Assembly (NCBI RefSeq): GCF_025996515.1
Contig: NZ_BLRH01000009.1
Location: 682,001 to 746,000, forward strand
DNA length: 64,000 bases
Origin: Rhizohabitans arisaemae
Lineage (GTDB): Bacteria; Actinomycetota; Actinomycetes; Streptosporangiales; Streptosporangiaceae
Reading direction: 5' to 3'
The position numbers were made by a program, and so were the translations under genes. The notes beneath the pieces were generated by a model. That model had not been told where the DNA came from. It made no database searches and was given only the letters and a program-made list of their open reading frames with translations. Numbering within the stretch: the first letter of the stretch is position 1; each line of letters opens with the position of its first letter. Of the stretch, positions 1 through 64,000 are shown piece by piece.

Positions 1-334
1 CCGACGCGGTCACCGCGACCGTGGTGAGCACCTGGATCCCCCCGGCGAGCAGCACGTGGCGCCGCATCCGGGCGAAGCGCTCCAGGGAGAACTCGATGCC
101 GATCGTGAACAGCAGCAGGATGATCCCGATGTCTGCGGCGGCCGTCACGGTCTCCTCGTTGCCGACCAGACCCAGCATGTTCGGGCCGATCACCACCCCG
201 GCGAGGAGGAAGCCGACGATCGGCACCACGCGCATCCGGATGCTGAGGAACCCGATCAGCGCCGCCGCGCCGATGAAGACGACGATGGGTCCGAGATAGG
301 CGGGGGTCTCCCCCGCGGCGAGCGCGCTGCTCAT
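1..334 (-). CDS. Monovalent cation:proton antiporter (CPA2/KefB type), N-terminal part
   Basis: Partial gene: it starts at the ATG at 334 (minus strand) and runs off the left edge, leaving about 111 residues. The translation begins MSSALAAGETPAYLGP and has three hydrophobic segments with the CPA2 feel: IVVFIGAAALIGFLSIRM, the glycine-rich GFLLAGVVIGPNMLGLVG, and DIGIILLLFTIGIEFSLERF. The GxLLxGxxxGP-N pattern and the F-x-G-x-E-x(S) stretch are typical of Na+/H+ or K+/H+ antiporters of this superfamily, which exchange cations for protons across the cytoplasmic membrane. Any C-terminal TrkA-N regulatory domain lies outside the window. The ion specificity cannot be told. Downstream to the right are palindromic repeats and then a co-oriented peroxiredoxin. 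Confidence 0.8.
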   Translation of the reverse strand, partial: MSSALAAGETPAYLGPIVVFIGAAALIGFLSIRMRVVPIVGFLLAGVVIGPNMLGLVGNEETVTAAADIGIILLLFTIGIEFSLERFARMRRHVLLAGGIQVLTTVAVTAS

Positions 335-402
335 CGACCACCCCCGGCCGCGATCATAAAGCTCCCGTCACCCGCACGCACCCAGCGGGTTTCCCGCTCC
401 CC

Positions 403-454
403 CTGATCATTGCGAGGTGTGCACCCCAGTAGGGACGCAGACCACAACGATCAC
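403..454. repeat. 52-nt imperfect palindrome, copy 1
   Basis: Outer arms TGATCATTG / CAACGATCA; inner arms GTGCACCCC / weaker match on the right. One of about twelve copies in the window with a constant 52-nt length. It lies between the antiporter and the peroxiredoxin gene. Confidence 0.7.
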
Positions 455-508
455 GAACCGGAACCACACCGGAGCACGCGGAGCGCCCACACCTACGCCA
501 CCACCCTG
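455..508 (-). pseudogene. Decayed fragment resembling the 3' end of the neighbouring peroxiredoxin gene (outer copy)
   Basis: The first ~35 nt after palindrome copy 1 (CGAACCGGAACC, then CGGAGCACGC) align with the sequence directly after palindrome copy 3, which is the coding 3' end of the intact peroxiredoxin gene at 709-1164. No open frame remains. The most economical reading is a tandem duplication of the unit [palindrome + gene tail] followed by decay. The similarity fades after about 35-40 nt, so this copy is less certain than the one at 561-655. Confidence 0.4.
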
Positions 509-560
509 ATGATCGATGCGCAATGCGCACCCCGGCGGGAGCACACACCACAACGATCAC
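509..560. repeat. 52-nt imperfect palindrome, copy 2
   Basis: Left arm is diverged (ATGATCGATG), right arm intact (CAACGATCAC). The right half and the sequence following it are nearly identical to copies 1 and 3, which points to local duplication rather than independent insertion. Confidence 0.65.
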
Positions 561-655
561 GAACCGGAACCGCGCCGGAGCACGCAGACCGCCCGAGCCG
601 TATGAACGATCATGTCGACCGCGCCGACGTCGGCATCGCCGACCGCACCGGCGGA
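561..655 (-). pseudogene. Decayed copy of the peroxiredoxin 3' end (inner copy)
   Basis: About 95 nt after palindrome copy 2 align along their length with the last ~95 nt of the intact peroxiredoxin gene after copy 3: shared blocks include CGGAGCACG, GATCATGT-GACC, GACGTCGGC and CGACC-C-CCG, with small indels. It has no usable open frame. Together with the 455-508 fragment it shows that the unit [palindrome + peroxiredoxin tail] was duplicated in tandem. This is visible directly from the sequence; the order of events is inference. Confidence 0.55.
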
Positions 656-660
656 CACCG

Positions 661-712
661 GTGATCATCGCGATGTACGCACCCCGGCGGGAGCACACAC
701 CACAACGATCAC
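661..712. repeat. 52-nt imperfect palindrome, copy 3, overlapping the peroxiredoxin stop codon
   Basis: Begins GTGATCATCG and ends CAACGATCAC. The TGA stop codon of the peroxiredoxin gene (709-711, minus strand) is part of the palindrome's terminal GTGATC, so the repeat supplies the end of that reading frame and would place a hairpin directly at the end of its mRNA. Confidence 0.7.
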
Positions 713-1164
713 GGACCGGAATTGCGTCGGAGCACGTACAGGGCCCGGTCGGCGTGGGTGATCATGTTGACCTCGCTGGCGTTGACGTCGGCGACCACCC
801 CGTCCCGGCCGATCAGGAAGGTGATCCGCCGGACCCCGAAGCCGAACCTGCGCCGGGCGCCGAAGGCCGCGGCCACCGCCTTGCCGGGATCGGAGAGCAG
901 CGGGAAGCCGAGCCCGTACCGGTCGGCGAAGAGCCGCAGCCGCTCGATCCGGTCCGGACTGATCCCGACCCGCTGCGCCTCGTGTTCCTTGAAGTCCACC
1001 GCGAGGTCGCGGAAATGGCACGCTTCCAGGGTGCACCCGGCGGTCAGCGCGGCCGGGTAGAAAAAGAGGACGACCGGGCCGTCGCCGAGAAAACCGGAAA
1101 GCCGCCGCGGGGTTCCCGTCTCATCCGGGAGTTCGAATTCAGGTACGGTGTCACCGACGCGCAT
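709..1164 (-). CDS. bcp: Peroxiredoxin, BCP/PrxQ type (thiol peroxidase)
   Basis: A 151-residue AhpC/TSA-family protein that reduces hydroperoxides with thiol electrons in the cytoplasm. The peroxidatic cysteine is C44 in LTAGCTLEAC, with a probable resolving cysteine five residues later (C49), the arrangement of atypical 2-Cys PrxQ/BCP enzymes; FFYPAALTAGCT replaces the commoner FYPKDNTPGCT. The length is normal. The ATG at 1164 is preceded by AAGGAG at a good distance. Transcription would run left into the palindromes at 403-712. The C-terminal codons and stop lie in the palindrome. A sequence resembling half of a Fur/DtxR-type iron box (TTAGGC-N-CCTCAA, 1183-1197) lies just before the ribosome site; this is only suggestive. 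Confidence 0.88.
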   Translation of the reverse strand: MRVGDTVPEFELPDETGTPRRLSGFLGDGPVVLFFYPAALTAGCTLEACHFRDLAVDFKEHEAQRVGISPDRIERLRLFADRYGLGFPLLSDPGKAVAAAFGARRRFGFGVRRITFLIGRDGVVADVNASEVNMITHADRALYVLRRNSGP

Positions 1165-1529
1165 GGACGCTCCTTATCGGATTTGAGGGCAGCCTAAAAC
1201 GGCGGTCCGGCCCCGGCGGCGAAGCGGGGGACAGCGTCCCTGCTTGAGCGGGTAAAGCCCCGGCCACGGCCCGACCCGCCACCGACGGTCCCCAATCCAT
1301 TCACCTTGATTTCTGACTATTTCTGACATTTTTGTCCGACTTGAACTCGTTAAATCATTAAAAATTGAGTCCTAGGCGACTTTGATAACTGAAGTTAGGC
1401 TTTCGAGGCGTCCGCCGAACCGGGTGGGCACAGTCCGTCGCCCCGCGGGGAGGGTCGTGTCCTCGGCCCCGCCTGGCATGCGGGCGAGCGCGGCTTCTCC
1501 CGTGTCCGAAAACGCCTCCGGGAGGTGTC
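1165..1529. other. Divergent promoter region between peroxiredoxin and subtilase
   Basis: No gene seen. The stretch 1298-1400 is strikingly AT-rich for this chromosome (runs such as GTTAAATCATTAAAAATTGAG), as expected of a promoter/upstream element serving the plus-strand subtilase, whose GTG start at 1530 follows GGGAGGTGTC. No specific -10/-35 pair is assigned. Confidence 0.4.
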
Positions 1530-4500
1530 GTGACCCCACGACGACAACGAAGTGCTCTCGTCGCCGCCTTGAGTGCCCTGGCGCTGATCGCCCCGGGAAC
1601 TCCCGTATCCGCCGAACCCACCCCGTCCTCGACCACCCTGAAACCGGACGTCAGAGCGGTGTCCGGAAAGTGGAAGGCCACCCCGCTGGGCACCCCGCAG
1701 GTGGTCAACGGCGCCAAGTCCCCCAGCGGGCGGCTCGCCAAGAGCGACGCCGCGCTGCTGCGGAGCACCTCCAAGGCCCCGGTCCGCGTCGTCGTCAAAC
1801 TGGACTACGACTCCGTCGCCGCCTACAAGGGCGGGCTGAAGGGCTTCGCCGCGACCAGCCCGGCGGCCACCGGCAGGGACTTCACCCTCAAGAGCGACCC
1901 GGTCCGCCGGTACGAGAGCCACATCGCGTCGGTGGAGAACACCTTCCTGACGGCGCTCGCCAAGGCCGTCCCCGAAGCCAAGGCCGGACAGCGGCTCCGG
2001 TTGGTGTACGGCGGCATCGCGCTGTCCGTCCCCGCGAACAAGGCGGCCGAACTCCTCAAGCTGCCCGGCGTCGCCGCGGTCCAGGAAGACCGGCTGGCGC
2101 AGCCCACCACCGACTCCACCCCGGCGTTCATGGGCGCACCCACGATCTACAGCCAGCTCGGCGGGAGCGCCAACGCCGGCAAGGGCGTGATCGTCGGCAT
2201 CCTGGACAGCGGCTCCTGGCCCGAGCACCCCTCCTACAACGACCCCGGCACCCTGCCCGCGCCCCCGCCCACGGCCGACGGGTCCCCGCGGGTCTGCGAC
2301 TTCGGGGACAACCCGCTGACCCCGGCGAACGACCCCTTCGTCTGCACCGGCAAGCTCATCTCCGGCCAGCCGTTCCTGGACACCTACAACGCCCAGGTCG
2401 GCGGGGAGGTCTTCCCGGACAGCGCGCGGGACTCCAACGGGCACGGCACCCACACCTCGACCACCGCGGCCGGCGGCCCGGTCTCCGGGGCCAACCCGCT
2501 CGGCATCAACCGCGGCAACATCCAGGGCATCGCCCCCGCGGCGCACGTCGCCGTCTACAAGGTCTGCGGCGCGCAGGGCTGCTACCAGTCCGACTCCGCC
2601 GCCGCGGTGGCCCGCGCCATCCTGGACCGGGTCCGAGTGATCAACTTCTCCATCTCCGGTGGCGAGGACCCCTACAGCGACCCGGTGGAGCTGGCGTTCC
2701 TCGACGCCTACGCCGCGGGCGTCCTGGTCTCGGCGTCGGCCGGCAACTCGGGGCCCGGGCCGGACACCGTCGCCCACCGCAGCCCCTGGGTGACCACCGT
2801 CGCCGCGTCCACCCAGACCCGGACCTATGAGTCGACCGTCACGCTGAACGGCTCCGGCGGCTCCGTCGCCACGGTGAAGGGCGCCTCCGTCACCGCCGGG
2901 GTGGCCTCGCCGCGGCAGGTGGTCCGGGCGTCCGCACCGCCGTACAACAACGCTCTCTGCACCACCCCCGCCCCGCCCGGACTGTTCACCGGTAAGATCG
3001 TCGCCTGTGAGCGGGGTCCCGGACGGGTGATCAAGGGCTTCAACATCCGGCAGGGCGGCGCCGCCGGGATGATCCTGTACAACACCACCCCGCTCGACGT
3101 CATGACCGACAACCACTGGCTACCGACGGTCCACATCGACCAGCCGGCCACCACGACCCTGCTGAACTTCCTCACCGCCAACCCGGCCGCCACCGCGACC
3201 CTCACCCAGGGGACGCAGACCACCTGGCAGGGCGACCGGATGACCTCGTTCTCCTCCCGGGGACCCGGCGGCGACTTCCTCAAGCCGGACGTCACCGCAC
3301 CCGGCCTGCACATCCTCGCCGGCCAGACCCCCGTCCTGGAGGACGCCTCCGGCGGCCCCACGGGCCAGTACTACCAGGCCATCGCCGGGACCTCCATGTC
3401 CTCGCCGAACAACGCCGGAGCCGCCGCACTGCTCTTCGCGCTCCACCCGACCTGGACCCCCGGGCAGGTGAAGTCCGCGCTGGAGACCACGGCCAGGACC
3501 GCGGTGTTCAAGGAGAACGGCACCACCCCCGCGGACCCGTTCGACTTCGGCGGCGGGCGCGTCGACCTCACCAAGGCCGGAAACCCCGGCCTGACCTTCG
3601 ACGAGACCGCGGCCGACTTCACCGCCTCGGCGACCGACCCGCTCAACCGGATCGACCTCAACCTGCCGTCGATCAACGCCCCGACCATGCCCGGCATCAT
3701 CACGGCCAAGCGGACCGCGAAGAACGTCACGGGCCAGGCGCTCACCTACAACGCGACGGGCACCGCGCCGAGCGGCGCCGCCGTCGTGGTCGTGCCCCCG
3801 GTGTTCACGCTCCAGCCGGGCGCGAGCATCGACCTCACCGTGATCGTGACGGCCACCGACCTGCCGGACGGCCAGTACTTCGGCCAGGTCAACCTGGACC
3901 AGGTCGGCGGACCCCGTGACCTGCACCTACCGGTCGCGTTCTACCGCCAGGAGGGCGTCGTCCCGATCGACCAGACCTGCGTCCCCAGCACGATCGCCCG
4001 GAACACCGGCAGATCCACCTGCACCGTGAAGATCCAGAACAACTCGCTCAGCACCGCCGACGTCACCGCCACCAGCGTCCTGGACTCGCGGATCAGGCTC
4101 ACCTCGGTCACCGGCGCCACCCAGGCCGGACCGCGGACGGCGGTCGCCCAGGCGACCCTGGCGGGACGGCAGCCCGACCGGCCGACCATCGCCCCCGGGC
4201 CGACCCCGGCGGGCTACCTGCCGCTCGACGCCTTCGGCGTCACCCCGGTCCCCATCGGGGACGAGCAGGCGCTCAACTTCAACGTGCCCGGGTTCCGGTT
4301 CGCCGGGAAGACGTACAACTCCCTCGGCATCGTCTCCAACGGCTACTCCGTCGCCGGCGGGGCCAGCGGCGACCAGATCAGCTACCTGCCGCAGAACCTG
4401 CCCGACCCGAGCCCGCCCAACGGGGAACTCGCCACGTTCTGGACCGACCTCGACGGAACCGGGGCGCCCGGCGTCTACGCCGCGACCCTCACCGACGGCG

Positions 4501-4883
4501 TCAGCTCCTGGATCGTGGTGGAGTGGCGGGTCAACGTCTACGGTACGGCGAGCGGACGCGTGTTCCAGCAGTGGATCGGCGTCAACGGAGCCGAGGACAT
4601 CTCCTTCACCTACGACCCGGCGAACCTGCCGGCCGCGCCCCCGGCCGGTTACGGCCTCACCGTCGGCGCGGAGAACGACGACGGTTCGGCCGGCGCCCAG
4701 ATCGCCGGACCCCCGACCCAGGACCTCGTCGTGGTGAGCACCCCCGGCACCCCCGGCGGGTCGCACACCTACACCCTTGAGGTGCAGGGTGTGGCCACCG
4801 GAGTCGGTACGGTGCGCACTGCGACCTCGACGCCGCTGGTCCGCGGCGTGACCGTGGAGGTCGACAAGATCACCGTGCAATAG
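1530..4883 (+). CDS. Secreted subtilisin-like serine protease (S8) with PA domain
   Basis: A 1117-residue exported protease. Residues 1-28 are a Sec signal peptide (TPRRQR, hydrophobic core, ending PVSA). An inhibitor-I9-like propeptide covers roughly 83-190. The S8 catalytic domain carries D226 (GILDSG), H305 (DSNGHGTH), oxyanion N406 (AGNSGPG) and nucleophile S622 (AGTSMSSP). A PA (protease-associated) insert lies at about 440-560 between His and Ser, the layout of lactocepin/plant-type subtilases. The last ~430 residues form Ig/FnIII-like and beta-rich modules. It probably degrades extracellular protein. GTG start chosen for the GGGAGG site five bases upstream and the signal peptide. Monocistronic: followed by a strong hairpin at 4893-4932. 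Confidence 0.92.
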   Translation: MTPRRQRSALVAALSALALIAPGTPVSAEPTPSSTTLKPDVRAVSGKWKATPLGTPQVVNGAKSPSGRLAKSDAALLRSTSKAPVRVVVKLDYDSVAAYKGGLKGFAATSPAATGRDFTLKSDPVRRYESHIASVENTFLTALAKAVPEAKAGQRLRLVYGGIALSVPANKAAELLKLPGVAAVQEDRLAQPTTDSTPAFMGAPTIYSQLGGSANAGKGVIVGILDSGSWPEHPSYNDPGTLPAPPPTADGSPRVCDFGDNPLTPANDPFVCTGKLISGQPFLDTYNAQVGGEVFPDSARDSNGHGTHTSTTAAGGPVSGANPLGINRGNIQGIAPAAHVAVYKVCGAQGCYQSDSAAAVARAILDRVRVINFSISGGEDPYSDPVELAFLDAYAAGVLVSASAGNSGPGPDTVAHRSPWVTTVAASTQTRTYESTVTLNGSGGSVATVKGASVTAGVASPRQVVRASAPPYNNALCTTPAPPGLFTGKIVACERGPGRVIKGFNIRQGGAAGMILYNTTPLDVMTDNHWLPTVHIDQPATTTLLNFLTANPAATATLTQGTQTTWQGDRMTSFSSRGPGGDFLKPDVTAPGLHILAGQTPVLEDASGGPTGQYYQAIAGTSMSSPNNAGAAALLFALHPTWTPGQVKSALETTARTAVFKENGTTPADPFDFGGGRVDLTKAGNPGLTFDETAADFTASATDPLNRIDLNLPSINAPTMPGIITAKRTAKNVTGQALTYNATGTAPSGAAVVVVPPVFTLQPGASIDLTVIVTATDLPDGQYFGQVNLDQVGGPRDLHLPVAFYRQEGVVPIDQTCVPSTIARNTGRSTCTVKIQNNSLSTADVTATSVLDSRIRLTSVTGATQAGPRTAVAQATLAGRQPDRPTIAPGPTPAGYLPLDAFGVTPVPIGDEQALNFNVPGFRFAGKTYNSLGIVSNGYSVAGGASGDQISYLPQNLPDPSPPNGELATFWTDLDGTGAPGVYAATLTDGVSSWIVVEWRVNVYGTASGRVFQQWIGVNGAEDISFTYDPANLPAAPPAGYGLTVGAENDDGSAGAQIAGPPTQDLVVVSTPGTPGGSHTYTLEVQGVATGVGTVRTATSTPLVRGVTVEVDKITVQ

Positions 4884-4892
4884 CCGCCTGAC

Positions 4893-4932
4893 CTCAGGCG
4901 ATCCCCGTGCCGTCCCACGGGGATCGCCTGAG
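4893..4932 (+). terminator. Terminator hairpin after the subtilase gene
   Basis: Perfect 17-bp stem (CTCAGGCGATCCCCGTG and its complement) with a 6-nt loop, starting ten bases after the stop codon. There is no U-run, as is common for actinobacterial terminators. Confidence 0.85.
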
Positions 4933-4949
4933 CCCGGTACGGCCGTCAG

Positions 4950-5253
4950 GCGGCTCAACCGGCCGGCGTCTCCCGGTCGGCCGCCCAGCTCGCGACGGCC
5001 CTGGTGTCCAGCGCCCGCCACCGGCCCCCGAAATCCCGCCCCGTGCTGAACCTCCTCGGGCGCCCCGGCGGCGTCCCGCGCGTCGGCACCGCACGCCCAG
5101 GTCGCCGATGCCCCGCTCGGCTTCCGGCAACTCCCGCACCGTCGTCGGCACCCCCACGACGGGGACGGCCGCAGCCCGGAACTTCGACCGGCCGTCAGGG
5201 CGTGGCAGAGGCCGGAACACCCTTGACGTGATCCGGCAGGCGGACGCGGCGGT
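4950..5253 (-). other. Gene-free stretch, possibly a decayed minus-strand gene
   Basis: No intact gene. On the minus strand two short runs look protein-like in different frames: VGVPTTVRELPEAERGIGDL (about 5105-5165) and, in another frame, FGGRWRALDTRAVASWAADR ending at a TGA near 4955. This is what a frameshifted remnant would look like, but no family is recognised and high GC alone can produce long open frames. Confidence 0.25.
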
Positions 5254-5478
5254 TCAGTCCATGGGTCGGCGCAGATCCTCGTGGACCGACTCGACGCCGT
5301 CGAGGGCGGCGAGCGACGCCACGGTCTTTCCACCGCCGGATTCGTCCGCCTCCACGATCACGCTGACGTGGCCACCGGGGAGAACGCGGACGAACCGGGC
5401 TCCCCGTACCCCGTCGAGCCGTGTCGCGAACTCCTCGGCCGACACCGAGATCTTCACCAGAAACACCCGTGGACCCAT
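5254..5478 (-). CDS. Small protein of unknown function downstream of a universal stress protein
   Basis: A 74-residue protein starting MGPRVFLVKISVSAEE and ending EDLRRPMD. No signal peptide, membrane segment or known motif is recognised; composition and codon use look genuinely coding (alternating hydrophobic pattern, e.g. ARFVRVLPGGHVSVIVEA). It begins 14 bases after the stop of the universal stress protein gene on the same strand, so the two are probably co-transcribed and this protein may act in the same stress response, which is inference only. The ATG at 5478 is preceded by a weak ribosome site (CACTGGGTCC). Confidence 0.6.
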   Translation of the reverse strand: MGPRVFLVKISVSAEEFATRLDGVRGARFVRVLPGGHVSVIVEADESGGGKTVASLAALDGVESVHEDLRRPMD

Positions 5479-5492
5479 GGACCCAGTGTCGG

Positions 5493-6359
5493 TCACTTCT
5501 TGGGCACGGGGACGACCGCCACCGGGGAGTGGGCGTGGTGCAGCACCCCGTGGCTGACCGAGCCGAGGATGAGGCTGCGGACGGTGCCCCGCCCCCGCGA
5601 CCCGACCACCACCAGATCGGCGCTCGCCGACGCGTCGACGATGGCGTCCACCGGGTGGTCGTGCACCACCTGCTCGACGCAGGGCACGCCCGGGTACTCG
5701 GTCCGCCACTTCGCGACGGTCGCGGTGAGCATCTCGGCGTTCCGGGCGGCCGTGGCCTTTACATCGTAGATCAAAGGCACTTCTCCGTCCTTCGGGCCCG
5801 CCGACAGCCGGATCCACGCGTGCATCGCGCGAACCGTGCTCCCCCGCAGCGACGCCTCCTCGAACGCCAGATCCAGCGCCGCCGCCGACAGATCCGAGCC
5901 GTCCACCCCCACCACGATCTCGCCCTTCGGCGGCCCCGGAATCGTCCGCACCACCACCACCGGGCAGGCCGCCTGACCCGACACCCCGAGCGCCACCGAC
6001 CCCAGCAGCAGCCCGCGGAACCCGCCCAGCCCATGGCTCCCCACCACCAGCAGCGACGCCCGTTCCGCCACCAGCAGCAGCGCGCTCCGGGGATCGCCCG
6101 GCATCAGCTGGGAGACGACCTCCACGCCCGGCTCCTCGGCCCGCGCCCGCGACGCCGCCTCCTCCAGCACCGCGCCGGCGCTGTCCCGCTTCCACTTCCC
6201 GATCTCCGCGTGCCGCGCCGTCTCCGGCATGGAGTAGGCCCACTCCGGCATGACGTGCACCAGCCGGACCGGCAGCCGCCGAACCACGGCCTCCGCCATC
6301 GCCCAGCCCACCGCGTTCAGCCCCGCGGGCGAGCCGTCCACCCCGACGACGATCTCCAT
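5493..6359 (-). CDS. Universal stress protein with two tandem USP domains
   Basis: A 288-residue cytoplasmic UspA-family protein. Domain 1 (about residues 1-138) starts MEIVVGVDGSPAG and has the ATP-binding signature GSHGLGGFRGLLLGSVA; domain 2 (about 147-288) starts GEIVVGVDGSDLSA and carries GSRGRGTVRSLILGSVS. Both therefore keep the G-x2-G-x9-G(S) pattern of ATP-binding USPs, which typically bind ATP and help cells survive hypoxia or starvation. The ATG at 6359 follows GGAGGGG; upstream in-frame starts lack this site. Likely operon with the small gene at 5254-5478. A degenerate 52-nt palindrome lies 100 bases upstream. Confidence 0.9.
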   Translation of the reverse strand: MEIVVGVDGSPAGLNAVGWAMAEAVVRRLPVRLVHVMPEWAYSMPETARHAEIGKWKRDSAGAVLEEAASRARAEEPGVEVVSQLMPGDPRSALLLVAERASLLVVGSHGLGGFRGLLLGSVALGVSGQAACPVVVVRTIPGPPKGEIVVGVDGSDLSAAALDLAFEEASLRGSTVRAMHAWIRLSAGPKDGEVPLIYDVKATAARNAEMLTATVAKWRTEYPGVPCVEQVVHDHPVDAIVDASASADLVVVGSRGRGTVRSLILGSVSHGVLHHAHSPVAVVPVPKK

Positions 6360-6459
6360 GACCCCTCCCCCTGATCGCCGAATGCGACGCGCGCCGCCGG
6401 ACAGCCCCCAGGACACCACCGAAGATCAGCCCGGCGCAGCCCGTACCACCGACATCTTT

Positions 6460-6511
6460 TGAACGCCTGCGTCGTCCGCGCCCCACCCGGTGCGCACAGC
6501 ACAGCGATCAC
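6460..6511. repeat. 52-nt imperfect palindrome, degenerate copy 4
   Basis: The right half (GGTGCGCACAGCACAGCGATCAC region) is well kept; the left arm is decayed. It is preceded by GGCGCAGCCCGTACCACC, a flank also found before copy 8 at 36.5 kb, so the mobile or duplicated unit is larger than the 52-nt core. Confidence 0.5.
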
Positions 6512-6738
6512 ATCCCCCGGCCGTACTCCGGCCCCCGCGACGAAACGCCGCCGTGCCACTCCCCCGGCGGCCCGCCGCAACCACGGCCCGGCCTCAAGGC
6601 CGCGCCTTCCGCGAGCTCCGGTGACCGGCCCGCTCCCGGCGGGGGCGGACTCCGCTCCTGCCCGTACACATCCTCCTCGTACCAGCCGTTCCCCGATAAC
6701 CGCAGTTCAAGCCACTCGACCGGAGTGACGGAACCCAC
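6508..6738 (-). CDS. Doubtful small open frame or gene remnant
   Basis: A possible 76-residue frame starting GTG at 6738. The first part reads like protein (TPVEWLELRLSGNGWYEEDV) while the second half is Gly/Pro/Arg-rich and looks non-coding. Its stop codon falls inside palindrome copy 4, as for the peroxiredoxin. No family recognised. It may be the 5' part of a gene whose end was replaced by the repeat, or chance. The stretch 6739-7029 beyond it holds nothing I can name. Confidence 0.25.
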   Translation of the reverse strand: MGSVTPVEWLELRLSGNGWYEEDVYGQERSPPPPGAGRSPELAEGAALRPGRGCGGPPGEWHGGVSSRGPEYGRGM

Positions 6739-7029
6739 GAACCACGCGTCCCCGACCCGGTCCCGTCAGCCATCAAGTCTGAGGCGATGCCGTGTCAGCG
6801 GACGTGTCAGCACGGCGACGGTCCCGTATCAGAGCGGTCGACGATCGTAAGTGCCATGAACGGTTCGGCGATCGCGGACCAAAGTCCCGGTGACCAAGTG
6901 GTTGCGGAGACAGCCGGACGCGTTCCGAGGTCCGCGGCGAGGCGCGGGCCGGCTGGAAGCGAGAACGGCCCGCCGGCGCGATCGACCGCGCCACGGGCAA
7001 CGAACCGTACCAAGAGAACGGATATCCGA

Positions 7030-7122
7030 ATGGCAGCCAAACAGGTCCAGGGACCGGCGATCCACACGCAGGGCCTGGAGAAGGCGTCCAGGACGCCTGA
7101 CGCAACCGGGTGGACCACATGA
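7030..7122 (+). pseudogene. Short remnant resembling the N-terminus of an ABC-transporter ATPase
   Basis: A 30-residue frame begins MAAKQVQGPAIHTQGLEKA and then breaks off (SRTPDATGWTT, stop). The pattern AI-x-T-x-GLEKA is the usual opening strand of drug-exporter (DrrA-like) ABC ATPases, normally followed by the Walker A loop, which is absent. The TGA stop overlaps the ATG of the following hydrolase (ATGA), so the remnant may now serve as a translated leader for that gene. The assignment rests on a very short match. Confidence 0.35.
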
Positions 7123-7934
7123 CGAAGCACGGCAAGCCCCGGACCGATTCGACGTGGACCGGCATGGTGCCGGTCGACGACACGGCTCTGGCCGTCACCG
7201 ACAGCGGCGGCTCCGGTATCCCCGTGATCTACCTCAACGGCCAGTTCGCCACCCAGGGGTACTGGCGGCGGGTCATCGCCGAGCTGGGGACGCGGTGGCG
7301 GCACATCACCTACGACGGGCGGGCCCGCGGGAAGTCAAAACCCTCGGCGGACTACTCCTTCGACACCGCCGTCCGGGATGTCGACGCCGTTCTCGCGGCC
7401 AGAGGCGTGGACCGGGCGCTGGTGGTGGGCTGGTCCTACGGGGCGTTCGTCGCGGCGCACTGGGCCGGCCGCAATCCCGGCCGTGCCATGGGCGCGGTCA
7501 TGGTCGACGGCGCGTTCCCGTACGACTGGCTCGACGAGGCCATGGAGCGGCACATCCGGAAGCTGTTCGGGCGGATGGGCTGGTTCATGCCGCTGCTGCG
7601 CCCGACGGGCCTGGTCCCGCGGATGAACGCCGCGCAGATGGCGACCATCAACATCGAGCTCGGCAGGATCTCCCGCGAGCGCGAGCTGGGCCCCGTGCTG
7701 GACGACATCACCGTTCCGGTGCGGTACGTGGTCGCCTCGGGAGCGTCCTTCGGCAGCAAGGGGGACGGGCAGGAACGGATCCGCACCAGCCTGGAGGCGG
7801 TGACCGGCCGCAACCCGAACATCCGGGTCAGCGCGAAGGTCGCGAGCAACCACGGTGCCATCCTGAGAAAGGACGCCCCGGCCATCGCCAAGGCCGTACG
7901 CGAAGTCGCCTCCCTCGGCCGCGAGGGTCACTGA
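7119..7934 (+). CDS. Alpha/beta hydrolase
   Basis: A 271-residue cytoplasmic alpha/beta-hydrolase fold protein. The nucleophile elbow is GWSYG (S106), an oxyanion segment LNGQF lies near residue 40, and a catalytic histidine is expected in SNHGAI (H245). A helical cap is suggested by the Met/Arg-rich segment RKLFGRMGWFMPLLRP. Substrate unknown. The ATG at 7119 overlaps the stop of the preceding short frame (ATGA), indicating translational coupling; an in-frame GTG at 7110 is an alternative. No signal peptide. The next gene starts 130 bases downstream with its own ribosome site. Confidence 0.8.
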   Translation: MTKHGKPRTDSTWTGMVPVDDTALAVTDSGGSGIPVIYLNGQFATQGYWRRVIAELGTRWRHITYDGRARGKSKPSADYSFDTAVRDVDAVLAARGVDRALVVGWSYGAFVAAHWAGRNPGRAMGAVMVDGAFPYDWLDEAMERHIRKLFGRMGWFMPLLRPTGLVPRMNAAQMATINIELGRISRERELGPVLDDITVPVRYVVASGASFGSKGDGQERIRTSLEAVTGRNPNIRVSAKVASNHGAILRKDAPAIAKAVREVASLGREGH

Positions 7935-8063
7935 ACACAGCGCCGGCACGCCGACGACCGGCCGGGCGGCGGCCTTCGCCGGTGTCACGGCGCCACCCGG
8001 CCGCCGAAACCGCCGTCCCCCGTTCACCCGGATTCCCTCCCCGATTCAAAGGAGCACATCACC

Positions 8064-8465
8064 ATGTCCGTCACCCTTACCGACCAGGACAAGCTCACCC
8101 TGCGGACCGCCGCGTACGGCGCCGTCGCGCTGATGACCGCCGCCGGAGTCGCCGGCCGGCCCCACCGGGCCGCCACCCACGGCTCCATCGCCCTCGGCTC
8201 CGCGACCGGCCTGGTCGGGCACGTGCTCGCCAAGACGCCGAAGGGCTTGAACTTCAAGACCACCGCCGAACTCGCCGATCACGTGCTGCCGGCCCTGACG
8301 GCGGCCATGAGCCTGCTCAGGGAGCAGGCTCCGGCGGAGGCCGACAACTTCCGCAGGACGGTCCTCGTCGCCATCGAAGCCGCCACCCGGACCCAGCGGG
8401 ACGAGCTCAGCCCGCCCATGGCCGAGATGGCCCGCAAGATCACCGAGGCCCTCGACGCCGTTTGA
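8064..8465 (+). CDS. Conserved actinobacterial protein of unknown function
   Basis: A 133-residue protein opening MSVTLTDQDKLTLRTAAYGAVALM. The N-terminal half has a weakly hydrophobic Ala/Gly-rich region (AVALMTAAGVAGRP, SIALGSATGLVGHVLA); the C-terminal half is helical and charged (LREQAPAEADNFRRTV). It resembles a small family that I recall from other actinomycetes with no assigned role. The ATG is preceded by AAAGGAG at a good spacing, so it can be translated independently of the hydrolase upstream. A long hairpin follows at 8550-8587. Confidence 0.75.
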   Translation: MSVTLTDQDKLTLRTAAYGAVALMTAAGVAGRPHRAATHGSIALGSATGLVGHVLAKTPKGLNFKTTAELADHVLPALTAAMSLLREQAPAEADNFRRTVLVAIEAATRTQRDELSPPMAEMARKITEALDAV

Positions 8466-8549
8466 CGGCGCAAGCGGTTCCGGGCTCAAGGTCCTGGTGA
8501 TCACGCAGGAAAGCCGGCAGCCGGTCACCGGCACCCCCGCTCGATTCCC

Positions 8550-8587
8550 GCCTACGGTCACGGCCTGCGATGGCCGCGACCGTAGGC
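8550..8587 (+). terminator. Terminator-like hairpin
   Basis: A 16-bp stem with a single mismatch (GCCTACGGTCACGGCC pairing with GGCCGCGACCGTAGGC) and a 6-nt loop, 85 bases after the preceding stop codon. Confidence 0.65.
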
Positions 8588-8686
8588 ATGACATCCCCGA
8601 CCCGACACCGTCAGCCCACCTCGGCCTCGTCGCCGGACGACGCCTGGCCGCCGACCTTCGAAGGAAGGGCGGTCAGGCAAAGCCCG

Positions 8687-8977
8687 TCACACGGCCGGGC
8701 CGTCTCCAATCGGCGGTTCGTTCACCCACGTCAGGGCCGAGGCGAGGTCGTCGGCGACTCCAACCATCTGATAGGCGAAGCCGTCCCACTCCTCAAGGAC
8801 GCGCGGCTCGCCAGGCCGGAGGTGGCCGGCGCCACCGTAGACCGGCCGCTGGCGGCGGTAGACATCCATCCGCGGGCGACGGCGCTCGTTGTACGCGGCG
8901 AGCGGATCGGCGGCGTCCACACGCGGAACGTCGCGCGGCGGCTGGTTCGGCGGTCCTGGCCGGCTGTGCTTACCCAT
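8687..8977 (-). CDS. Small protein of unknown function, coupled to an upstream broken gene
   Basis: A 96-residue, charged, probably soluble protein (MGKHSRPGPPNQPPRDVPRV at the start; ends PPIGDGPAV). No recognised domain. The start at ATG 8977 is supported by an 8-nt overlap with the end of the preceding frame on the same strand (stop TAA at 8972-8970), the usual sign of translational coupling. That upstream gene now carries a frameshift (see 8970-9292). Arg/Pro-rich middle region RRRPRMDVYRRQRPVYGG could contact nucleic acid, but that is speculation. Confidence 0.6.
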   Translation of the reverse strand: MGKHSRPGPPNQPPRDVPRVDAADPLAAYNERRRPRMDVYRRQRPVYGGAGHLRPGEPRVLEEWDGFAYQMVGVADDLASALTWVNEPPIGDGPAV

Positions 8978-9292
8978 GCGACCGATGGTCCCAGGCCACA
9001 ATCGCGCCCGACCGGAAATCGGCGAGATCGTCTGCCCATGCATCGTTGACTTCGCGAGTCTCGCACGGGCTGCCGCCGCTCAGGCCCTCCTTGTCGTACG
9101 TGCCGTCTCCATCCCGCAGGCCATACCGACGCTCCAAGAACCGGACACACGATCAGCGGCAACGGCACACAACTCCCCCACCGTGGCGGTGCTCCAGCCC
9201 GGCCCCCACGCCCAGGTGAGAGGCCCAGGCAGGTCTCCATCGAGCTCCCAGAATTCAGCCGACCAAGCAGCCCAAGCCTGTCTCAAACCCAC
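8970..9292 (-). pseudogene. Frameshifted gene of unknown function next to CRISPR array 1
   Basis: Two adjacent minus-strand frames together read as one protein. From 9292 (GTG) the first frame gives a Trp-rich segment, VGLRQAWAAWSAEFWELDGD continuing to AVAADRVSG; near 9150 the sense shifts by one base and continues as FLERRYGLRDGDGTYDKEGL to WADDLADFRSGAIVAWDHRS and a stop at 8970. Each half reads naturally until the junction and becomes Arg-rich nonsense after it. The 5' end may also be missing, because upstream codons are poor and the CRISPR leader begins within 70 bases. A sequencing error is the alternative to true decay. Family not recognised. Confidence 0.55.
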
Positions 9293-9360
9293 GTACCGAC
9301 GTGTACATTGGCCGCGAAAACCCGCACATTGACATCAGAAACAATCCAGAGATTCAACGC

Positions 9361-9454
9361 TCTGACCAGCGCTTTCGCACTACCGCCGGATCGCTGCAAA
9401 ACCCGGCAATCTCAGCGCCGAAGAACACCCCGTGACCTGCGACTTTACCCTCGG
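9361..9454 (+). promoter_or_regulatory. CRISPR leader of array 1
   Basis: The 94 bases before the first repeat match the leader of array 2 (43426-43519, minus strand): TCTGACC at the far end, GCACTACCGCCGGATCGCTG (9377 onward, 22 of 23 identical) and a 21-bp block ending TTTACCCTCGG directly against the first repeat. The two inner blocks are separated by exactly 34 nt in both. This sets the transcription direction as left to right. Confidence 0.8.
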
Positions 9455-10276
9455 GTCACTCATCAACCCTGAAGGGATCGCAACCCGAACTGCCCCGCCT
9501 CCGGGTCGAGCATGTGCGCGGTCACTCATCAACCCTGAAGGGATCGCAACGTGGCCATTCGGCGCCGGCCGCGGGGAGGGGCATAGTCACTCATCAACCC
9601 TGAAGGAATAGCAACGAGTCCGAGCTTCCACAGCGCATCGACCATCCGGGGCACTCATCGACCCTGAAAGGATCGCAACTCCGGATCGCGGTAGAGGCCG
9701 CTGTTGAGCAGCTGGGTTACTCATCAACCCGGAAGGGATTGCAGCCCCGTGCCGAGAATGACGACAATCTCCCGCATGCGTTATCAGTGAGCCCTTGGAG
9801 AATCTCACTCTCCGCGGAACATCGGCCACATCTGGTGAGATTGGCCATAATGTGACGCCATGCCTATCAGCCCTCTAAGGGATAGCAACCGCCCGTGGTA
9901 GTTGGTCACCACTCCGATGATTTCGCTCTCATCAACCTTCGAAGAGATGTGGCAACTGCCGCTCCAACCCCCAGGCGTAGGCTCAATTCATTCATCAACC
10001 CCATCCCGGGATAGCAACCCGCTGTTGCCCTCGACGTCAACGCATAGGACCACTCATCAGCTCGTTGCGGGATAGCGACACGACCAGGACCGTCGCGCCG
10101 AACACCGCGAGCGATGTCACTCATCAACCCCTCGGGGATAGCAACCGCCTGTGGCAGTTGGTCACCTCCCCGGGAATGTCACTCTCATCAACCCTTGAAG
10201 GAATTGAGACAGGTAGTCCGCGACGGCACAGTCGATGGCGTACGCGTCACTCATCAACCCCCTCGGGGATGGCGAC
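9455..10276 (+). CRISPR. CRISPR array 1, about 13 repeats, strongly decayed away from the leader
   Basis: Repeat consensus, 30 nt: GTCACTCATCAACCC then TGAAGGGATCGCAAC. Clear copies at 9455-9484, 9521-9550, 9586-9615, 9650-9679, 9716-9745, 10116-10145; degenerate copies near 9781-9808, 9859-9889, 9924-9956, 9987-10018, 10050-10079, 10178-10210 and 10246-10276. Spacers are mostly 30-36 nt. The first two repeats beside the leader are identical; mutations accumulate distally, including 1-3 nt insertions in the repeat centre. Two spacers (after 9889 and after 10145) are homologous (GTGGTAGTTGGTCACC versus GTGGCAGTTGGTCACC), showing an old internal duplication. The terminal GCAAC and the orientation agree with array 2. 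No cas genes lie within the window. Confidence 0.9.
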
Positions 10277-10455
10277 TGCGCTTTGCGCTGCATGACCTTG
10301 AAAACCCCTGACGTTCACCCGATCAACGGGAGACCCCGAGCTTGCCGGATATCGGGGCGGGCATCTAGGGGTGACAGGCAAGGACGGGGCACGGTAGGTG
10401 GGCTGCCGGAGTGGCATGCGCGGAGCATCCGCCTTCGTGGCCACACCTGTTGATT

Positions 10456-10999
10456 GAGTCGGATAAACCCGTGCAAGCCCGTAAGAACGGTCGGGGTGGA
10501 AACCTGGACGTGCTAACCGTGTCAAGTGAAGTCGCCGTTAAGAGCCTGTATTTTTTGGCCGAGCCTCCGCTCGGCCGGCTCGAAACGCTGCTAAGGCAGC
10601 GTCTTCCCTCCTGATTTTCGCGCCGCAAAGAACGCGACGCGAAAATCACTCAGTCCAGACGCTGCCGCGTTTCGAGCGCGCACGTGCCCACCCAGGTATG
10701 AATAAGCCGATCAAGGCCACCGCCAGTAAACCAGGGGTTTCATACGGGATTTCGGCTTCTTGTTGTAAGAATGGCTGGATCTTAGGGATGGTCGCGCTAG
10801 GTCCGCACTTCGCACGTCGCGCTCTTTGCGACGGGCGAATGCGCGCGAGGTTCGTGCCGCGCGCTTTTTGTGCGGCACGAACCTCGCGGCCAATGTCAAA
10901 AAATACTGTTCCTGTAAGCCGGACTTCCCTTAACACGGTTAGCACGTCCAGGTTCTCACCCCGACCGTTCTTACGGGCTTGCACCGGTTTCTCCGACTA
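10456..10999. repeat. ~545-bp structured element bounded by ~100-bp inverted repeats
   Basis: The left arm (10456-10559) and right arm (about 10890-10999) are inverted copies; the central 64 bases are about 94% identical (GCAAGCCCGTAAGAACGGTC, then CCTGGACGTGCTAACCGTGT). Inside are a nested palindrome at 10578-10677 with three successive arms (GCTCGAAACG, GCAGCGTCT, GATTTTCGCG, each with an exact complement in reverse order) and a 17-bp hairpin at 10844-10888. No open frame for a transposase is convincing. It could be a non-autonomous mobile element or a region producing structured RNA. Confidence 0.7.
10776..10895. repeat. Structured repeat family B, copy 1 (inside the inverted-repeat element)
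   Basis: About 120 bases shared with 51028-51158: GGCTGGATCTT, GTCCGCACTTCGCACG, TCTTTGCG-CGGGCGAATG and then a hairpin. Here the hairpin has a perfect 17-bp stem (10844-10860 with 10872-10888) and an 11-nt loop GCGCTTTTTGT. The other copy has an 18-bp stem whose bases differ on both sides in a compensated way. Confidence 0.7.
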
Positions 11000-11045
11000 A
11001 ACCACCAGACGGGCCCGCGAAGGCGTACCGGATACTCCGCGCGCG

Positions 11046-11501
11046 CTACGGGCAGGGGTGGGCGGCGAGGTGAGCCAGGCGGTTCAGGGACCAGGTGAGG
11101 AGGGCGACGGCGACCGGCCTGGCGAAGACCCAGCCGATCTCGCCGAGCACGCCGAGGGGGAGTTCGAGCCGCTCTTCCCAGGTGATGCGGCACCTCTCGG
11201 GTCCTTCAGGAACCACGCGGAAGGCGCCGTGACCGCGGACGACACGGCCGAGGTGGCGGACGCGGACCTCGTGGGGCGGGTCCCAGTGGGTGATCTCCAT
11301 GGTGTCGAGGAAGCCGAGCCCGCCGAGGCCGGTGAACGCCGCCAGGTGTGAGCCGGGGCCGTGTCCGTCGCCGTGGACGACCTCGGCGTCGGTGAGGAAC
11401 ATCCAGTCGCGGTGCCGAGGCCAGTCGGTCATGAGTTCGAAGACTCGCTCGGCGGGCGCAGCGGCGACGACGGAGACGGCGAGGTGGCGGATCGGGTTCA
11501 C
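11046..11501 (-). CDS. SRPBCC (START/Bet v1-like) family protein, polyketide cyclase/dehydrase type
   Basis: A 151-residue protein with the SRPBCC pattern: an N-terminal strand HLAVSVVAAAPAERVFELMTDWPRH (the a-p-x-e-x-V-F-x-l-x-x-D-w motif), middle strands ending MEITHWDPPHEVRVRH, and a long C-terminal helix. Such proteins bind hydrophobic ligands in a deep pocket; the ligand is unknown. No signal peptide. It is divergent from the LprG-like lipoprotein gene at 11553, with only 51 bases between starts, so they share a promoter region. The position just right of the inverted-repeat element does not by itself indicate function. Confidence 0.8.
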   Translation of the reverse strand: MNPIRHLAVSVVAAAPAERVFELMTDWPRHRDWMFLTDAEVVHGDGHGPGSHLAAFTGLGGLGFLDTMEITHWDPPHEVRVRHLGRVVRGHGAFRVVPEGPERCRITWEERLELPLGVLGEIGWVFARPVAVALLTWSLNRLAHLAAHPCP

Positions 11502-11552
11502 GCCTTCAGCGTAGAGCCCGCACCTGGCCCAACGGCTGGGTACGATCCGCTC

Positions 11553-12233
11553 ATGTCCCTACGCAGAGTACGCGTCCTCGTGCCGCTGTTCCTGGCCACC
11601 GCCCTGGTGTCGGGATGCACGACGAGTTCGGCGGCGCCCGGCGGGTCGCTGCCCGAGGCTCCGGAGCTGATCCGCGAGGCGGTGACCGCGCTGGGGCAGG
11701 TGCGGAGCGTGGCCTTCGCGGTGGAGACCGAGGGAAGCCCGCCGATCCCGATCCGGCAGGCGCGGGGGAAGCTGCTGAAGAGCGGGGACGCCGAGGGCAC
11801 CCTGCAGATGGAGCAGGGCGGGCAGCGGGTGGAGTTCGCGTTCACCGTCCTCGGGGACACCGTGTACCTCAAGGGGCTGACGGGGGGTTACCAGAAGCTT
11901 CCCCGGGCCGCCGTGGCCGCGATCTACGATCCGACGGCGCTGCTCGACCCGGAGACGGGGGTGGCCAAGGTGCTGTCCACCGCGACCGACGTGCAGACGG
12001 AGGCGCGTGAGCAGGTGAACGGGGAGGACGCCTACCGGGTCAAGGTCAACATCCCGAAGGGGGTCGTCTCGTCCGTCGTGCCCGGGGTGACCGCGGCGGT
12101 GAACGGGCAGATCTGGCTCAGCGCCGCGAACAAGCGTCCGCTCAAGGCACTGCTGCCGCTCACCGGCGGCAAGGTCGCCGTCACCCTCTCCGACTACGAC
12201 GCGGTCCCCCCGATCAAGCCACCGGCGACATGA
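11553..12233 (+). CDS. LprG/LppX-type lipoprotein (lipid-binding)
   Basis: A 226-residue lipoprotein. The signal peptide ends in a lipobox, LVSGC (C21-C22 region, followed by TTSSAAPGG), so it is exported and lipid-anchored. The mature part has the LppX_LprAFG look: an N-terminal helix [23 protein letters not shown], then repeated strands ([43 protein letters not shown]). Mycobacterial homologues LprG and LppX carry triacylated lipids or glycolipids. The stop overlaps the start of an MFS exporter (ATGA), the same pairing as lprG-rv1410c (p55), which supports a role in lipid export to the envelope. The ATG was chosen for the signal peptide; the upstream open frame is not coding. Confidence 0.85.
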
Positions 12234-13795
12234 TCCGCCCCGGACGGCGAAACCTGGCGCTCGGCGTCGCGGGCACGGCGGTCCTGCTCGCGGCACTCGA
12301 CGCCTACGTGGTCGTCACCGTGCTCATCGACATCGCCCGCGACCTGGACATCCCGATCAACCGGCTGGAGCGGACCACCCCGCTCGTCACCGGGTACCTC
12401 CTCGGCTACGTCGCCGCCATGCCGCTGCTCGGGCAGCTCTCCGACCGATACGGCCGGCGGCTCCTCATCCACCTCTGCCTTGCCGGTTTCGCCCTCGGCT
12501 CGGTGATCACCGCGCTCGGCACGGACCTGGTCCCCCTGGTCGGCGGCCGGGCACTCCAGGGGATCGCCGGAGGCGCGCTCCTGCCGATCACCATGGCCCT
12601 GATCGGGGACCTCTGGGCCGAGCACGGCCGCCCCGTGGCGCTGGGCTTCCTCGGCGCCGCCCAGGAGCTCGGCAGCGTCCTCGGGCCGCTGTACGGCGCG
12701 GGCCTGGTAGCCCTGTTCGGCCTCCCCGCCCTCGCCGAGACGGTCTTCCACGGCTGGCGCGGCATCTTCTGGGTCAACGTCCCGCTGGCGATCGCCGCCG
12801 CCGTGGCCGTGCACCGCTCGATCCCCCCGCCCCCGCGAAGGACCGCGCCGCCCACCCGGGTCGACGTGGTCGGGGCGACGCTGCTCGCCCTCTCCCTCGG
12901 GCTGCTGGTCGCCGGGGTCTACAACCCCGAACCGGAGCGGTCCGCCCTGCCGCCGTGGGGACCGGGCGTGATCGCCGCCGGGGTGGTGACCGGAGCGCTG
13001 TTCGTCCTCTGGGAGATCCGCGCCAAGACCCGGTTGATCGACCTGACCGGGGTACGGCGGGGCGCCTTCCTCGCCACCCTCGGGGTCAGCCTGTTCACCG
13101 GCGCCGCGCTCATGGTCACCCTGGTCGACGTCCAGCTCGTCGCGCAGACCCTGCTCGGTACGGACGCGGTCGGCGGAACGCTGCTGCTCGCCCGATTCCT
13201 GGTGCCGCTCGCCGTCGCCGCCCTCTTCGGCGGCCTCCTGGCCCGCAGGTACGGCGACCGGCCGATCACCGTGATCGGCATGGCGATCGCGACCGGTGGG
13301 TACCTGCTCATCTCGGGCTGGCCGATCGACGCCCTCGACGCCCGATACGGGGTCCTGCCCCGGATCGACGTCGACCTGGTGGTCACCGGGCTCGGGCTCG
13401 GCCTCGTGATCGCGCCGCTCTCGTCGGCGGTGCTCCGCGCGGTCCCCGCCGCCCAGCACGGGGTGGCCTCGGCCGCGGTGGTGGTCGCCCGGATGATGGG
13501 CATGCTCCTCGGCGTCGCCGCGCTCTCCGCCTACGGCTTCCACCGGTTCCAGACGCTCACCGCCGACCTGGACACGCCCCTCCCGATCGGCGTCGAACCC
13601 GCCGTGTACGCCAAGCAGCTCGCGGAGTACGAGGCCGCGGTGAAGACCGCCCTGCACACCGAATACGGCGAGATCTTCCTCATCACCGCGGTCCTCTGCG
13701 CCGCCGGGCTGCTCGCCGCCCTCTTCCTCACGCCCGCCCCCGCCGAAGCCCCCGAACCCGCCGCGGAGCCGGCCGAAACCACGACGACCTCATAG
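12230..13795 (+). CDS. MFS exporter of the P55/DHA2 type
   Basis: A 521-residue membrane protein with about 14 hydrophobic segments, as in DHA2 drug:proton antiporters. Motif A is visible as [13 protein letters not shown] (between TM2 and TM3), motif C-like GPLYGAG in TM5, and D19-like acidic residue in [14 protein letters not shown] of TM1. Residues 450-500 form a longer non-TM or periplasmic segment before the last helix. The 4-nt overlap with the LprG-like lipoprotein gene makes it the likely membrane partner, by analogy with mycobacterial Rv1410c, which together with LprG moves triacylglycerides and confers drug tolerance. Function in this non-mycobacterial organism is inferred. Confidence 0.85.
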
Positions 13796-13867
13796 CCCGG
13801 CCCGGCACGCACGCCCCAGGCCGGCTCCGAGCAGACCGGCATCCCAGGACACCGGGTACGGACGATC

Positions 13868-13889
13868 GTCGGCGGCATCGGCCGCCGAC
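13868..13889. terminator. Hairpin between converging genes
   Basis: Perfect 9-bp stem GTCGGCGGC with an ATCG loop, between the ends of the MFS gene (plus) and the Nudix gene (minus). It could act in both directions. Confidence 0.5.
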
Positions 13890-13957
13890 GGGATGGCCCG
13901 GGGATGCGGGCGCCGCCGAACGGCCGGTCGTCGCGACCGCCGGATGAGGACGACGGG

Positions 13958-14740
13958 TCAGGTGAGCAGGCCGGCCCGGTGCAGGTGGTCGAAGATGATC
14001 CGGTCGACCGGGGAGACGCGGTCCCGGTCGGCGTAGCCGAGCCAGACGACCTCCTCGATCTCCCCGTGGGGCGCCGGGACGCCGTTGTGGTCCGCGGTGT
14101 AGCAGGTCATCCGGACCTCCGTACCGTCCGGATGGCCGTGCGCCTGGGCGCGGAAGGTGCCCAGGTGGGTCGCACCGGCGGGGACGACGGCCACACCGAG
14201 CTCCTCGCCGATCTCCCGGACCAGGGTGTCGATGTCGGACTCCCCCGGTTCGCGTTTGCCGCCGGGCAGGTAGCAGGCGTCCCTGCCCCGCGATCGGGTG
14301 CTGAGGATCCTTCCGTCCCGCAGGTGGATCCAGGCGACCTTGTCGATCGCCGGTGCTGCGGCGGTCGTCCGCGCGGAAGGCACGGCCTCGGGCCGTACAC
14401 CCTCCGCCAGGTGGGGGTAGTCGAAGAGATCGGCGTAGGCGGACAGGTCGAGGAAGCTCCGGGTCAGCGGGTTGACGTGGCCGTCCGCGTGCCCGTGCAT
14501 GGCCTCGCAGACCTCGGCGAGGCCCACGAAGGACCAGGTCACCCGATGGCCGTACTGGTTGTCGTAGGAGTCCTCCTCCGCGCGTCCCCGCGCAAGGGCC
14601 AGGCTTTCGGCCTCGGCCGGGGACGCCGCGCGCACCAGGAACAGCTCCTCGTTGTGGCGCGGCGGGGTGCGTCCGTCGGCCACGTCCACGCGGACGATGC
14701 CCACGGCGACATAGAGCCGCTTTTCCTGATCAGTCACCAA
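13958..14740 (-). CDS. Fusion of a DUF4288 domain with a Nudix hydrolase
   Basis: A 260-residue protein. The N-terminal ~95 residues look like DUF4288 (EELFLVRAASPAEAESLALA, then NQYGHRVTWSFVGLAEVCEA). From about residue 125 comes a Nudix domain with a complete box GGKREPGESDIDTLVREIGE-ELGV (G-x5-E-x7-REIGEELG), so it should hydrolyse a nucleoside diphosphate linked to another group; substrate unknown. The start at 14740 (GTG) is supported by the coding character from the first residues. The gene sits 50 bases upstream of, and co-oriented with, nothing obvious: der follows on the other side with its own frame ending 14790. The fusion of these two domains is unusual to me. Confidence 0.8.
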   Translation of the reverse strand: MVTDQEKRLYVAVGIVRVDVADGRTPPRHNEELFLVRAASPAEAESLALARGRAEEDSYDNQYGHRVTWSFVGLAEVCEAMHGHADGHVNPLTRSFLDLSAYADLFDYPHLAEGVRPEAVPSARTTAAAPAIDKVAWIHLRDGRILSTRSRGRDACYLPGGKREPGESDIDTLVREIGEELGVAVVPAGATHLGTFRAQAHGHPDGTEVRMTCYTADHNGVPAPHGEIEEVVWLGYADRDRVSPVDRIIFDHLHRAGLLT

Positions 14741-14789
14741 AGCCCCCGATCGCGTGCTGCCGATGCGAGGGCCAGGGTAGATCGGGAGG

Positions 14790-16166
14790 CTACTTCTTCG
14801 CCGCTCGTTTTTCCCGGATCTTCATGGTGATCTCGATGGGGCTGCCGGCGAAGCCGAACTCCTCGCGGAGGCGCCGCTCGATGAACCGGCGGTAGCCGGC
14901 CTCCAGGAAGCCGGTGGTGAACAGGACGAACTTGGGCGGCTCGGCGGACGCCTGGGTGGCGAAGAGGATCTTCGGCTGCTTGCCGCTGCGCACCGGCGGC
15001 GGGGTGGCGGCGATCAGCTCGGTGAAGAACTGGTTGAGCCGCGCCGTGGGCACCCGGGTGGACCAGGAGTCCAGCGCGGTCTCGATGGCCGGGACCAGCT
15101 TCTCGACGTGGCGGCCGGTCTTGGCGGAGATGTTGACCCGCAGGGACCAGGGGGTGCGGACGAGCTGCCGGTCGATCTCCCGCTCCAGGGAGTAGCGCCG
15201 GTCGTCGTCGAGGAGGTCCCACTTGTTGTACGCGACGACCATCGAGCGGCCCGACTCCACCACCATGGAGATGATCCGCAGATCCTGCTCGGTGAGCGTC
15301 TCGGAGGCGTCGATGAGGACGACGGCGACCTCGGCGCGGTCCAAGGCGGACTTGGTGCGCATCCCGGCGTAGAAGTCGGCGCCCTGCAGTTCGCGCTCCC
15401 GGCGCCGGATGCCGGCGGTGTCGATGAACCGCCAGGTCTTCCCGCCCAGCTCGATCAGCTCGTCCACGGGGTCGCGGGTGGTGCCGGCGACGGCGTCGAC
15501 GATCACGCGATCCTGTTTGGCGAGCTTGTTGAGCAGGGAGGACTTGCCGACGTTGGGCTTGCCGACGAGGGCCACCCGGCGGGGGCCGCCCTCGCCGCGC
15601 GGCAGGTCGAGCGGGGTGTCGGGCAGCGCGTCGAGGACGACGTCGAGGAGGTCGCCGCTGGCCCGCCCGTGCAGGGCGGAGACGGCGATCGGCTCCCCGA
15701 GCCCGAGCGACCACAGGGAGGTGGCGTCGGACTCGCCCCGGACGTCGTCGACCTTGTTCGCGGCGAGCACGATGGCCTTGCCGGACCGGCGCAGCACCGA
15801 GCTGACCGCCTGGTCGGCGTCGGTGGCGCCGACGGTGGCGTCCACGACGAACAGCACGACGTCGGCGAGTTCCGCGGCGACCTGGGCCTGCTCGGCGATG
15901 CGCAGCGCCATCCCGGAGGCGTCGGGGTCCCAGCCGCCGGTGTCGACCAGGGTGAACCGGCGGCCTCGCCAGGTCGCCTCGTAGGTGACCCGGTCCCGGG
16001 TGACCCCGGGCACGTCTTCGACGACGGCTTCCCGGCGGCCGAGGATCCGGTTGACGAGGGTGGACTTGCCGACGTTGGGCCGCCCCACGACGGCGACGAC
16101 GGGGATCGGCGTCGTGTCCGCCTCGGGGAGTTCGGTGGCGAACTCAGCCGCGGTCCATTCTTTCAC
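14790..16166 (-). CDS. der: Ribosome-associated GTPase Der (EngA)
   Basis: A 458-residue double-GTPase essential for 50S subunit assembly. G-domain 1 has GRPNVGKST (P-loop) and DTGGW; G-domain 2 has GKPNVGKSS and DTAGI, with specificity motifs NKVD and NKWD; a KH-like domain follows (PRARLNQFF to the end, with [18 protein letters not shown]). Length and architecture are standard. It is the last gene of the minus-strand cluster scpA-scpB-rluB-aroH-tyrA-cmk-der that is conserved among actinobacteria; 103 bases separate it from cmk, so it may also have its own promoter. The ATG at 16166 is used because the P-loop then falls near residue 26 as in homologues. Confidence 0.97.
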
Positions 16167-16269
16167 GCTGCATGCTCCCTGATGGCGTACCGCCGCAATG
16201 GGGGAAATGCCTCACGAAGCCGCTGATCAGCGGAGAGGCCCAACACGAAAATCGCAAGTTTGAGCGATT

Positions 16270-16971
16270 CTATCGCACGTCCACGAGGTCGTTCACCAGT
16301 CCGACGACCCTGGCGACGACCTCGTCAAGCGTCATCGCGGTGGTGTCGATCTCGATCGCGTCCTCGGCTTTGGCCAGCGGATCGGCCTTCCGGGTGGAGT
16401 CGTGACGGTCGCGGCGCTCCATCTCCGCCTTGGTCAGGTCCACGTTGACGGTCCCCGGCAGCTCGGCGGAACGGCGGACCGCCCGGGCCTGCGCGCTCGC
16501 GGTGAGGTAGACCTTGACGGGGGCGCCGGGGGCGACGACGGTGCCGATGTCCCGGCCCTCGACGACGATGCCGCCCACCCCGATGATCTGACGCTGCAGG
16601 GCGACGAGCCGGCCGCGGACCTCGGGGACCGCGCTGACCGCGCTCACCGCGGCGGTCACCTCGGCACCCCTGATCGGGCCGGAGACGTCGAGACCGCCGA
16701 CGGCGATGCCGACGGCGTCCGGATCGGTGGACACGTCAAGGACGGGCTCCTCGGCCCGGGCGGCGATCGCGGCGGGGTCGGCCGGGTCCACGCCGTTCTC
16801 CAGCATCCACCAGGTCACCGCCCGATACATCGCGCCGGTGTCGAGGTACCGCAGACCGTGGGTGCGGGCCACCCCGCGCGACACACTCGACTTACCCGAG
16901 CCCGAAGGCCCGTCCACTGCGACGACCAGCGCATCCAGCACGTCTTTACCTCTCCGCTCAGGGGCTTTCAT
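16270..16971 (-). CDS. cmk: Cytidylate kinase
   Basis: A 233-residue P-loop kinase that phosphorylates CMP/dCMP with ATP in the cytoplasm. Walker A is GPSGSGKSS at residues 21-29; the CMP-binding region DTGAMYRAVTWW and the motif VVEGRDIGTVV are diagnostic, and RRxxE-like RDRHDSTRKADPL corresponds to the lid. The ATG at 16971 overlaps the TGA of tyrA (ATGA), which fixes the start; a much longer open frame upstream is a shadow of tyrA. Co-transcribed with tyrA and probably der. Confidence 0.95.
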   Translation of the reverse strand: MKAPERRGKDVLDALVVAVDGPSGSGKSSVSRGVARTHGLRYLDTGAMYRAVTWWMLENGVDPADPAAIAARAEEPVLDVSTDPDAVGIAVGGLDVSGPIRGAEVTAAVSAVSAVPEVRGRLVALQRQIIGVGGIVVEGRDIGTVVAPGAPVKVYLTASAQARAVRRSAELPGTVNVDLTKAEMERRDRHDSTRKADPLAKAEDAIEIDTTAMTLDEVVARVVGLVNDLVDVR

Positions 16972-18020
16972 TTCGGTACATGCCAGCCGTGCGCCCGCAG
17001 GGCTTCCGCGAGTACGGCCGCCTCCTCCGGCCGTACCGAAAGCTCGGCGACGCCGACCGGGAGTCCAGGCGAGTGTTCCAGAACCACGTCCTCGATGTTG
17101 ACCCGCGCCTCGCCGGCCGCCTGGAAGAGCCGGGCGAGTTCGCCGGGGATGTCCTCGATCACCACTTGGACGACGGTGTAGGGCTTGGCGGGGCCGCCGT
17201 GCTTGCCGGGGATGCGGGATCGGCCCCGGACGCCGCGCCGGAGCAGGTCGGTCACCGTCTCCCCGGCCCGCAGGGCCCGGGCCGCCTCGGCGAGGTCGGC
17301 GCAGAGCGCGTCGAGGACGTCGGCGACGGGCCGCGTGTTCCCGGCGAGGATGCCGGTCCAGAGCCCGGGGTCGCCCCCGGCGATGCGGGTGACGTCGCGA
17401 ACCCCCTGCCCGGCCAGCCCGAGCGCGCCCTCCGGCGCCTCGGCGAGTCTGGCCGCGACGGCGGCGGCGGTGATGTGCGGCACGTGCGAGACGAGGGCGA
17501 CCGCGGCGTCGTGCTCGTCCGCCCCCAGCTCCATGATCTTGCCGCCGCACAGGGCCGCGAGGTGCCGGACCAGATCCAGCGCCTCGGGCGCGGTCTGCGA
17601 GGTGGGGCAGATCGCCCAGGGCCGCCCGAGGAACAGGTCCCGGCGGGCGGCAGCCGGTCCGGACCGCTCCCGCCCGGCCATCGGGTGGCCCGGGACGAAC
17701 GAGGTCATGTCGCAGCCGTGCGCCCGGGCCTGGGCGACCGGCATCGCCTTCACGCTCGCCACGTCGGTGTAGACGCGGGCGGCGTCCTCCTTCTGCAGAC
17801 CGGCGAGGACCTCCCCGACGACCTGCGGGGGGACGCCGAGGACGGCGAGGTCCACCCGCTCACCGGATCTCCACGGCTCACCCGCGCCGAGGTTGCGGGC
17901 GAGCCACATCGACTCCTCGTCGACGTCGGAGAGGAGGACCCTGACCCCGTGCTCGCGCAGGGCCAGGGCGATCGACGTCCCGATCAGCCCTGTCCCGAGA
18001 ACGAGCACGCTGCGGATCAC
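16968..18020 (-). CDS. tyrA: Prephenate dehydrogenase with C-terminal ACT-like domain
   Basis: A 350-residue enzyme of tyrosine synthesis that oxidatively decarboxylates prephenate using NAD(P)+. The N-terminal Rossmann motif is VLGTGLIGTSIAL (residues 6-18); the catalytic region includes GHPMAGRERSGP with the histidine typical of TyrA. The last ~75 residues (YTVVQVVIEDIPGELARLFQ and after) form an ACT domain, which usually senses amino acids for feedback. It overlaps aroH upstream and cmk downstream by 4 nt each, so the chorismate-to-tyrosine steps are translated as a block. Confidence 0.94.
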   Translation of the reverse strand: MIRSVLVLGTGLIGTSIALALREHGVRVLLSDVDEESMWLARNLGAGEPWRSGERVDLAVLGVPPQVVGEVLAGLQKEDAARVYTDVASVKAMPVAQARAHGCDMTSFVPGHPMAGRERSGPAAARRDLFLGRPWAICPTSQTAPEALDLVRHLAALCGGKIMELGADEHDAAVALVSHVPHITAAAVAARLAEAPEGALGLAGQGVRDVTRIAGGDPGLWTGILAGNTRPVADVLDALCADLAEAARALRAGETVTDLLRRGVRGRSRIPGKHGGPAKPYTVVQVVIEDIPGELARLFQAAGEARVNIEDVVLEHSPGLPVGVAELSVRPEEAAVLAEALRAHGWHVPK

Positions 18021-18382
18021 TGCGCGATGTCCAGCCTGAGCACGGCGGCACCCCGAAGGTAGACGTGCTGGATCTGGCTGCGCGGCCGATCGGTTTCCAC
18101 GTGCGCCATGAGGCGGACCACCCGGGGCAGCGACCCCGGGACGTCGATCTCGGAGGCGCAGATCAGCGGGACCTCGTGGAAGCCCAGCTTGCGCGCCGCG
18201 AGTGCCGGGAATTCGGCGGTGAGGTCGGGCGTGGAGGTGAAGATCACGCTGATGACGTCGTCGGTCGTCAGCCCGTTCCGCTCCATCACCGTCGCGACCA
18301 GCTCCGTCGTCGCCTCCACGATCGAATCGTGGTCGTCGGCGTCGACTTGCACCGCGCCCCGGATCGCTCGCACCACAGTCAT
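18017..18382 (-). CDS. aroH: Chorismate mutase, AroH type
   Basis: A 121-residue monofunctional chorismate mutase of the Bacillus AroH fold, converting chorismate to prephenate, the substrate of the overlapping tyrA. Diagnostic features: VRAIRGAVQV with the N-terminal active-site arginine, ISVIFTSTPDLTAEFPALAAR, the cysteine/glutamate strand VPLICASEIDVPGSLPR, and the C-terminal HVYLRGAAVLR with the second active-site arginine. The length is typical (120-127). ATG start at 18382 preceded by GAAGGGAGAC. Confidence 0.95.
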   Translation of the reverse strand: MTVVRAIRGAVQVDADDHDSIVEATTELVATVMERNGLTTDDVISVIFTSTPDLTAEFPALAARKLGFHEVPLICASEIDVPGSLPRVVRLMAHVETDRPRSQIQHVYLRGAAVLRLDIAQ

Positions 18383-18402
18383 GTCTCCCTTCGTCGGGAC
18401 TG

Positions 18403-20280
18403 CTACAGGCCCACTGTGGAGTACAGCTCGCCTATCTCGGTGAGGGTAAGGGTACGCATCGTCCCCGGCTTCAACCGGCCGAGCTTCACCGGCCCGAACT
18501 GGATGCGCGCCAGGTCGATGACCGGGATGCCGACCTCGGCGAGCATCCGCCGGACGATGTGCTTGCGCCCCTCGTGCAGCGTCACCTCGACCAGCGCCTG
18601 GTTCCCGTGCTCCTGGACGAGTTTGAAGTCGTCCGCCTTGGCGAGGCCGTCCTCCAGTTCGACGCCGCCGCGCATCCGCCGGGACGCGTCCTTGGGCAGC
18701 GGCCCGTTGACCTTGGCCCAGTACGTCTTCAGCACGCCGTAGCGGGGGTGGGTGAGCCGGTTGGCGAGCTCCCCGTCGTTGGTGAGCAGCAGCAGACCCT
18801 CGGTCTCGATGTCCAGGCGCCCCACGTGGAACAGGCGTTCCGGCCGGTCGGCGGTGTACTGCGCGATCGTCGGCCGGCCCTCGGGGTCGTCCATCGTGCT
18901 CACCACGCCGATCGGCTTGTTGATCGCGAAGTAGACCAGCTCGGGGGCGGTCGGGATCCGCTTGCCGTCCACGTGGATGACCTGCTTGGCCGGGTCCACC
19001 CGGGCGCCGAACCGGCGAACCACCTGGTTGTCGACCGTGACCCGGCCCTCGCCGATCAGCTCCTCGCAGGCCCGCCGGCTCGCGACGCCGGCCTGGGCGA
19101 GCACCTTCTGCAGGCGGACGCCGTCGGGGACCTCGGTGGTGTCCCGCTCCTCGACGTGGCCGTCGGGGTAGAAGTCCGGGTCGCGCCGCGGAGTCCGGGC
19201 ACCGGCGACACCGCCCGGGCGAACCGGCGCCGAGGTGGGCTCGGCCGCCCTCGGCGCCCCGCCGCGAACGCCGTCGAACCGGTCGGAGGCACGGCGTGCG
19301 CCGCCGGAGCCGTAGCGTGCCCGGGAACCCCCGGTCGTGCCTGATCCGCGGGAGTGGTCCCGGTTCGCGGATCCGGAGCCGTACGGGCTCCGGGGGCTCT
19401 CCTCACGCGTGCCGTCCCGGGAACCCCGGAAGTCGCCGCGCGGGGCACCGGACCGGCCGCCGGAGAATCCGCGGCCCGAGGAGCCCGAGCCGCCTCCGCC
19501 GTACCGCCCTCTGCCTTCGAAGCCGCCCGAGGAACCGCGGCCCTCGAAACCGCCTGACGGGCCACGGCCCTCAAAGCCGCCCGATGAGCCACGGCCTTCG
19601 AAGCCGCCGCGGCCGGAAGCACCGTAGGAGGACCCGGACCGGCCGCCGGCGGCGCGGGAGCCGTCACCGCGGCCGTAGTCGTCTCTGCGGGGACCGCGGG
19701 AATCGCGGAAGTCCCTGTCTCCGCCCCTGTCCCTGTAGTCACGGGAATCGCGGGAATCGCGGGAACCACGGAAGTCGCGGGAGCCGCCGCGGGAATCGCC
19801 CTGCGCGCCGCCGGAGGGACGACCTCGTCCCGAGGCGCCGTAGCCGCCGCGCCGGTCGGAATCGGCGCCGTACCCGGAGGAACCGCGGGCACCGTACCCG
19901 GAGGAACCGGACCCGCCGTAGCCGCCGCGTCCCTCGCCGCCGCCACCGCGTCCGCCGCGCCGGTCGGAATCGGCGCCGTAGCCGGAGGAACCGCGGGAGC
20001 CGCCGTAGCCGCCCCGGCCTTCGCCGCCGCCACGGGAGTCACCGCGGGAGTCACCGCGGGAATCGCCCCGGGAGCCGCGCGAGTCGCCGTAGCCGCCGCG
20101 GCTCGAGCCACCGCCGTAGGAGGAACCCGACCGGCCGGACGAACCGCCCCGGCCCGACGCGCCGTAGGAGCCCGTCCTGCCACCGCCCGAGGCCGGCCTT
20201 CCCGAGGCACCGCCCCGCCCGGAGGGGTTGCCTCGCCCCGAGCCTCCCCGGCTCTGCGGGTTGCTTCTGTTACCGGTCAC
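18403..20280 (-). CDS. rluB: 23S rRNA pseudouridine synthase (RluB family) with a ~370-residue Gly/Arg/Ser-rich disordered N-terminal tail
   Basis: A 625-residue protein. The last ~250 residues are a normal RluB/RsuA enzyme: an S4 RNA-binding domain (VRLQKVLAQAGVASRRACEE) and a catalytic domain whose aspartate lies in GRLDIETEGLLLLTN, making pseudouridine in 23S rRNA. Residues 1 to about 370 are low-complexity, made of G, S, R, Y, D and E with many RG/RGG-like steps and repeats such as SSGGFEGRG and SGYGADSDRRGG. Homologues in the same gene position often have a charged tail, but this one is very long. Such tails bind RNA or drive condensation in other proteins; here that is conjecture. It overlaps scpB by 4 nt (ATGA). 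Confidence 0.92.
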   Translation of the reverse strand: MTGNRSNPQSRGGSGRGNPSGRGGASGRPASGGGRTGSYGASGRGGSSGRSGSSYGGGSSRGGYGDSRGSRGDSRGDSRGDSRGGGEGRGGYGGSRGSSGYGADSDRRGGRGGGGEGRGGYGGSGSSGYGARGSSGYGADSDRRGGYGASGRGRPSGGAQGDSRGGSRDFRGSRDSRDSRDYRDRGGDRDFRDSRGPRRDDYGRGDGSRAAGGRSGSSYGASGRGGFEGRGSSGGFEGRGPSGGFEGRGSSGGFEGRGRYGGGGSGSSGRGFSGGRSGAPRGDFRGSRDGTREESPRSPYGSGSANRDHSRGSGTTGGSRARYGSGGARRASDRFDGVRGGAPRAAEPTSAPVRPGGVAGARTPRRDPDFYPDGHVEERDTTEVPDGVRLQKVLAQAGVASRRACEELIGEGRVTVDNQVVRRFGARVDPAKQVIHVDGKRIPTAPELVYFAINKPIGVVSTMDDPEGRPTIAQYTADRPERLFHVGRLDIETEGLLLLTNDGELANRLTHPRYGVLKTYWAKVNGPLPKDASRRMRGGVELEDGLAKADDFKLVQEHGNQALVEVTLHEGRKHIVRRMLAEVGIPVIDLARIQFGPVKLGRLKPGTMRTLTLTEIGELYSTVGL

Positions 20281-20894
20281 CTCTGGTCCTCCAGGCCTTC
20301 CACGTCGTCTGGCAGGAACGGGGCCAGCTCAGGGAGCTCATCGAGATCACGCAGGCCGAGCCGTTCCAGAAAATAGCTTGTCGTCCGGTAGAGCACCGCT
20401 TGGCTGTCAGGGTCGGATCCGGCCTCCTCGACGAGACCCCGTGCCGCCAGCGTGCGCATGACACCGTCGCTGTTGACCCCGCGGATCGCCGCCACCCTGG
20501 CACGGCTCACCGGCTGCCGGTACGCCACCACCGCCAGGGTTTCGAGTGCCGCCTGAGTGAGCCTGGCCTGCTGGCCGTCACGGACGAACCGCTCCACCAG
20601 AGGCGCGCAGGTATCGCGTGTGTAGAAACGCCATCCGCCCGCGACCTCCCGGAGGTCAAAACCCCGTCCGGTAACAGTATATTCCGCCGAGAGCTCCCGG
20701 AGGGCCGTGATCACCTGATCGCGTGGACGCTCCAGCACCTGGGCGAGCGTGATCGCGGCGACCGGTTCGTCGACGACCATCAGGATCGCCTCCAGGGCCG
20801 TTCGGAGCCCGGGGCCCGGCGGCTCGTCGTGTCGCGTCTGCTCGTCTTCCTGAAGCATGGCCGTTTCCCCGAGACATTTCTTGACAGAAGACAC
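20277..20894 (-). CDS. scpB: Segregation and condensation protein B
   Basis: A 205-residue winged-helix kleisin partner that, with ScpA and SMC, forms the chromosome condensin. The body LRTALEAILMVVDEPVAAIT and the two winged helices (QAALETLAVVAYRQPVSRAR, then IRGVNSDGVMRTLAARGLVE) are characteristic. The ATG at 20894 lies six bases after the scpA stop; an internal ATG at 20858 (MLQEDEQ) is an alternative start because the first 12 residues are poorly conserved in character. The stop overlaps the rluB start. Confidence 0.94.
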   Translation of the reverse strand: MSSVKKCLGETAMLQEDEQTRHDEPPGPGLRTALEAILMVVDEPVAAITLAQVLERPRDQVITALRELSAEYTVTGRGFDLREVAGGWRFYTRDTCAPLVERFVRDGQQARLTQAALETLAVVAYRQPVSRARVAAIRGVNSDGVMRTLAARGLVEEAGSDPDSQAVLYRTTSYFLERLGLRDLDELPELAPFLPDDVEGLEDQR

Positions 20895-20900
20895 TCTGTC

Positions 20901-21809
20901 TTATTCGTCATGGTTTGATGAGGTATTTCCAGGAATTCCACCTGGATCGTCGCGAGCGGGCCCGGCCGCCAGGGCCGGATCCCCGACCGCCGGCCGCGGA
21001 TCGTCGTCGTAGTCGTCCGCCACCACCACGTCCCCGTCGTCGGCCCCCGTCCAGCTCACCGTCAGCTCACCCAGCGCCTCGGCCTGCTCGAACGCGACAA
21101 CCCCCTCGCGGAACAGCTCCAGCACCGCCAGGAACCGCGCGACGACCTCATAGGTGCCCTCGCAGTCGGCGACGAGCGCCCGGAAGGTGGCGCTGCGGAC
21201 GAGCCGCAACCGATCCACGAGGATAGCGGCCTGATCACGGACGCTCGCCAGGGGCTGGTAGATGTGCTCGACCGAGACCGTGGGCTTCGGCCTGGGGGTG
21301 AACGCCCGCGCGGCGACCTTGGCGAACTCCTCCGGCCCGATCCCCAGCAGCACCACCGGGAGCAGCCCGGCGAACCGCGCCTCCATCGGCACCAGCCGGG
21401 GGAACCGCAGCGCCTCGGCCGCCAGCCGGCCGGAAAAGACCTTGGCGACCTCCTTGTAGGCGCGGTACTGCAGCAGCCGGGCGAAGAGCAGGTCCCGGGC
21501 CTCCAGCAGGGCGAGGTCCTCCTCGTCCTCCACCTCGCCCTTGGGCAGCAGCCGCGCCGCCTTCAGGTCGAGCAGCGTCGCCGCCACCAGCAGGAACCGG
21601 CTGGTCTGGTCGAGGTCCCACTCCGGGCCGCGCGCCCGGATGTAGGCGATGAACTCGTCGGTCACCTGGTGCAGGGAGACCTCGGTGATGTCCAGCTTCC
21701 GCTTGGAGATCAACCCCAGGAGCAGGTCGAACGGTCCTTCGAAAACCTCCAGGCGCACCTGGAAGACGTCGGCCGGCTCCTTCGCCCGTTTCTCCGTCAC
21801 ACCCGCCAT
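20901..21809 (-). CDS. scpA: Segregation and condensation protein A (kleisin)
   Basis: A 302-residue kleisin that bridges SMC heads. The opening FQVRLEVFEGPFDLLLGLIS followed by KRKLDITEVSLHQVTDEFIA is the family signature; the C-terminal winged helix appears as FRALVADCEGTYEVVARFLA-VLELFREGVV. An acidic tail (DDGDVVVADDYDDDPRP) extends beyond the usual ~260 residues. It is the first gene of the scpA-to-der cluster. In many actinobacteria parA precedes scpA directly; here 5.7 kb of accessory genes and repeats separate them. Confidence 0.95.
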   Translation of the reverse strand: MAGVTEKRAKEPADVFQVRLEVFEGPFDLLLGLISKRKLDITEVSLHQVTDEFIAYIRARGPEWDLDQTSRFLLVAATLLDLKAARLLPKGEVEDEEDLALLEARDLLFARLLQYRAYKEVAKVFSGRLAAEALRFPRLVPMEARFAGLLPVVLLGIGPEEFAKVAARAFTPRPKPTVSVEHIYQPLASVRDQAAILVDRLRLVRSATFRALVADCEGTYEVVARFLAVLELFREGVVAFEQAEALGELTVSWTGADDGDVVVADDYDDDPRPAVGDPALAAGPARDDPGGIPGNTSSNHDE

Positions 21810-21899
21810 TCTCCCCTGTGTCGCCGGGTGTCCGCGCGATCACACACGGTTTCCGTACGGCGCCTGCGGCACGGCCTCTCGGTCTCGGCGTATCTCCGG

Positions 21900-21951
21900 T
21901 TGATCATTGCGCTCCGCGCACCCAATGGGGTGCGGACAGCACAACGATCAC
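21900..21951. repeat. 52-nt imperfect palindrome, copy 5
   Basis: TGATCATTGCGCTCCGCGCA on the left, GGGGTGCGGACAGCACAACG on the right. One of the best-kept copies: outer 9-bp and inner 7-bp arms pair exactly. First of three in the gap between scpA and the Lrp-type gene. Confidence 0.75.
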
Positions 21952-22021
21952 CTGACGGCCGTACCGGAGTACCGCGGCGCAGCCCGTACGGCGCCGTGCC
22001 GCGGCCGGTCCTCGCCTCCGG

Positions 22022-22073
22022 GTGATCGTCGCGCTCTGCGCACCGCATAAGGTGCCCACAACACAACGATCAC
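22022..22073. repeat. 52-nt imperfect palindrome, copy 6
   Basis: GTGATCGTCGCGCTCTGCGC on the left, ending ACACAACGATCAC. Located 70 bases after copy 5. The gap around it (21810-22322) holds no gene. Confidence 0.75.
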
Positions 22074-22168
22074 CCGAGACCGGCGGTACGGGCCAAGCCG
22101 GGCCGACCACCAGGGCCTCACCCGATCAAGCGGCACAGCCCGTACACGACCCGCCACCGCACATCCCG

Positions 22169-22220
22169 GTGATCGTTGCGCTTTGCGCACCCAAAGAGGT
22201 GCGGACAGCGCGACGATCAC
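22169..22220. repeat. 52-nt imperfect palindrome, copy 7
   Basis: GTGATCGTTGCGCTTTGCGC on the left, GAGGTGCGGACAGCGCGACG on the right. Preceded by CGGCACAGCCCGTAC, a flank recurring near other copies. Confidence 0.75.
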
Positions 22221-22322
22221 CCGCTGGGGAGCACCGGAACCGTTCCGCGCGGCCCGTACGGCCGCATGGCGCGCTCCCCCTCCCCGCGGACGAGCCGCGG
22301 CGTCCGTGCCGGAAACGGGGGG

Positions 22323-23279
22323 CTAGCGCGAGGGACGCGCGGGGTCGGCGGACGCCCAGGGGCACACCACGAAGCCCCGCTTGAAGACGATCAGCTCGAC
22401 GTCGGCGGTCAGCCTGGTCAGGCCGGGGAGCGGGGTCACCACGTCGCGGATGAAGGCGTGCAGGTCGTCGTGCGTCTTCATGATCAGCTCACAGACCAGC
22501 GAGGTGGCCCCCAGGGTGGTGGCGAAGTAGTGGACCCCCTCCTGTCCTTCGAGGGTCCGGACGGCCCCCTCGACGTGCTGCGGGAGCAGGTCGAGGCGGA
22601 TCAGCACCTCCTGCTGGTAGCCGAGCAGATGGGGCTGGACCAGGGTCACCACGCCGGCGCAGCCGCGCCGGAAGACGTCCGCGCAGCGGCGCCGTACCGT
22701 GCTCTCGCTCATCCCCAGCGCCGACGCCGCGTCAGCGTAGCTGCGCCGCCCGTCGTCGCGCAGCGCCGCCAGGATCGTCCGGTCGACGGAGTCGAGGTGG
22801 GACGGGTCGCACTCGTGCCCGTCGCGCGCACCGCCACGCGACCAGTCCCTGGCCACGGCCCGCGACCGCAGGACCATGTCGGTCTGGGTGGCCACCACGT
22901 CGGGGTCGTTCTGGATGTCGTCGAGCAGCACCGCGGCGACGTCCTCGCCCTGGGGGACGACGACCTCGGCGGCCACGTCGTACTCGCCGGTCACGATCGC
23001 CACCCATCGGGTGTCCGACCGGCCGGCCAGCCGGTGGGCGACCGCCCGCTGCGTGCCGGGGCGGCAGCGCACCCGGACCTCGTACATGCGGGCGGTCTCC
23101 GGATACAGATCCGTGGCCGGCAGGACCGTGACGAGAATCGAGCCGCTCTCCAGCAGAGCCGTCGCCCGCCGGTAGGCGGTCGAGACCGTGACGCCCGCCC
23201 GCTTGGCGATCTCGGTCCAGGAGGCGCGCCCGTCCTCCTGGAGCAGCTGCACGATCAGCAGGTCAACGCTGTCGAGCAC
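22323..23279 (-). CDS. Lrp/AsnC-family regulator with two HTH-ligand units
   Basis: A 318-residue transcription factor made of two Lrp-like halves. Half 1: HTH at LDSVDLLIVQLLQEDGRASW-TEIAKRAGVTVSTAYRR, then a RAM-like ligand domain; half 2: HTH at LDSVDRTILAALRDDGRRSY-ADAASALGMSESTVRRR and a second RAM domain to the end. Such duplicated forms are known in actinomycetes and sense amino acids or related molecules. The GTG at 23279 follows the stop of the M19 dipeptidase by four bases, so the two are co-transcribed; the regulator may respond to a dipeptide or amino acid released by that enzyme (inference). Confidence 0.88.
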   Translation of the reverse strand: MLDSVDLLIVQLLQEDGRASWTEIAKRAGVTVSTAYRRATALLESGSILVTVLPATDLYPETARMYEVRVRCRPGTQRAVAHRLAGRSDTRWVAIVTGEYDVAAEVVVPQGEDVAAVLLDDIQNDPDVVATQTDMVLRSRAVARDWSRGGARDGHECDPSHLDSVDRTILAALRDDGRRSYADAASALGMSESTVRRRCADVFRRGCAGVVTLVQPHLLGYQQEVLIRLDLLPQHVEGAVRTLEGQEGVHYFATTLGATSLVCELIMKTHDDLHAFIRDVVTPLPGLTRLTADVELIVFKRGFVVCPWASADPARPSR

Positions 23280-23283
23280 GGTG

Positions 23284-24486
23284 TCAGATCCACACCTGGT
23301 CGAGCACGCGGAGCACGTTCTCCCCCACGACCGCGCGGATCTCGTCGTCGGAGTAGTCGCGGGCCACCAGCCAGCCGACGATGTTCCAGAAGCACTCGGC
23401 CGGGTTCTCCAGGCCGTCGACGTACTCCACCCGGGGATGGTTGTCGCGGCGGTCCCCGGTCGACATGGATCCGGAGAACATCTCGTGCAGGGCGACGTGG
23501 TCACCGAAGAGCGTGTCCGGGCCGAAGGCGACGTGCTCGATGCCGACCAGGTCCACCAGATGGGTGAAGTGGTCCATGACCGAGTCCAGGCTGTGCCGGG
23601 GGTGGGCCGCCGACAGGGTGGTGTGCGGCGCGGCCTCGATCCCGATGACGCCCCCGCGCTCCGCGCAGGCCTTGATCACCTCGTCCGGCTTCATCCGCTT
23701 GCTGTTCCAGACGGTACGGGAGCCCGCGTGGGTGATGAACACCGGGACGGTGGAGTGCCGGATCACGTCCATCGAGGTCAGGTCGCCCGAATGGGAGATG
23801 TCGATGGCCATGCCCAGGCGGTTCATCCGCTCCACCGCGGCCTGGCCGAACTTGGTGAGGCCGCCGTCCCGGTCCTCCTTCAGGCCCGAGCCGAGGCCGT
23901 TGGCCTCGCTGTAGGCGATGCCCATCTGCCGGACCCCGAAGCCGTACAGGATGTCGATGCGGTCCAGCTCGTTCTCGATCATCGTGGCCGCCTCCAGGCC
24001 GGCGACCAGGGCGAGCCGCCCGTTCTCCTTGGCGGCGCGGATGTCGCGCACGCTCGTGGCGTGGACCACGTAGTCCTGGTGCGCGATGTCGCTGAACCGC
24101 AACCCGAGGTCGGCGATGACGTCGGTCCACTTCCAGCCGGCGAGGCTGGTCACGCAGGACGTGCCGTCCATGAAGTTGTCGAAGACCGCGGTCATACCCG
24201 AACGGGCCAGGCCCTCGAAACCGGTGCGGTCCCGGCCGGTGCGGATGAGGTCGACGAGCTGGGTGACGTCCTCGGGCATGACGACGGGGTGCTCGTGCAG
24301 CGAGATCACGATGCTCTCGGTCAGCAGCCGTTCCACCCGGGCGCGCTGCGCGTCGCCCAGCGTCAGCCCCGCGTAGGCGGGCACCCGGTCGATCTCCCGG
24401 CAGAGCTCGAAGTCCTGGTAGTCGACTCCGGCCCGCAGGTACTCGTACGAACGGTAACCCGAGTAGTTCTTCGAAACCGGCAGCAT
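23284..24486 (-). CDS. Peptidase M19 (membrane-dipeptidase family)
   Basis: A 400-residue amidohydrolase-fold enzyme of the renal/membrane dipeptidase family, which cleaves dipeptides, often with D-residues, using two zinc ions. Metal ligands are suggested by LHEHPVV (in place of the common DGHxD), IENELDRIDILYGFGVRQMG (the bridging Glu region), IDISHSG and ITHAGSR (two histidines), and VAFGPDTLFGDH near the C-terminus. No signal peptide, so cytoplasmic here. The first-motif variant HEHP instead of HNDxP marks a subgroup. First gene of a two-gene unit with the Lrp-type regulator. Confidence 0.87.
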   Translation of the reverse strand: MLPVSKNYSGYRSYEYLRAGVDYQDFELCREIDRVPAYAGLTLGDAQRARVERLLTESIVISLHEHPVVMPEDVTQLVDLIRTGRDRTGFEGLARSGMTAVFDNFMDGTSCVTSLAGWKWTDVIADLGLRFSDIAHQDYVVHATSVRDIRAAKENGRLALVAGLEAATMIENELDRIDILYGFGVRQMGIAYSEANGLGSGLKEDRDGGLTKFGQAAVERMNRLGMAIDISHSGDLTSMDVIRHSTVPVFITHAGSRTVWNSKRMKPDEVIKACAERGGVIGIEAAPHTTLSAAHPRHSLDSVMDHFTHLVDLVGIEHVAFGPDTLFGDHVALHEMFSGSMSTGDRRDNHPRVEYVDGLENPAECFWNIVGWLVARDYSDDEIRAVVGENVLRVLDQVWI

Positions 24487-24773
24487 CCGTCATCCCTCAT
24501 CACTTGGTGGCAATAACACCCATCCTATGACGAAGGTATGCAAAGTTACGCCATCTGCGTCACCCGTCTGAACGCGGTGGCGCCGAACGGAACAGTCGCA
24601 CCGGCTGGAACGTGCCGGCATTCACGATCCGGAGGTGGCCGTCGGGCCAAAGGCGAAGCCGAGGCAGCCGTACGGCCGACGCGAGCAGCCCGGGCTCGGC
24701 GGCCGTACGGTGCCCGTCACCCGAGGCGGCCGAGGTTCCGGCCATCGGATGATCTTCAGCGGGGACCGGCCCG
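24487..24773. other. Gene-free gap between the dipeptidase and the small secreted genes
   Basis: Nothing convincing in either strand. It should contain the promoter of the dipeptidase operon (minus strand, AT-richer patch about 24490-24545) and the 3' end region of the secreted-protein tandem. Confidence 0.3.
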
Positions 24774-25022
24774 TCAGGGCCGGTACATGAAGTAGTAGCC
24801 GTCCTGCGCGACCATCGGGGGCTCCCGGAAGTGGCAGGCCACGGCGACGGAGGCGGCGCCGCTCGCGAGCATGCCCGCCCGCACGGTGAGACACTCCTCG
24901 TATTCGTAGTAGGGGCCCATCAACGTCCAGGAGAAGGCGGAGGCGGGCGGCGTCGCCACCCCCAGACCGATCGCCGTCGCGGCCGCCACCACGGCGAGCC
25001 CGCGGAGCATACGCTGCTTCAT
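24774..25022 (-). CDS. Small secreted protein, tandem family member 5 (most diverged)
   Basis: An 82-residue exported protein. Signal peptide MKQRMLRGLAVVAAATAIGL up to PPASA; mature part about 54 residues starting FSWTLMGPYYEYEEC. It keeps the family core: a GPY turn, then C44 and C63 separated by exactly 18 residues, an R after the second Cys (CHFREPP), and the aromatic end DGYYFMYRP replacing GWYFxFIxY. A start at ATG 25022 is chosen because GGAGAGG lies six bases upstream; an ATG at 25028 overlaps that site. Function unknown. It is the last gene of a five-gene tandem on the minus strand. Confidence 0.75.
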   Translation of the reverse strand: MKQRMLRGLAVVAAATAIGLGVATPPASAFSWTLMGPYYEYEECLTVRAGMLASGAASVAVACHFREPPMVAQDGYYFMYRP

Positions 25023-25081
25023 CGACATCCTCTCCGCGCCGGACCGTCGATCCAGGCGCAACAGTCTTCGCGACAGCGGGG

Positions 25082-25342
25082 TCAGTAGGCGATGAACTTG
25101 AAGTACCAGCCGGCGCGATAGTGCTGCGTCGCGCTCCGCCATTGGCAGCCCTGGGTGACGTTGGCCCCGCCGCTCTGCACCAGCTCGTAGCGCGCCTGCT
25201 CGCATTCGGGGTCCGAGGGGTACGGCCCCGACAGCATCCAGAAGTCGGCCGAAGCCGCCGGAGCGGCGAAGGCGAACACGCTCAGCGCCAGCGCCGTCCC
25301 CGCCACCACCGCGGCGGCCCTGCGCACAACTCGATCAACCAC
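25082..25342 (-). CDS. Small secreted protein, tandem family member 4
   Basis: An 86-residue exported protein: signal peptide VDRVVRRAAAVVAGTALALS to PAASA, then DFWMLSGPYPSDPECEQARY and CQWRSATQHYRAGWYFKFIA. C47 and C66 are spaced C-x18-C and probably form a disulphide. GTG start at 25342 preceded by GGAG at five bases, and its DNA (GTTGATCGAGTTGTGCGCAG) is almost the same as in the two neighbours, showing recent duplication. Function unknown; too small for an enzyme, so a binding protein, inhibitor, toxin-like or envelope peptide are all possible. Confidence 0.78.
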   Translation of the reverse strand: MVDRVVRRAAAVVAGTALALSVFAFAAPAASADFWMLSGPYPSDPECEQARYELVQSGGANVTQGCQWRSATQHYRAGWYFKFIAY

Positions 25343-25373
25343 GACAACTCCATCCGGTTGGGCGGGAAACGAG

Positions 25374-25634
25374 TCAGTAGGCAATGAACCGGAAGTACCA
25401 GCCCTGAGGAAGGGTCTGTGTCCGGTTCCGCCACTGGCAGTTCGCGACGACGTTGGCGCCACCGCTCTCGAACAACTCGTTGCGCGCCTCGTTGCACGCG
25501 GCCTGGCTGTCGTAGGGCCCGGAAATCATCCAAGGCAGCGCGGAGGCGGCCGGAGCGGTGAACGCGAACGCGCCCACCCCGATCGCCACCGCCACCGCGA
25601 TCGCGGCGACCCTGCGAACAACTCGATCAACCAT
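25374..25634 (-). CDS. Small secreted protein, tandem family member 3
   Basis: An 86-residue exported protein with the same plan: MVDRVVRRVAAIAVAVAIGV signal peptide to PAASA, mature LPWMISGPYDSQAACNEARN, then SGGANVVANCQWR and GWYFRFIAY at the end. C47 and C66 conserved with 18 residues between. ATG start at 25634 with GAGGAG further upstream. The mature part diverges more than the signal peptide between members at the protein level while keeping Cys, GPY, GGANV and GWYF, which suggests a conserved fold with variable surface. Confidence 0.78.
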   Translation of the reverse strand: MVDRVVRRVAAIAVAVAIGVGAFAFTAPAASALPWMISGPYDSQAACNEARNELFESGGANVVANCQWRNRTQTLPQGWYFRFIAY

Positions 25635-25708
25635 GGGAAATCCACTCCTCACAGACCCGTTCACCGGATCGGCCCGGGGCCGGTCCCTGGAAATGCGCGA
25701 TCCAGAAC

Positions 25709-25969
25709 TCAGTAGGTGATGAACTCGAAGTACCAGCCCGGTTCGACGCCCCAGCTCCAATCGCGATAGTGGCACCCGCGCGTCACGTTGGCGCCGCCGT
25801 TCGCCACCATCTCCACGCGCTCCGCCTGGCACACGGTCCGGGTGGGGTACGGCCCGGAGAGCATCCAGAAGCTCGCGGTGGCCGTGGGCGCCGTGAAGAC
25901 GAACGCGCTCAACCCGATCGCCACCGCCGCGACGGCCACGGCGGCCCTGCGCACAACTCGATCAACCAC
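25709..25969 (-). CDS. Small secreted protein, tandem family member 2
   Basis: An 86-residue exported protein: VDRVVRRAAVAVAAVAIGLS signal peptide to TATA, mature SFWMLSGPYPTRTVCQAERV, then NGGANVTRGCHYRDW and GWYFEFITY. C47/C66 as in the other members. GTG start at 25969, preceded by GAGGAGGG. Spacing to the next member is 74 bases, and the intergenic regions of members 2-4 are themselves similar, so each unit probably carries its own ribosome site within one transcript. Confidence 0.78.
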   Translation of the reverse strand: MVDRVVRRAAVAVAAVAIGLSAFVFTAPTATASFWMLSGPYPTRTVCQAERVEMVANGGANVTRGCHYRDWSWGVEPGWYFEFITY

Positions 25970-26007
25970 GGAAACCCTCCTCATCCGACAGCGGATTCCG
26001 GACAGAA

Positions 26008-26286
26008 TTAGAGGATGTAGGGGAAATACCAGCCGTCGAGCCACGGCGCCGGGTAGTCGCGGTACTGGCAGTTTCTGGTTACGCCCATGTCGCCGTTCGC
26101 GACCATTTCCCGGCGCGTCCGCTCACACTCGGCAATGCTGTCGAACGGACCGTAGTACGACCAGATCTCGACGTTCGCGACGGCCGGGGCGGCGCTCCTC
26201 GCCTCGGCGGCCGGGGCGAAGACGGCGAGCCCGATCGCCACGGCGGCGGTGACGGTGGTGAGCCGCCGGAAGACTGGCTCCGTCAA
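26008..26286 (-). CDS. Small secreted protein, tandem family member 1 (promoter-proximal)
   Basis: A 92-residue exported protein. TTG start at 26286 chosen because AGGAAAGGGG lies five bases upstream and the resulting N-terminus (TEPVFRRLTTVTAAVAIGLA) matches the VDRVVRR-x-A pattern of its paralogues; a GTG at 26304 would overlap the ribosome site. Signal peptide to about residue 33, mature VEIWSYYGPFDSIAEC, then C-x18-C (C54, C73) with QYRDYPAPWLDGWYFPYIL. It lies first in the tandem, after an AT-rich promoter region at 26290-26440. Function unknown. Confidence 0.77.
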   Translation of the reverse strand: MTEPVFRRLTTVTAAVAIGLAVFAPAAEARSAAPAVANVEIWSYYGPFDSIAECERTRREMVANGDMGVTRNCQYRDYPAPWLDGWYFPYIL

Positions 26287-26480
26287 AGCAGCCCCTTTCC
26301 TCACAAGTAAGGCTGTCCTGCCTCGCAGTGTGAATCGGGACTACATAATCGACAATCCCCAATAAATGAGGATCTTCTATCGTTTTTTCACCGAATACCA
26401 TTCCGGACAGGAAAATAACGCATAAATCAGGGTATTGGTCCGGATAATCTCTGCCGCCGGAACGCGACGTCCGCGGCGGG
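26287..26480. other. AT-rich intergenic region, probable promoter of the secreted-protein tandem
   Basis: About 26330-26450 is much more AT-rich than the surroundings (for example ATAAATGAGGATCTTCTATC and AAAATAACGCATAAATC). It lies upstream of the first secreted gene and downstream of the siderophore ATPase. No confident -10/-35 assigned. Confidence 0.4.
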
Positions 26481-27296
26481 CTACGACGCGGCGAGCCTAC
26501 TCCGGGTCCGGGCCGCGGCGGGGACCACCAGCGGGGTGCCGGACTCGGGGTCCTCGATCACCCGGCAGGGCAGGCCGAACACCGCTTCGACCAGGTCCGC
26601 GTCCACGATCTCGCCGGGCTTGCCCTCGGCCACCACCGCGCCGTCGCGCATCGCGATGAGATGGGTGGCGTACCGGCAGGCGTGGTTGAGGTCGTGCAGG
26701 ACTGCGACGATCGTACGGCCCCGCGTCTCGTGCAGTTCGGCGCAGAGGTCGAGCACCTCGATCTGGTGCGCGATGTCGAGGTAGGTGGTCGGCTCGTCCA
26801 GGAGCAGGATCGAGGTCTCCTGCGCGAGCGCCATGGCGAGCCAGACCCGCTGGCGCTGCCCCCCGGACAGCTCGTCGACCGAACGCGCGGCGAGGTCGGT
26901 CACCCCGGTGGCGGCCATCGCGTTCTGCACGACGGCCTCGTCGGTACGGCTCCACTGCCGGAGCAACCCCTGATGCGGGTAACGCCCCCTGGCCACCAGG
27001 TCGGCCACGGTGATCGCGTCGGGGGCGATCGGCGACTGCGGGAGCAGGCCCATCCTGCGGGCGATCTCCTTGGACGGGATCTCGGTGAGCCGCTTGCCGT
27101 CCAGCACGACCGAGCCGGACTTGGGCTTGAGGATCCTGGCCAGCGCCCGGAGCAGGGTGGACTTCCCGCAGGCGTTCGGCCCGACGATCACGGTGAACTC
27201 ACGGTCGGGGATGGCCAGTGCGAGGCGTTCGACGACGATCCGCTGTTCGTAGGCGAGGGTCAGCTCGTCGACGCTGAGCCGTGCGGGGCTGGCCAA
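26481..27296 (-). CDS. Siderophore/heme ABC transporter ATP-binding protein (FecE/FhuC type), orphan
   Basis: A 271-residue ABC ATPase for ferric-siderophore import. Walker A VGPNACGKST, Q-loop LLPQSPIAP, signature LSGGQRQRVW, Walker B ILLLDEPTTYLDI and the switch HDLNHACRYATH are all present; YLDIAHQIEVLDL is typical of the FecCD-type transporters' ATPase. TTG start at 27296 chosen for GGAGAG six bases upstream; the longer open frame has no such site. An iron box lies about 90 bases upstream. No permease or binding-protein gene is adjacent, so it must serve a transporter encoded elsewhere. Confidence 0.9.
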   Translation of the reverse strand: MASPARLSVDELTLAYEQRIVVERLALAIPDREFTVIVGPNACGKSTLLRALARILKPKSGSVVLDGKRLTEIPSKEIARRMGLLPQSPIAPDAITVADLVARGRYPHQGLLRQWSRTDEAVVQNAMAATGVTDLAARSVDELSGGQRQRVWLAMALAQETSILLLDEPTTYLDIAHQIEVLDLCAELHETRGRTIVAVLHDLNHACRYATHLIAMRDGAVVAEGKPGEIVDADLVEAVFGLPCRVIEDPESGTPLVVPAAARTRSRLAAS

Positions 27297-27385
27297 TCCG
27301 GTCTCTCCGTTCCTGTACCGCCGGCTCCCGGGGCGGAGCCGAAGCGCCCACCGCCCTCGAAAACCCCATACAGGGAGAAAAAGGC

Positions 27386-27404
27386 TTAGGTTAGGCAAGC
27401 CTTA
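27386..27404 (-). promoter_or_regulatory. IdeR/DmdR-type iron box
   Basis: TTAGGTTAGGCAAGCCTTA matches the actinobacterial DtxR/IdeR consensus (TTAGGTTAGSCTAACCTAA) at nearly every position and is located where it would repress the siderophore ATPase under iron-replete conditions. Confidence 0.85.
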
Positions 27405-27508
27405 GTAAAGCCACTCCACGGTGGGCACGTCAAGACGACCCCGGAATCAGCCCGGCGAACGGCTTCCGTGTGGTGGGAAAACGGGCTCGGCACCCCGGAG
27501 CGCGGGTG

Positions 27509-28483
27509 TCACTCCTCTTCGGCGTACTGCCAGCGGGAGAGGACCTCGCGGGCCAGTTCGCGGTAGGCGTTGGCGCCCAGGGAGGACGGGTCGAAGGAGG
27601 TGATGGGCTCCCCGGCGACGGTGGCGTCGGGGAAGCGGACCGTGCGGTTGATCACGGTGTGGAAGACCTGCTCGTCGAAGGCCTCGACCACCCGGGCGAG
27701 CACCTCGCGGCCGTGCAGGGTGCGCGCGTCGTACATGGTGGCGAGGAGACCCTCGATCACCAGGTCCTGGTTGAGCCGCTCCTGGACCTTCTGGATGGTG
27801 TCCATCAGCAGGGCGACGCCGCGCAGCGCGAAGAACTCGCACTCCAGCGGAACCATGACGCCGTGGGCCGCGGTGAGGGCGTTGATGGTCAGCAGGCCGA
27901 GCGAAGGCTGGCAGTCGATGAGGCAGACGTCGTACTCGGGGAGCAGCGGCGCGATCACCCGGCCGAGAACCTGCTCGCGGGCGACCTCGGTGACCAGCTG
28001 CACCTCGGCGGCGGACAGGTCGATGTTGCTGGGCAGCAGGTCCATCCCGTCGACGCCGGTCTTGAGCAGCACGTCGTGCGCGGTGATGCCCCGCTCCATG
28101 AGCAGGTTGTAGACGGTCAGGTCGAGCTGGAGCGGGTTGATCCCCAGGCCGACGGAGAGCGCCCCCTGCGGGTCGAAGTCGACGAGGAGCACCTTCAGGC
28201 CGACTTCGGCGAGCGCGGCGCCGAGGTTGATCGTGGTGGTGGTCTTGCCGACGCCCCCCTTCTGGTTGACCATGGCGATGACCCGCGCGGGGCCGTGCTC
28301 GGTCAGCGGGATGGGCTCCGGGAAGTACGGGCGAGGCCGACCGGTGGGGCCGATCGTGTCGCCGACCGTCACGGTCGCCGTCTTGGTGTCACCCCAGGGG
28401 TTCTCGGGGTTGGCGGACGCCGACCCACGCGACACTGTGGGACTGGAACCGCGGGCGGACTCCGCCCTGGTTAGACTCACCAA
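27509..28483 (-). CDS. parA: ParA/Soj-family chromosome-partitioning ATPase
   Basis: A 324-residue ParA-type ATPase. Deviant Walker A KGGVGKTTTTINLGAAL follows a ~70-residue low-complexity N-terminus; Walker A' is LLVDFDPQGALSVGLG and Walker B YDVCLIDCQPSLGLLT. It is the paralogue that actinobacteria encode beside xerD and scpAB rather than the one at the replication origin, so it is likely to work with SMC-ScpAB in chromosome organisation. Start: TTG 28483 (or GTG 28480) with GGGAGG seven to ten bases upstream. No parB is adjacent. Confidence 0.92.
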   Translation of the reverse strand: MVSLTRAESARGSSPTVSRGSASANPENPWGDTKTATVTVGDTIGPTGRPRPYFPEPIPLTEHGPARVIAMVNQKGGVGKTTTTINLGAALAEVGLKVLLVDFDPQGALSVGLGINPLQLDLTVYNLLMERGITAHDVLLKTGVDGMDLLPSNIDLSAAEVQLVTEVAREQVLGRVIAPLLPEYDVCLIDCQPSLGLLTINALTAAHGVMVPLECEFFALRGVALLMDTIQKVQERLNQDLVIEGLLATMYDARTLHGREVLARVVEAFDEQVFHTVINRTVRFPDATVAGEPITSFDPSSLGANAYRELAREVLSRWQYAEEE

Positions 28484-28587
28484 CTCCGAACCTCCCTGAC
28501 AGCCCCGAACCGGGCCATCCGGACGGACACTATGGCGTCAACATCTATACGGCAAGACGGCACGCCGTACGCCGCTTGCCCGGAGCT

Positions 28588-29538
28588 CTACCCGGTGCCG
28601 CCGGGCCGGCCACGGGCCCGAGGGTGTGCCGCCGCATAGACCTCGCGGAGTTTATCCACCGTGACGAGGGTGTAAACCTGCGTCGTGGTGACCGAGGCGT
28701 GGCCGAGCAGTTCCTGGACCACTCTAACGTCCGCCCCGCCGTCGAGAAGGTGAGTCGCAAAGGAATGACGCAACATATGTGGAGAAACGCCGGATAATCC
28801 CGCGCGTTCCGCCGCACCCTGGAGCACTTCCCAGGCTCCCTGGCGGGTGAGCCTGCCTCCCCGGGCGTTGAGGAAGAGCGCCGCCGTACCACGGCCGTGG
28901 GCGGCGAGAAGAGGTCTCGATCGGATGAGATACGCATCCACGGCGTTCTTCGCGTAGCGCCCCAGGGGCACGATCCTGCCCTTGCCTCCCTTGCCGCGCA
29001 GCCGAACCTGGGCCGCCTCCCCCGGGTCGAGATCCGCGTCGTCCACCGCCATGCCCACCGCCTCGGAGATCCGCGCCCCCGTGCCGTACAGGACCTCAAG
29101 CAGCGCGCGGTTGCGCAGGGTCAGCGGCGCGTCGGCCGGCCCCGAGGCCGCGAGCAGCCGCTCCACCTCGAACACGGTGATCGCCTTGGGCAGCCGCCGG
29201 TGCTGCCGTGGCGGGCTCACCAGATGGGCGGGGTCGTGGCCGACCAGCCCCTCCTTGATCGCGAACCGGTGGAGGCCGCGCACGGCGGAGACCGCCCGCG
29301 CGGCCGAGCTGGCCACCAGCGCCCGATGCTCGGCGTCACCCTCCCGGAGGCTCCCGAGAAAGGCGATCACGTCGTCCTCGGTCACCTCGTCCAGGCTGCG
29401 CCGGCCGCGGGCGGTCAGATCCTCAAGGTAGCGACGCAGGTCACGGCGGTAGGACGCCAGCGTGTTGGCGGCCAGACCGCGCTCGACACCCAGATGGGCG
29501 AGGTAGGTGTCGACGACCGCGCCGAGGTTCTGACTCAG
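28588..29538 (-). CDS. xerD: Tyrosine recombinase XerD, apparent CTG start codon
   Basis: A 316-residue site-specific recombinase resolving chromosome dimers. Catalytic set: R156 (GARISEA), K183 (RGKGGKGR), H254 and R257 (HMLRHSF), H280 (GHAS) and nucleophile Y289 (QVYTLV). The N-terminal core-binding domain needs the segment [20 protein letters not shown], which lies upstream of the first GTG (29385). Between the in-frame TAG of the Nudix gene (29557) and this segment there is no ATG, GTG or TTG in frame; a CTG at 29538 has AGGTGG four bases before it and matches the expected N-terminus. The start codon is therefore inferred to be CTG. Confidence 0.9.
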
Positions 29539-29556
29539 TTCACCACCTGTATTTCG

Positions 29557-30201
29557 CTAGGACTCCGGGCTGTCCGCCGGACGGAGTCCGGTGAAACCGT
29601 CCGCGGAAGCGGCACACGTCGCGAGAATACCCATCACCGCGAGGGAATTGCGGATATCCCCGGCCAGCACCTTGCGGACCGCGTCGGCGAGGGGCACCCA
29701 GACCAGCGGCATGTCCGCCTCCTCGTGCCTGCGGCGAAACCCCTCCGCGAGGAACTCGCCTCCGTCCGGGCCGACCGGGGACAGGCCGCGGGCGAGGAAG
29801 ACCCGGGAGCGCTCGTCGGTCATCCCCGGCGAGGTGTACACGTCGACCAGCGTGTGCCAGTGCCGCGCCTGCCAGCCCGCCTCCTCCGCCAGCTCCCGGG
29901 CGGCCGTCCGCCACAGCGGCTCGCCCTGGACGTCCCGCAGGCCCGCCGCGAGCTCCCAGAGCAACCGCCGCGTGGGATGCCGATACTGCCGCAGCATCAG
30001 CACCCGGTTGTCGTCGTCGAGCGGGAGCACCGCGACCGAGCCCGGATGGACCACGTAGTCCCGGTTGACCACGTCGCCGCCGGGCATCCGGACCGAGTCC
30101 GTCCGCACCGTGACGACCCGTCCGTGGAAGTGGTCGACCGTGGTGGTGACCTCCCAGCTCGCGGCGGCGTCCCGCACGTCGTCCACGGAGAGGTCAGCCA
30201 C
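29557..30201 (-). CDS. Nudix hydrolase, ADP-ribose pyrophosphatase type
   Basis: A 214-residue enzyme likely to hydrolyse ADP-ribose to AMP and ribose 5-phosphate. The Nudix box is [24 protein letters not shown], followed about 16 residues later by the proline-containing [17 protein letters not shown] typical of ADPRases. GTG start at 30201 overlaps the pyrG stop by 8 bases, so the two are translationally coupled; the same position next to pyrG is conserved in actinobacteria. Confidence 0.92.
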
Positions 30202-31891
30202 GCTTGCTCCGGATGGCCTCGACGCCGCGGTGCTCGGCGAACTCGAGCGCGGCCCGGATCAGCCCGGCGAACAGCGGATGCGGCCGGGTCGGCCGGGACC
30301 GCAGCTCCGGGTGGGCCTGGGTGGCGATGAAGAACGGATGGACCTTCCGCGGCAGCTCCACGTACTCCACCAGGCGGTCGTCGGGCGACCGGCCGGAGAA
30401 GACCAGCCCGGCGCTCTCCAGCCGGTCCCGGTAGGAGTTGTTGACCTCGTAGCGGTGGCGGTGCCGCTCCTCCACGCGCGAAGCGCCGTACAGCTCACCG
30501 GCGAGGGAACCCTCCAGCAGGACCGCCGGGTAGAGGCCGAGCCGCATCGTGCCGCCCATGTCCCGGTCGCCGGCGACGACGTCCTTCTGGTCGGCCATGG
30601 TGGAGATGACCGGCTCCCGCGTCTGCTCGGCGAACTCCGCGCTGTTGGCGTCGGCGATGCCCGCCAGGGAGCGGGCCGCCTCGATCACCACGCACTGCAG
30701 GCCGAGGCAGAGGCCGAGCAGCGGCACCCCGGCCTCGCGGGCGTGCCGGACCGCGCCGACCTTGCCCTCGATGCCGCGGACGCCGAACCCGCCGGGGACG
30801 ACCACCCCGTCGACCCCGTCCAGCTCGCGGGCGGCGCCCTCGGGCGTCTCGCAGTCGTCGCTCTTCACCCAGCGGATGTTGACCCGGGCGTCGTTGCCGA
30901 AGCCCCCGGCGCGGAGCGCCTCGGTGACGCTGAGATAGGCGTCGGGGAGGTCGATGTACTTGCCGACGAGGCCGATCGTGACCTCCCTGGCCGGGTGGTG
31001 CACCCGCCGCAGGAGGTTGTCCCAGTCGGTCCAGTCCACGTCGCGGAACGGCAGCCCGAGGCGGCGGACGACGTAGGCGTCCAGGCCTTCGGAGTGCAGC
31101 ACCTTGGGGATGTCGTAAATGCTGGCGGCGTCCACCGCGGAGACCACCGCGTCCTCGTCCACATCGCACATCATGGAGATCTTGCGCTTCAGCGAGGTGG
31201 TGATGGGCCGGTCCGACCGGCAGACGATCGCGTCCGGCTGGATGCCGATGCTGCGCAGGGCGGCGACCGAGTGCTGGGTCGGCTTGGTCTTCAGCTCACC
31301 GCTCGGGCCGATGTACGGCAGCAGCGAGACGTGCAGGAAGAAGCAGTTGTCCCGGCCGATCTCGTGCCGGATCTGCCGGACCGCCTCCAGGAACGGGAGC
31401 GACTCGATGTCGCCGACCGTACCGCCGACCTCGGTGATGACCACGTCCACGTCAGGGGCGGCCATTCCCCGGATCCGGTCCTTGATCTCATTGGTGATGT
31501 GCGGGATGACCTGGACCGTGTCCCCCAGATACTCCCCGCGGCGCTCCTTGGCGATCACGTTGGAGTAGACCTGGCCCGTGGTCACGTTGGCGGAGCCGCG
31601 CAGTTCGGTGTCGAGGAACCGCTCGTAGTGGCCGACGTCGAGATCGGTTTCGGTCCCGTCGTCGGTGACGAAGACCTCACCGTGCTGGAACGGGTTCATC
31701 GTGCCGGGGTCGACGTTGAGGTAGGGGTCGAGTTTCTGCATCGTGACCTTCAGGCCACGCATTTTCAGCAGGCGCCCAAGGCTGGAGGCGGTGAGGCCCT
31801 TTCCGAGGCTGGAGGCGACACCACCGGTGACGAAGAGATGTTTGGTCTGCGATAGACGAGAAAAGGCGGCAGATCTGGAGGCGCTGCGCAA
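30194..31891 (-). CDS. pyrG: CTP synthase
   Basis: A 565-residue enzyme making CTP from UTP, ATP and glutamine. The synthetase domain opens [20 protein letters not shown]; the glutaminase domain has the nucleophile elbow [15 protein letters not shown] and a C-terminal His-Glu pair ([11 protein letters not shown]). Start is assigned to TTG 31891 with GGGAGC four bases upstream, giving a short basic leader ([15 protein letters not shown]) before the conserved domain; the longer open frame upstream has no such site and would overlap the divergent promoter. First gene of pyrG-Nudix-xerD-parA. Confidence 0.95.
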
Positions 31892-32037
31892 GAAAGCTCC
31901 CGTGGTCGATGCGTGGCGGCCGGTGCCACCGTGCCCACGGGCTCTCAGGATATCAGGCCCTGCCTGTGAGATGCGGGAACGGCCTGGAGCCCCGTCCCGG
32001 GACGGAGTCGTCCGACCTAACGGTAACTTGTGCGTCC

Positions 32038-32706
32038 ATGGCACTAGGTCGACGTCTCATCAGCGGCTTGATCCACCGGCTGTGGTCCCTCGCCGCGACC
32101 TACGGCGCGATCACTCCGTCCACCCCGGCCGGCTACCGGTTCCGCTCCCTCGGCGCCGGGGTCTTCATCGCCTTTCCCCCGGGCTCGGTCTTCGGCGAGA
32201 AGTGGATCGAGATCGGGGCCGGCACGCTCATCGGAGAACGCGTCTCACTTTCGGCCGGGATGGCCCCGGGGCTCGACCTCGGCCCGGCCGCGATCGTCCG
32301 GCTCGGGGCGGGCTGCTCCATCGGACGGGGCAGCCACATCGTCGGCCACCAGTCGATCGACATCGGCGACGACGTATTCACCGGGCCCTACGTCTACATC
32401 ACCGACCAGAACCACGCCTACGAGGACCTCGACACCCCCATCGGGCGGCAGTGGCCGCGCAACTCCGCCGTCGTCATCGGCGCCGGCTCCTGGCTCGGCG
32501 CCGGGGCGATCATCCTGCCGGGCTCCCGGCTCGGCCGGCACACCGTGGTGGCCGCCGGGGCCGTGGTCCGCGGCGTCTTCCCCGACAACTGCGTCCTCGC
32601 CGGGGTCCCGGCCCGGGTCGTCCGCGAACACCTGCCCGGTCACGGCTGGCGGACGGCCGGCCCGGCGCCGTTGCACCACCCCGCGGATTCCGGCGGACGA
32701 CCGTAA
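32038..32706 (+). CDS. Left-handed beta-helix acyltransferase
   Basis: A 222-residue hexapeptide-repeat transferase. From about residue 60 the sequence shows the hexad pattern ([75 protein letters not shown]) with the catalytic-type histidine in TDQNHAYED. Such enzymes acetylate sugars or other acceptors with acyl-CoA. ATG at 32038 begins 146 bases from the divergent pyrG start. The following DUF4126 gene starts nine bases after the stop, so they may be co-transcribed. Acceptor unknown. Confidence 0.83.
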
Positions 32707-32715
32707 GATGGGTTG

Positions 32716-33315
32716 ATGCTGGCGGTCCTCACCGGCCTCGGCCTCTCCGCGGCGGCCGGGCTCAACGCCTACATCCCGCTCCTCGTCGTCGGGCTGCTGG
32801 CGCACTTCTCCGACGTGGTCAGACTCCCCGCCGAGTTCTCCTGGCTCTCCAGCGGCTGGGCGATCGCCGTCCTGACACTCCTGCTGGCGGCCGAGGTCGT
32901 CCTCGACAAGGTCCCCGTCGTCGACCACGTCAACGACGTCGTCCAGACCGTGGTACGGCCCGCCTCCGGCGGGGTGGTCTCCGCCGCGACCTCGGCGGCC
33001 GCCGCCCTGGACGAATCGGCGTGGATGCGGGAGAACCCCTGGGCGGGCTGGCTGCTCGGCATCGTCGTCGCGCTCACGGTGCACCTGGTGAAGTCCGGCA
33101 CCAGGCCGCTGGTCAACGCCACCACCGGAGGCGTCGGGGCGCCCGTGGTCAGCACCGCCGAGGACGCGGGCTCCCTGGGCATGAGCCTTGTCGCGATCTT
33201 CCTGCCGGCCCTGGTGGTCGTGGTGCTGATCGCGGTGGCGGTGATCGCGGTCCGGCTGGTCCTCAGGAGGAGGCGGCGGCGGCGGAGACGGGGCGGATCG
33301 CCGTCGCGGGACTGA
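32716..33315 (+). CDS. DUF4126 membrane protein
   Basis: A 199-residue integral membrane protein with the DUF4126 opening (GLGLSAAAGLNAYIPLLVVG) and about four to five hydrophobic helices; the C-terminus ends in a run of arginines (RRRRRRRRRG) that should stay in the cytoplasm. Function unknown. ATG at 32716 chosen; a TTG directly before it is possible. Its last 53 bases overlap the end of the converging GNAT gene on the other strand. Confidence 0.82.
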   Translation: MLAVLTGLGLSAAAGLNAYIPLLVVGLLAHFSDVVRLPAEFSWLSSGWAIAVLTLLLAAEVVLDKVPVVDHVNDVVQTVVRPASGGVVSAATSAAAALDESAWMRENPWAGWLLGIVVALTVHLVKSGTRPLVNATTGGVGAPVVSTAEDAGSLGMSLVAIFLPALVVVVLIAVAVIAVRLVLRRRRRRRRRGGSPSRD

Positions 33316-34195
33316 CCTGCCACGAGGTCCAGAGCGCGCGATACCCCATGCGCGCCCAGAAGGTCCCTGAGACGGGATTGGCCACGCAGTAGTGCAACAG
33401 GGTCGCCTCCACGCCGACGGCGTCCAGACGGCGGTGCACATGCCCGGCGAGGGCCGCCCCCACCCCCCTGCCCCGCAGCGAGGGCGCCACCGACATACAG
33501 GTGAGGTACGCGGTCGGCTCGGCCCGGACCATCGGCCCCGTCCACGTCGGATCCTGAACGTAGGCGAGCGCCGCCGGCGCCCCGTCCAGCTCGGCCAGCC
33601 AGACCCACGGATCCGGTACGGCGAGCGCCTGCGCCATCTCGGCGCGGAGCCGACGGGCGATCCCCCGCCGCTCCCCCACCTGGCCGAAGAACGCGTCGTA
33701 GCGGATCTCGGCGTGCCACAGCGCCACCACCGCGTCCAGATCGCCGGGGCACGCGGTGCGCACCACCACGTTCCGGGCCCGGTAGCGGGGCCCGGGCCAG
33801 CCGCGCAGTCGTACCGAAGCCACCGCGTGCGGTTGAAAACCCCGGCGCAGCAGCGCGGGCACGGCCTCCACGTCCCGGCTCGGCCAGGTCAGGGTCGCCG
33901 CGGAGTCCTCGCCCGGCGCGCACCGGGCGATGTGCTCCCGCCACGCCCCGAGCAGCCGGTCCAGCGCCCGGGCCGGCTCCGGCCCGGCCACCAGGTGCGG
34001 GAGACGGAACTGGTCCTCGGCGCCCCAGGCCAGGTCCACCGAGTCCGCGGCGAGCCGGATCCGGCGCGGCACCCCGACGGCCCCGGCGACGATCAGCGGC
34101 TCCCCCTCGGGCAGCTCGGCCGGGCCGGGCAGCAGCGGGTCGATCTCGGCATGCCGGTCTCGGACGGCCTCGGTGAAGGCCTCCAGGTCGGTCAT
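33263..34195 (-). CDS. GNAT-family N-acetyltransferase
   Basis: A 310-residue protein whose C-terminal ~160 residues form a GNAT domain: acetyl-CoA loop SLRGRGVGAALAGHVHRRL (Q/R-x-x-G-x-G/A) preceded by the strand YLTCMSVAP, and a late strand with FWARMGYRALWTSW. The N-terminal ~140 residues are a second, degenerate half with no clear loop. Start ATG 34195 lies two bases after the uvrB stop, so it is translated from the uvrB message. The substrate is unknown. Overlaps the DUF4126 gene tail by 53 bases. Confidence 0.83.
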   Translation of the reverse strand: MTDLEAFTEAVRDRHAEIDPLLPGPAELPEGEPLIVAGAVGVPRRIRLAADSVDLAWGAEDQFRLPHLVAGPEPARALDRLLGAWREHIARCAPGEDSAATLTWPSRDVEAVPALLRRGFQPHAVASVRLRGWPGPRYRARNVVVRTACPGDLDAVVALWHAEIRYDAFFGQVGERRGIARRLRAEMAQALAVPDPWVWLAELDGAPAALAYVQDPTWTGPMVRAEPTAYLTCMSVAPSLRGRGVGAALAGHVHRRLDAVGVEATLLHYCVANPVSGTFWARMGYRALWTSWQVSPATAIRPVSAAAASS

Positions 34196-34197
34196 GC

Positions 34198-36297
34198 TCA
34201 GGTCACACCGGCCTCGCGCATGTCCCGCAGCTCGCGTTTGAGCTCCTTCACCTCGTCCCGGATGCGGGCGGCCACCTCGAACTGCAGGTCCGCCGCGGCC
34301 TGGTGCATCTGCTGGGTGAGGGATTCGATCAACGACTCCAGCTGCGCCCTGGGCATGCTCCCGGCGATCTCCCCGGCGTGCCGGCCCGTGCGCTGCGGAG
34401 CGAACCCGGGCACCGGGGCCTTGCCCCGGCTCTGCTTGCGGGCGCTCCCGACCAGGGTCTCGGTGTCGGCCTCCTCCCGGGCGAGCGAGTCCAGGATGTC
34501 GGCGATCTTCTTCCGGAGCGGCTGCGGGTCGATGCCCCGCTCCTGGTTGTAGGCGACCTGCTTGACCCGCCGCCGGCTGGTCTCGTCGATCGCCTTGGCC
34601 ATGGACGGGGTGATCGTGTCCGCGTACATGTGGACCTGGCCGGAGACGTTCCGCGCCGCCCGGCCGATCGTCTGGATGAGCGAGGTCCCCGAACGCAGGA
34701 ACCCCTCCTTGTCGGCGTCCAGGATGGCGACCAGGGAGACCTCCGGCAGGTCCAGGCCCTCCCGGAGCAGGTTGATGCCGACGAGCACGTCGAACTCGCC
34801 CGCCCGCAGCTCGCGCAGCAGCTCGATCCGGCGCAGCGTGTCCACCTCGCTGTGCAGGTACCGCACGCGGATCCCCAGATCCAGCAGGTAGTCGGTGAGG
34901 TCCTCCGACATCTTCTTGGTCAGGGTGGTGACCAGGACCCGCTCGTCCCGCTCCGCGCGGACCCGGATCTCGTGCACCAGGTCGTCGATCTGCCCCTTCG
35001 TCGGCTTGACCACCACCTCCGGGTCGACCAGCCCGGTCGGCCGGATCACCTGCTCGACCACGTCGCCCTGGGTCCGGCCCAGCTCGTACGGGCCCGGCGT
35101 CGCGGACAGGTAGACGGTCTGGCCGATCCGGTCCAGGAACTCCTCCCACTTCAGCGGGCGGTTGTCCATCGCCGAGGGGAGCCGGAACCCGTGCTCCACC
35201 AGGGTGCGCTTACGCGAGGCGTCGCCCTCGTACATCGCGCCGATCTGCGGCACCGTGATGTGGGACTCGTCCAGGATGAGCAGGAAGTCCTCGGGGAAGT
35301 AGTCGAGGAGGGTGTTCGGGGCGCTCCCGGGCTCCCGGCCGTCGATGTGCCGGGAGTAGTTCTCGATCCCGGAGGCCGTCCCCACCTGGCGCATCATCTC
35401 CAGGTCGTAGGTGGTCCGCATCCGCAGCCGCTGGGCCTCCAGCAGCTTGCCCTGCCGCTCCATCGTCTCCAGGGTCTCGGCGAGCTCCGCCTCGATGTCG
35501 CGGGTCGCCCGCTCCATCCGCTCGGGCCCGGCCACGTAGTGGGAGGCGGGGAAGATGTAGAGCTCGGTGTCCTCGGTGATGACCTCACCGGTGAGCGGGT
35601 GCAGGGTGGCGAGCTTCTCGATCTCGTCGCCGAACATCTCGATCCGGACGGCGAGCTCCTCGTACTGCGGGATCACCTCGATCGTGTCGCCGCGCACCCG
35701 GAAGGTGCCCCGGGTGAAGGCGAGGTCGTTTCGCGCGTACTGCATGTCCACGAGCCTGCGCAGGAGCACGTCGCGCTCGATCTCCATGCCGACGCGCAGC
35801 CGTACCATCCGGTCCACGTACTCCTGCGGGGTGCCGAGGCCGTAGATGCAGGAGACACTGGCCACCACGACGGTGTCGCGCCGGGTGAGCAGCGAGTTCG
35901 TCGCCGAGTGCCGGAGCCGGTCCACCTCGTCGTTGATCGAGGAGTCCTTCTCGATGTAGGTGTCGGTCTGCGGGACGTACGCCTCGGGCTGGTAGTAGTC
36001 GTAGTAGGAGACGAAGTACTCGACGGCGTTGTTCGGCAGCATCTCCCTGAGCTCGTTGGCGAACTGCGCGGCGAGCGTCTTGTTGGGCTGCATGATCAGC
36101 GCGGGCCGCTGCAGGCGCTCGATCAGCCAGGCCATGCTGGCCGTCTTCCCGGTTCCGGTCGCGCCGAGCAGGACGCAGTCCTTGGTCCCCGCGCGGATCC
36201 GCCGTTCGAGGTCGTCGATCGCCTCGGGCTGGTCGCCGGCCGGGGTCATCTCGGTGACCACCTGGAACGGCGCCACCCTGCGCTGCAAATCTGTCAC
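34198..36297 (-). CDS. uvrB: Excinuclease ABC subunit B
   Basis: A 699-residue nucleotide-excision-repair helicase-like protein. Walker [13 protein letters not shown], the beta-hairpin [20 protein letters not shown], helicase motif DESH ([12 protein letters not shown]), motif [11 protein letters not shown] and a C-terminal UVR domain ([20 protein letters not shown]) are all present. GTG at 36297 chosen to give the usual [14 protein letters not shown] start with GGAGG ten bases upstream. The downstream GNAT gene follows after two bases. Standard length. Confidence 0.96.
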
Positions 36298-36521
36298 GGG
36301 CCTCACGCCTCCTAAACCTACGCCGTCCGACCGACATTCCTGCCGCGAAGCCGGGCGGGAGTCCGGCCCCGCCGTGGGATCGCCCGTCTCCACCGAGGTT
36401 CTGGAACAGATGAAGACTGAAATTTTGGGATTTTTCAGCTTTCACATGGCTCTGTTGGTGTACGGGCGCCGCGCCGGGGCAGGAGACCCGCTCCCGGGGC
36501 CCGGCGCAGCCCGTACCACCC

Positions 36522-36573
36522 GTGATCGTTGCGCTCTGCGCCCACCCCGGGGTGCGAACACCACAATGATCAC
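36522..36573. repeat. 52-nt imperfect palindrome, copy 8
   Basis: GTGATCGTTGCGCTCTGCGC on the left; right end CCACAATGATCAC. Preceded by GGCGCAGCCCGTACCACC, the same flank as copy 4. A further half-site (GATCATCACACTCTGTGAGG) occurs at 36639-36658. It lies in the divergent gap between uvrB and spo0M. Confidence 0.75.
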
Positions 36574-36803
36574 GCAAACCCCGGCCCCGGCACCCCGACG
36601 CAACCGGCACCGCCCGCCTGGCGGAGCCCGTACCGTCCATGATCATCACACTCTGTGAGGGATGTATCCGTTGCAAGCGTTCTGCAAGGTGATGTCCGAT
36701 AACGTATGACCTGGGGAAACGGTCTTCCCCTTTACGGAACCCCTGATCTGCCTCAGCCGTTGGCGGGTCAGAGCCCGCAATCCCCAGCTCGAAAGGTACT
36801 TAG
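36574..36803. other. Upstream region of spo0M
   Basis: No gene. Contains the half palindrome at 36639 and AT-richer sequence around 36690-36710 (GATAACGTATGACC) that may hold the promoter; GAAAGG lies eight bases before the ATG at 36804. Confidence 0.35.
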
Positions 36804-37577
36804 ATGATCTTCAGGAAGCTGAAGGCCGCGTTCGGCGCCGGTGTCGACGTCGACACCGTCCTGCAGAACGCCCAGGTGCGCCCAGGCGACCTGCTCCGTG
36901 GACAGGTCAACTTCCGCAGCGAGTCGACGGACTACAGCGTCGACGCGATCACCCTCGACCTCATCGCCGAAGTCGAGGTCGAATCCGGGGACAGCGAGTA
37001 CAAGACGAACTACAGCTTCAGCCGGACGACCGTCGCAAGCCGGTTCAAGCTGGCGGCGGGATCCGCCCAGTCGATCCCGTTCGAGATCCCCGTCCCGTGG
37101 GAGACCCCGATCAGCGCCGTCAACGGCCAGCCGCTGCGCGGCATGAAGCTCGGCGTCAAGACCGAGCTGGAGCTCGCCGGATCCCTGGACAAGGGCGACC
37201 TGGACCCGCTGTTCGTCAACCCGCTCCCCGCCCAGGAGCGCTTCATGCGCGCCACCGACCAGCTCGGCTTCGGGTTCAAGAAGGCCGACCTGGAGAAAGG
37301 CACCCTCGTCGGCTCGCAGATGCCGTTCTTCCAGGAGATCGAGTACTACGCGAGCCGCGAGTTCCGCGGCTCCTTCAACGAGCTTGAGGTCACCTTCATC
37401 GCGAGCCCCTCGGCCGTCGACGTCATCCTCGAAGTCGACAAGCGCGGCGCCTTCGGCGGCAGCCACGACGCCTACGACCGGTTCACCATGGGCCACCAGG
37501 ACCAGGGTGACTTCGCCGGCGCCCTGCGCAACCGGCTCAACGCCCTCGCCAACAAGCGCAAGGGCCTATTCGGCTAA
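36804..37577 (+). CDS. spo0M: Sporulation-control protein Spo0M (arrestin-like)
   Basis: A 257-residue Spo0M-family protein with the arrestin-like beta fold: [20 protein letters not shown] at the start, Q-N-A-x-V-x-P-G-D-x-L-x-G-x-V (residues 22-36), and the C-terminal segment [20 protein letters not shown]. In Bacillus the protein influences early sporulation; in actinomycetes homologues are of uncertain role and may act at the membrane. ATG preceded by GAAAGG. The stop lies within the end of the converging coaE gene (12-base overlap). Confidence 0.88.
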
Positions 37578-38150
37578 CTCCTGCCAGACCTCGGCCACCT
37601 GGACGTCCAGGGAGTCCGGCGACCCGTTGTTGTCGATCACGATGTCGGCGACGGCGAGCCGCTCCTCCCTGGTCGCCTGGGCCGCCATCCGCGCCTTGGC
37701 GTCCGTCTCGGACATCCCGCGCAGCCGGGTCAACCGGTCCAGGCGCACGTCCTCCGACGTGTCCACCACGATGACCAGGTCGTAGAGCGACTCCAGCGAG
37801 TTCTCCACCAGGAGCGGGACGTCGTGCACGACCACCGCGTCCGCCGGCGCCGCCTCCTGCAACTCCGTCGAACGCGCCCGGACCAGCGGATGCACGATCG
37901 CGTTCAACGCCGCCAGGCGCTCGGGATCGGCGAAGACCACGGCGCCGAGCCGCCCCCGGTCCAGCGTGCCGTCCGGCCGCAGCACGGACTCCCCGAACTC
38001 GGCCACCACCCGGGCCAGCCCCGGGGTCCCCGGCTCCACCACCTCGCGCGCGATCCGATCCGAGTCGATCACGATCGCCCCATGCTCGGCCAGGCGCCGC
38101 GTCACCTCGGTCTTGCCGGACCCGATACCTCCGGTCAGTCCCACCTTCAC
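37566..38150 (-). CDS. coaE: Dephospho-CoA kinase
   Basis: A 194-residue enzyme for the last step of coenzyme A synthesis. P-loop [13 protein letters not shown] near residues 4-16; [13 protein letters not shown] and [21 protein letters not shown] are CoaE signatures. Actinobacterial CoaE often has a C-terminal UPF0157 extension; this one ends without it. GTG start at 38150 overlaps the stop of the GNAT gene (GTGA). Position close to rpsA and uvrB is conserved. Confidence 0.94.
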
Positions 38151-38659
38151 GGGCCCACAGCATACCGATCCGCGCCGTCCCGGCCGCCCTTGCGCAGCTG
38201 GACGAGGAAGAGGTGGTCGTCCACCCGCTCCCGGCCGGTCTCCCGGTAGCCGAGCCGCCGGAACAGCCGCAGGCTCGACTCCGACTGGTGCCCGACGGAG
38301 AGCGAGTACACCTCCGCCTCGAACCCGGCCTCCACCGCCGCCACCAGCGCTGCACCGATCCGGCGTCCCCGCAGGTCCGGGGCGACGAACAGCCGGCTGA
38401 TCACACAGGTCCGCTCGATCACGCGGGCCCGTACCGCCCCGGCGATCCGGTCGCCCACACTCGCCTTGACCACCGTGCCGTCGCGGACAAACCCCTGCAT
38501 CTGCTCCAGGGACTCCACCAGCGCCGGGATGAACGGATCGCCGTACAGCTGCGCCTCGGCGACGTAAGCCGCCCGCTGCAGCGTCAGCAGCTCCCCCACG
38601 TCCCCCGGCTCGGCGGGCCGGATCACCGGCACCACCGCCGACGAAGATCCACCACTCAC
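38147..38659 (-). CDS. GNAT-family N-acetyltransferase
   Basis: A 170-residue single-domain GNAT: acetyl-CoA loop [18 protein letters not shown] preceded by strand VISRLFVAP, and [20 protein letters not shown] as the following strand-helix. GTG start at 38659 chosen because it gives a short leader before VIRPAEPGD; an upstream ATG at 38689 is also open. The stop overlaps coaE. Substrate unknown. Confidence 0.8.
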
Positions 38660-38797
38660 CCGCGCAACCCTACGACCGCACCCCCGCACCGGTCGACCGG
38701 TTCCCGATCATTCCCCCGAATCCCGACCCGGTACGGCTCACGCCGCCTAAGGCCGTACCGGAGCGGATACCCCAGGCCGGGGCACAGCCAAAACCCT

Positions 38798-38849
38798 GTG
38801 ATCGTTGCGCTCTCCGCACCTCAAAGGGCTCACACACCACAACGATCAC
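38798..38849. repeat. 52-nt imperfect palindrome, copy 9
   Basis: GTGATCGTTGCGCTCTCCGC on the left; ends CACAACGATCAC. Outer 10-bp arms pair exactly. Its right half lies in the 203-bp duplicated unit, so that half occurs again at 39024-39052. Confidence 0.75.
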
Positions 38850-38932
38850 CCCGGCGCCGTACGGGCCACCGCCACTCGAGCCCGGAAGGCCACCGGGATC
38901 GGCCCGGCACCACCCGTACCCCCTGCGCATAG

Positions 38933-38984
38933 ACGATCATTGCGCTCTCCGCATCCCACAGAGTGTGCAGAAGACAAGGATCAG
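38933..38984. repeat. 52-nt imperfect palindrome, copy 10
   Basis: GATCATTGCGCTCTCCGCAT on the left; right end diverged to ACAAGGATCA. Present in unit 1 of the 203-bp duplication. Confidence 0.65.
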
Positions 38985-39135
38985 CCGGGCGCCACGCCGG
39001 GCGCCGCCGATCAAGCCCGGACATCAAAGGGCTCACACACCACAACGATCACCCCGGCGCCGTACGGGCCACCGCCACTCGAGCCCGGAAGGCCACCGGG
39101 ATCGGCCCGGCACCGCCCGTACCCCCTGCGCATAG

Positions 39136-39187
39136 ACGATCATTGCGCTCTCCGCACCCCATGGAGTGCGCAGAACACAAGGATCAG
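39136..39187. repeat. 52-nt imperfect palindrome, copy 11
   Basis: Counterpart of copy 10 in the second 203-bp unit; inner arms CGCACCCCATGGAGTGCG pair better than in copy 10. Confidence 0.65.
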
Positions 39188-39372
39188 CCGAACACCACGC
39201 CGGTCGCCGCCGATCAAGCCCGGACATCCCGACAGAGCAGGCAGCACCTACGCCTCCGCGCCCGTCAAGGCTTGGCGCCGGGAAGGAGGGTTTTGCGAAG
39301 CTCGCGGCATTGTCGTCACAGCGCGCCCGCTTTCTTGAGCGGTGCAGTGGCGGCGGCCTGCGTACTGTCCGG

Positions 39373-39424
39373 GTGATCATTGCAGTCTGTGCCCCCTGGA
39401 GGTTGCGTACAGCGCAACGATCAC
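39373..39424. repeat. 52-nt imperfect palindrome, copy 12
   Basis: GTGATCATTGCAGTCTGTGC on the left; ends AGCGCAACGATCAC. Lies 110 bases from the end of rpsA, beyond its terminator. Confidence 0.7.
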
Positions 39425-39490
39425 CCGGGCCGGGGGTGTACGGGCCACGCCAGGCCGATCTCGGTGGTGACCTCGGCTTGATCTGAAACG

Positions 39491-39522
39491 AAGAGGACCC
39501 CGTCCGTAGACGGGGTCCTCTT
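39491..39522 (-). terminator. rpsA terminator
   Basis: Perfect 14-bp stem AAGAGGACCCCGTC with loop CGTA, starting 12 bases after the rpsA stop codon on the minus strand. Confidence 0.88.
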
Positions 39523-39534
39523 ACGCTTGTTCGG

Positions 39535-41007
39535 TTAGCTCTGGCCGCCGGAGAGCTTCTCGCGCAGAGCGGCGAGAGCCTCGTCGGAGGCGAGGGCGCC
39601 ACCGGTCGACTGGCTGGTGCCGCCGGCCGGAGGGGTCTCACCGGAGTAGGTGGACGGCCCGGCCGCCTCGGCCTCCTCGCTGCGGGCCTTCTCGACCTGC
39701 TTGCGGTGAGCCTCGAAGCGTCCCTGGGCCTCGGCGTACTGCCGCTCCCACTCCTCGCGCTGCTTGTCGAACCCTTCGAGCCACTCGCCCGTCTCGGGGT
39801 CGAAGCCGTCGGGGTAGATGTAGTTGCCCTGGTCGTCGTAGGTCGCCGCCATGCCGTACAGCGTGGGGTCGAACTCGACGTCGGCACCCGCCGCACCCTC
39901 GTTGGCCTGCTTGAGCGAGAGGGAGATCCGGCGCCGGTCGAGGTCGATGTCGATGATCTTCACGAAGATCTCGTCGCCGACCTGGACGACCTGCTCGGGG
40001 ATCTCCACGTGGCGCTCGGCCAGCTCGGAGATGTGGACGAGGCCCTCGATGCCCTCCTCGACCCGGACGAACGCACCGAACGGCACCAGCTTGGTGACCC
40101 GGCCGGGGACGACCTGGCCGATCTGGTGGGTACGGGCGAACTGCTGCCAGGGGTCCTCCTGCGTCGCCTTGAGCGACAGGGAGACCCGCTCGCGCTCCAT
40201 GTCGACGTCGAGAACCTCGACGGTGACCTCCTGGCCGACCTCGACGACCTCTGAGGGGTGGTCGATGTGCTTCCAGGAGAGCTCGGAGACGTGGACGAGT
40301 CCGTCGACGCCGCCGAGGTCCACGAACGCACCGAAGTTGACGATCGAGGAGACGACGCCCTTGCGGACCTGTCCCTTCTGGAGGGTGTTGAGGAAGGTCT
40401 GGCGGACCTCGGACTGGGTCTGCTCCAGCCAGGCGCGACGGGACAGGACCACGTTGTTGCGGTTCTTGTCCAGCTCGATGATCTTGGCTTCGAGCTCACG
40501 GCCCACATAGGGCTGGAGGTCACGCACACGGCGCATCTCGACGAGAGACGCCGGAAGGAAGCCACGGAGGCCGATGTCGAGGATGAGACCACCCTTGACG
40601 ACCTCGATGACGGTTCCGGTGACGATCCCGTCCTCGTCCTTGATCTTCTCGATCGTGCCCCAGGCGCGCTCGTACTGCGCGCGCTTCTTGGACAGGATCA
40701 GCCGACCCTCCTTGTCCTCCTTCTGGAGAACGAGGGCTTCGACGTGGTCACCGACAGTGACGACCTCGTTGGGGTCGACGTCGTGTTTGATCGAGAGCTC
40801 TCGCGAGGGGATGACACCCTCGGTCTTGTAGCCGATGTCGAGCAAGACCTCGTCTCGATCGACCTTGACGACGGTGCCCTCGACAATGTCGCCGTCGTTG
40901 AAGTACTTGATGGTCTCGTCGATCGCTGCGAGGAAGGCTTCCTCGGACCCGATGTCGTTGACCGCTACCTGCGGGGTGGTCGAGGTGGCCTCGGTGCTGC
41001 TCGTCAT
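39535..41007 (-). CDS. rpsA: 30S ribosomal protein S1
   Basis: A 490-residue ribosomal protein with four S1/OB repeats at roughly residues 38-108, 124-192, 208-280 and 294-366 (FNDGDIVEGTVVKVDRDEVL, DGIVTGTVIEVVKGGLILDI, GQVRKGVVSSIVNFGAFVDL, GQVVPGRVTKLVPFGAFVRV), the four-repeat form typical of actinobacteria. The C-terminal ~120 residues are charged and low-complexity. It binds mRNA during initiation. ATG at 41007. Expected neighbours polA and coaE are on both sides but separated by accessory insertions (repeats; deacetylase and CRISPR). Confidence 0.97.
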   Translation of the reverse strand: MTSSTEATSTTPQVAVNDIGSEEAFLAAIDETIKYFNDGDIVEGTVVKVDRDEVLLDIGYKTEGVIPSRELSIKHDVDPNEVVTVGDHVEALVLQKEDKEGRLILSKKRAQYERAWGTIEKIKDEDGIVTGTVIEVVKGGLILDIGLRGFLPASLVEMRRVRDLQPYVGRELEAKIIELDKNRNNVVLSRRAWLEQTQSEVRQTFLNTLQKGQVRKGVVSSIVNFGAFVDLGGVDGLVHVSELSWKHIDHPSEVVEVGQEVTVEVLDVDMERERVSLSLKATQEDPWQQFARTHQIGQVVPGRVTKLVPFGAFVRVEEGIEGLVHISELAERHVEIPEQVVQVGDEIFVKIIDIDLDRRRISLSLKQANEGAAGADVEFDPTLYGMAATYDDQGNYIYPDGFDPETGEWLEGFDKQREEWERQYAEAQGRFEAHRKQVEKARSEEAEAAGPSTYSGETPPAGGTSQSTGGALASDEALAALREKLSGGQS

Positions 41008-41206
41008 GTGTGGAATGGCTCCGAACGCGGACAGAAGTCGATTTTGCCGTGCGCGTAGGGCCCTCTATCGTTCTGCCGAGCGGCGATCCGATATCCGGAA
41101 CCTGGTCGACATGACCGAGCGCAAGCCCGCTCCGTCCGAGGCGTGTGCGAGCCCACAGCGCAGCGATCAGGATATGAGACCTTTGGGGTGCGGTCAATCG
41201 CAGGGC

Positions 41207-42313
41207 TCAATAGGGGTTGGCCCGGTCCTTCATTTTGGCACCGATATTACCCCCGAGCGCCCCCGGAAAGGAGATCTTCTGCGGATCTCCGTCGGAGGTG
41301 TACAGCCGGTCCGGATGCCTGTCCAGCCAGGAGAGCCAGTAGTCCGAACACCAGCGGCGGCACTCCCCCTTCCTCCCGTTGGACTGGATCCGCTGGATGG
41401 CTCCAGGATCGAATCCCTTCGCATACGGCGAGACCGACGGCTCGGCACCGGCGAGAAAAACTCCCGCAAAATCATAGAGGACTCCGTCCCAGGTCCCCTT
41501 CCGAGCCCACCCGGGACGCTTGGGCATGGCCCCGTACGGCAGCGCCAGCGTGGACGGGTCGCCGCCGCCGAGCTGCCGGACCAGGCGCTGCGTCCGCGCG
41601 ATCTGCTCGGCCACCTTCCGATGCTTGAGGGAACGCAGCAGCGGATGGTCCCAGGTGTGGTTTCCCACCTCGAACCCTTGCCGGCGCAGCCACTGCACGG
41701 CTCGCGCCTGGTCCTTGCGGTCCCGCAGGCCGAACGGATACCCGTTCACCCAGAACGTCGCGACCGGGCGGAACGAGGGGTACTCCCGCGCCACCTCGTA
41801 CAGGACCTCCACCGCGGTCCCCTTCTTCGGCAGGTCGTCGTCGCCGAGCCCGAAGTGACTGGGATGCCCGTCGTCGAAGGTGAGCACCACCGGGTGCGAG
41901 CCGGCCGGGATCTCCATCCGCCCGGTCGCGAACTCGGTCGCGGTCACCGGGACGAAACCGGATCGAGCCAGCCGGACGAACTCGGCACGGAGCTGACCGG
42001 GCGTACGGTCCAGGGAGACCAGGCGCTTGCGCAGGATCCGGTGATACATCAGGACCGGCACCAGACCGAGCTCGTTCGCCTGCGCCGCGGCGGCCGACTC
42101 CCGTGTCGCGTCCACCGGAGGCGGCAGCGTCGGCTGCGGGAGCCGCGGTGTCGGTGCGGGTTCCGGTGCCGTGGGGGTCTCAACGGCGCCGGGGGTAGCG
42201 ACCGGGTCCGGTTCGACCTGCGCCGCCGAGAGGACGACGGTGGCGGCCACCAGGACCAGCAGATTGGCAATACCGACAGTACGCACCAAAAAGGTGTTTC
42301 GACCCCGACCCAT
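41207..42313 (-). CDS. Extracytoplasmic polysaccharide deacetylase (NodB domain)
   Basis: A 368-residue protein with an N-terminal signal/anchor (FLVRTVGIANLLVLVAATVV), a Pro/Thr-rich linker (residues 38-65) and a NodB-homology domain. Motif 1 is LTFDDGH (catalytic base and first metal Asp), motif 2 NHTWDH supplies two metal histidines (H-x3-H), and a later LPYGA matches motif 3 (R is replaced). It should de-N-acetylate a cell-wall or extracellular glycan. ATG at 42313 follows a weak site. It is the gene between rpsA and CRISPR array 2. Substrate (peptidoglycan, chitin-like or other) is not resolvable. Confidence 0.85.
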   Translation of the reverse strand: MGRGRNTFLVRTVGIANLLVLVAATVVLSAAQVEPDPVATPGAVETPTAPEPAPTPRLPQPTLPPPVDATRESAAAAQANELGLVPVLMYHRILRKRLVSLDRTPGQLRAEFVRLARSGFVPVTATEFATGRMEIPAGSHPVVLTFDDGHPSHFGLGDDDLPKKGTAVEVLYEVAREYPSFRPVATFWVNGYPFGLRDRKDQARAVQWLRRQGFEVGNHTWDHPLLRSLKHRKVAEQIARTQRLVRQLGGGDPSTLALPYGAMPKRPGWARKGTWDGVLYDFAGVFLAGAEPSVSPYAKGFDPGAIQRIQSNGRKGECRRWCSDYWLSWLDRHPDRLYTSDGDPQKISFPGALGGNIGAKMKDRANPY

Positions 42314-42615
42314 TCACATCACCCTAGGACAGTCACTCCTGTCCCGTTGACCACCGACACCCGGGTGACACCCCAAGATCGTCACTGTGATCGGCATAGC
42401 CCCGCCCTGTCCCACCGGAGTGGCGACACCGCCACCGAGCGACATCCGACCAGCTCAACGCCGTGAACCACCCGAACCCGTCGACGTACGCGACCCCGAT
42501 CATCCCTGCTCGCGGATCGCAGTCCAGCGCTACAAAGTCTGAAAAATCAGGGAGAAATCCGAATCACCAAGTGACGCAGAGGGACAGAACGGGCGGTACG
42601 CCTACCTAGGCGTCC
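42314..42615. other. Gap between deacetylase and zinc-ribbon-like gene
   Basis: No gene seen; likely carries divergent promoters. A mildly AT-richer patch (GTCTGAAAAATCAGGGAGAA) is at about 42537-42556. Confidence 0.3.
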
Positions 42616-42981
42616 GTGTGCAGGTATCCGAACGTCCGATTCCGAGTCCACTACGTGTGCGTCCCATGCCGCCGCAGCCACAAGTACCGATGGGACCATG
42701 CCGAACACCGCTCCCCAGGCTGCCGGGTACCGATGATCTCCGCCGGAAACAACTTCGCCGCACCCCGGAAGGGAGACACCCGCAGCTGGGCGGCGGTCGC
42801 CGCGGTTCTGGAGGCGGGCCTAACCTATGACGGCTTCGAAACCTGCGGCTGCGGCAGACAACCCAACCCCCGCCCCCGCACCGGCGCCCAGGTCCGAGCC
42901 CGACTCCGCGCGGGCACACGCGCGGGCCTGACCGAACCCAAGGCTCTCACCCTCCGCGACCCAGCCGACGCCCACCGCTAG
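42616..42981 (+). CDS. Small cysteine-rich (zinc-ribbon-like) protein next to CRISPR array 2
   Basis: A 121-residue protein with cysteines placed like a treble-clef or ribbon: YVCVPCRRSHKYRW, then GCRVPMISAGNNFAAPRKGD, and TCGCGRQPNPRPRTGAQVRA at the end. The pattern CVPC...GC-x-x-PM...APRR-x-D-x-x-W-x-A-V-A-A-V-L-x-A-G-L recalls a family of uncharacterised actinobacterial proteins. GTG start at 42616 with a weak GAGGGAC site upstream; the protein-like part begins around residue 10. It may bind zinc and nucleic acid. No cas-related feature is recognised despite the CRISPR array 25 bases downstream. Confidence 0.65.
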   Translation: MCRYPNVRFRVHYVCVPCRRSHKYRWDHAEHRSPGCRVPMISAGNNFAAPRKGDTRSWAAVAAVLEAGLTYDGFETCGCGRQPNPRPRTGAQVRARLRAGTRAGLTEPKALTLRDPADAHR

Positions 42982-43006
42982 ACCGCACCCCCACATCGTG
43001 GGCCGG

Positions 43007-43425
43007 GTCGTGATCTCTCCAGCGATGATCTGTGGCGAGTTAGTCCTCCTGCTCGCCGCATGCCAGGGAGCGTTGCGATCCCTCCAGGGATGATCTGTGG
43101 CATCCCGTCGAATGAGGGGGCATTGCCATGGCCGCGTTGCGATCCCCCCAGGGATGATCTGTGGCCGCAACCGCATCTCTGATCAACATCGGGACCTTCC
43201 GTTGCGATCCCTCCAGGGATGATCTGTGGCGCGTGGAGCTGGGTCGGCGACTTCGGCGTTCCGTCGTTGCGATCCCTCCAGGGATGATCTGTGGCTCAAG
43301 GAGCCGCCGTGTACGCCGTGGCCGTCCACAGGTTGCGATCCCTCCAGGGATGATCTGTGGCCCCTGGATGGCACGGTGGCACGCTCGCCAGAGTTGTTGC
43401 GATCCCTCCAGGGATGATCTGTGGC
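43007..43425 (-). CRISPR. CRISPR array 2, seven repeats, well preserved
   Basis: Repeat on the plus strand: GTTGCGATCCCTCCA then GGGATGATCTGTGGC (30 nt). Copies: 43072-43101, 43136-43165 (one substitution), 43201-43230, 43266-43295, 43332-43361, 43396-43425, and a degenerate terminal copy at 43007-43036. Spacers are 34-36 nt and all different. The leader match on the right (43426-43519), the mutated repeat on the left and the GCAAC end all show transcription leftward on the minus strand. The reverse complement differs from the array 1 repeat at 5 of 30 positions, so both belong to one CRISPR type. No cas genes nearby. Confidence 0.95.
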
Positions 43426-43519
43426 CCGAGGGTAAAGTCGCAGGTCAGGGTGGTAGTTGCAAGTGGTTGTGGGGCGTTTCTTGCAGCGACCCGGCGGTAG
43501 TGCATCGTTGCAGGTCAGA
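43426..43519 (-). promoter_or_regulatory. CRISPR leader of array 2
   Basis: Matches the array 1 leader: a 21-bp block adjoining the repeat (CCGAGGGTAAAGTCGCAGG on the plus strand) is identical, a 23-bp block at 43481-43503 differs at one base, the gap between them is 34 nt in both, and TCTGACC recurs at the outer end. Confidence 0.82.
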
Positions 43520-43658
43520 CCTTGATCGAATTGCGGGACGGGTGGGCTTGGCCCGGGTCCGTCGTCGCGGTCTTGGATGGGCCACCTTGTGGGATCCGGC
43601 GGTCGGGTACCGGCCGGAACTCGCTGAGGCGTTGGGTGAGTGGCCCCGGCCAGGTTGA
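43518..43658 (+). pseudogene. Possible C-terminal gene remnant beside the CRISPR leader
   Basis: A 46-residue open end reads like real protein: RVRRRGLGWATLWDPAVGY, then RPELAEALGEWPRPG and a stop inside the loop of the polA terminator hairpin. Upstream the frame runs straight through the CRISPR array and is not coding. It may be the tail of a gene truncated by CRISPR insertion or rearrangement. No family recognised. Confidence 0.3.
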
Positions 43659-43670
43659 GCCTGGCCGGGG
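43644..43670 (-). terminator. polA terminator
   Basis: Perfect 11-bp stem CCCCGGCCAGG with a 5-nt loop, seven bases after the polA stop codon. Confidence 0.85.
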
Positions 43671-43677
43671 TGGGGTC

Positions 43678-46377
43678 TTAGTGGCCGGCGTCTTCCCAGG
43701 TGCGGCCTACGCCGATGGAGACGCTGAGGGGGACCCGGAGGTCGTGGGCGCCGCCCATGCGGAGGGAGACGAGCTCCTTGAGCGGCTCCAGTTCGCCGGG
43801 GGCGACCTCGAAGACGAGTTCGTCGTGGACTTGGAGGAGCATGCGGGAGCGCAGGCCCTCCTCGTCGATGGCGCGCTGGACGTCGAGCATGGCGACCTTG
43901 ACGATGTCGGCGGCGGAGCCCTGGATGGGGGCGTTCAGCGCCATCCGCTCGGCCATCTCCCGGCGCTGCCGGTTGTCGCTGCTGAGGTCGGGCAGGTAGC
44001 GGCGGCGGCCCATGATGGTCTCGGTGTAGCCGTCCTGCCGGGCCTGGGCGACGATCGCCTCCAGGTAGTCGCGGACCTTGCCGAACTCCTCGAAGTACTC
44101 CTCCTTGAGCGCCCGCGCCTCGGAGGTGGAGATGCCGAGCTGCCCGGAGAGGCCGAAGTCGGAGAGTCCGTAGGCGAGGCCGTAGTTCATCGCCTTGATC
44201 CGGCTGCGCAGCTCGTGGCCGACCTGCTCGGGCGGGAGGTCGAAGACCCGCGCCGCGATGGTCTGGTGGAAGTCGTGCCCGGAGGCGAACGATTCGATCA
44301 GCGACCCGTCTTCGGACAGGTGCGCCATGATGCGCAGCTCGATCTGGCTGTAGTCGGCGGTGAGCAGGCACTCGTACCCCTCCCCCACGACGAAGCCCTG
44401 CCGGATCCGGCGGCCCTCGGCCGTGCGGATCGGGATGTTCTGCAGGTTGGGCTTCTCGGAGGAGAGGCGGCCGGTGGCCGCGACGATCTGGTTGAACGTG
44501 GTGTGGATCCGCCCGTCGTCGGCGATCTCCTTGACGAGTCCCTCGACGGTGGTGCGGAGCTTGGTCTGGTCCCGGTGCCGGAGCAGGATCACCGGGAGCT
44601 CGTGCTCGGTCTGCCCGGCGAGCCAGGCGAGCGCGTCGGCGTCGGTGGTGTACCCGGTCTTGATCCGCTTGGTCTTGGGCAGGCCCAGCTTGACGAAGAG
44701 GATCTCCTGCAGCTGCTTGGGGGAACCCAGGTTGAACTGCTCGCCGACGGCCTTGTGCGCCTCTTCGACGGCCTGCTTGACCGCGGCGCCGAATTCGGCT
44801 TCCAGGCCCGCGAAGTACGGCCGGTCGGCGGCGATCCCGGCCGCCTCCATCCGGGCGAGCACCCGGACCAGCGGCAGCTCGACCTCGCGCAGCAACCGGG
44901 TCGCGCCGCGGTTCTCCAGGTCGGCTTCGAGGGCGTCGGCGAGCTCCCGCACCGCGAAGGCCTGCAGCGCGAGGTCGCGGGCGTGGTCCTCCTCGCCGGA
45001 GCCGTCCAGGGTGAGCTGTCCCGACGGGTCGGCCTGCTGCCGGAGCTCGCGCTGGAGGTACCGCAGGACCAGGTCGTCCAGCGGGAAGGAGCGCTGCCCG
45101 GGGAGCGCCAGGTAGGCGGCGAGCGCGGTGTCGCAGCTGAGCCCGGCGAGGTCGAGTCCGCGCGACCAGAGGGCGAGCATCGGCCCCTTGACGTCGTGGA
45201 CGGTCTTGTCCCGCGTCTCGTCGGCGAGCCAGGCCGCGAGCGCCCGTTCGTCGGCTTCGGCCAGCGCGGTCAGGTCGAGGAAGGCCGCCGCACCGCCGGG
45301 CACCGCGACGGCCAGCCCGTCGAGGTCGCCGGTGCCGCTGCCCCAGGTGCCGCGGAAGGCGAGCCCGCTGCGGCCCTCGCCGACGGCGTGCTCGTTCAGC
45401 CAGGCTTCCACCTGACCGGGGCCGAGCACGGTCAGGTCGACCTCGAAGCCTTCCTCGGCTTCGGGCTCGGCGGTGGACAGGCTGGCGTAGAGCCGGTCGC
45501 GCAGCACCCGGAACTGGAGGGTGTCGAACAGCTTGTGGATCTCGTCTCGGTCCCACTGCCCCATCCGCAGCGAGCCCACCTCGGCGTCCAGCGGCACGTC
45601 CCGGCGGAGCTCGGTGAGCTGCCGGTTGGTCATCGCCTGCCCGAGGTGCTCGCGCAGCTTGTCGCCGACCTTCCCCTTGACCTCGTCGACCCGGTTGACC
45701 AGCTCCTCGAAGGAGCCGAACTCGACGATCCACTTGGCCGCGGTCTTCTCGCCCACGCCGGGGATGCTCTTGAGGTTGTCGCTGGGGTCGCCGCGCAGCG
45801 CCGCGAAGTCGGGGTACTGACGCGGCGTCAGCCCGTACTTCTCCACGACGGCCTCGGGGGTGAACCGGGTCATGTCGCTGATGCCGCGCCTGGTCATCAG
45901 GACGGTGATCCGCTCGTCCACCAGCTGGAGGGTGTCCCGGTCGCCGGTCACCACGAGCGCGTCCATGCCGACGGCCGCGGCCTGGGTGGCCAGGGTGGCG
46001 ATGAGGTCGTCGGCTTCGTACCCGGCCAGGGACAGGTGGGGGACGCGGAGCGCGTCCAGCACCTCGAAGATCAGGCTGACCTGGCCCTTGAAGTCGTCGG
46101 GGGTCTCCGAACGGTTCGCCTTGTACTCGGCATAGGTCTCATGCCGGAAGGTCGGCTCCGACCGGTCGAAGCAGACCACGACGTGGGTGGGCCGCTCGTC
46201 CCGGAGCACGTTGATGAGCATCGAGGTGAAACCGTAGACCGCGTTCGTCTTCTGCCCGGTGGTGGTCGCCATGTCCACGTCCTTCAGGGCGAAGAACGCG
46301 CGGTAGGCGAGCGAATGCCCGTCGAGCAGCAGCAGGCGATCCCGGCTCTCGGCCTGGCTTGGGGTCGATTCCGTCAT
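43678..46377 (-). CDS. polA: DNA polymerase I
   Basis: An 899-residue Family A polymerase. The 5'-3' exonuclease domain (RLLLLDGHSLAYRAFFAL, then YEADDLIATLATQAA and VTGDRDTLQLVD) is complete. The middle 3'-5' exonuclease-like domain lacks the D-x-E proofreading motif (GLAVAVPGGAAAFLDL in its place), as in most actinobacterial PolA. The polymerase domain has motif A DYSQIELRIMAHLS, motif B RSRIKAMNYGLAYG and motif C LLQVHDELVFEV. ATG at 46377 preferred; GTG six bases upstream is possible. It replaces primers and fills repair gaps. Confidence 0.97.
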   Translation of the reverse strand: MTESTPSQAESRDRLLLLDGHSLAYRAFFALKDVDMATTTGQKTNAVYGFTSMLINVLRDERPTHVVVCFDRSEPTFRHETYAEYKANRSETPDDFKGQVSLIFEVLDALRVPHLSLAGYEADDLIATLATQAAAVGMDALVVTGDRDTLQLVDERITVLMTRRGISDMTRFTPEAVVEKYGLTPRQYPDFAALRGDPSDNLKSIPGVGEKTAAKWIVEFGSFEELVNRVDEVKGKVGDKLREHLGQAMTNRQLTELRRDVPLDAEVGSLRMGQWDRDEIHKLFDTLQFRVLRDRLYASLSTAEPEAEEGFEVDLTVLGPGQVEAWLNEHAVGEGRSGLAFRGTWGSGTGDLDGLAVAVPGGAAAFLDLTALAEADERALAAWLADETRDKTVHDVKGPMLALWSRGLDLAGLSCDTALAAYLALPGQRSFPLDDLVLRYLQRELRQQADPSGQLTLDGSGEEDHARDLALQAFAVRELADALEADLENRGATRLLREVELPLVRVLARMEAAGIAADRPYFAGLEAEFGAAVKQAVEEAHKAVGEQFNLGSPKQLQEILFVKLGLPKTKRIKTGYTTDADALAWLAGQTEHELPVILLRHRDQTKLRTTVEGLVKEIADDGRIHTTFNQIVAATGRLSSEKPNLQNIPIRTAEGRRIRQGFVVGEGYECLLTADYSQIELRIMAHLSEDGSLIESFASGHDFHQTIAARVFDLPPEQVGHELRSRIKAMNYGLAYGLSDFGLSGQLGISTSEARALKEEYFEEFGKVRDYLEAIVAQARQDGYTETIMGRRRYLPDLSSDNRQRREMAERMALNAPIQGSAADIVKVAMLDVQRAIDEEGLRSRMLLQVHDELVFEVAPGELEPLKELVSLRMGGAHDLRVPLSVSIGVGRTWEDAGH

Positions 46378-46464
46378 CGGCACAACAGCATCCTAGGCTG
46401 CGCCTCAGACAGAAACACCGAGTTCACGGTGACACCACGGCGGCACACCAAGGGAGAGCCGATC

Positions 46465-46887
46465 TTGACCAAGATGGACCCTGAGGAATTGGAGCGGCTT
46501 ACCCGGGTTTTCGGGGAGGCGCACGGCGACCTGACCAAGCGGATGGGCATCGAGATCCTGGCGGCGAGCGCCGAACGGGTGGTCGCCACGATGCCGGTGG
46601 AGGGCAACACCCAGCCGTACGGGGTGCTGCACGGCGGGGCGAGCTGCGTGCTGGCCGAGACCATCGGCTCCATCGGGGCGGCGCTCCACGCCGGTCCCGA
46701 GCGGATCGCCATGGGGATCGACATCAACGCCACCCACCACTGGCCGGCCACGGAGGGACTCGTCACCGCCGTCGCGACCCGGGCGCACGCGGGCCGGACC
46801 CTGGCCACCTACGAGGTCGTGATCCGCGACGACCAGGACCAGCGGATCTGCACCGCCCGCATCACCTGCATGCTGCGCGACCGCTGA
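46465..46887 (+). CDS. Hotdog-fold thioesterase (PaaI family)
   Basis: A 140-residue acyl-CoA thioesterase. The signature YGVLHGGASCVLAETIGSIG contains the HGG loop and catalytic acidic residue on the hotdog helix; strands ERVVATMPVEGNTQPYG and TLATYEVVIRDDQDQRICTA complete the fold. TTG start at 46465 chosen because GGAGAG lies six bases upstream; an in-frame ATG three codons later is an alternative. Divergent from polA, a pairing common in actinobacteria. Natural substrate unknown (perhaps phenylacetyl- or other aryl-CoA). Confidence 0.88.
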   Translation: MTKMDPEELERLTRVFGEAHGDLTKRMGIEILAASAERVVATMPVEGNTQPYGVLHGGASCVLAETIGSIGAALHAGPERIAMGIDINATHHWPATEGLVTAVATRAHAGRTLATYEVVIRDDQDQRICTARITCMLRDR

Positions 46888-47178
46888 CCCCGTTTCCGGA
46901 CGGATCACCCGTCCCATGGAGTTACAACATTTAAGGGACAGCTTTCGACTCCCTTTGCGCTCCCGCCCCACGCGTCGCTAGCGTTGGATGTTGAAGGTGC
47001 CCGGGGTGACTGAGTAGAAAACGCGCGAAACCGGGGAGGTTCCGCACGGCGCCAAAGGTCACCCCCGGCCCGCAAACCCCGCGAACACCCGGCCGGGTGC
47101 CGCTCGGCCCTTCGCCTCGCGCATCCGGTCGTGGCGGCTCCCACGGCCCGTCGTCCGGGTCTATGCCCCAAAGAGACG

Positions 47179-47544
47179 ACGAACCCGCCTCAGGCCGTAC
47201 GGAACATCCAAAAACCTTCAAACCGGTGCGACGACCAGCCCCATAGTCCGTGACCCTTACGACGTACGGACCCTGCGGGTCGGCGCACCACCGCGGCGGC
47301 GATCCACGCGGCCGGCCGACGGACACACGCTCCGCAGACACAACGAACCCGCCGCAGGCCGTACCAAACTCCCCGAACACCCTTCTCAAACCGGTGCGAC
47401 GACCATCGCCTGCTCCATGACCCCCAACGACGTACGGATCTCACGGGTCGGCGCACCACGGAGCCGATCCACGCGGCCGGCCGGCGGACACACGCTCCGC
47501 AGACACGACGAACCCGCCGCAGGCCGTACCGGACTCTCCGAAAA
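47179..47544. repeat. Degenerate ~165-bp tandem repeat, about 2.2 copies
   Basis: ACGAACCCGCC recurs at 47179, 47343 and 47508, i.e. at 164 and 165 nt. Each unit also contains CAGGCCGTAC, CCGGTGCGACGACCA, a GACGTACGGA-C--CGGGTCGGCG block and CGCGGCCGGC-G-CGGACACAC. The region 46888-47606 has no gene; this array fills much of it. Confidence 0.7.
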
Positions 47545-47601
47545 CCCGTGATCCCGGTGGGGTACGGACCCTGCGGGTCGGCACGCCACCGGGATCACGG
47601 G
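47545..47601 (-). terminator. Terminator hairpin of the polar amino-acid ABC operon
   Basis: Perfect 16-bp stem CCCGTGATCCCGGTGG with a 25-nt loop, six bases after the ATPase gene stop. The loop carries part of the tandem-repeat unit (GTACGGACCCTGCGGGTCGG), itself a small palindrome. Confidence 0.75.
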
Positions 47602-47606
47602 GCAGG

Positions 47607-48380
47607 CTAGAGCACCTTGGACAGGAACGCCTTGGTGCGCTGATGCTGCGGACTGGTGAGGACGTCCAGCGGGACGCCCTTCTCCACCACGACGCCGTCG
47701 TCCATGAAGACGAGGGAGTCGCCGACCTCGCGGGCGAACCCCATCTCATGCGTGACGACGATCATGGTCATGCCGTCGCGGGCGAGGTCCCGCATGACGT
47801 CGAGGACCTCGCCGACCAGCTCGGGGTCGAGCGCGGACGTCGGCTCGTCGAAGAGCATCAGCTTGGGCTTCATGGCCAGGGCCCGGGCGATCGCGACCCG
47901 CTGCTGCTGGCCGCCGGAGAGCTGGGCGGGATAGCTCCCGCTCTTGGCCCCGAGGCCGACCCGATCCAGGAGTTCCCCGGCGCGGATCCGCACCTCCTTG
48001 GCGTTCTCCCCCTTGACCCGGACGGGCGCCTCCATCACGTTCTCCAGCGCCGTCATGTGCGGGAAGAGGTTGAACCGCTGGAAGACCATGCCGATGTCCC
48101 GGCGCTGGGCGGCCACCTCCTTCTCCCGGAGTTCGTAGAGCTTGTCGCCTTTCTGGCGGTAGCCCACCAGCTGCCCGTCGACCCAGAGCCGCCCCGCGTT
48201 GACCTTCTCCAGGTGGTTGACGCACCGCAGGAAGGTCGACTTGCCGGAGCCGGAGGGGCCGACGACGCACATCACCTCGCCGGACTGAACCTCCAGGTCG
48301 ATCCCCTTGAGCACCTCCACGCTGCCGAAACGCTTGCAGACCCGCTCGGCCTTGACCATCGGCCGACCCTGCTCGCTCAC
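47607..48380 (-). CDS. Polar amino-acid ABC transporter ATP-binding protein
   Basis: A 257-residue ATPase of the GlnQ/HisP type. Walker [17 protein letters not shown]-loop [18 protein letters not shown], signature [15 protein letters not shown], Walker [20 protein letters not shown] and switch [10 protein letters not shown] are all typical. ATG at 48380 overlaps the permease stop (ATGA). Energises import of a polar amino acid with the two genes upstream. The insert [20 protein letters not shown] after the first strand occurs in a subset of GlnQ proteins. Confidence 0.94.
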
Positions 48381-49297
48381 GCGGCACCTCCGCTTCCCCC
48401 GACAAGCCGGGCCCGCAGCCCGCGTCCGGCGTCACCCTGGACGGACCCCTTGGCGTAGTACCGCTCCAGGTAGTACTGACCGATCATCAGGACCGAGGAG
48501 AGCGCCAGGTACCAGATGCACGCCATGATCAGCATAGGGATGATCTGGTAGGTGCTGGAGTAGATCGTCTGCGCGGTGAAGGTCAGTTCGAGGTACGGGA
48601 CGGCCGTCACCAACGACGTGTTCTTCAGCATCGAGATGGTCTCGTTGCCGGTCGGCGGGACGATGACCCGCATCGCCTGCGGGAGCACGATCCGCCGCAT
48701 CGTCAGCATCCGGCCCATCCCGAGCGCGTGCGCGGCCTCCTGCTGGCCCGGGTCGACCGACAGGATGCCGGCACGCACGATCTCGGCCATGTAGGCCGCC
48801 TCGTTCAGGATCAGGCCGATCGCGGCCGCGGCCGCCGCGCTGTAGAGCGCATTGGTCTCCCACGACGCGAACTGGGGCCCGAAGGGGATGCCGATGCCGA
48901 GCGCGGGGAACAGGGCGCCGATGTTCCCCCAGATCAGCAGCTGGGTGTAGAGCGGGGTCCCCCGGAAGATCCAGAGGTAGAGCCAGGCGGCCCAGCGCAG
49001 CAGCGGGTTGGCGGACAGCCGCATGAGGGCGAGCCCGATGCCGAGCAGCACCCCGCCCACCATGGCCGCGAGGGTGAGCCAGATCGTGTTCCGCACCCCG
49101 TTGAGCACCGGCTCGGCGAACAGGTACTTCCACTGCTCGGACCAGTTGTAGGCCTCGTTGGTGAGCAGGTTGTTGACGAGCATCGCCACCAGGACCGCGA
49201 CGACGGCGGCGGCGACCCAGCGGCCTGGGTGGCGGACGGGGACGGCCCGGATGGTCTCCGGTTCGCCCACCGTCACCTGATCGTCCTTGGCGTTCAC
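48377..49297 (-). CDS. Polar amino-acid ABC transporter permease
   Basis: A 306-residue HisM/GlnP-type inner-membrane permease. Opening TM at [20 protein letters not shown], then [20 protein letters not shown] and the EAA loop [22 protein letters not shown], which docks the ATPase. About five to six TM helices. The first 35 residues are cytoplasmic ([17 protein letters not shown]). Starts four bases after the binding-protein stop. A single permease suggests a homodimer. Confidence 0.93.
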
Positions 49298-49301
49298 GCG
49301 G

Positions 49302-50219
49302 CTAGCTCTGGGCGCCGTTGATCACAGGGTCGGCGATGGCGCCGTCGGCGACACCCCACTTGTCCAGGATCTGCTTGTAGGTGCCGTCGGCGATGAGCGC
49401 CTTGAGCGCGGCGAGGACGGCGTCCTTCATCTGCCCCCCGGACTTGGGGATGGCGACGCCGTAGGGCGCGGTGTCGTACGACTGGCCGACGATCTCCAGC
49501 TTGTCCCCGGTCTGCTTCACCGCGTAGCCCACGATCGGGGAGTCGGCCAGCATTCCGTCGATCTTGCCCGACACCAGGTCGGCGTTGACCTCCGTCTGGT
49601 TCTTGCGGACGACCGACTCGATGGCCGGCTTGCCGGCCCCGGTGCACTTCTCGCTCCGGGCCTTGAGGTCGTCGACCTGGACGGTGCCCTGCTGGACGCC
49701 GATCTTCTTCCCGCAGGCGTCGTCGACGTTGAGCGACTTGGGGTTCCCCTTGGCCACGGCCCACGCGGTGCCCGCGGAGTAGTAGGTCACGAAGTCGACG
49801 ACCTTCTCGCGCTCCTTGTTGTCGGTGAAGGAGGAGAGGCCGAGCTCGTACTTGCCGGACTGCAGGCCCGGGATGATCGTGTCGAAGCCGGCGTTCTCGA
49901 ACTGCGCCTGGAGCCCGAGCTTCTGCGCGAGCGCCTCACCGAGATCGACCTCCCAGCCCACGATCTTCTGGGTGGCGGGGTCGATCGACTCGTTCGGCGG
50001 ATACGAGGCGTCGGTCCCGAAGAGGAGCTTCCCGTCGGACTTGACGGCATCGGGGAGCATCGCGCTGAACTCATTGCCGGCGGAACTCGACGGCGCGGAC
50101 GGCGCGGAGCTCGGGGCCGCCTGCTCCGTCCCACCGCCGCAGGCGGAGAGACCGAGGCCCACGGCCAGAGTGAGAGCGCCGACGACCATACGCCGACCGG
50201 GCACCGAACCAAGGACCAC
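49302..50219 (-). CDS. Polar amino-acid ABC transporter substrate-binding lipoprotein
   Basis: A 305-residue SBP_bac_3 lipoprotein. GTG start at 50219 has GGGAGG six bases upstream; signal peptide ends in lipobox LSAC (LAVGLGLSACGGG). Ser/Pro linker, then LLFGTDASYPPNESIDPATQ, GWEVDLGEALAQKLGLQAQF and YELGLSSFTDNKEREKVVDF, the standard ligand-binding strands. It captures a polar amino acid outside the membrane for the permease and ATPase genes that follow. Ligand not predictable by eye. Confidence 0.93.
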   Translation of the reverse strand: MVLGSVPGRRMVVGALTLAVGLGLSACGGGTEQAAPSSAPSAPSSSAGNEFSAMLPDAVKSDGKLLFGTDASYPPNESIDPATQKIVGWEVDLGEALAQKLGLQAQFENAGFDTIIPGLQSGKYELGLSSFTDNKEREKVVDFVTYYSAGTAWAVAKGNPKSLNVDDACGKKIGVQQGTVQVDDLKARSEKCTGAGKPAIESVVRKNQTEVNADLVSGKIDGMLADSPIVGYAVKQTGDKLEIVGQSYDTAPYGVAIPKSGGQMKDAVLAALKALIADGTYKQILDKWGVADGAIADPVINGAQS

Positions 50220-50414
50220 GATGTCCTCCCTTTTGAGACCTTCTGCGTTAAGGCTGTGAAATATCAAGACCTATCCTGCTAGGGGCATTCTGGACACACC
50301 CCACAACTGTGCAGGTCACCGGATTGAAACAATCGGACAACGGGCCTGGTACGAACTGCCCGCCGAATCCCCGGCGATATTGAAACCCCATGTGATCGTG
50401 TTTACAGTCGACGG

Positions 50415-50987
50415 GTGCGGAACCCCAGTCCGCTTCTGGCCGGCGTGTTCGCCGCCCTCCTCGCCGTGGCCGGCTGTACGGGCGACGCCGGGCCGAGCCG
50501 GACGCCGGGCCCCGGCGCGGCCGAGCCCACCCCCGCCTACGAGCTGACCCCCCGCCCGGTACGGCGCGACGAGGTCGCGCTCCGCGTCGCCCCCGTCTCC
50601 GACGGCGACACCGCGTTCACCCCGATCGGCCTGACCACCGGCCTGCCGTCGATCGTCGGCAGCCACGCGGACTTCGACGCCCAAGGAAGCTTCGTCCGCC
50701 TCCGGCTGGTCGTCGTCAACAACGGCCGGACCAACACCGTCCTCGACCCCCGGCGTCAGCTCCTCCTGGACTCCGCGGGCGCCGAGCACCGCCCCGACCC
50801 GCAGGCCATGACGATCAAGCGCCAGCCGATCGAGCCGTTCAGCCTCGGCGCCTCCGTCCGCCTGGAGTTCGACCTCTGGTACGACATCCCCGCCGGAGCC
50901 GTACCCGCCGCCCTCCGCGCCTACGGCGGCGCGAGCCTCACCGACGGCAAGGACCTCGTGGGCACCGACATCCCCCTCCCCCGCTAA
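50415..50987 (+). CDS. Lipoprotein with a DUF4352-like (telokin-type) domain
   Basis: A 190-residue lipoprotein: signal peptide with lipobox AVAGC (residues 16-20), Pro-rich linker, then an immunoglobulin-like domain with the strand pair FVRLRLVVVNNGRTNTVLDP and later VRLEFDLWYDIPAGAVPAAL, the usual signature of DUF4352/telokin-like secreted proteins. GTG start at 50415. Function unknown, perhaps envelope-associated. Stands alone between the two ABC operons. Confidence 0.78.
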   Translation: MRNPSPLLAGVFAALLAVAGCTGDAGPSRTPGPGAAEPTPAYELTPRPVRRDEVALRVAPVSDGDTAFTPIGLTTGLPSIVGSHADFDAQGSFVRLRLVVVNNGRTNTVLDPRRQLLLDSAGAEHRPDPQAMTIKRQPIEPFSLGASVRLEFDLWYDIPAGAVPAALRAYGGASLTDGKDLVGTDIPLPR

Positions 50988-51027
50988 CCGCGCCCGCACC
51001 TGTCGGCGGAACCCCCAAGGTCGCAAG

Positions 51028-51158
51028 CACGGCTGGATCTTGGGTGCCCGAGTCGCTACGTCCGCACTTCGCACGCCGTGTTCTTTGCGGCGGGCGAATG
51101 CGCGCGGGGGTTTGTGCCGCGCGGCTTTTGTGCGGCACAAACCCCCGCGGTCGATGTC
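51028..51158. repeat. Structured repeat family B, copy 2
   Basis: Shares with 10776-10895: GGCTGGATCTT, GTCCGCACTTCGCACG and TTCTTTGCG-CGGGCGAATG. Then a perfect 18-bp hairpin (51103-51120 with 51132-51149) and an 11-nt loop GCGGCTTTTGT. Relative to copy 1 the stem sequence has changed from GAGGTTCGTG to GGGGTTTGTG with matching changes on the other arm. Confidence 0.75.
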
Positions 51159-51170
51159 GGATAACACGAG

Positions 51171-51209
51171 CGATGCCGTGGACGGAGGGGAAGTCCGTCC
51201 ACGGCATCG
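51171..51209 (-). terminator. Terminator of the liv operon
   Basis: Perfect 16-bp stem CGATGCCGTGGACGGA with a 7-nt loop, 28 bases after the livF stop. Confidence 0.82.
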
Positions 51210-51236
51210 GTCGTTATGGTGGTTCGCCCGTGGGGG

Positions 51237-51977
51237 TCAGCCGGTTTCGGAGGTTTCCTCCTCCGGCTGGCCGAGGTCGCCGCCGAGGTAGGCGGCGCGG
51301 ACCTCCGGGTCGTTCAGGAGATCGGCGGCGGGGGCGCTCTTGAGCACCTGGCCGGTCTCCAGAACATAGGCGCGGTGCGCGAGCTGGAGCGCCTGGGAGG
51401 CGTTCTGCTCGACGAGGAGCACCGTGGTGCCCCGCCTGTTGATCTCCCTGATGATGTCGAAGATCTGGGCGACGAGGAGCGGGGCGAGACCCATGGAGGG
51501 CTCGTCCAGCAGCAGCACCCGGGGCTTGGTCATCAGCGCGCGGCCGATGGCGACCATCTGCTGCTCACCGCCGGACATGGTCCCGCCGAACTGCGTCTTG
51601 CGCTCCGCGAGCCGGGGGAACAGCCCGTAGACCTCCTCCAGGTCCTTGCTGAGGTCGCCCTTGCGGGCGTAGGCGCCCATCAGCAGGTTCTCGTGGACGG
51701 TCATGCCGGGGAAGACGCCGCGGCCTTCCGGCGACTGCCCGATGCCGAGGAGGACCCGCTTGTGCCCGGGGACCTTGGTGATGTTCTTGCCCTGGAAGCG
51801 GATCGAACCGGAGGACACGGGGCGGAGCCCCGAGATCGTCTTCAGGGTGGTCGTCTTGCCGGCGCCGTTCGCACCGATCAAAGTGACGATCTCCCCTTCG
51901 TCGACCTCGAGCGAGATGCCCTTGAGCGCCTCGATCTTTCCGTAGTGGACACGCATGTCCGAGATCTCAAGAAGCAT
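51237..51977 (-). CDS. livF: Branched-chain amino-acid ABC transporter ATPase LivF
   Basis: A 246-residue ATPase: Walker A GANGAGKTTTLKTISG, signature MSGGEQQMVAIGRAL, Walker B VLLLDEPSMGLAPLL and switch VEQNASQALQLAHRAYVLETG, the LivF hallmark. It overlaps livG by 11 bases. Last gene of livKHMGF and followed by a strong terminator. Energises branched-chain amino-acid (or related) uptake. Confidence 0.95.
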   Translation of the reverse strand: MLLEISDMRVHYGKIEALKGISLEVDEGEIVTLIGANGAGKTTTLKTISGLRPVSSGSIRFQGKNITKVPGHKRVLLGIGQSPEGRGVFPGMTVHENLLMGAYARKGDLSKDLEEVYGLFPRLAERKTQFGGTMSGGEQQMVAIGRALMTKPRVLLLDEPSMGLAPLLVAQIFDIIREINRRGTTVLLVEQNASQALQLAHRAYVLETGQVLKSAPAADLLNDPEVRAAYLGGDLGQPEEETSETG

Positions 51978-52788
51978 CGGCCGGAGCCCCCAGATACGCC
52001 TCGATGACCTTCGGGTTGTTCTGCACCTCGCGCGGAAGACCTTCAGCGATCTTCTGCCCGAAGTCGATCACCCCGATGTGGTCACTGATGTGCATGACCA
52101 GCGCCATGTCGTGCTCGATGAGCAGCACGGTGTGGCCGGAATCCCTGATCTTGCGGATGAGCTCCTGCAGGTCGAGCTTCTCCGCCGGGTTCATGCCCGC
52201 CGCCGGCTCGTCGAGGAGCAGCAGCTTGGGCTTGGTGGCCAGCGCCCGGGCGATCTCCAGCCTCCGCTGGTCGCCGTAGGGAAGGTTCTTGGCGAGTTCG
52301 TTCGCCCGGCCCGGGATCCCGACGAACTCGAGCAGGCGCAGGGCCTCCTCACGGCCGTTCTTCTCCTCCCGGCGGTGCCAGGGGAGCCCGAGGACCGCGC
52401 CGACCGCGCCGGTCCGGTGGTGGGCGTCGGCCCCCACCAGGACGTTCTCCATCGCCGTCATGTTGTGGAAGAGGCGGATGTTCTGGAACGTCCGGGCGAT
52501 GCCGCGCTTGGTCACCTGGTAGCGCTTGAGGCCGCTGATCTTCGAGCCGTCGAAGTGGATCGAACCGCCGGTCGGCCGGTAGACGCCGGTCACCACGTTG
52601 AAGACCGTGGTCTTCCCCGCGCCGTTCGGGCCGATGAGCCCGAAGATCTCGCCTTCGCGGACCCGGAGCGCCACGTCCTTCAGCGCCACGACACCACCGA
52701 ACCGCATGGTGACGTTCCGCATCTCCAGCAGTACGGGCCGCACATCCAGCGGCGCGTCGCCGTTCCGCTCGGCATCGGTCGTCGTCAC
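51967..52788 (-). CDS. livG: Branched-chain amino-acid ABC transporter ATPase LivG
   Basis: A 273-residue ATPase: Walker [37 protein letters not shown], signature-equivalent [15 protein letters not shown], Walker [14 protein letters not shown] and switch [15 protein letters not shown]; the LPYGxQRR variant is normal for LivG. GTG start at 52788 overlaps the livM stop (GTGA). Confidence 0.95.
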
Positions 52789-53888
52789 TTGCCCACCTCC
52801 GCGGACGCCTCGGTGCCCGATCCCTCGGACAGCTCCGCTTTTCGTTGCCTCGACGGCAGCAGACCCTCCGGCCGCAGGGCCATCATGATCACCAGTGCCG
52901 CGCCGAAGGCGAGGATCCGGTAGTCGGCGAGGCCCCGGAAACGCTCGGGGAGCCAGGCGATGAGGAAGGCCCCGACCATGACCCCGGGAAGGTTGCCGGA
53001 TCCGCCGAGGACCACGGCGGCCAGGATGGTGGCGGAGAGGATGAACGGGAAGTTGGCCGGCTGGATGGCGATGACCTTGCTCGCCCAGACCACACCGGTG
53101 AGCCCGCCGATCATGGCGCCGATGAAGAAGGCGAGCAGCTTGAACTTGAAGGTCGGGACGCCCATGATCTCGGCGGCGTCCTCGTCCTCCCGGATCGCCG
53201 TCCACGCCCGGCCGACCCGGCTGCGCTCCAGCCGCCGCGCAAAGATGATCACGGCGACGACCACGCCGACCAGCAGGTAGTAGTACGGAAGCGGGTCGAG
53301 CAGGAACTCCAGCCCGAACATGTTCGGCGGGTGCGGGATGTTGGTGATGCCCCGCGAGGCGCCGATGGCGTCGGTGTTCTCGGCGATGATCCTGACGATC
53401 TCACCGAAGCCCAGGGTCACGATCGCCAGATAGTCGCCGCGCAGCCTCAGGGTGGGTGCGCCGAGGATGATCCCCGACACCGCCGTCATGAGGATGCCGA
53501 TGGGCAGGATCGCCCAGAAGTTCCAGCCGAACTTGGTCCCGATCAGCGCCATGTTGTACGCGCCGATGGCGTAGAAGGCGACGAACCCGAGGTCCAGCAG
53601 TCCGGCGTGGCCGACGACGATGTTCAGGCCGACGGCGAGCAGGATGTAGACGCCGATCGGGTTGAACAGCAGGGACGGCCAGTGGGTGTGCGGCGACATG
53701 AACGAGGCGAAGAAGTCGCTCGGCAGAATCAGCGCCAGCCCGATGAGCAGGACGTACACGGTCCACCGCTGCCACCAGGGCGCGTCGGCCCAACGGTCGC
53801 GGACCCGGTCCATGGCCCGGCCGAAGCCGCGCCGGGCGCCGGTCAGCGGGTTGCCGCTCTTCGCGGGTTTCTCGACAGCGGTCTTCAT
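52785..53888 (-). CDS. livM: Branched-chain amino-acid ABC permease LivM
   Basis: A 367-residue membrane permease with a ~45-residue cytoplasmic N-terminus and about nine to ten TM segments ([40 protein letters not shown], both LivM signatures). The C-terminal tail [20 protein letters not shown] is charged. Overlaps livH and livG by 4 nt each. Confidence 0.94.
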
Positions 53889-54865
53889 GCGCGGGCCACC
53901 TGAAGGGACTCACCGAGGATGCCGGTGGGACGGAACATGAGGATCACGACGAGCACGGTGAACGCGATCACGTCCTTCCAGGCGGAGCCGAAGAAGATCG
54001 CCCCCCAGTTCTCGATGAGACCCAGGGCCAGCCCGCCGAGCAGGGCGCCGCGCAGGTTGCCGATGCCGCCGAGGACCGCGGCGGTGAACGCCTTGATACC
54101 CAGGACGAAACCGATGTTGTATCGCGTCTCCTCGAACTGCAGGAGATAGAGAAGGCCGGCGATACCCGCCATGCAGCCACCGACGAAGAACGTGATGCGC
54201 ACGATCCGGTCGATGTTGATGCCCATGAGCACGGCGGTCTCGGGGTTCTGCGCGGTGGCGCGGATGCCGCGGCCGATCCGGCTGCGGTTCACGAAGAAGT
54301 CCAGCGCGATCATCATGGCGATGGAGGCCACGATGACGATGAGGTGGTCGGGCCGCACGTCGGTGTTGCCCAGGGTGAAGAGCGGCTCCTTGTCCAAGAG
54401 CTGCTGGGTGCCGATGTTGTCGCGGCCGCGGGGGTGGTCGTACAGGTGCGGGATGACAACGATGGCGAAGAGTTCCTGCAGGAAGATCGAGGCGCCGATG
54501 GCGGAGATCAGCGCCGCCAACCGGGAGGATCCCTTCTTGCGAAGGGGCCGGTAGGCGATCTGTTCCAGGGCCACGGCCGCGGCACCGGAACCGACCATGG
54601 CAACCACGGAGAGCAGCAGGAGCAGCCCGATCAGGGCGATTCCGGACTGCGGTTCCGAGACCCCGAGGGTCATGATGACGGCGAGCCCGGAGAAGGTGCC
54701 GATCATGAAAATCTCGGAGTGAGCGAAGTTAATCAGCCGCAGGACGCCGTAGACCATGGTGTAGCCCAGGGCGATGAGCGCGTAAATCGCTCCCGCGGCA
54801 AGCCCCCCGACGGTGGAGGGGCCGAACTGATCGATAAAGTCGTTGAGCACGTTGGTCGCCTTCAA
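53885..54865 (-). CDS. livH: Branched-chain amino-acid ABC permease LivH
   Basis: A 326-residue permease with the LivH opening GGLAAGAIYALIALGYTMVY-GVLRLINFAHSEIFMIG and C-terminal AFTAAVLGGIGNLRGALLGG. About eight TM helices. It is preceded by a hairpin in the livK-livH gap that may lower expression of the membrane part relative to the binding protein. Confidence 0.94.
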   Translation of the reverse strand: MKATNVLNDFIDQFGPSTVGGLAAGAIYALIALGYTMVYGVLRLINFAHSEIFMIGTFSGLAVIMTLGVSEPQSGIALIGLLLLLSVVAMVGSGAAAVALEQIAYRPLRKKGSSRLAALISAIGASIFLQELFAIVVIPHLYDHPRGRDNIGTQQLLDKEPLFTLGNTDVRPDHLIVIVASIAMMIALDFFVNRSRIGRGIRATAQNPETAVLMGINIDRIVRITFFVGGCMAGIAGLLYLLQFEETRYNIGFVLGIKAFTAAVLGGIGNLRGALLGGLALGLIENWGAIFFGSAWKDVIAFTVLVVILMFRPTGILGESLQVARA

Positions 54866-54899
54866 GACGGGACGACGGCCTTGTGTCGCCGGTTACGGC

Positions 54900-54934
54900 G
54901 GAGGCGGGAGCGATGATGAAACGCTCCCGCCTCC
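54900..54934 (-). terminator. Attenuator-like hairpin between livK and livH
   Basis: Perfect 13-bp stem GGAGGCGGGAGCG with a 9-nt loop, 40 bases after the livK stop. Such intercistronic hairpins commonly raise the binding-protein : permease ratio by partial termination or 3'-end protection. Confidence 0.75.
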
Positions 54935-54973
54935 ACGCTCGTCAGGGGTTAACGGGGGGTTGGCCCAAGCTCG

Positions 54974-56164
54974 TCAGTCGAGCTTCGCGACAGTGGAGTC
55001 GCCGAGCCAGGTGATCTGACCACCCTTGACCCGGTAGATGTGAATGGTGGTGGCGCCGAGCTCGCCGTCCGGACCGAACTTGACGGGCTTGGAGACACCG
55101 GTGAAGTCGACCGTGGAGAGGTAGGTGTTGATCGCCTCGCCGGTCGTGTGGCCCTTCTCGATGGCCTGGAGGAACGCGGTGGCCGCGTCGTAGCCCTCGG
55201 TGGCGTAGATGGCCGGGTCGGCGTTGTACGCCTTCTTGTAGTTGTCGGCGAAGGTCTTCACCGGGCCCTCGGTGACACCGTAGGGGATGAAGCACGGGCA
55301 GCCGACGACCGCGCCCTCGGCCGCGTCGGCACCGGCGCCGCTGACGAGGTTCTGGTCCAGCGAGCCGTCGCCGGAGGCGAAGGCGGCCTTCACGCCACCG
55401 GTCCGGAGCTGCTTGAGCAGCCGGCCGGCCTGGGCGTAGTAGCCACCGTAGAAGATCAGGTCGGGGGCGAACGCCTTCACCTTGGTGACGGTGGAGGAGT
55501 AGTCGGAGCCGTCCTGGTCGATCTTGTCCCGCTCGATCGTGGCCCCGGCCGCCTTCAGCGTCTCGAAGGCGACGTCGGCGATGCCGACGCTGTACTCCTG
55601 CTTGTCGTCGATGACGTAGGCCTTCTTGGCCGAGGTCGCCTTGGCGAGGAAGTCGGCGACCGCCTTGCCCTGGGCCGCGTCGGTGGCGACCAGACGGTGC
55701 CAGTACTTCCAGCCGTTCTTGGACAGGTCGGGGTTGGTCGCCGACGCCGAGATGCTGGGGATCTTGCCCTGCTCCAGGATCGGGCCGACGTTCTTCGACT
55801 CACCGGAGAACGCGGGGCCGATCAGAGCGACGATCTTGTCCTGGGTGATGGCCTGCTGCGCCAGCGGCACAGCCTGGTCGGGGTTGCCCTGGCTGTCGTA
55901 GGGCACCAGCTCAACCTTGATCTTCGGGTTCTTGGCGTTGTACTCGTCGATGGCGAGCTTCGCGCCGTTCCGTGGGGGAATGACGATGGCGGAGTTCTCG
56001 CCCGTCAGGTCTCCCATGAAGCCGATCTTCAAGGTGGTGGGGCTGTCCCCGCCTCCCGACGCCGCCGGCTCGGTGCTGTCGCCGCCGCCACAGGCTGCGA
56101 GGGTGAGAGTCAACGCCATACTGGCGGCTAGCGCGCCACCAAGGCGAGCGATCTTGGGCCGCAA
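54974..56164 (-). CDS. livK: Branched-chain amino-acid binding lipoprotein LivK
   Basis: A 396-residue periplasmic-binding-protein type I lipoprotein: lipobox LTLAAC (ALTLTLAACGGGDS), then TLKIGFMGDLTGENSAIVIP and later VALIGPAFSGESKNVGPILE and YDAATAFLQAIEKG. First gene of the liv operon. ATG at 56164 preceded by GGAAGG. The ligand may be Leu/Ile/Val or another compound. Confidence 0.93.
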   Translation of the reverse strand: MRPKIARLGGALAASMALTLTLAACGGGDSTEPAASGGGDSPTTLKIGFMGDLTGENSAIVIPPRNGAKLAIDEYNAKNPKIKVELVPYDSQGNPDQAVPLAQQAITQDKIVALIGPAFSGESKNVGPILEQGKIPSISASATNPDLSKNGWKYWHRLVATDAAQGKAVADFLAKATSAKKAYVIDDKQEYSVGIADVAFETLKAAGATIERDKIDQDGSDYSSTVTKVKAFAPDLIFYGGYYAQAGRLLKQLRTGGVKAAFASGDGSLDQNLVSGAGADAAEGAVVGCPCFIPYGVTEGPVKTFADNYKKAYNADPAIYATEGYDAATAFLQAIEKGHTTGEAINTYLSTVDFTGVSKPVKFGPDGELGATTIHIYRVKGGQITWLGDSTVAKLD

Positions 56165-56571
56165 GGTTGCCTTCCTTTCGCCGGATCCGTCGTCGGATCA
56201 GGTAAGCGGAGCACCCCGGTGGGAATGTTTCTCCCGGGTCTTGGTGTAGTACAGCTCCAAGACATAACGGGTCGATACACGTGCGGCCTGAGTTATCGCT
56301 TCGTTACCACACCGTTCTTAGCCAGCGACGACGCGAAAATCCGGACCCTTGCCCATACCCATCCCACGGGTGGCAACACTGCCAGCCACATGATCCACCA
56401 CACTGGCAAATCTGCATGATTTACGGGACCCCGAGTGGGCAATCTGTCCATTCGTACAGACAACTGTTCGTATAAACAACTGGCTCCCGCAAAGAATCCA
56501 CGACAACCTGATGTTCAGGTACGACGGACAGCCCGCACCCCCGGGGATCCCAGCACCTCTGGTAGGAAAAA
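56165..56571. other. Upstream region of livK
   Basis: No gene. Within it, 56450-56480 holds a direct repeat of TTCGTA (CATTCGTACAGACAACTG then TTCGTATAAACAACTGG), a plausible regulator or promoter site for the minus-strand liv operon, but no known consensus is matched. Confidence 0.35.
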
Positions 56572-57159
56572 TCAGCTTTCGGCAGGTTTGTCCGGAAGCA
56601 CGAGCAAGGCCACCTCGCGCATGGTCATCCGCCGGTCCATCGAGGCCTTCTGAATCCAGCGGAACGCCTGCGGCTCACTCCAGCCGTGCTCCAGCATGAG
56701 CGCGCCCTTGGCCCGCTCGACCAGCTTCCGGGTCTCCAGCCGCTCGGTGAGCGTGCTCACCTCGGCCTCCAGCGCGGCCATCTGCTCGTGCCGGCTGACC
56801 GCCATCTCGATCGCGGGCACCAGATCGCTCTTGGTGAACGGCTTCACCAGATAGGCCATCGCCCCCGCGTCCCGGGCCCGCTCGACCAGGTCGCGCTGGG
56901 AGAAGGCCGTGAGGATCAGGCACGGGGCGACGCGGTCGGCGGTGATCTGCTCCGCCGCGGAGATCCCGTCCAGCACCGGCATCTTGACATCCAAGATGAC
57001 CAGGTCCGGCCGGAGTTCGACGGCGAGCCGGACGGCGGTCGCACCGTCCCCGGCCTCGCCCACGACTGTATAACCGTCCTCCTCCAGCATCTCCTTGAGG
57101 TCGAGACGGATCAGGGCCTCATCCTCGGCGATCACTACTCGCCGCTGCGTCTCACTCAC
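56572..57159 (-). CDS. pdtaR: ANTAR-domain response regulator (PdtaR-like)
   Basis: A 195-residue cytoplasmic regulator. Receiver domain: VVIAEDEALIRLDLKEMLEE, phospho-acceptor Asp in DLVILDVKMPVLDG, and the T/S and K positions in LTAFSQ and YLVKPF. C-terminal ANTAR RNA-binding domain: RKLVERAKGALMLEHGWSEP-QAFRWIQKASMDRRMTMREV. Homologous in layout to Mycobacterium Rv1626, which acts by antitermination. GTG start at 57159 chosen (SETQRRVVIAEDEAL); the ribosome site is weak, so the message could be leaderless. Position beside polA/liv and a tRNA-Leu matches other actinobacteria as I recall them. Confidence 0.92.
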   Translation of the reverse strand: MSETQRRVVIAEDEALIRLDLKEMLEEDGYTVVGEAGDGATAVRLAVELRPDLVILDVKMPVLDGISAAEQITADRVAPCLILTAFSQRDLVERARDAGAMAYLVKPFTKSDLVPAIEMAVSRHEQMAALEAEVSTLTERLETRKLVERAKGALMLEHGWSEPQAFRWIQKASMDRRMTMREVALLVLPDKPAES

Positions 57160-57240
57160 GAGCGCCAGGGTACAGATGTCCGCTACATTAGGACCACGTC
57201 CGGTACGGCACCACCCCTGGCCGGGGTGCGCCCGGACGAC

Positions 57241-57314
57241 GCCCCGATATCCCAACCGGCAGAGGAAACGGTCTCAAACACCGTCTAGTGTGGGTTCGAA
57301 TCCCACTCGGGGCA
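57241..57314 (+). tRNA. tRNA with anticodon CAA (Leu), short variable loop
   Basis: Acceptor stem GCCCCGA/TCGGGGC (7 bp) then A73; anticodon arm ACGGT-CTCAAAC-ACCGT (perfect 5 bp, anticodon CAA); T arm GTGGG-TTCGAAT-CCCAC (perfect 5 bp). Variable region is only CTAGT (5 nt). D arm TCCC/GAGG contains one mismatch, and one extra base lies between D and anticodon stems (74 nt in total). The 3' CCA is not encoded exactly (CCCA follows). The anticodon reads UUG (Leu), but bacterial tRNA-Leu normally has a long variable arm. Confidence 0.8.
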
Positions 57315-57809
57315 CCCACGCCCGGCCACACACCCGATTCCGGGTGGCTCTCCCGGTGACAACCCGGTGGTTCCACTTCGCCGGGGTTCGTACCACACCC
57401 GCTTACCCTGCGTGACGGAGCGTGATCACTCCGATCGGGTACGGGTGTGTCCCATACGTACCCCGGAGCCCGACCCGTACCAGCGCCCCCAGCCGAGCCC
57501 CGGCGACGACTGACGAATTTGACTGCTGGTTCGGTCGCCGACCTGGACTGGTTTACCGTGCCTATAAATCGCCCCGGAGAAAGTATTGCGACGCGCTGCT
57601 CAGGGGGCTACGATCCGCTCAACTAATAGGAAACTTTACTATTAGTTACCTCACCCTGGAGATCACATGGCACGTGCACCACCCGTATCCGCGTCGCTCA
57701 AGTGCGGAAACGCATGGACCCCTCCCCAGCACCACTGGAGGCCCACGCGTATCCCAAAACGCACCGCTTCTCATCACCCCCCAGATGCCCACTCGCCTGA
57801 GGAGCGAAT
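57315..57809. other. Upstream region of the chitinase cluster
   Basis: No gene. AT-richer than the surroundings between 57500 and 57660 and includes the inverted repeat at 57621-57647. The GAGGAG ribosome site for the first chitinase is at about 57798-57803. Confidence 0.45.
57621..57647. promoter_or_regulatory. Inverted-repeat operator candidate upstream of the chitinase genes
   Basis: AACTAATAG then GAAACTTTA then CTATTAGTT: 9-bp perfect arms, 9-nt centre, 163 bases before the chitinase start. The central GGAAACTTTA resembles an element that I recall before secreted glycoside-hydrolase genes of related genera; the regulator is unknown. Confidence 0.45.
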
Positions 57810-60077
<2,268 letters not shown>

Positions 60078-60240
60078 CGATCTGATCCGGTACGGCGGGC
60101 GCCCACGCCCGCCGTACCCCGGCCCCGCCGGACCACGACCCCCACGCCCGCTCACCTCGCTCCAGGTCCCGACGGCACCTGGACCCACGACATCGTTGAC
60201 GGCCGGACGCCTGAGGCGGCCGGCGTGAACGAGAAGACGC

Positions 60241-60292
60241 GTATGCCGTACGGCCGGAGCATCTGACCCCCCGCCGGCCGTACGGCATACGT
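60241..60292 (+). terminator. Terminator hairpin after the first chitinase
   Basis: Perfect 18-bp stem CGTATGCCGTACGGCCGG, 16-nt loop, followed by TTT. Confidence 0.8.
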
Positions 60293-60329
60293 TTCCGACC
60301 CCCCACCCCCCACCTTCACGAGGCTTGTC

Positions 60330-61892
60330 ATGAGACTACGGGCCTTAGTGGTCGCCACGGCGGCACTAGTGCTCTCCTCCGGACTGATCGCCACCCCCGC
60401 CCACGCGGCTTCGCCGACGGCCACCTTCGGCAAGGCGCAGGACTGGGGCAGCGGGTACTCCGGGGAGTACCGGATCACCAACTCGGGGACGACCACGATG
60501 TCCGGCTGGACGGTCGAGTTCGACCTGCCGGCCGGGAGCAGTGTGGGTTCCTCCTGGGACGCCACCATGGTCAGGACCGGGAACCACTACGCCTTCACCA
60601 ACCGCCCCTGGAACGGCAACCTGGCCCCGAACGCCTCCGCCGTCTTCGGCTGGGTCAACAGCGGATCGGGCACCCCGCTCAACTGCAAGCTCAACGGCGG
60701 GCCGTGCGCCGGCGGCGGCGACACCGAGGCGCCGACGGTGCCGGCCCGGCTCCGGGTCACCGGCGCCACGGCCACCACCATCGGCCTGGCCTGGGACGCG
60801 TCCACCGACAACAGCGGGGTCGCGCCCCGCTACGACGTGGTACGGGACGTGAACCCGCCGGTCTCGGTGACCGGGACGACGTACACGGCGACCGGGCTGG
60901 CCGCGCGCACCACCTACTCCTTCAAGGTGCGGGCCTGCGACGGATCCGGGAACTGCTCCGGGTACGGACCTTCGGTCCCGGGTGTCACCACCGGCGACCC
61001 GCCGCCCCCGCCCGGCCTGACGCACGCCCCGTACGTGGACATGGGCTCCTGGCCGACGCCGGACCTGGCGGCCATGGCCGCCGCCTCGGGGTTGAAGGGC
61101 TTCACCCTCGGGTTCGTCACCGCCCAGGGCGGGACCTGCAAGGCCTCGTGGTTCCAGGCCTACGACCCGGACACCGCGTGGGCCAAGGACCGGATCGACT
61201 CCCTGCGCGCGGCCGGCGGCGATGTGAAGATCTCGTTCGGCGGTGCCGCGCACACCGAGCTGGCCCAGGCGTGCACCGACGCGAACGCCCTGTACAACGA
61301 GTACAACCAGGTGGTGACCACCTACGGGCTGAAGCACATCGACCTCGACATCGAGGGCGGCGCCGTCGCCGACACCGCGTCGGTCAACCGCAGGTCGCAG
61401 GTGCTCGCCCGGCTCCAGCAGACCCACCCCACCCTGAAGGTCTCGCTCACCCTCCCGGTGCTCCCCGAGGGACTGACCCCCCAGGGGCTGAACGTGGTCC
61501 GCTCCGCGCGGGACGCCGGGGTGAACGTGGACGTGGTGAACGTGATGGCCATGGACTACTACCGCAACGTCGACTACGGCGACGCGGCGGTCCAGGCGGC
61601 GCAGAGCACCTTCGCCCAGCTGCGCACCCTGTACCCGGCCAAGACCGACGCCCAGCTGTGGAAGATGGTCGGCGTGACGCCGATGCTCGGCGAGAACGAC
61701 GACCACTACATCTACAACCAGGCCGACGCCCGGCAGCTCGTCACGTTCGCGCGGAGCGTGCAGCTGGGCGTCCTCGCCTTCTGGGACGTGACCCGCGACC
61801 GCAACGCGTGCACCGGGCCGCTGTGGCAGTGCACCAACGTCCCGCAGACGCCGTACGAGTTCTCCCGCATCTTCGCTTCGTACCTGGGGTGA
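60330..61892 (+). CDS. Secreted GH18 chitinase-like enzyme (CBM2 - FnIII - GH18)
   Basis: A 520-residue exported protein: signal peptide 1-27 (ending PAHA), CBM2 about 30-125 (GYSGEYRITNSGTTTMSGWT), one FnIII about 132-220, and a compact GH18 barrel of ~290 residues. Catalytic motif IDLDIEGG with E342 (DxDxE), preceded by VKISFGGAA. This shorter barrel is of the chitinase-D-like GH18 group, without the chitin-insertion domain of the larger enzyme upstream. ATG at 60330; weak ribosome site (ACGAGGC). The next gene starts eight bases after the stop. Confidence 0.9.
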   Translation: MRLRALVVATAALVLSSGLIATPAHAASPTATFGKAQDWGSGYSGEYRITNSGTTTMSGWTVEFDLPAGSSVGSSWDATMVRTGNHYAFTNRPWNGNLAPNASAVFGWVNSGSGTPLNCKLNGGPCAGGGDTEAPTVPARLRVTGATATTIGLAWDASTDNSGVAPRYDVVRDVNPPVSVTGTTYTATGLAARTTYSFKVRACDGSGNCSGYGPSVPGVTTGDPPPPPGLTHAPYVDMGSWPTPDLAAMAAASGLKGFTLGFVTAQGGTCKASWFQAYDPDTAWAKDRIDSLRAAGGDVKISFGGAAHTELAQACTDANALYNEYNQVVTTYGLKHIDLDIEGGAVADTASVNRRSQVLARLQQTHPTLKVSLTLPVLPEGLTPQGLNVVRSARDAGVNVDVVNVMAMDYYRNVDYGDAAVQAAQSTFAQLRTLYPAKTDAQLWKMVGVTPMLGENDDHYIYNQADARQLVTFARSVQLGVLAFWDVTRDRNACTGPLWQCTNVPQTPYEFSRIFASYLG

Positions 61893-61900
61893 CCACCTTT

Positions 61901-63742
61901 ATGAGAAGACTGATCAGCATGGCCGTCGCCACCGTGACGGCGACGGCCGCGATCCTGCTCGGTACGGCCGGTACGGCGCACGCCGACACCGCCGTGTTCA
62001 CCAAGGCGAGCGAGTGGGGCGGGGGGTACACGGGGCAGTACCGGGTGACCAACACCGGGACCGCGACCCTTCCGACCTGGAAGGTCGAGTTCGACCTGCC
62101 GGCCGGGAGCAGCGTGGGCTCCTACTGGGACGCCCTCATGGTCAAGACCGGCAACCACTACACCTTCACCAACCGCAACTACAACGGCAACCTGGCGCCG
62201 AACGCCTCCGCCGTCTTCGGCTGGGTCAACACCGGCACCGGCGTCCCGCTGAACTGCAAGCTCAACGGCGCCCCGTGTGAGGGGCCCGGGGACACCCAGG
62301 CGCCGACCGTGCCGACCGGCCTCGCCGTCGACACCCGGGCGCAGGACAGCATCGGCATCCGCTGGAACGCCTCCGTCGACAACAGCGGGAGCATCGCCCG
62401 CTACGAGGTGTCCCGCAACGACGGCGCCGCCGTGCAGGTGCCCGGGACCACGCTCACCTTCCTCGCCACCGGGCTCGCCACGGACTCCGCGCACACCTTC
62501 AAGGTCCGGGCCTGCGACTCCTCGAACAACTGCTCGGCCTACACCGCGAACCTGCCCGCCCGCACCCTCGGCCCGAACGAGCCGAGCCCGCCGACGATCC
62601 CCGGCAACGTGGCGGTGGGCAACCCCACCCGGACCAGCCTCACCGTCACCTGGTCCGCCTCGACGGACAACGTCGGCGTCGTCCGCTACGACGTCTCCCG
62701 GGACAACGGCACCCCGGTCCAGGTCCTCGGGAACACGCTGACCTACACCGCGAACGGGCTCACCGCGAACACGCCGTACGCCTTCAAGGTGCGGGCCTGT
62801 GACGCGAGCAACGACTGCTCCCCCTACAGCGACCCGGTGAGCGGCACCACCCTCGGGGACGTCCCGCCGCCCGGCGAGATCCGCTACGCGCCGTACATCG
62901 ACATCACCCGCCCGACGCCGTCCATGGCCACCTCGGCCGCGGCGACCGGGGTGAAGAACTACACCCTCGCCTTCGCCCTCGGCAGCAGCACCGGCTGCAC
63001 CCCGACCTGGGGCGGCACGATCCCGATCAACGACACCCGGATCATCAACGACGTCCGGGCCATCCAGGGCATGGGCGGGCAGGTCGTCGTGGCCACCGGC
63101 GGCGCCGTCGGCCCGTACCTGGAGCACGTCTGCGGGACCACCGCCTCCCTGCTGGCCGCGTACAAGCAGGTGCTCGACCTGGTCGGCACCAACCACCTGG
63201 ACGTGGACGTCGAGGCGTCGATCGACGCGAACAAGGTGAACGCCGCCCTCAAGCAGCTGCAGACCGAGCGCGGCACCGTGGTCAGCTACACCCTGCGGAT
63301 CCAGGGCCAGGACTACGGGGTCGACCCGTTCTCCTACTCGATCCTGCAGGACGCCGCGGCCAAGGGCCTGGACGTGCACGTCAACCCGATGCTGATGAAC
63401 TTCGGGTACACCGGCGACTGGGGCACCGCGATGACCGCGGCCGCCCAGGCCACCCTCAACCAGATGAAGGCCATCTGGCCGGCCAAGACCGACGCCCAGC
63501 TGAAGAAGCGGCTCGGCGTGATCCCGATGATCGGCCGGAACGACACCGGGATGACCACCACCCAGGCGAACGCCCGTACCTTGCTGACCTGGGCCAACGC
63601 CAACCAAATCGCCTTCATCGGCTTCTGGTCCACCGGACGTGACAACGGCGGCTGCCCGAACGGCCAGGTCCTGCCCAGCTGCAGCGGCGTCGCCCAGTCG
63701 ACGTGGGAGTTCACCAACATCTTCAAGGGGTTCACCGGATGA
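61901..63742 (+). CDS. Secreted GH18-like protein (CBM2 - FnIII - FnIII - GH18), paralogue of the preceding gene
   Basis: A 613-residue exported protein: signal peptide to about residue 27 (GTAHA), CBM2 about 28-127 nearly identical in places to that of the preceding gene (PAGSSVGSYWDALMVKTGNH), two FnIII domains, then a GH18 barrel. Catalytic motif LDVDVEAS with E438; the second-barrel-strand motif is VVVATGGAVG. Residues around the acid differ from the neighbour (VEAS versus IEGG), suggesting a different specificity. ATG at 61901 overlaps nothing but uses the preceding stop region GGGGTGA as ribosome site. The stop overlaps the next ATG (ATGA). Confidence 0.88.
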   Translation: MRRLISMAVATVTATAAILLGTAGTAHADTAVFTKASEWGGGYTGQYRVTNTGTATLPTWKVEFDLPAGSSVGSYWDALMVKTGNHYTFTNRNYNGNLAPNASAVFGWVNTGTGVPLNCKLNGAPCEGPGDTQAPTVPTGLAVDTRAQDSIGIRWNASVDNSGSIARYEVSRNDGAAVQVPGTTLTFLATGLATDSAHTFKVRACDSSNNCSAYTANLPARTLGPNEPSPPTIPGNVAVGNPTRTSLTVTWSASTDNVGVVRYDVSRDNGTPVQVLGNTLTYTANGLTANTPYAFKVRACDASNDCSPYSDPVSGTTLGDVPPPGEIRYAPYIDITRPTPSMATSAAATGVKNYTLAFALGSSTGCTPTWGGTIPINDTRIINDVRAIQGMGGQVVVATGGAVGPYLEHVCGTTASLLAAYKQVLDLVGTNHLDVDVEASIDANKVNAALKQLQTERGTVVSYTLRIQGQDYGVDPFSYSILQDAAAKGLDVHVNPMLMNFGYTGDWGTAMTAAAQATLNQMKAIWPAKTDAQLKKRLGVIPMIGRNDTGMTTTQANARTLLTWANANQIAFIGFWSTGRDNGGCPNGQVLPSCSGVAQSTWEFTNIFKGFTG

Positions 63743-64000
63743 GAGCGATACTCGCAGCGCTCGCGCTGATCGCGGCCGTACTGGTCCCGGCCACTCCGGC
63801 CTTCGCCGCCAACATCGCCGGAAACCCGGGCTTCGAGAACGGCCTGACCGGCTGGAGCTGCGGATCCACCGGACGGGTCGTGACCACCCCGGTCCGCACC
63901 GGGGCGGGTGCCCTGGAGTCCTCGGCCGGGTCCGGGGACATCGGCCGGTGCGAGCAGACGGTCAGCGTCCGGCCGTCCTCCCCGTACACCCTGTCGGCCT
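63739..64000 (+). CDS. Secreted carbohydrate-binding protein or enzyme, N-terminal part
   Basis: Partial: runs off the right edge after about 87 residues. Signal peptide RAILAALALIAAVLVPATPA, then a carbohydrate-binding module opening NIAGNPGFENGLTGWSC, the CBM4/9/16-like N-P-G-F-E-x-G-x-x-G-W pattern, with CEQTVSVRPSSPYTLSA. Such modules often precede a catalytic domain; in this setting a fourth chitinase or chitin-binding protein is likely but not shown. ATG at 63739 overlaps the preceding stop, so it is in the same operon. Confidence 0.8.
   Translation, partial: MRAILAALALIAAVLVPATPAFAANIAGNPGFENGLTGWSCGSTGRVVTTPVRTGAGALESSAGSGDIGRCEQTVSVRPSSPYTLSA

Follow-up and report, generated by a model that had tools for sequence, protein, structure and literature searches.

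Organization of the element

The window, i.e., the whole stretch of 64,000 nucleotides that was analyzed, contains a repeat element whose parts follow each other in the order arm, L module, spacer, R module and inverted arm (Table 1). A CRISPR-like array with degenerating repeats spaced by ~65 bp (9455 to ~10281, plus strand) precedes it, as had been noted from the sequence alone. A second CRISPR-like array (43072-43423, minus strand) presents six near-identical repeats that are related to those of the first. The CRISPR neighborhood looks accidental because other copies of the element adjoin assorted cellular genes. The window also contains a second, solitary R module, which sits between the convergent genes 50445-50987 (plus strand) and 51237-51956 (minus strand).

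Table 1. Parts of the element and solitary R module in the window
Position	Strand	Feature	Evidence or remark
10430..10477	+	Outermost left arm	Pairs with 10978-11025 at 38/48 positions; window copy only, matches of the other copies begin at ~10478
10478..10536	+	Left arm common to other copies	Core pairs with 10925-10977 at 49/53 positions
10537..10690	+	L module: hairpin and three-step nested palindrome	Profile match, 133.8 bits; alignment and consensus fold of 16 copies
10691..10757	+	L-R spacer, with GTAAG-like motifs in related copies	Alignment
10758..10907	+	R module: two hairpins with covariation, and unpaired stretches that are conserved	Profile, 141.6 bits; covariance model, 132.5 bits; pair counts
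10908..10977	-	Right arm, in opposite orientation to the left one	Arm pairing, arm profiles, genome search
10978..11025	-	Outermost right arm, window copy only	Arm alignment
51017..51167	+	Second, solitary R module	Profile, 124.5 bits; covariance model, 144.2 bits

The sequence-only reading had described an element with outer inverted repeats of ~100 bp and no transposase frame. The arm tests and the coding content of the element bear this out. The pairing score of the arms is 68, and the best of 1000 letter-shuffled arms reached 8.5. With the ends first proposed for the arms (10456-10557 and 10898-10999), 88 of 104 aligned columns agree, but the inverted arms are wider than described (10430-10557 and 10898-11025) and the part shared with the rest of the family covers about 10478-10977. 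The segment 10430-10533 pairs with 10922-11025 over 104 nt with 87% complementarity. The identity of the core, which had been put at ~94%, is indeed high and amounts to 92.5% when measured over 10478-10530 and 10925-10977. These near-identical outer arms (82/97 aligned) are a peculiarity of the window copy among the 11 compound copies compared, and the arms of different copies are only ~70% alike. We rejected the idea that the outer arms covary within copies (mean arm score of 20.9 within and 18.9 between the 11 compound copies). The right arm of the window copy was at most partly overwritten by the left type (44.3 bits to the left profile and 53.4 bits to the right profile).

The three nested blocks of the L palindrome are indeed arranged in mirror order, with lengths of 11 bp (10578-10588/10667-10677), 10 bp (10595-10604/10657-10666) and 11 bp (10612-10622/10638-10648) rather than the 10, 9 and 10 bp initially reported. 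We identified additional hairpins at 10557-10563/10570-10576, 10811-10820/10828-10837 (one mismatch) and 10844-10860/10872-10888. Read in reverse complement, part of an R hairpin is similar to the innermost L hairpin of this copy (10612-10648; 17 bits), as if the modules had exchanged hairpins. The 500-nt core of the element (10478-10977) presents a strong folding potential as plus-strand DNA (z = -18.4) and as RNA (z = -19.9 for the plus strand and -18.1 for the minus strand), and none of 100 shuffles folded as well in each case. Six open reading frames of 62-112 amino acids lie in or overlap the element. None has a Pfam match above the cut-off, including any to a transposase, and the single sub-threshold match presents an E-value of 0.055 and 13.4 bits (cut-off of 25). 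In 10200-11100, we detected neither a sigma-70-type promoter nor a terminator pattern.

A dispersed family of modular repeats

The element belongs, as a compound copy, to a scattered modular family of non-coding repeats that is present about 45 times in the genome. A BLAST search of the element against its own genome returned 61 matches, including itself and its own inverted arms. The other matches are 66-91% identical, those of at least 88% identity being short pieces. Using module profiles with a threshold of 60 bits, we detected 16 L modules and 43 R modules, distributed over 38 places (37 regions and the window). The R modules, whose unit length is ~150 nt, were first aligned in 40 rows, with three of the lowest-scoring of the 43 dropped, and then in 39 rows, after dropping L106 (insertion), and the covariance model R1 was built from these 39 copies. 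Searched genome-wide, R1 identified 45 R modules at E ≤ 2.7e-8 among the 60 matches listed; the remaining 15 are weak and mostly fall on the opposite strand of an R module.

The modules are found as L-R, L-L-R, R-L, L alone, R alone, inverted R pairs and tandem arrangements. Ten of the 16 L modules are followed downstream by an R module in the same orientation and three are preceded by one, including one L module with R on both sides; for the other four, no R module in the vicinity scores above 60 bits. One convergent gap of ~1.7 kb (L119; C13:115300-125000, ~4127-5591) is a family cluster with three R modules and a partial L module in mixed orientation. Searches with the right and left arms yielded 29 and 24 matches, respectively, located at known family loci except in two places. 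One of these, C13:232062-232234, contains a degenerate R module with a right-arm piece (arm match at C13:232209-232234); the other, C8:987535-987606, is a lone weak left-arm match away from known family loci. Both lie beyond the regions covered by the module profiles. The genome-wide search proposed along with the sequence-only reading thus finds arms and modules recurring at dispersed family loci.

Genomic context of the copies

We compared the gaps that carry an element to the other gaps of at least 100 bp, as delimited by a crude gene caller with genes scoring 25 or less ignored (the R module of L109 had no usable gene pair). Among 39 element-bearing gaps, 25 are convergent, 13 tandem and only 1 divergent, whereas the 107 other gaps comprise 10 convergent, 60 tandem and 37 divergent gaps. 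Within tandem gaps, the element has the orientation of the genes in 7 cases and the opposite orientation in 6, so that plus-strand RNA cannot stem in every copy from transcription that reads through the upstream gene. The 25 commonest of the 132 Pfam families found in 79 flanking proteins include no mobile-element family.

At five loci (L106, L113, L135, L137 and L139), a GTAAG/GTAGG motif contains the stop codon of a neighboring gene, as if the end of the gene came from the repeat. As a supplier of the neighbors' stop codons, this motif remains a weak candidate (5/63 facing gene ends compared to 5/197 others).

Distribution across genomes and empty sites

We searched for the R module in other genomes with R1. 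In the search of the taxonomic family, where 8-9 candidates per genome were considered, nine copies of the own genome scored 142.8-156.3 bits and nothing comparable was found in the 340 other genomes, where there was a single match (42.4 bits). A sample of the class (394 genomes, including the own genome and overlapping the previous set) yielded three others at 36-42 bits, again among 8-9 candidates per genome. The weak matches in G119, G428 and G538 (36-42 bits) reach only 10-16 bits with the sequence profile, and the first of them looks like an ordinary hairpin upon inspection. A 28-bp match in genome G004 was likewise set aside (12.7 bits to the L profile). No match to the element was found among plasmids and phages, and these searches lend no support to a plasmid or phage origin. 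A 20-mer of the L module was found in 13 stretches of GTDB contigs, none of them labelled actinobacterial, which match the L profile over a short portion only (at best 22.1 bits), and in none of the viral contigs. An 18-mer of the R module matched one viral contig (8.7 bits to the R profile), which we take as chance. The relatives listed comprise no second genome of this genus. As far as the searched genomes show, the family appears to be confined to its lineage.

Empty sites were searched at two loci, each with 30 loci listed from 61 genomes including the own genome, the relatives belonging to other genera. For tatB-mrp, tatB was within reach in 19 of the 29 relative loci listed: the gap measures 11-215 bp in 14 of them and 306-1276 bp in 4 others, and the last one gave an unusable match (own gap of 350 bp). 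For fbiB-fbiC, the convergent pair was found in 8 of the 29 relative loci listed with gaps of -4 to 200 bp, and fbiC lies on the same strand in 1 and is not within reach in 20; the own gap measures 796 bp and carries L-L-R. None of the 58 relative loci matched any of the module and arm profiles at an E-value of 0.01. These two copies look like insertions relative to other genera, which are too distant to give the exact ends. The flanks of the copies, inspected by eye, present no sharp ends and no visible target-site duplication. The search for empty sites and duplications that had been suggested at the outset gave the absence of the element at both loci but not its exact boundaries.

Covariation and strand bias of the R module

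We analyzed the evolution of the R stems across 39 pairs and 39 copies. We observed that 98.7% of the cells are paired, compared to 92.4% in shuffles, that 18 pairs changed on both sides (9.4 in shuffles) and that 94 cells are doubly changed (24.5 in shuffles). None of 500 shuffles reached any of the five measures, and slid controls gave at most 5 pairs and 11 cells. Singleton changes are also scarcer in the stems (17 in 72 columns, 8 of which break a pair) than in the unpaired columns (28 in 51), and the alignment shows several conserved unpaired stretches. The R hairpin alleles are present in all four combinations, which points to exchange between copies or to repeated change.

The strand bias of these changes is the most interesting point of the family. 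On a tree of the R copies, the 35 hairpin pairs experienced 45 Watson-Crick switches, 41 G-U events and only 5 A-C events, and a tree built from unpaired columns gave 40 and 5. The tree of these short and recombining copies is rough, its 41 events for 44 cells indicating little grouping, and the safer figure is the pair count (15 G-U vs 1 A-C; p = 0.0005). Plain mutation bias is unlikely because, among rare changes, paired columns contain 10 C>T and 10 G>A, and unpaired columns 8 C>T and 5 G>A. A double-stranded cruciform, or correction by template switching, should produce as many G-U as A-C intermediates. The R plus strand therefore probably acts alone, as RNA or single-stranded DNA, rather than as a symmetric cruciform. 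We rejected the same bias for the L module (6 G-U and 10 A-C cells), which counts against this reading. The initial description of a single element shaped like a designed cruciform thus gives way to that of a compound copy within a modular and dispersed family, with atypical arms and R stems whose G-U bias suggests a one-strand structure.

Origin and possible role of the family

The copies are numerous, diverged and dispersed, their modules occur in varying combinations, they are biased toward convergent gaps and two of their sites are empty in relatives. The R stems covary, with G-U intermediates far above A-C. With a probability of about 0.62, we interpret the element as belonging, in compound form (arm, L, spacer, R, inverted arm), to a family of modular, non-coding repeats that are interspersed in an actinobacterial chromosome, specific to their lineage and likely to have spread as non-autonomous mobile DNA. 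Such spread, proposed also for BOX and MITE repeats, would depend on a putative mobilizing enzyme, and insertions would survive mainly behind stop codons. The R plus strand may fold alone, as a single-stranded DNA intermediate or as RNA, and this fold could be what is recognized or kept. Exchange of segments between copies would shuffle the stem alleles, and the arms of the window copy might have become nearly identical through conversion or template switching.

We also considered that the repeats might act locally as structures at 3' ends, such as two-way terminators, RNA stabilizers or insulators between convergent genes, and be kept for that use, a role that we regard as unlikely. It would fit the predominance of convergent gaps with a single divergent one, the maintenance of the stems even among singleton changes and the tatB-mrp gap, whose 350 bp extend from stop codon to stop codon. 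However, only some 40 places in 8.3 Mb carry such repeats, their orientation is indifferent in tandem gaps, the window copy presents no U-tailed terminator pattern and a separate hairpin is kept beside R at some loci (by eye, at L135 and at 51017 in the window). Taken alone, the convergent bias would also fit the counter-selection of insertions at other places, an argument made for BOX (PMC3049150). Somewhat less probable still is a many-copy family of independently transcribed structured RNAs made of R, and perhaps L. The covariation, the G-U bias and the conserved unpaired stretches of R would agree with such RNAs, but Rfam matches are sub-threshold only, the window copy contains no promoter-like site and the family was not found in relatives.

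That the element is the remnant of a classical insertion sequence, i.e., a MITE of a known IS whose arms are transposase-binding ends, seems very improbable despite its inverted arms, its lack of coding capacity and its insertion behind genes. The arms are found beside modules and no IS is seen with them among the 25 commonest flanking Pfam families, those of different copies are only ~70% alike, and by eye the copies lack sharp boundaries and visible duplications. The notion that a known IS had simply lost its body, raised with the sequence-only reading as what would overturn it, is unsupported since the 29 and 24 arm matches are almost all at family loci. Least probable of all is a chance palindrome or a pairing made only by template-switch correction, a reading already disfavored by the covariation and by the counts of G-U and A-C. 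Template switching can make arms match, and the arms of the window copy may be such a case, but no shuffle folds as well as the element, 45 copies have the same structure and the equal numbers of G-U and A-C intermediates predicted by this correction differ from the 41 and 5 counted.

Beyond the preferred interpretation of non-autonomous mobile repeats, a double hairpin of 35 pairs is maintained in some 40 R copies by compensatory and G-U changes, and the genome has no detectable Y1 transposase. We tentatively raise the unlikely prospect that R acts as one folded strand (RNA or single-stranded DNA) in a mobile or functional repeat, which would represent, in actinobacteria, either an unrecognized class of modular repeat, single-strand-dependent and possibly RNA-copied, or a dispersed structured RNA of a new type. 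Transposition, RNA function and arm conversion predict different and testable things about the upkeep of structure in bacterial interspersed repeats, and these can be compared on the ~45 copies of this family, which combine clear covariation with a strand bias within one genome. The covariance model R1 recognizes the R module and can be used on new genomes of the group.

Comparison with known systems

No Rfam family reached its gathering score in 9000-12000 of the window, and the four matches in 10400-11050 are all far below it, which led us to reject a known structured RNA or a group II intron. Our literature search, which a species-level paper could have escaped, returned no description of a comparable family for these bacteria. 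ERIC, Bcr1, NEMIS and other MITEs are non-coding and folded, carry inverted ends and lie beside genes, and the present family shares all these traits. Bacterial MITEs such as these measure 70-300 bp with terminal repeats of 15-30 bp (PMC3733652), whereas the compound copy spans ~500 bp, its arms exceed 50 bp and we detected no partner transposase.

REP sequences, associated with RAYT, are extragenic, often located between convergent or same-direction genes, and consist of one-strand hairpins of 20-40 bp with a GTAG-like motif (PMC3733652). A similar motif (GTAAG/GTAGG) recurs by eye at the module borders of the family, but its R unit of ~150 nt is much longer than a REP. The Y1 transposase PF01797 has no match in the genome (the control search was positive in 5 of 14 genomes); we rejected an IS200/IS605 or RAYT mobilizer on this absence and on the size of the unit.

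The BOX elements of Streptococcus pneumoniae and S. suis, as described in PMC3049150, are composed of separable modules with predicted RNA stem-loops, are confined to their lineage and are enriched between convergent genes, a bias argued there to reflect selection against insertions elsewhere; their mobilizing enzyme is not proven. The present family resembles them by its separable modules in varying combinations, its stable predicted stem-loops and its excess of convergent gaps (25/39 vs 10/107). It differs by its modules of ~150 nt, its longer arm, its inverted pairs, its GC-rich actinobacterial host and the strand bias of R. BOX-like modular interspersed repeats appear to be the nearest kind, a likeness that concerns the type of repeat rather than descent or the boxA, boxB and boxC sequences. 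The repeats described here are best filed as a new lineage-specific family of the BOX/MITE-like kind.
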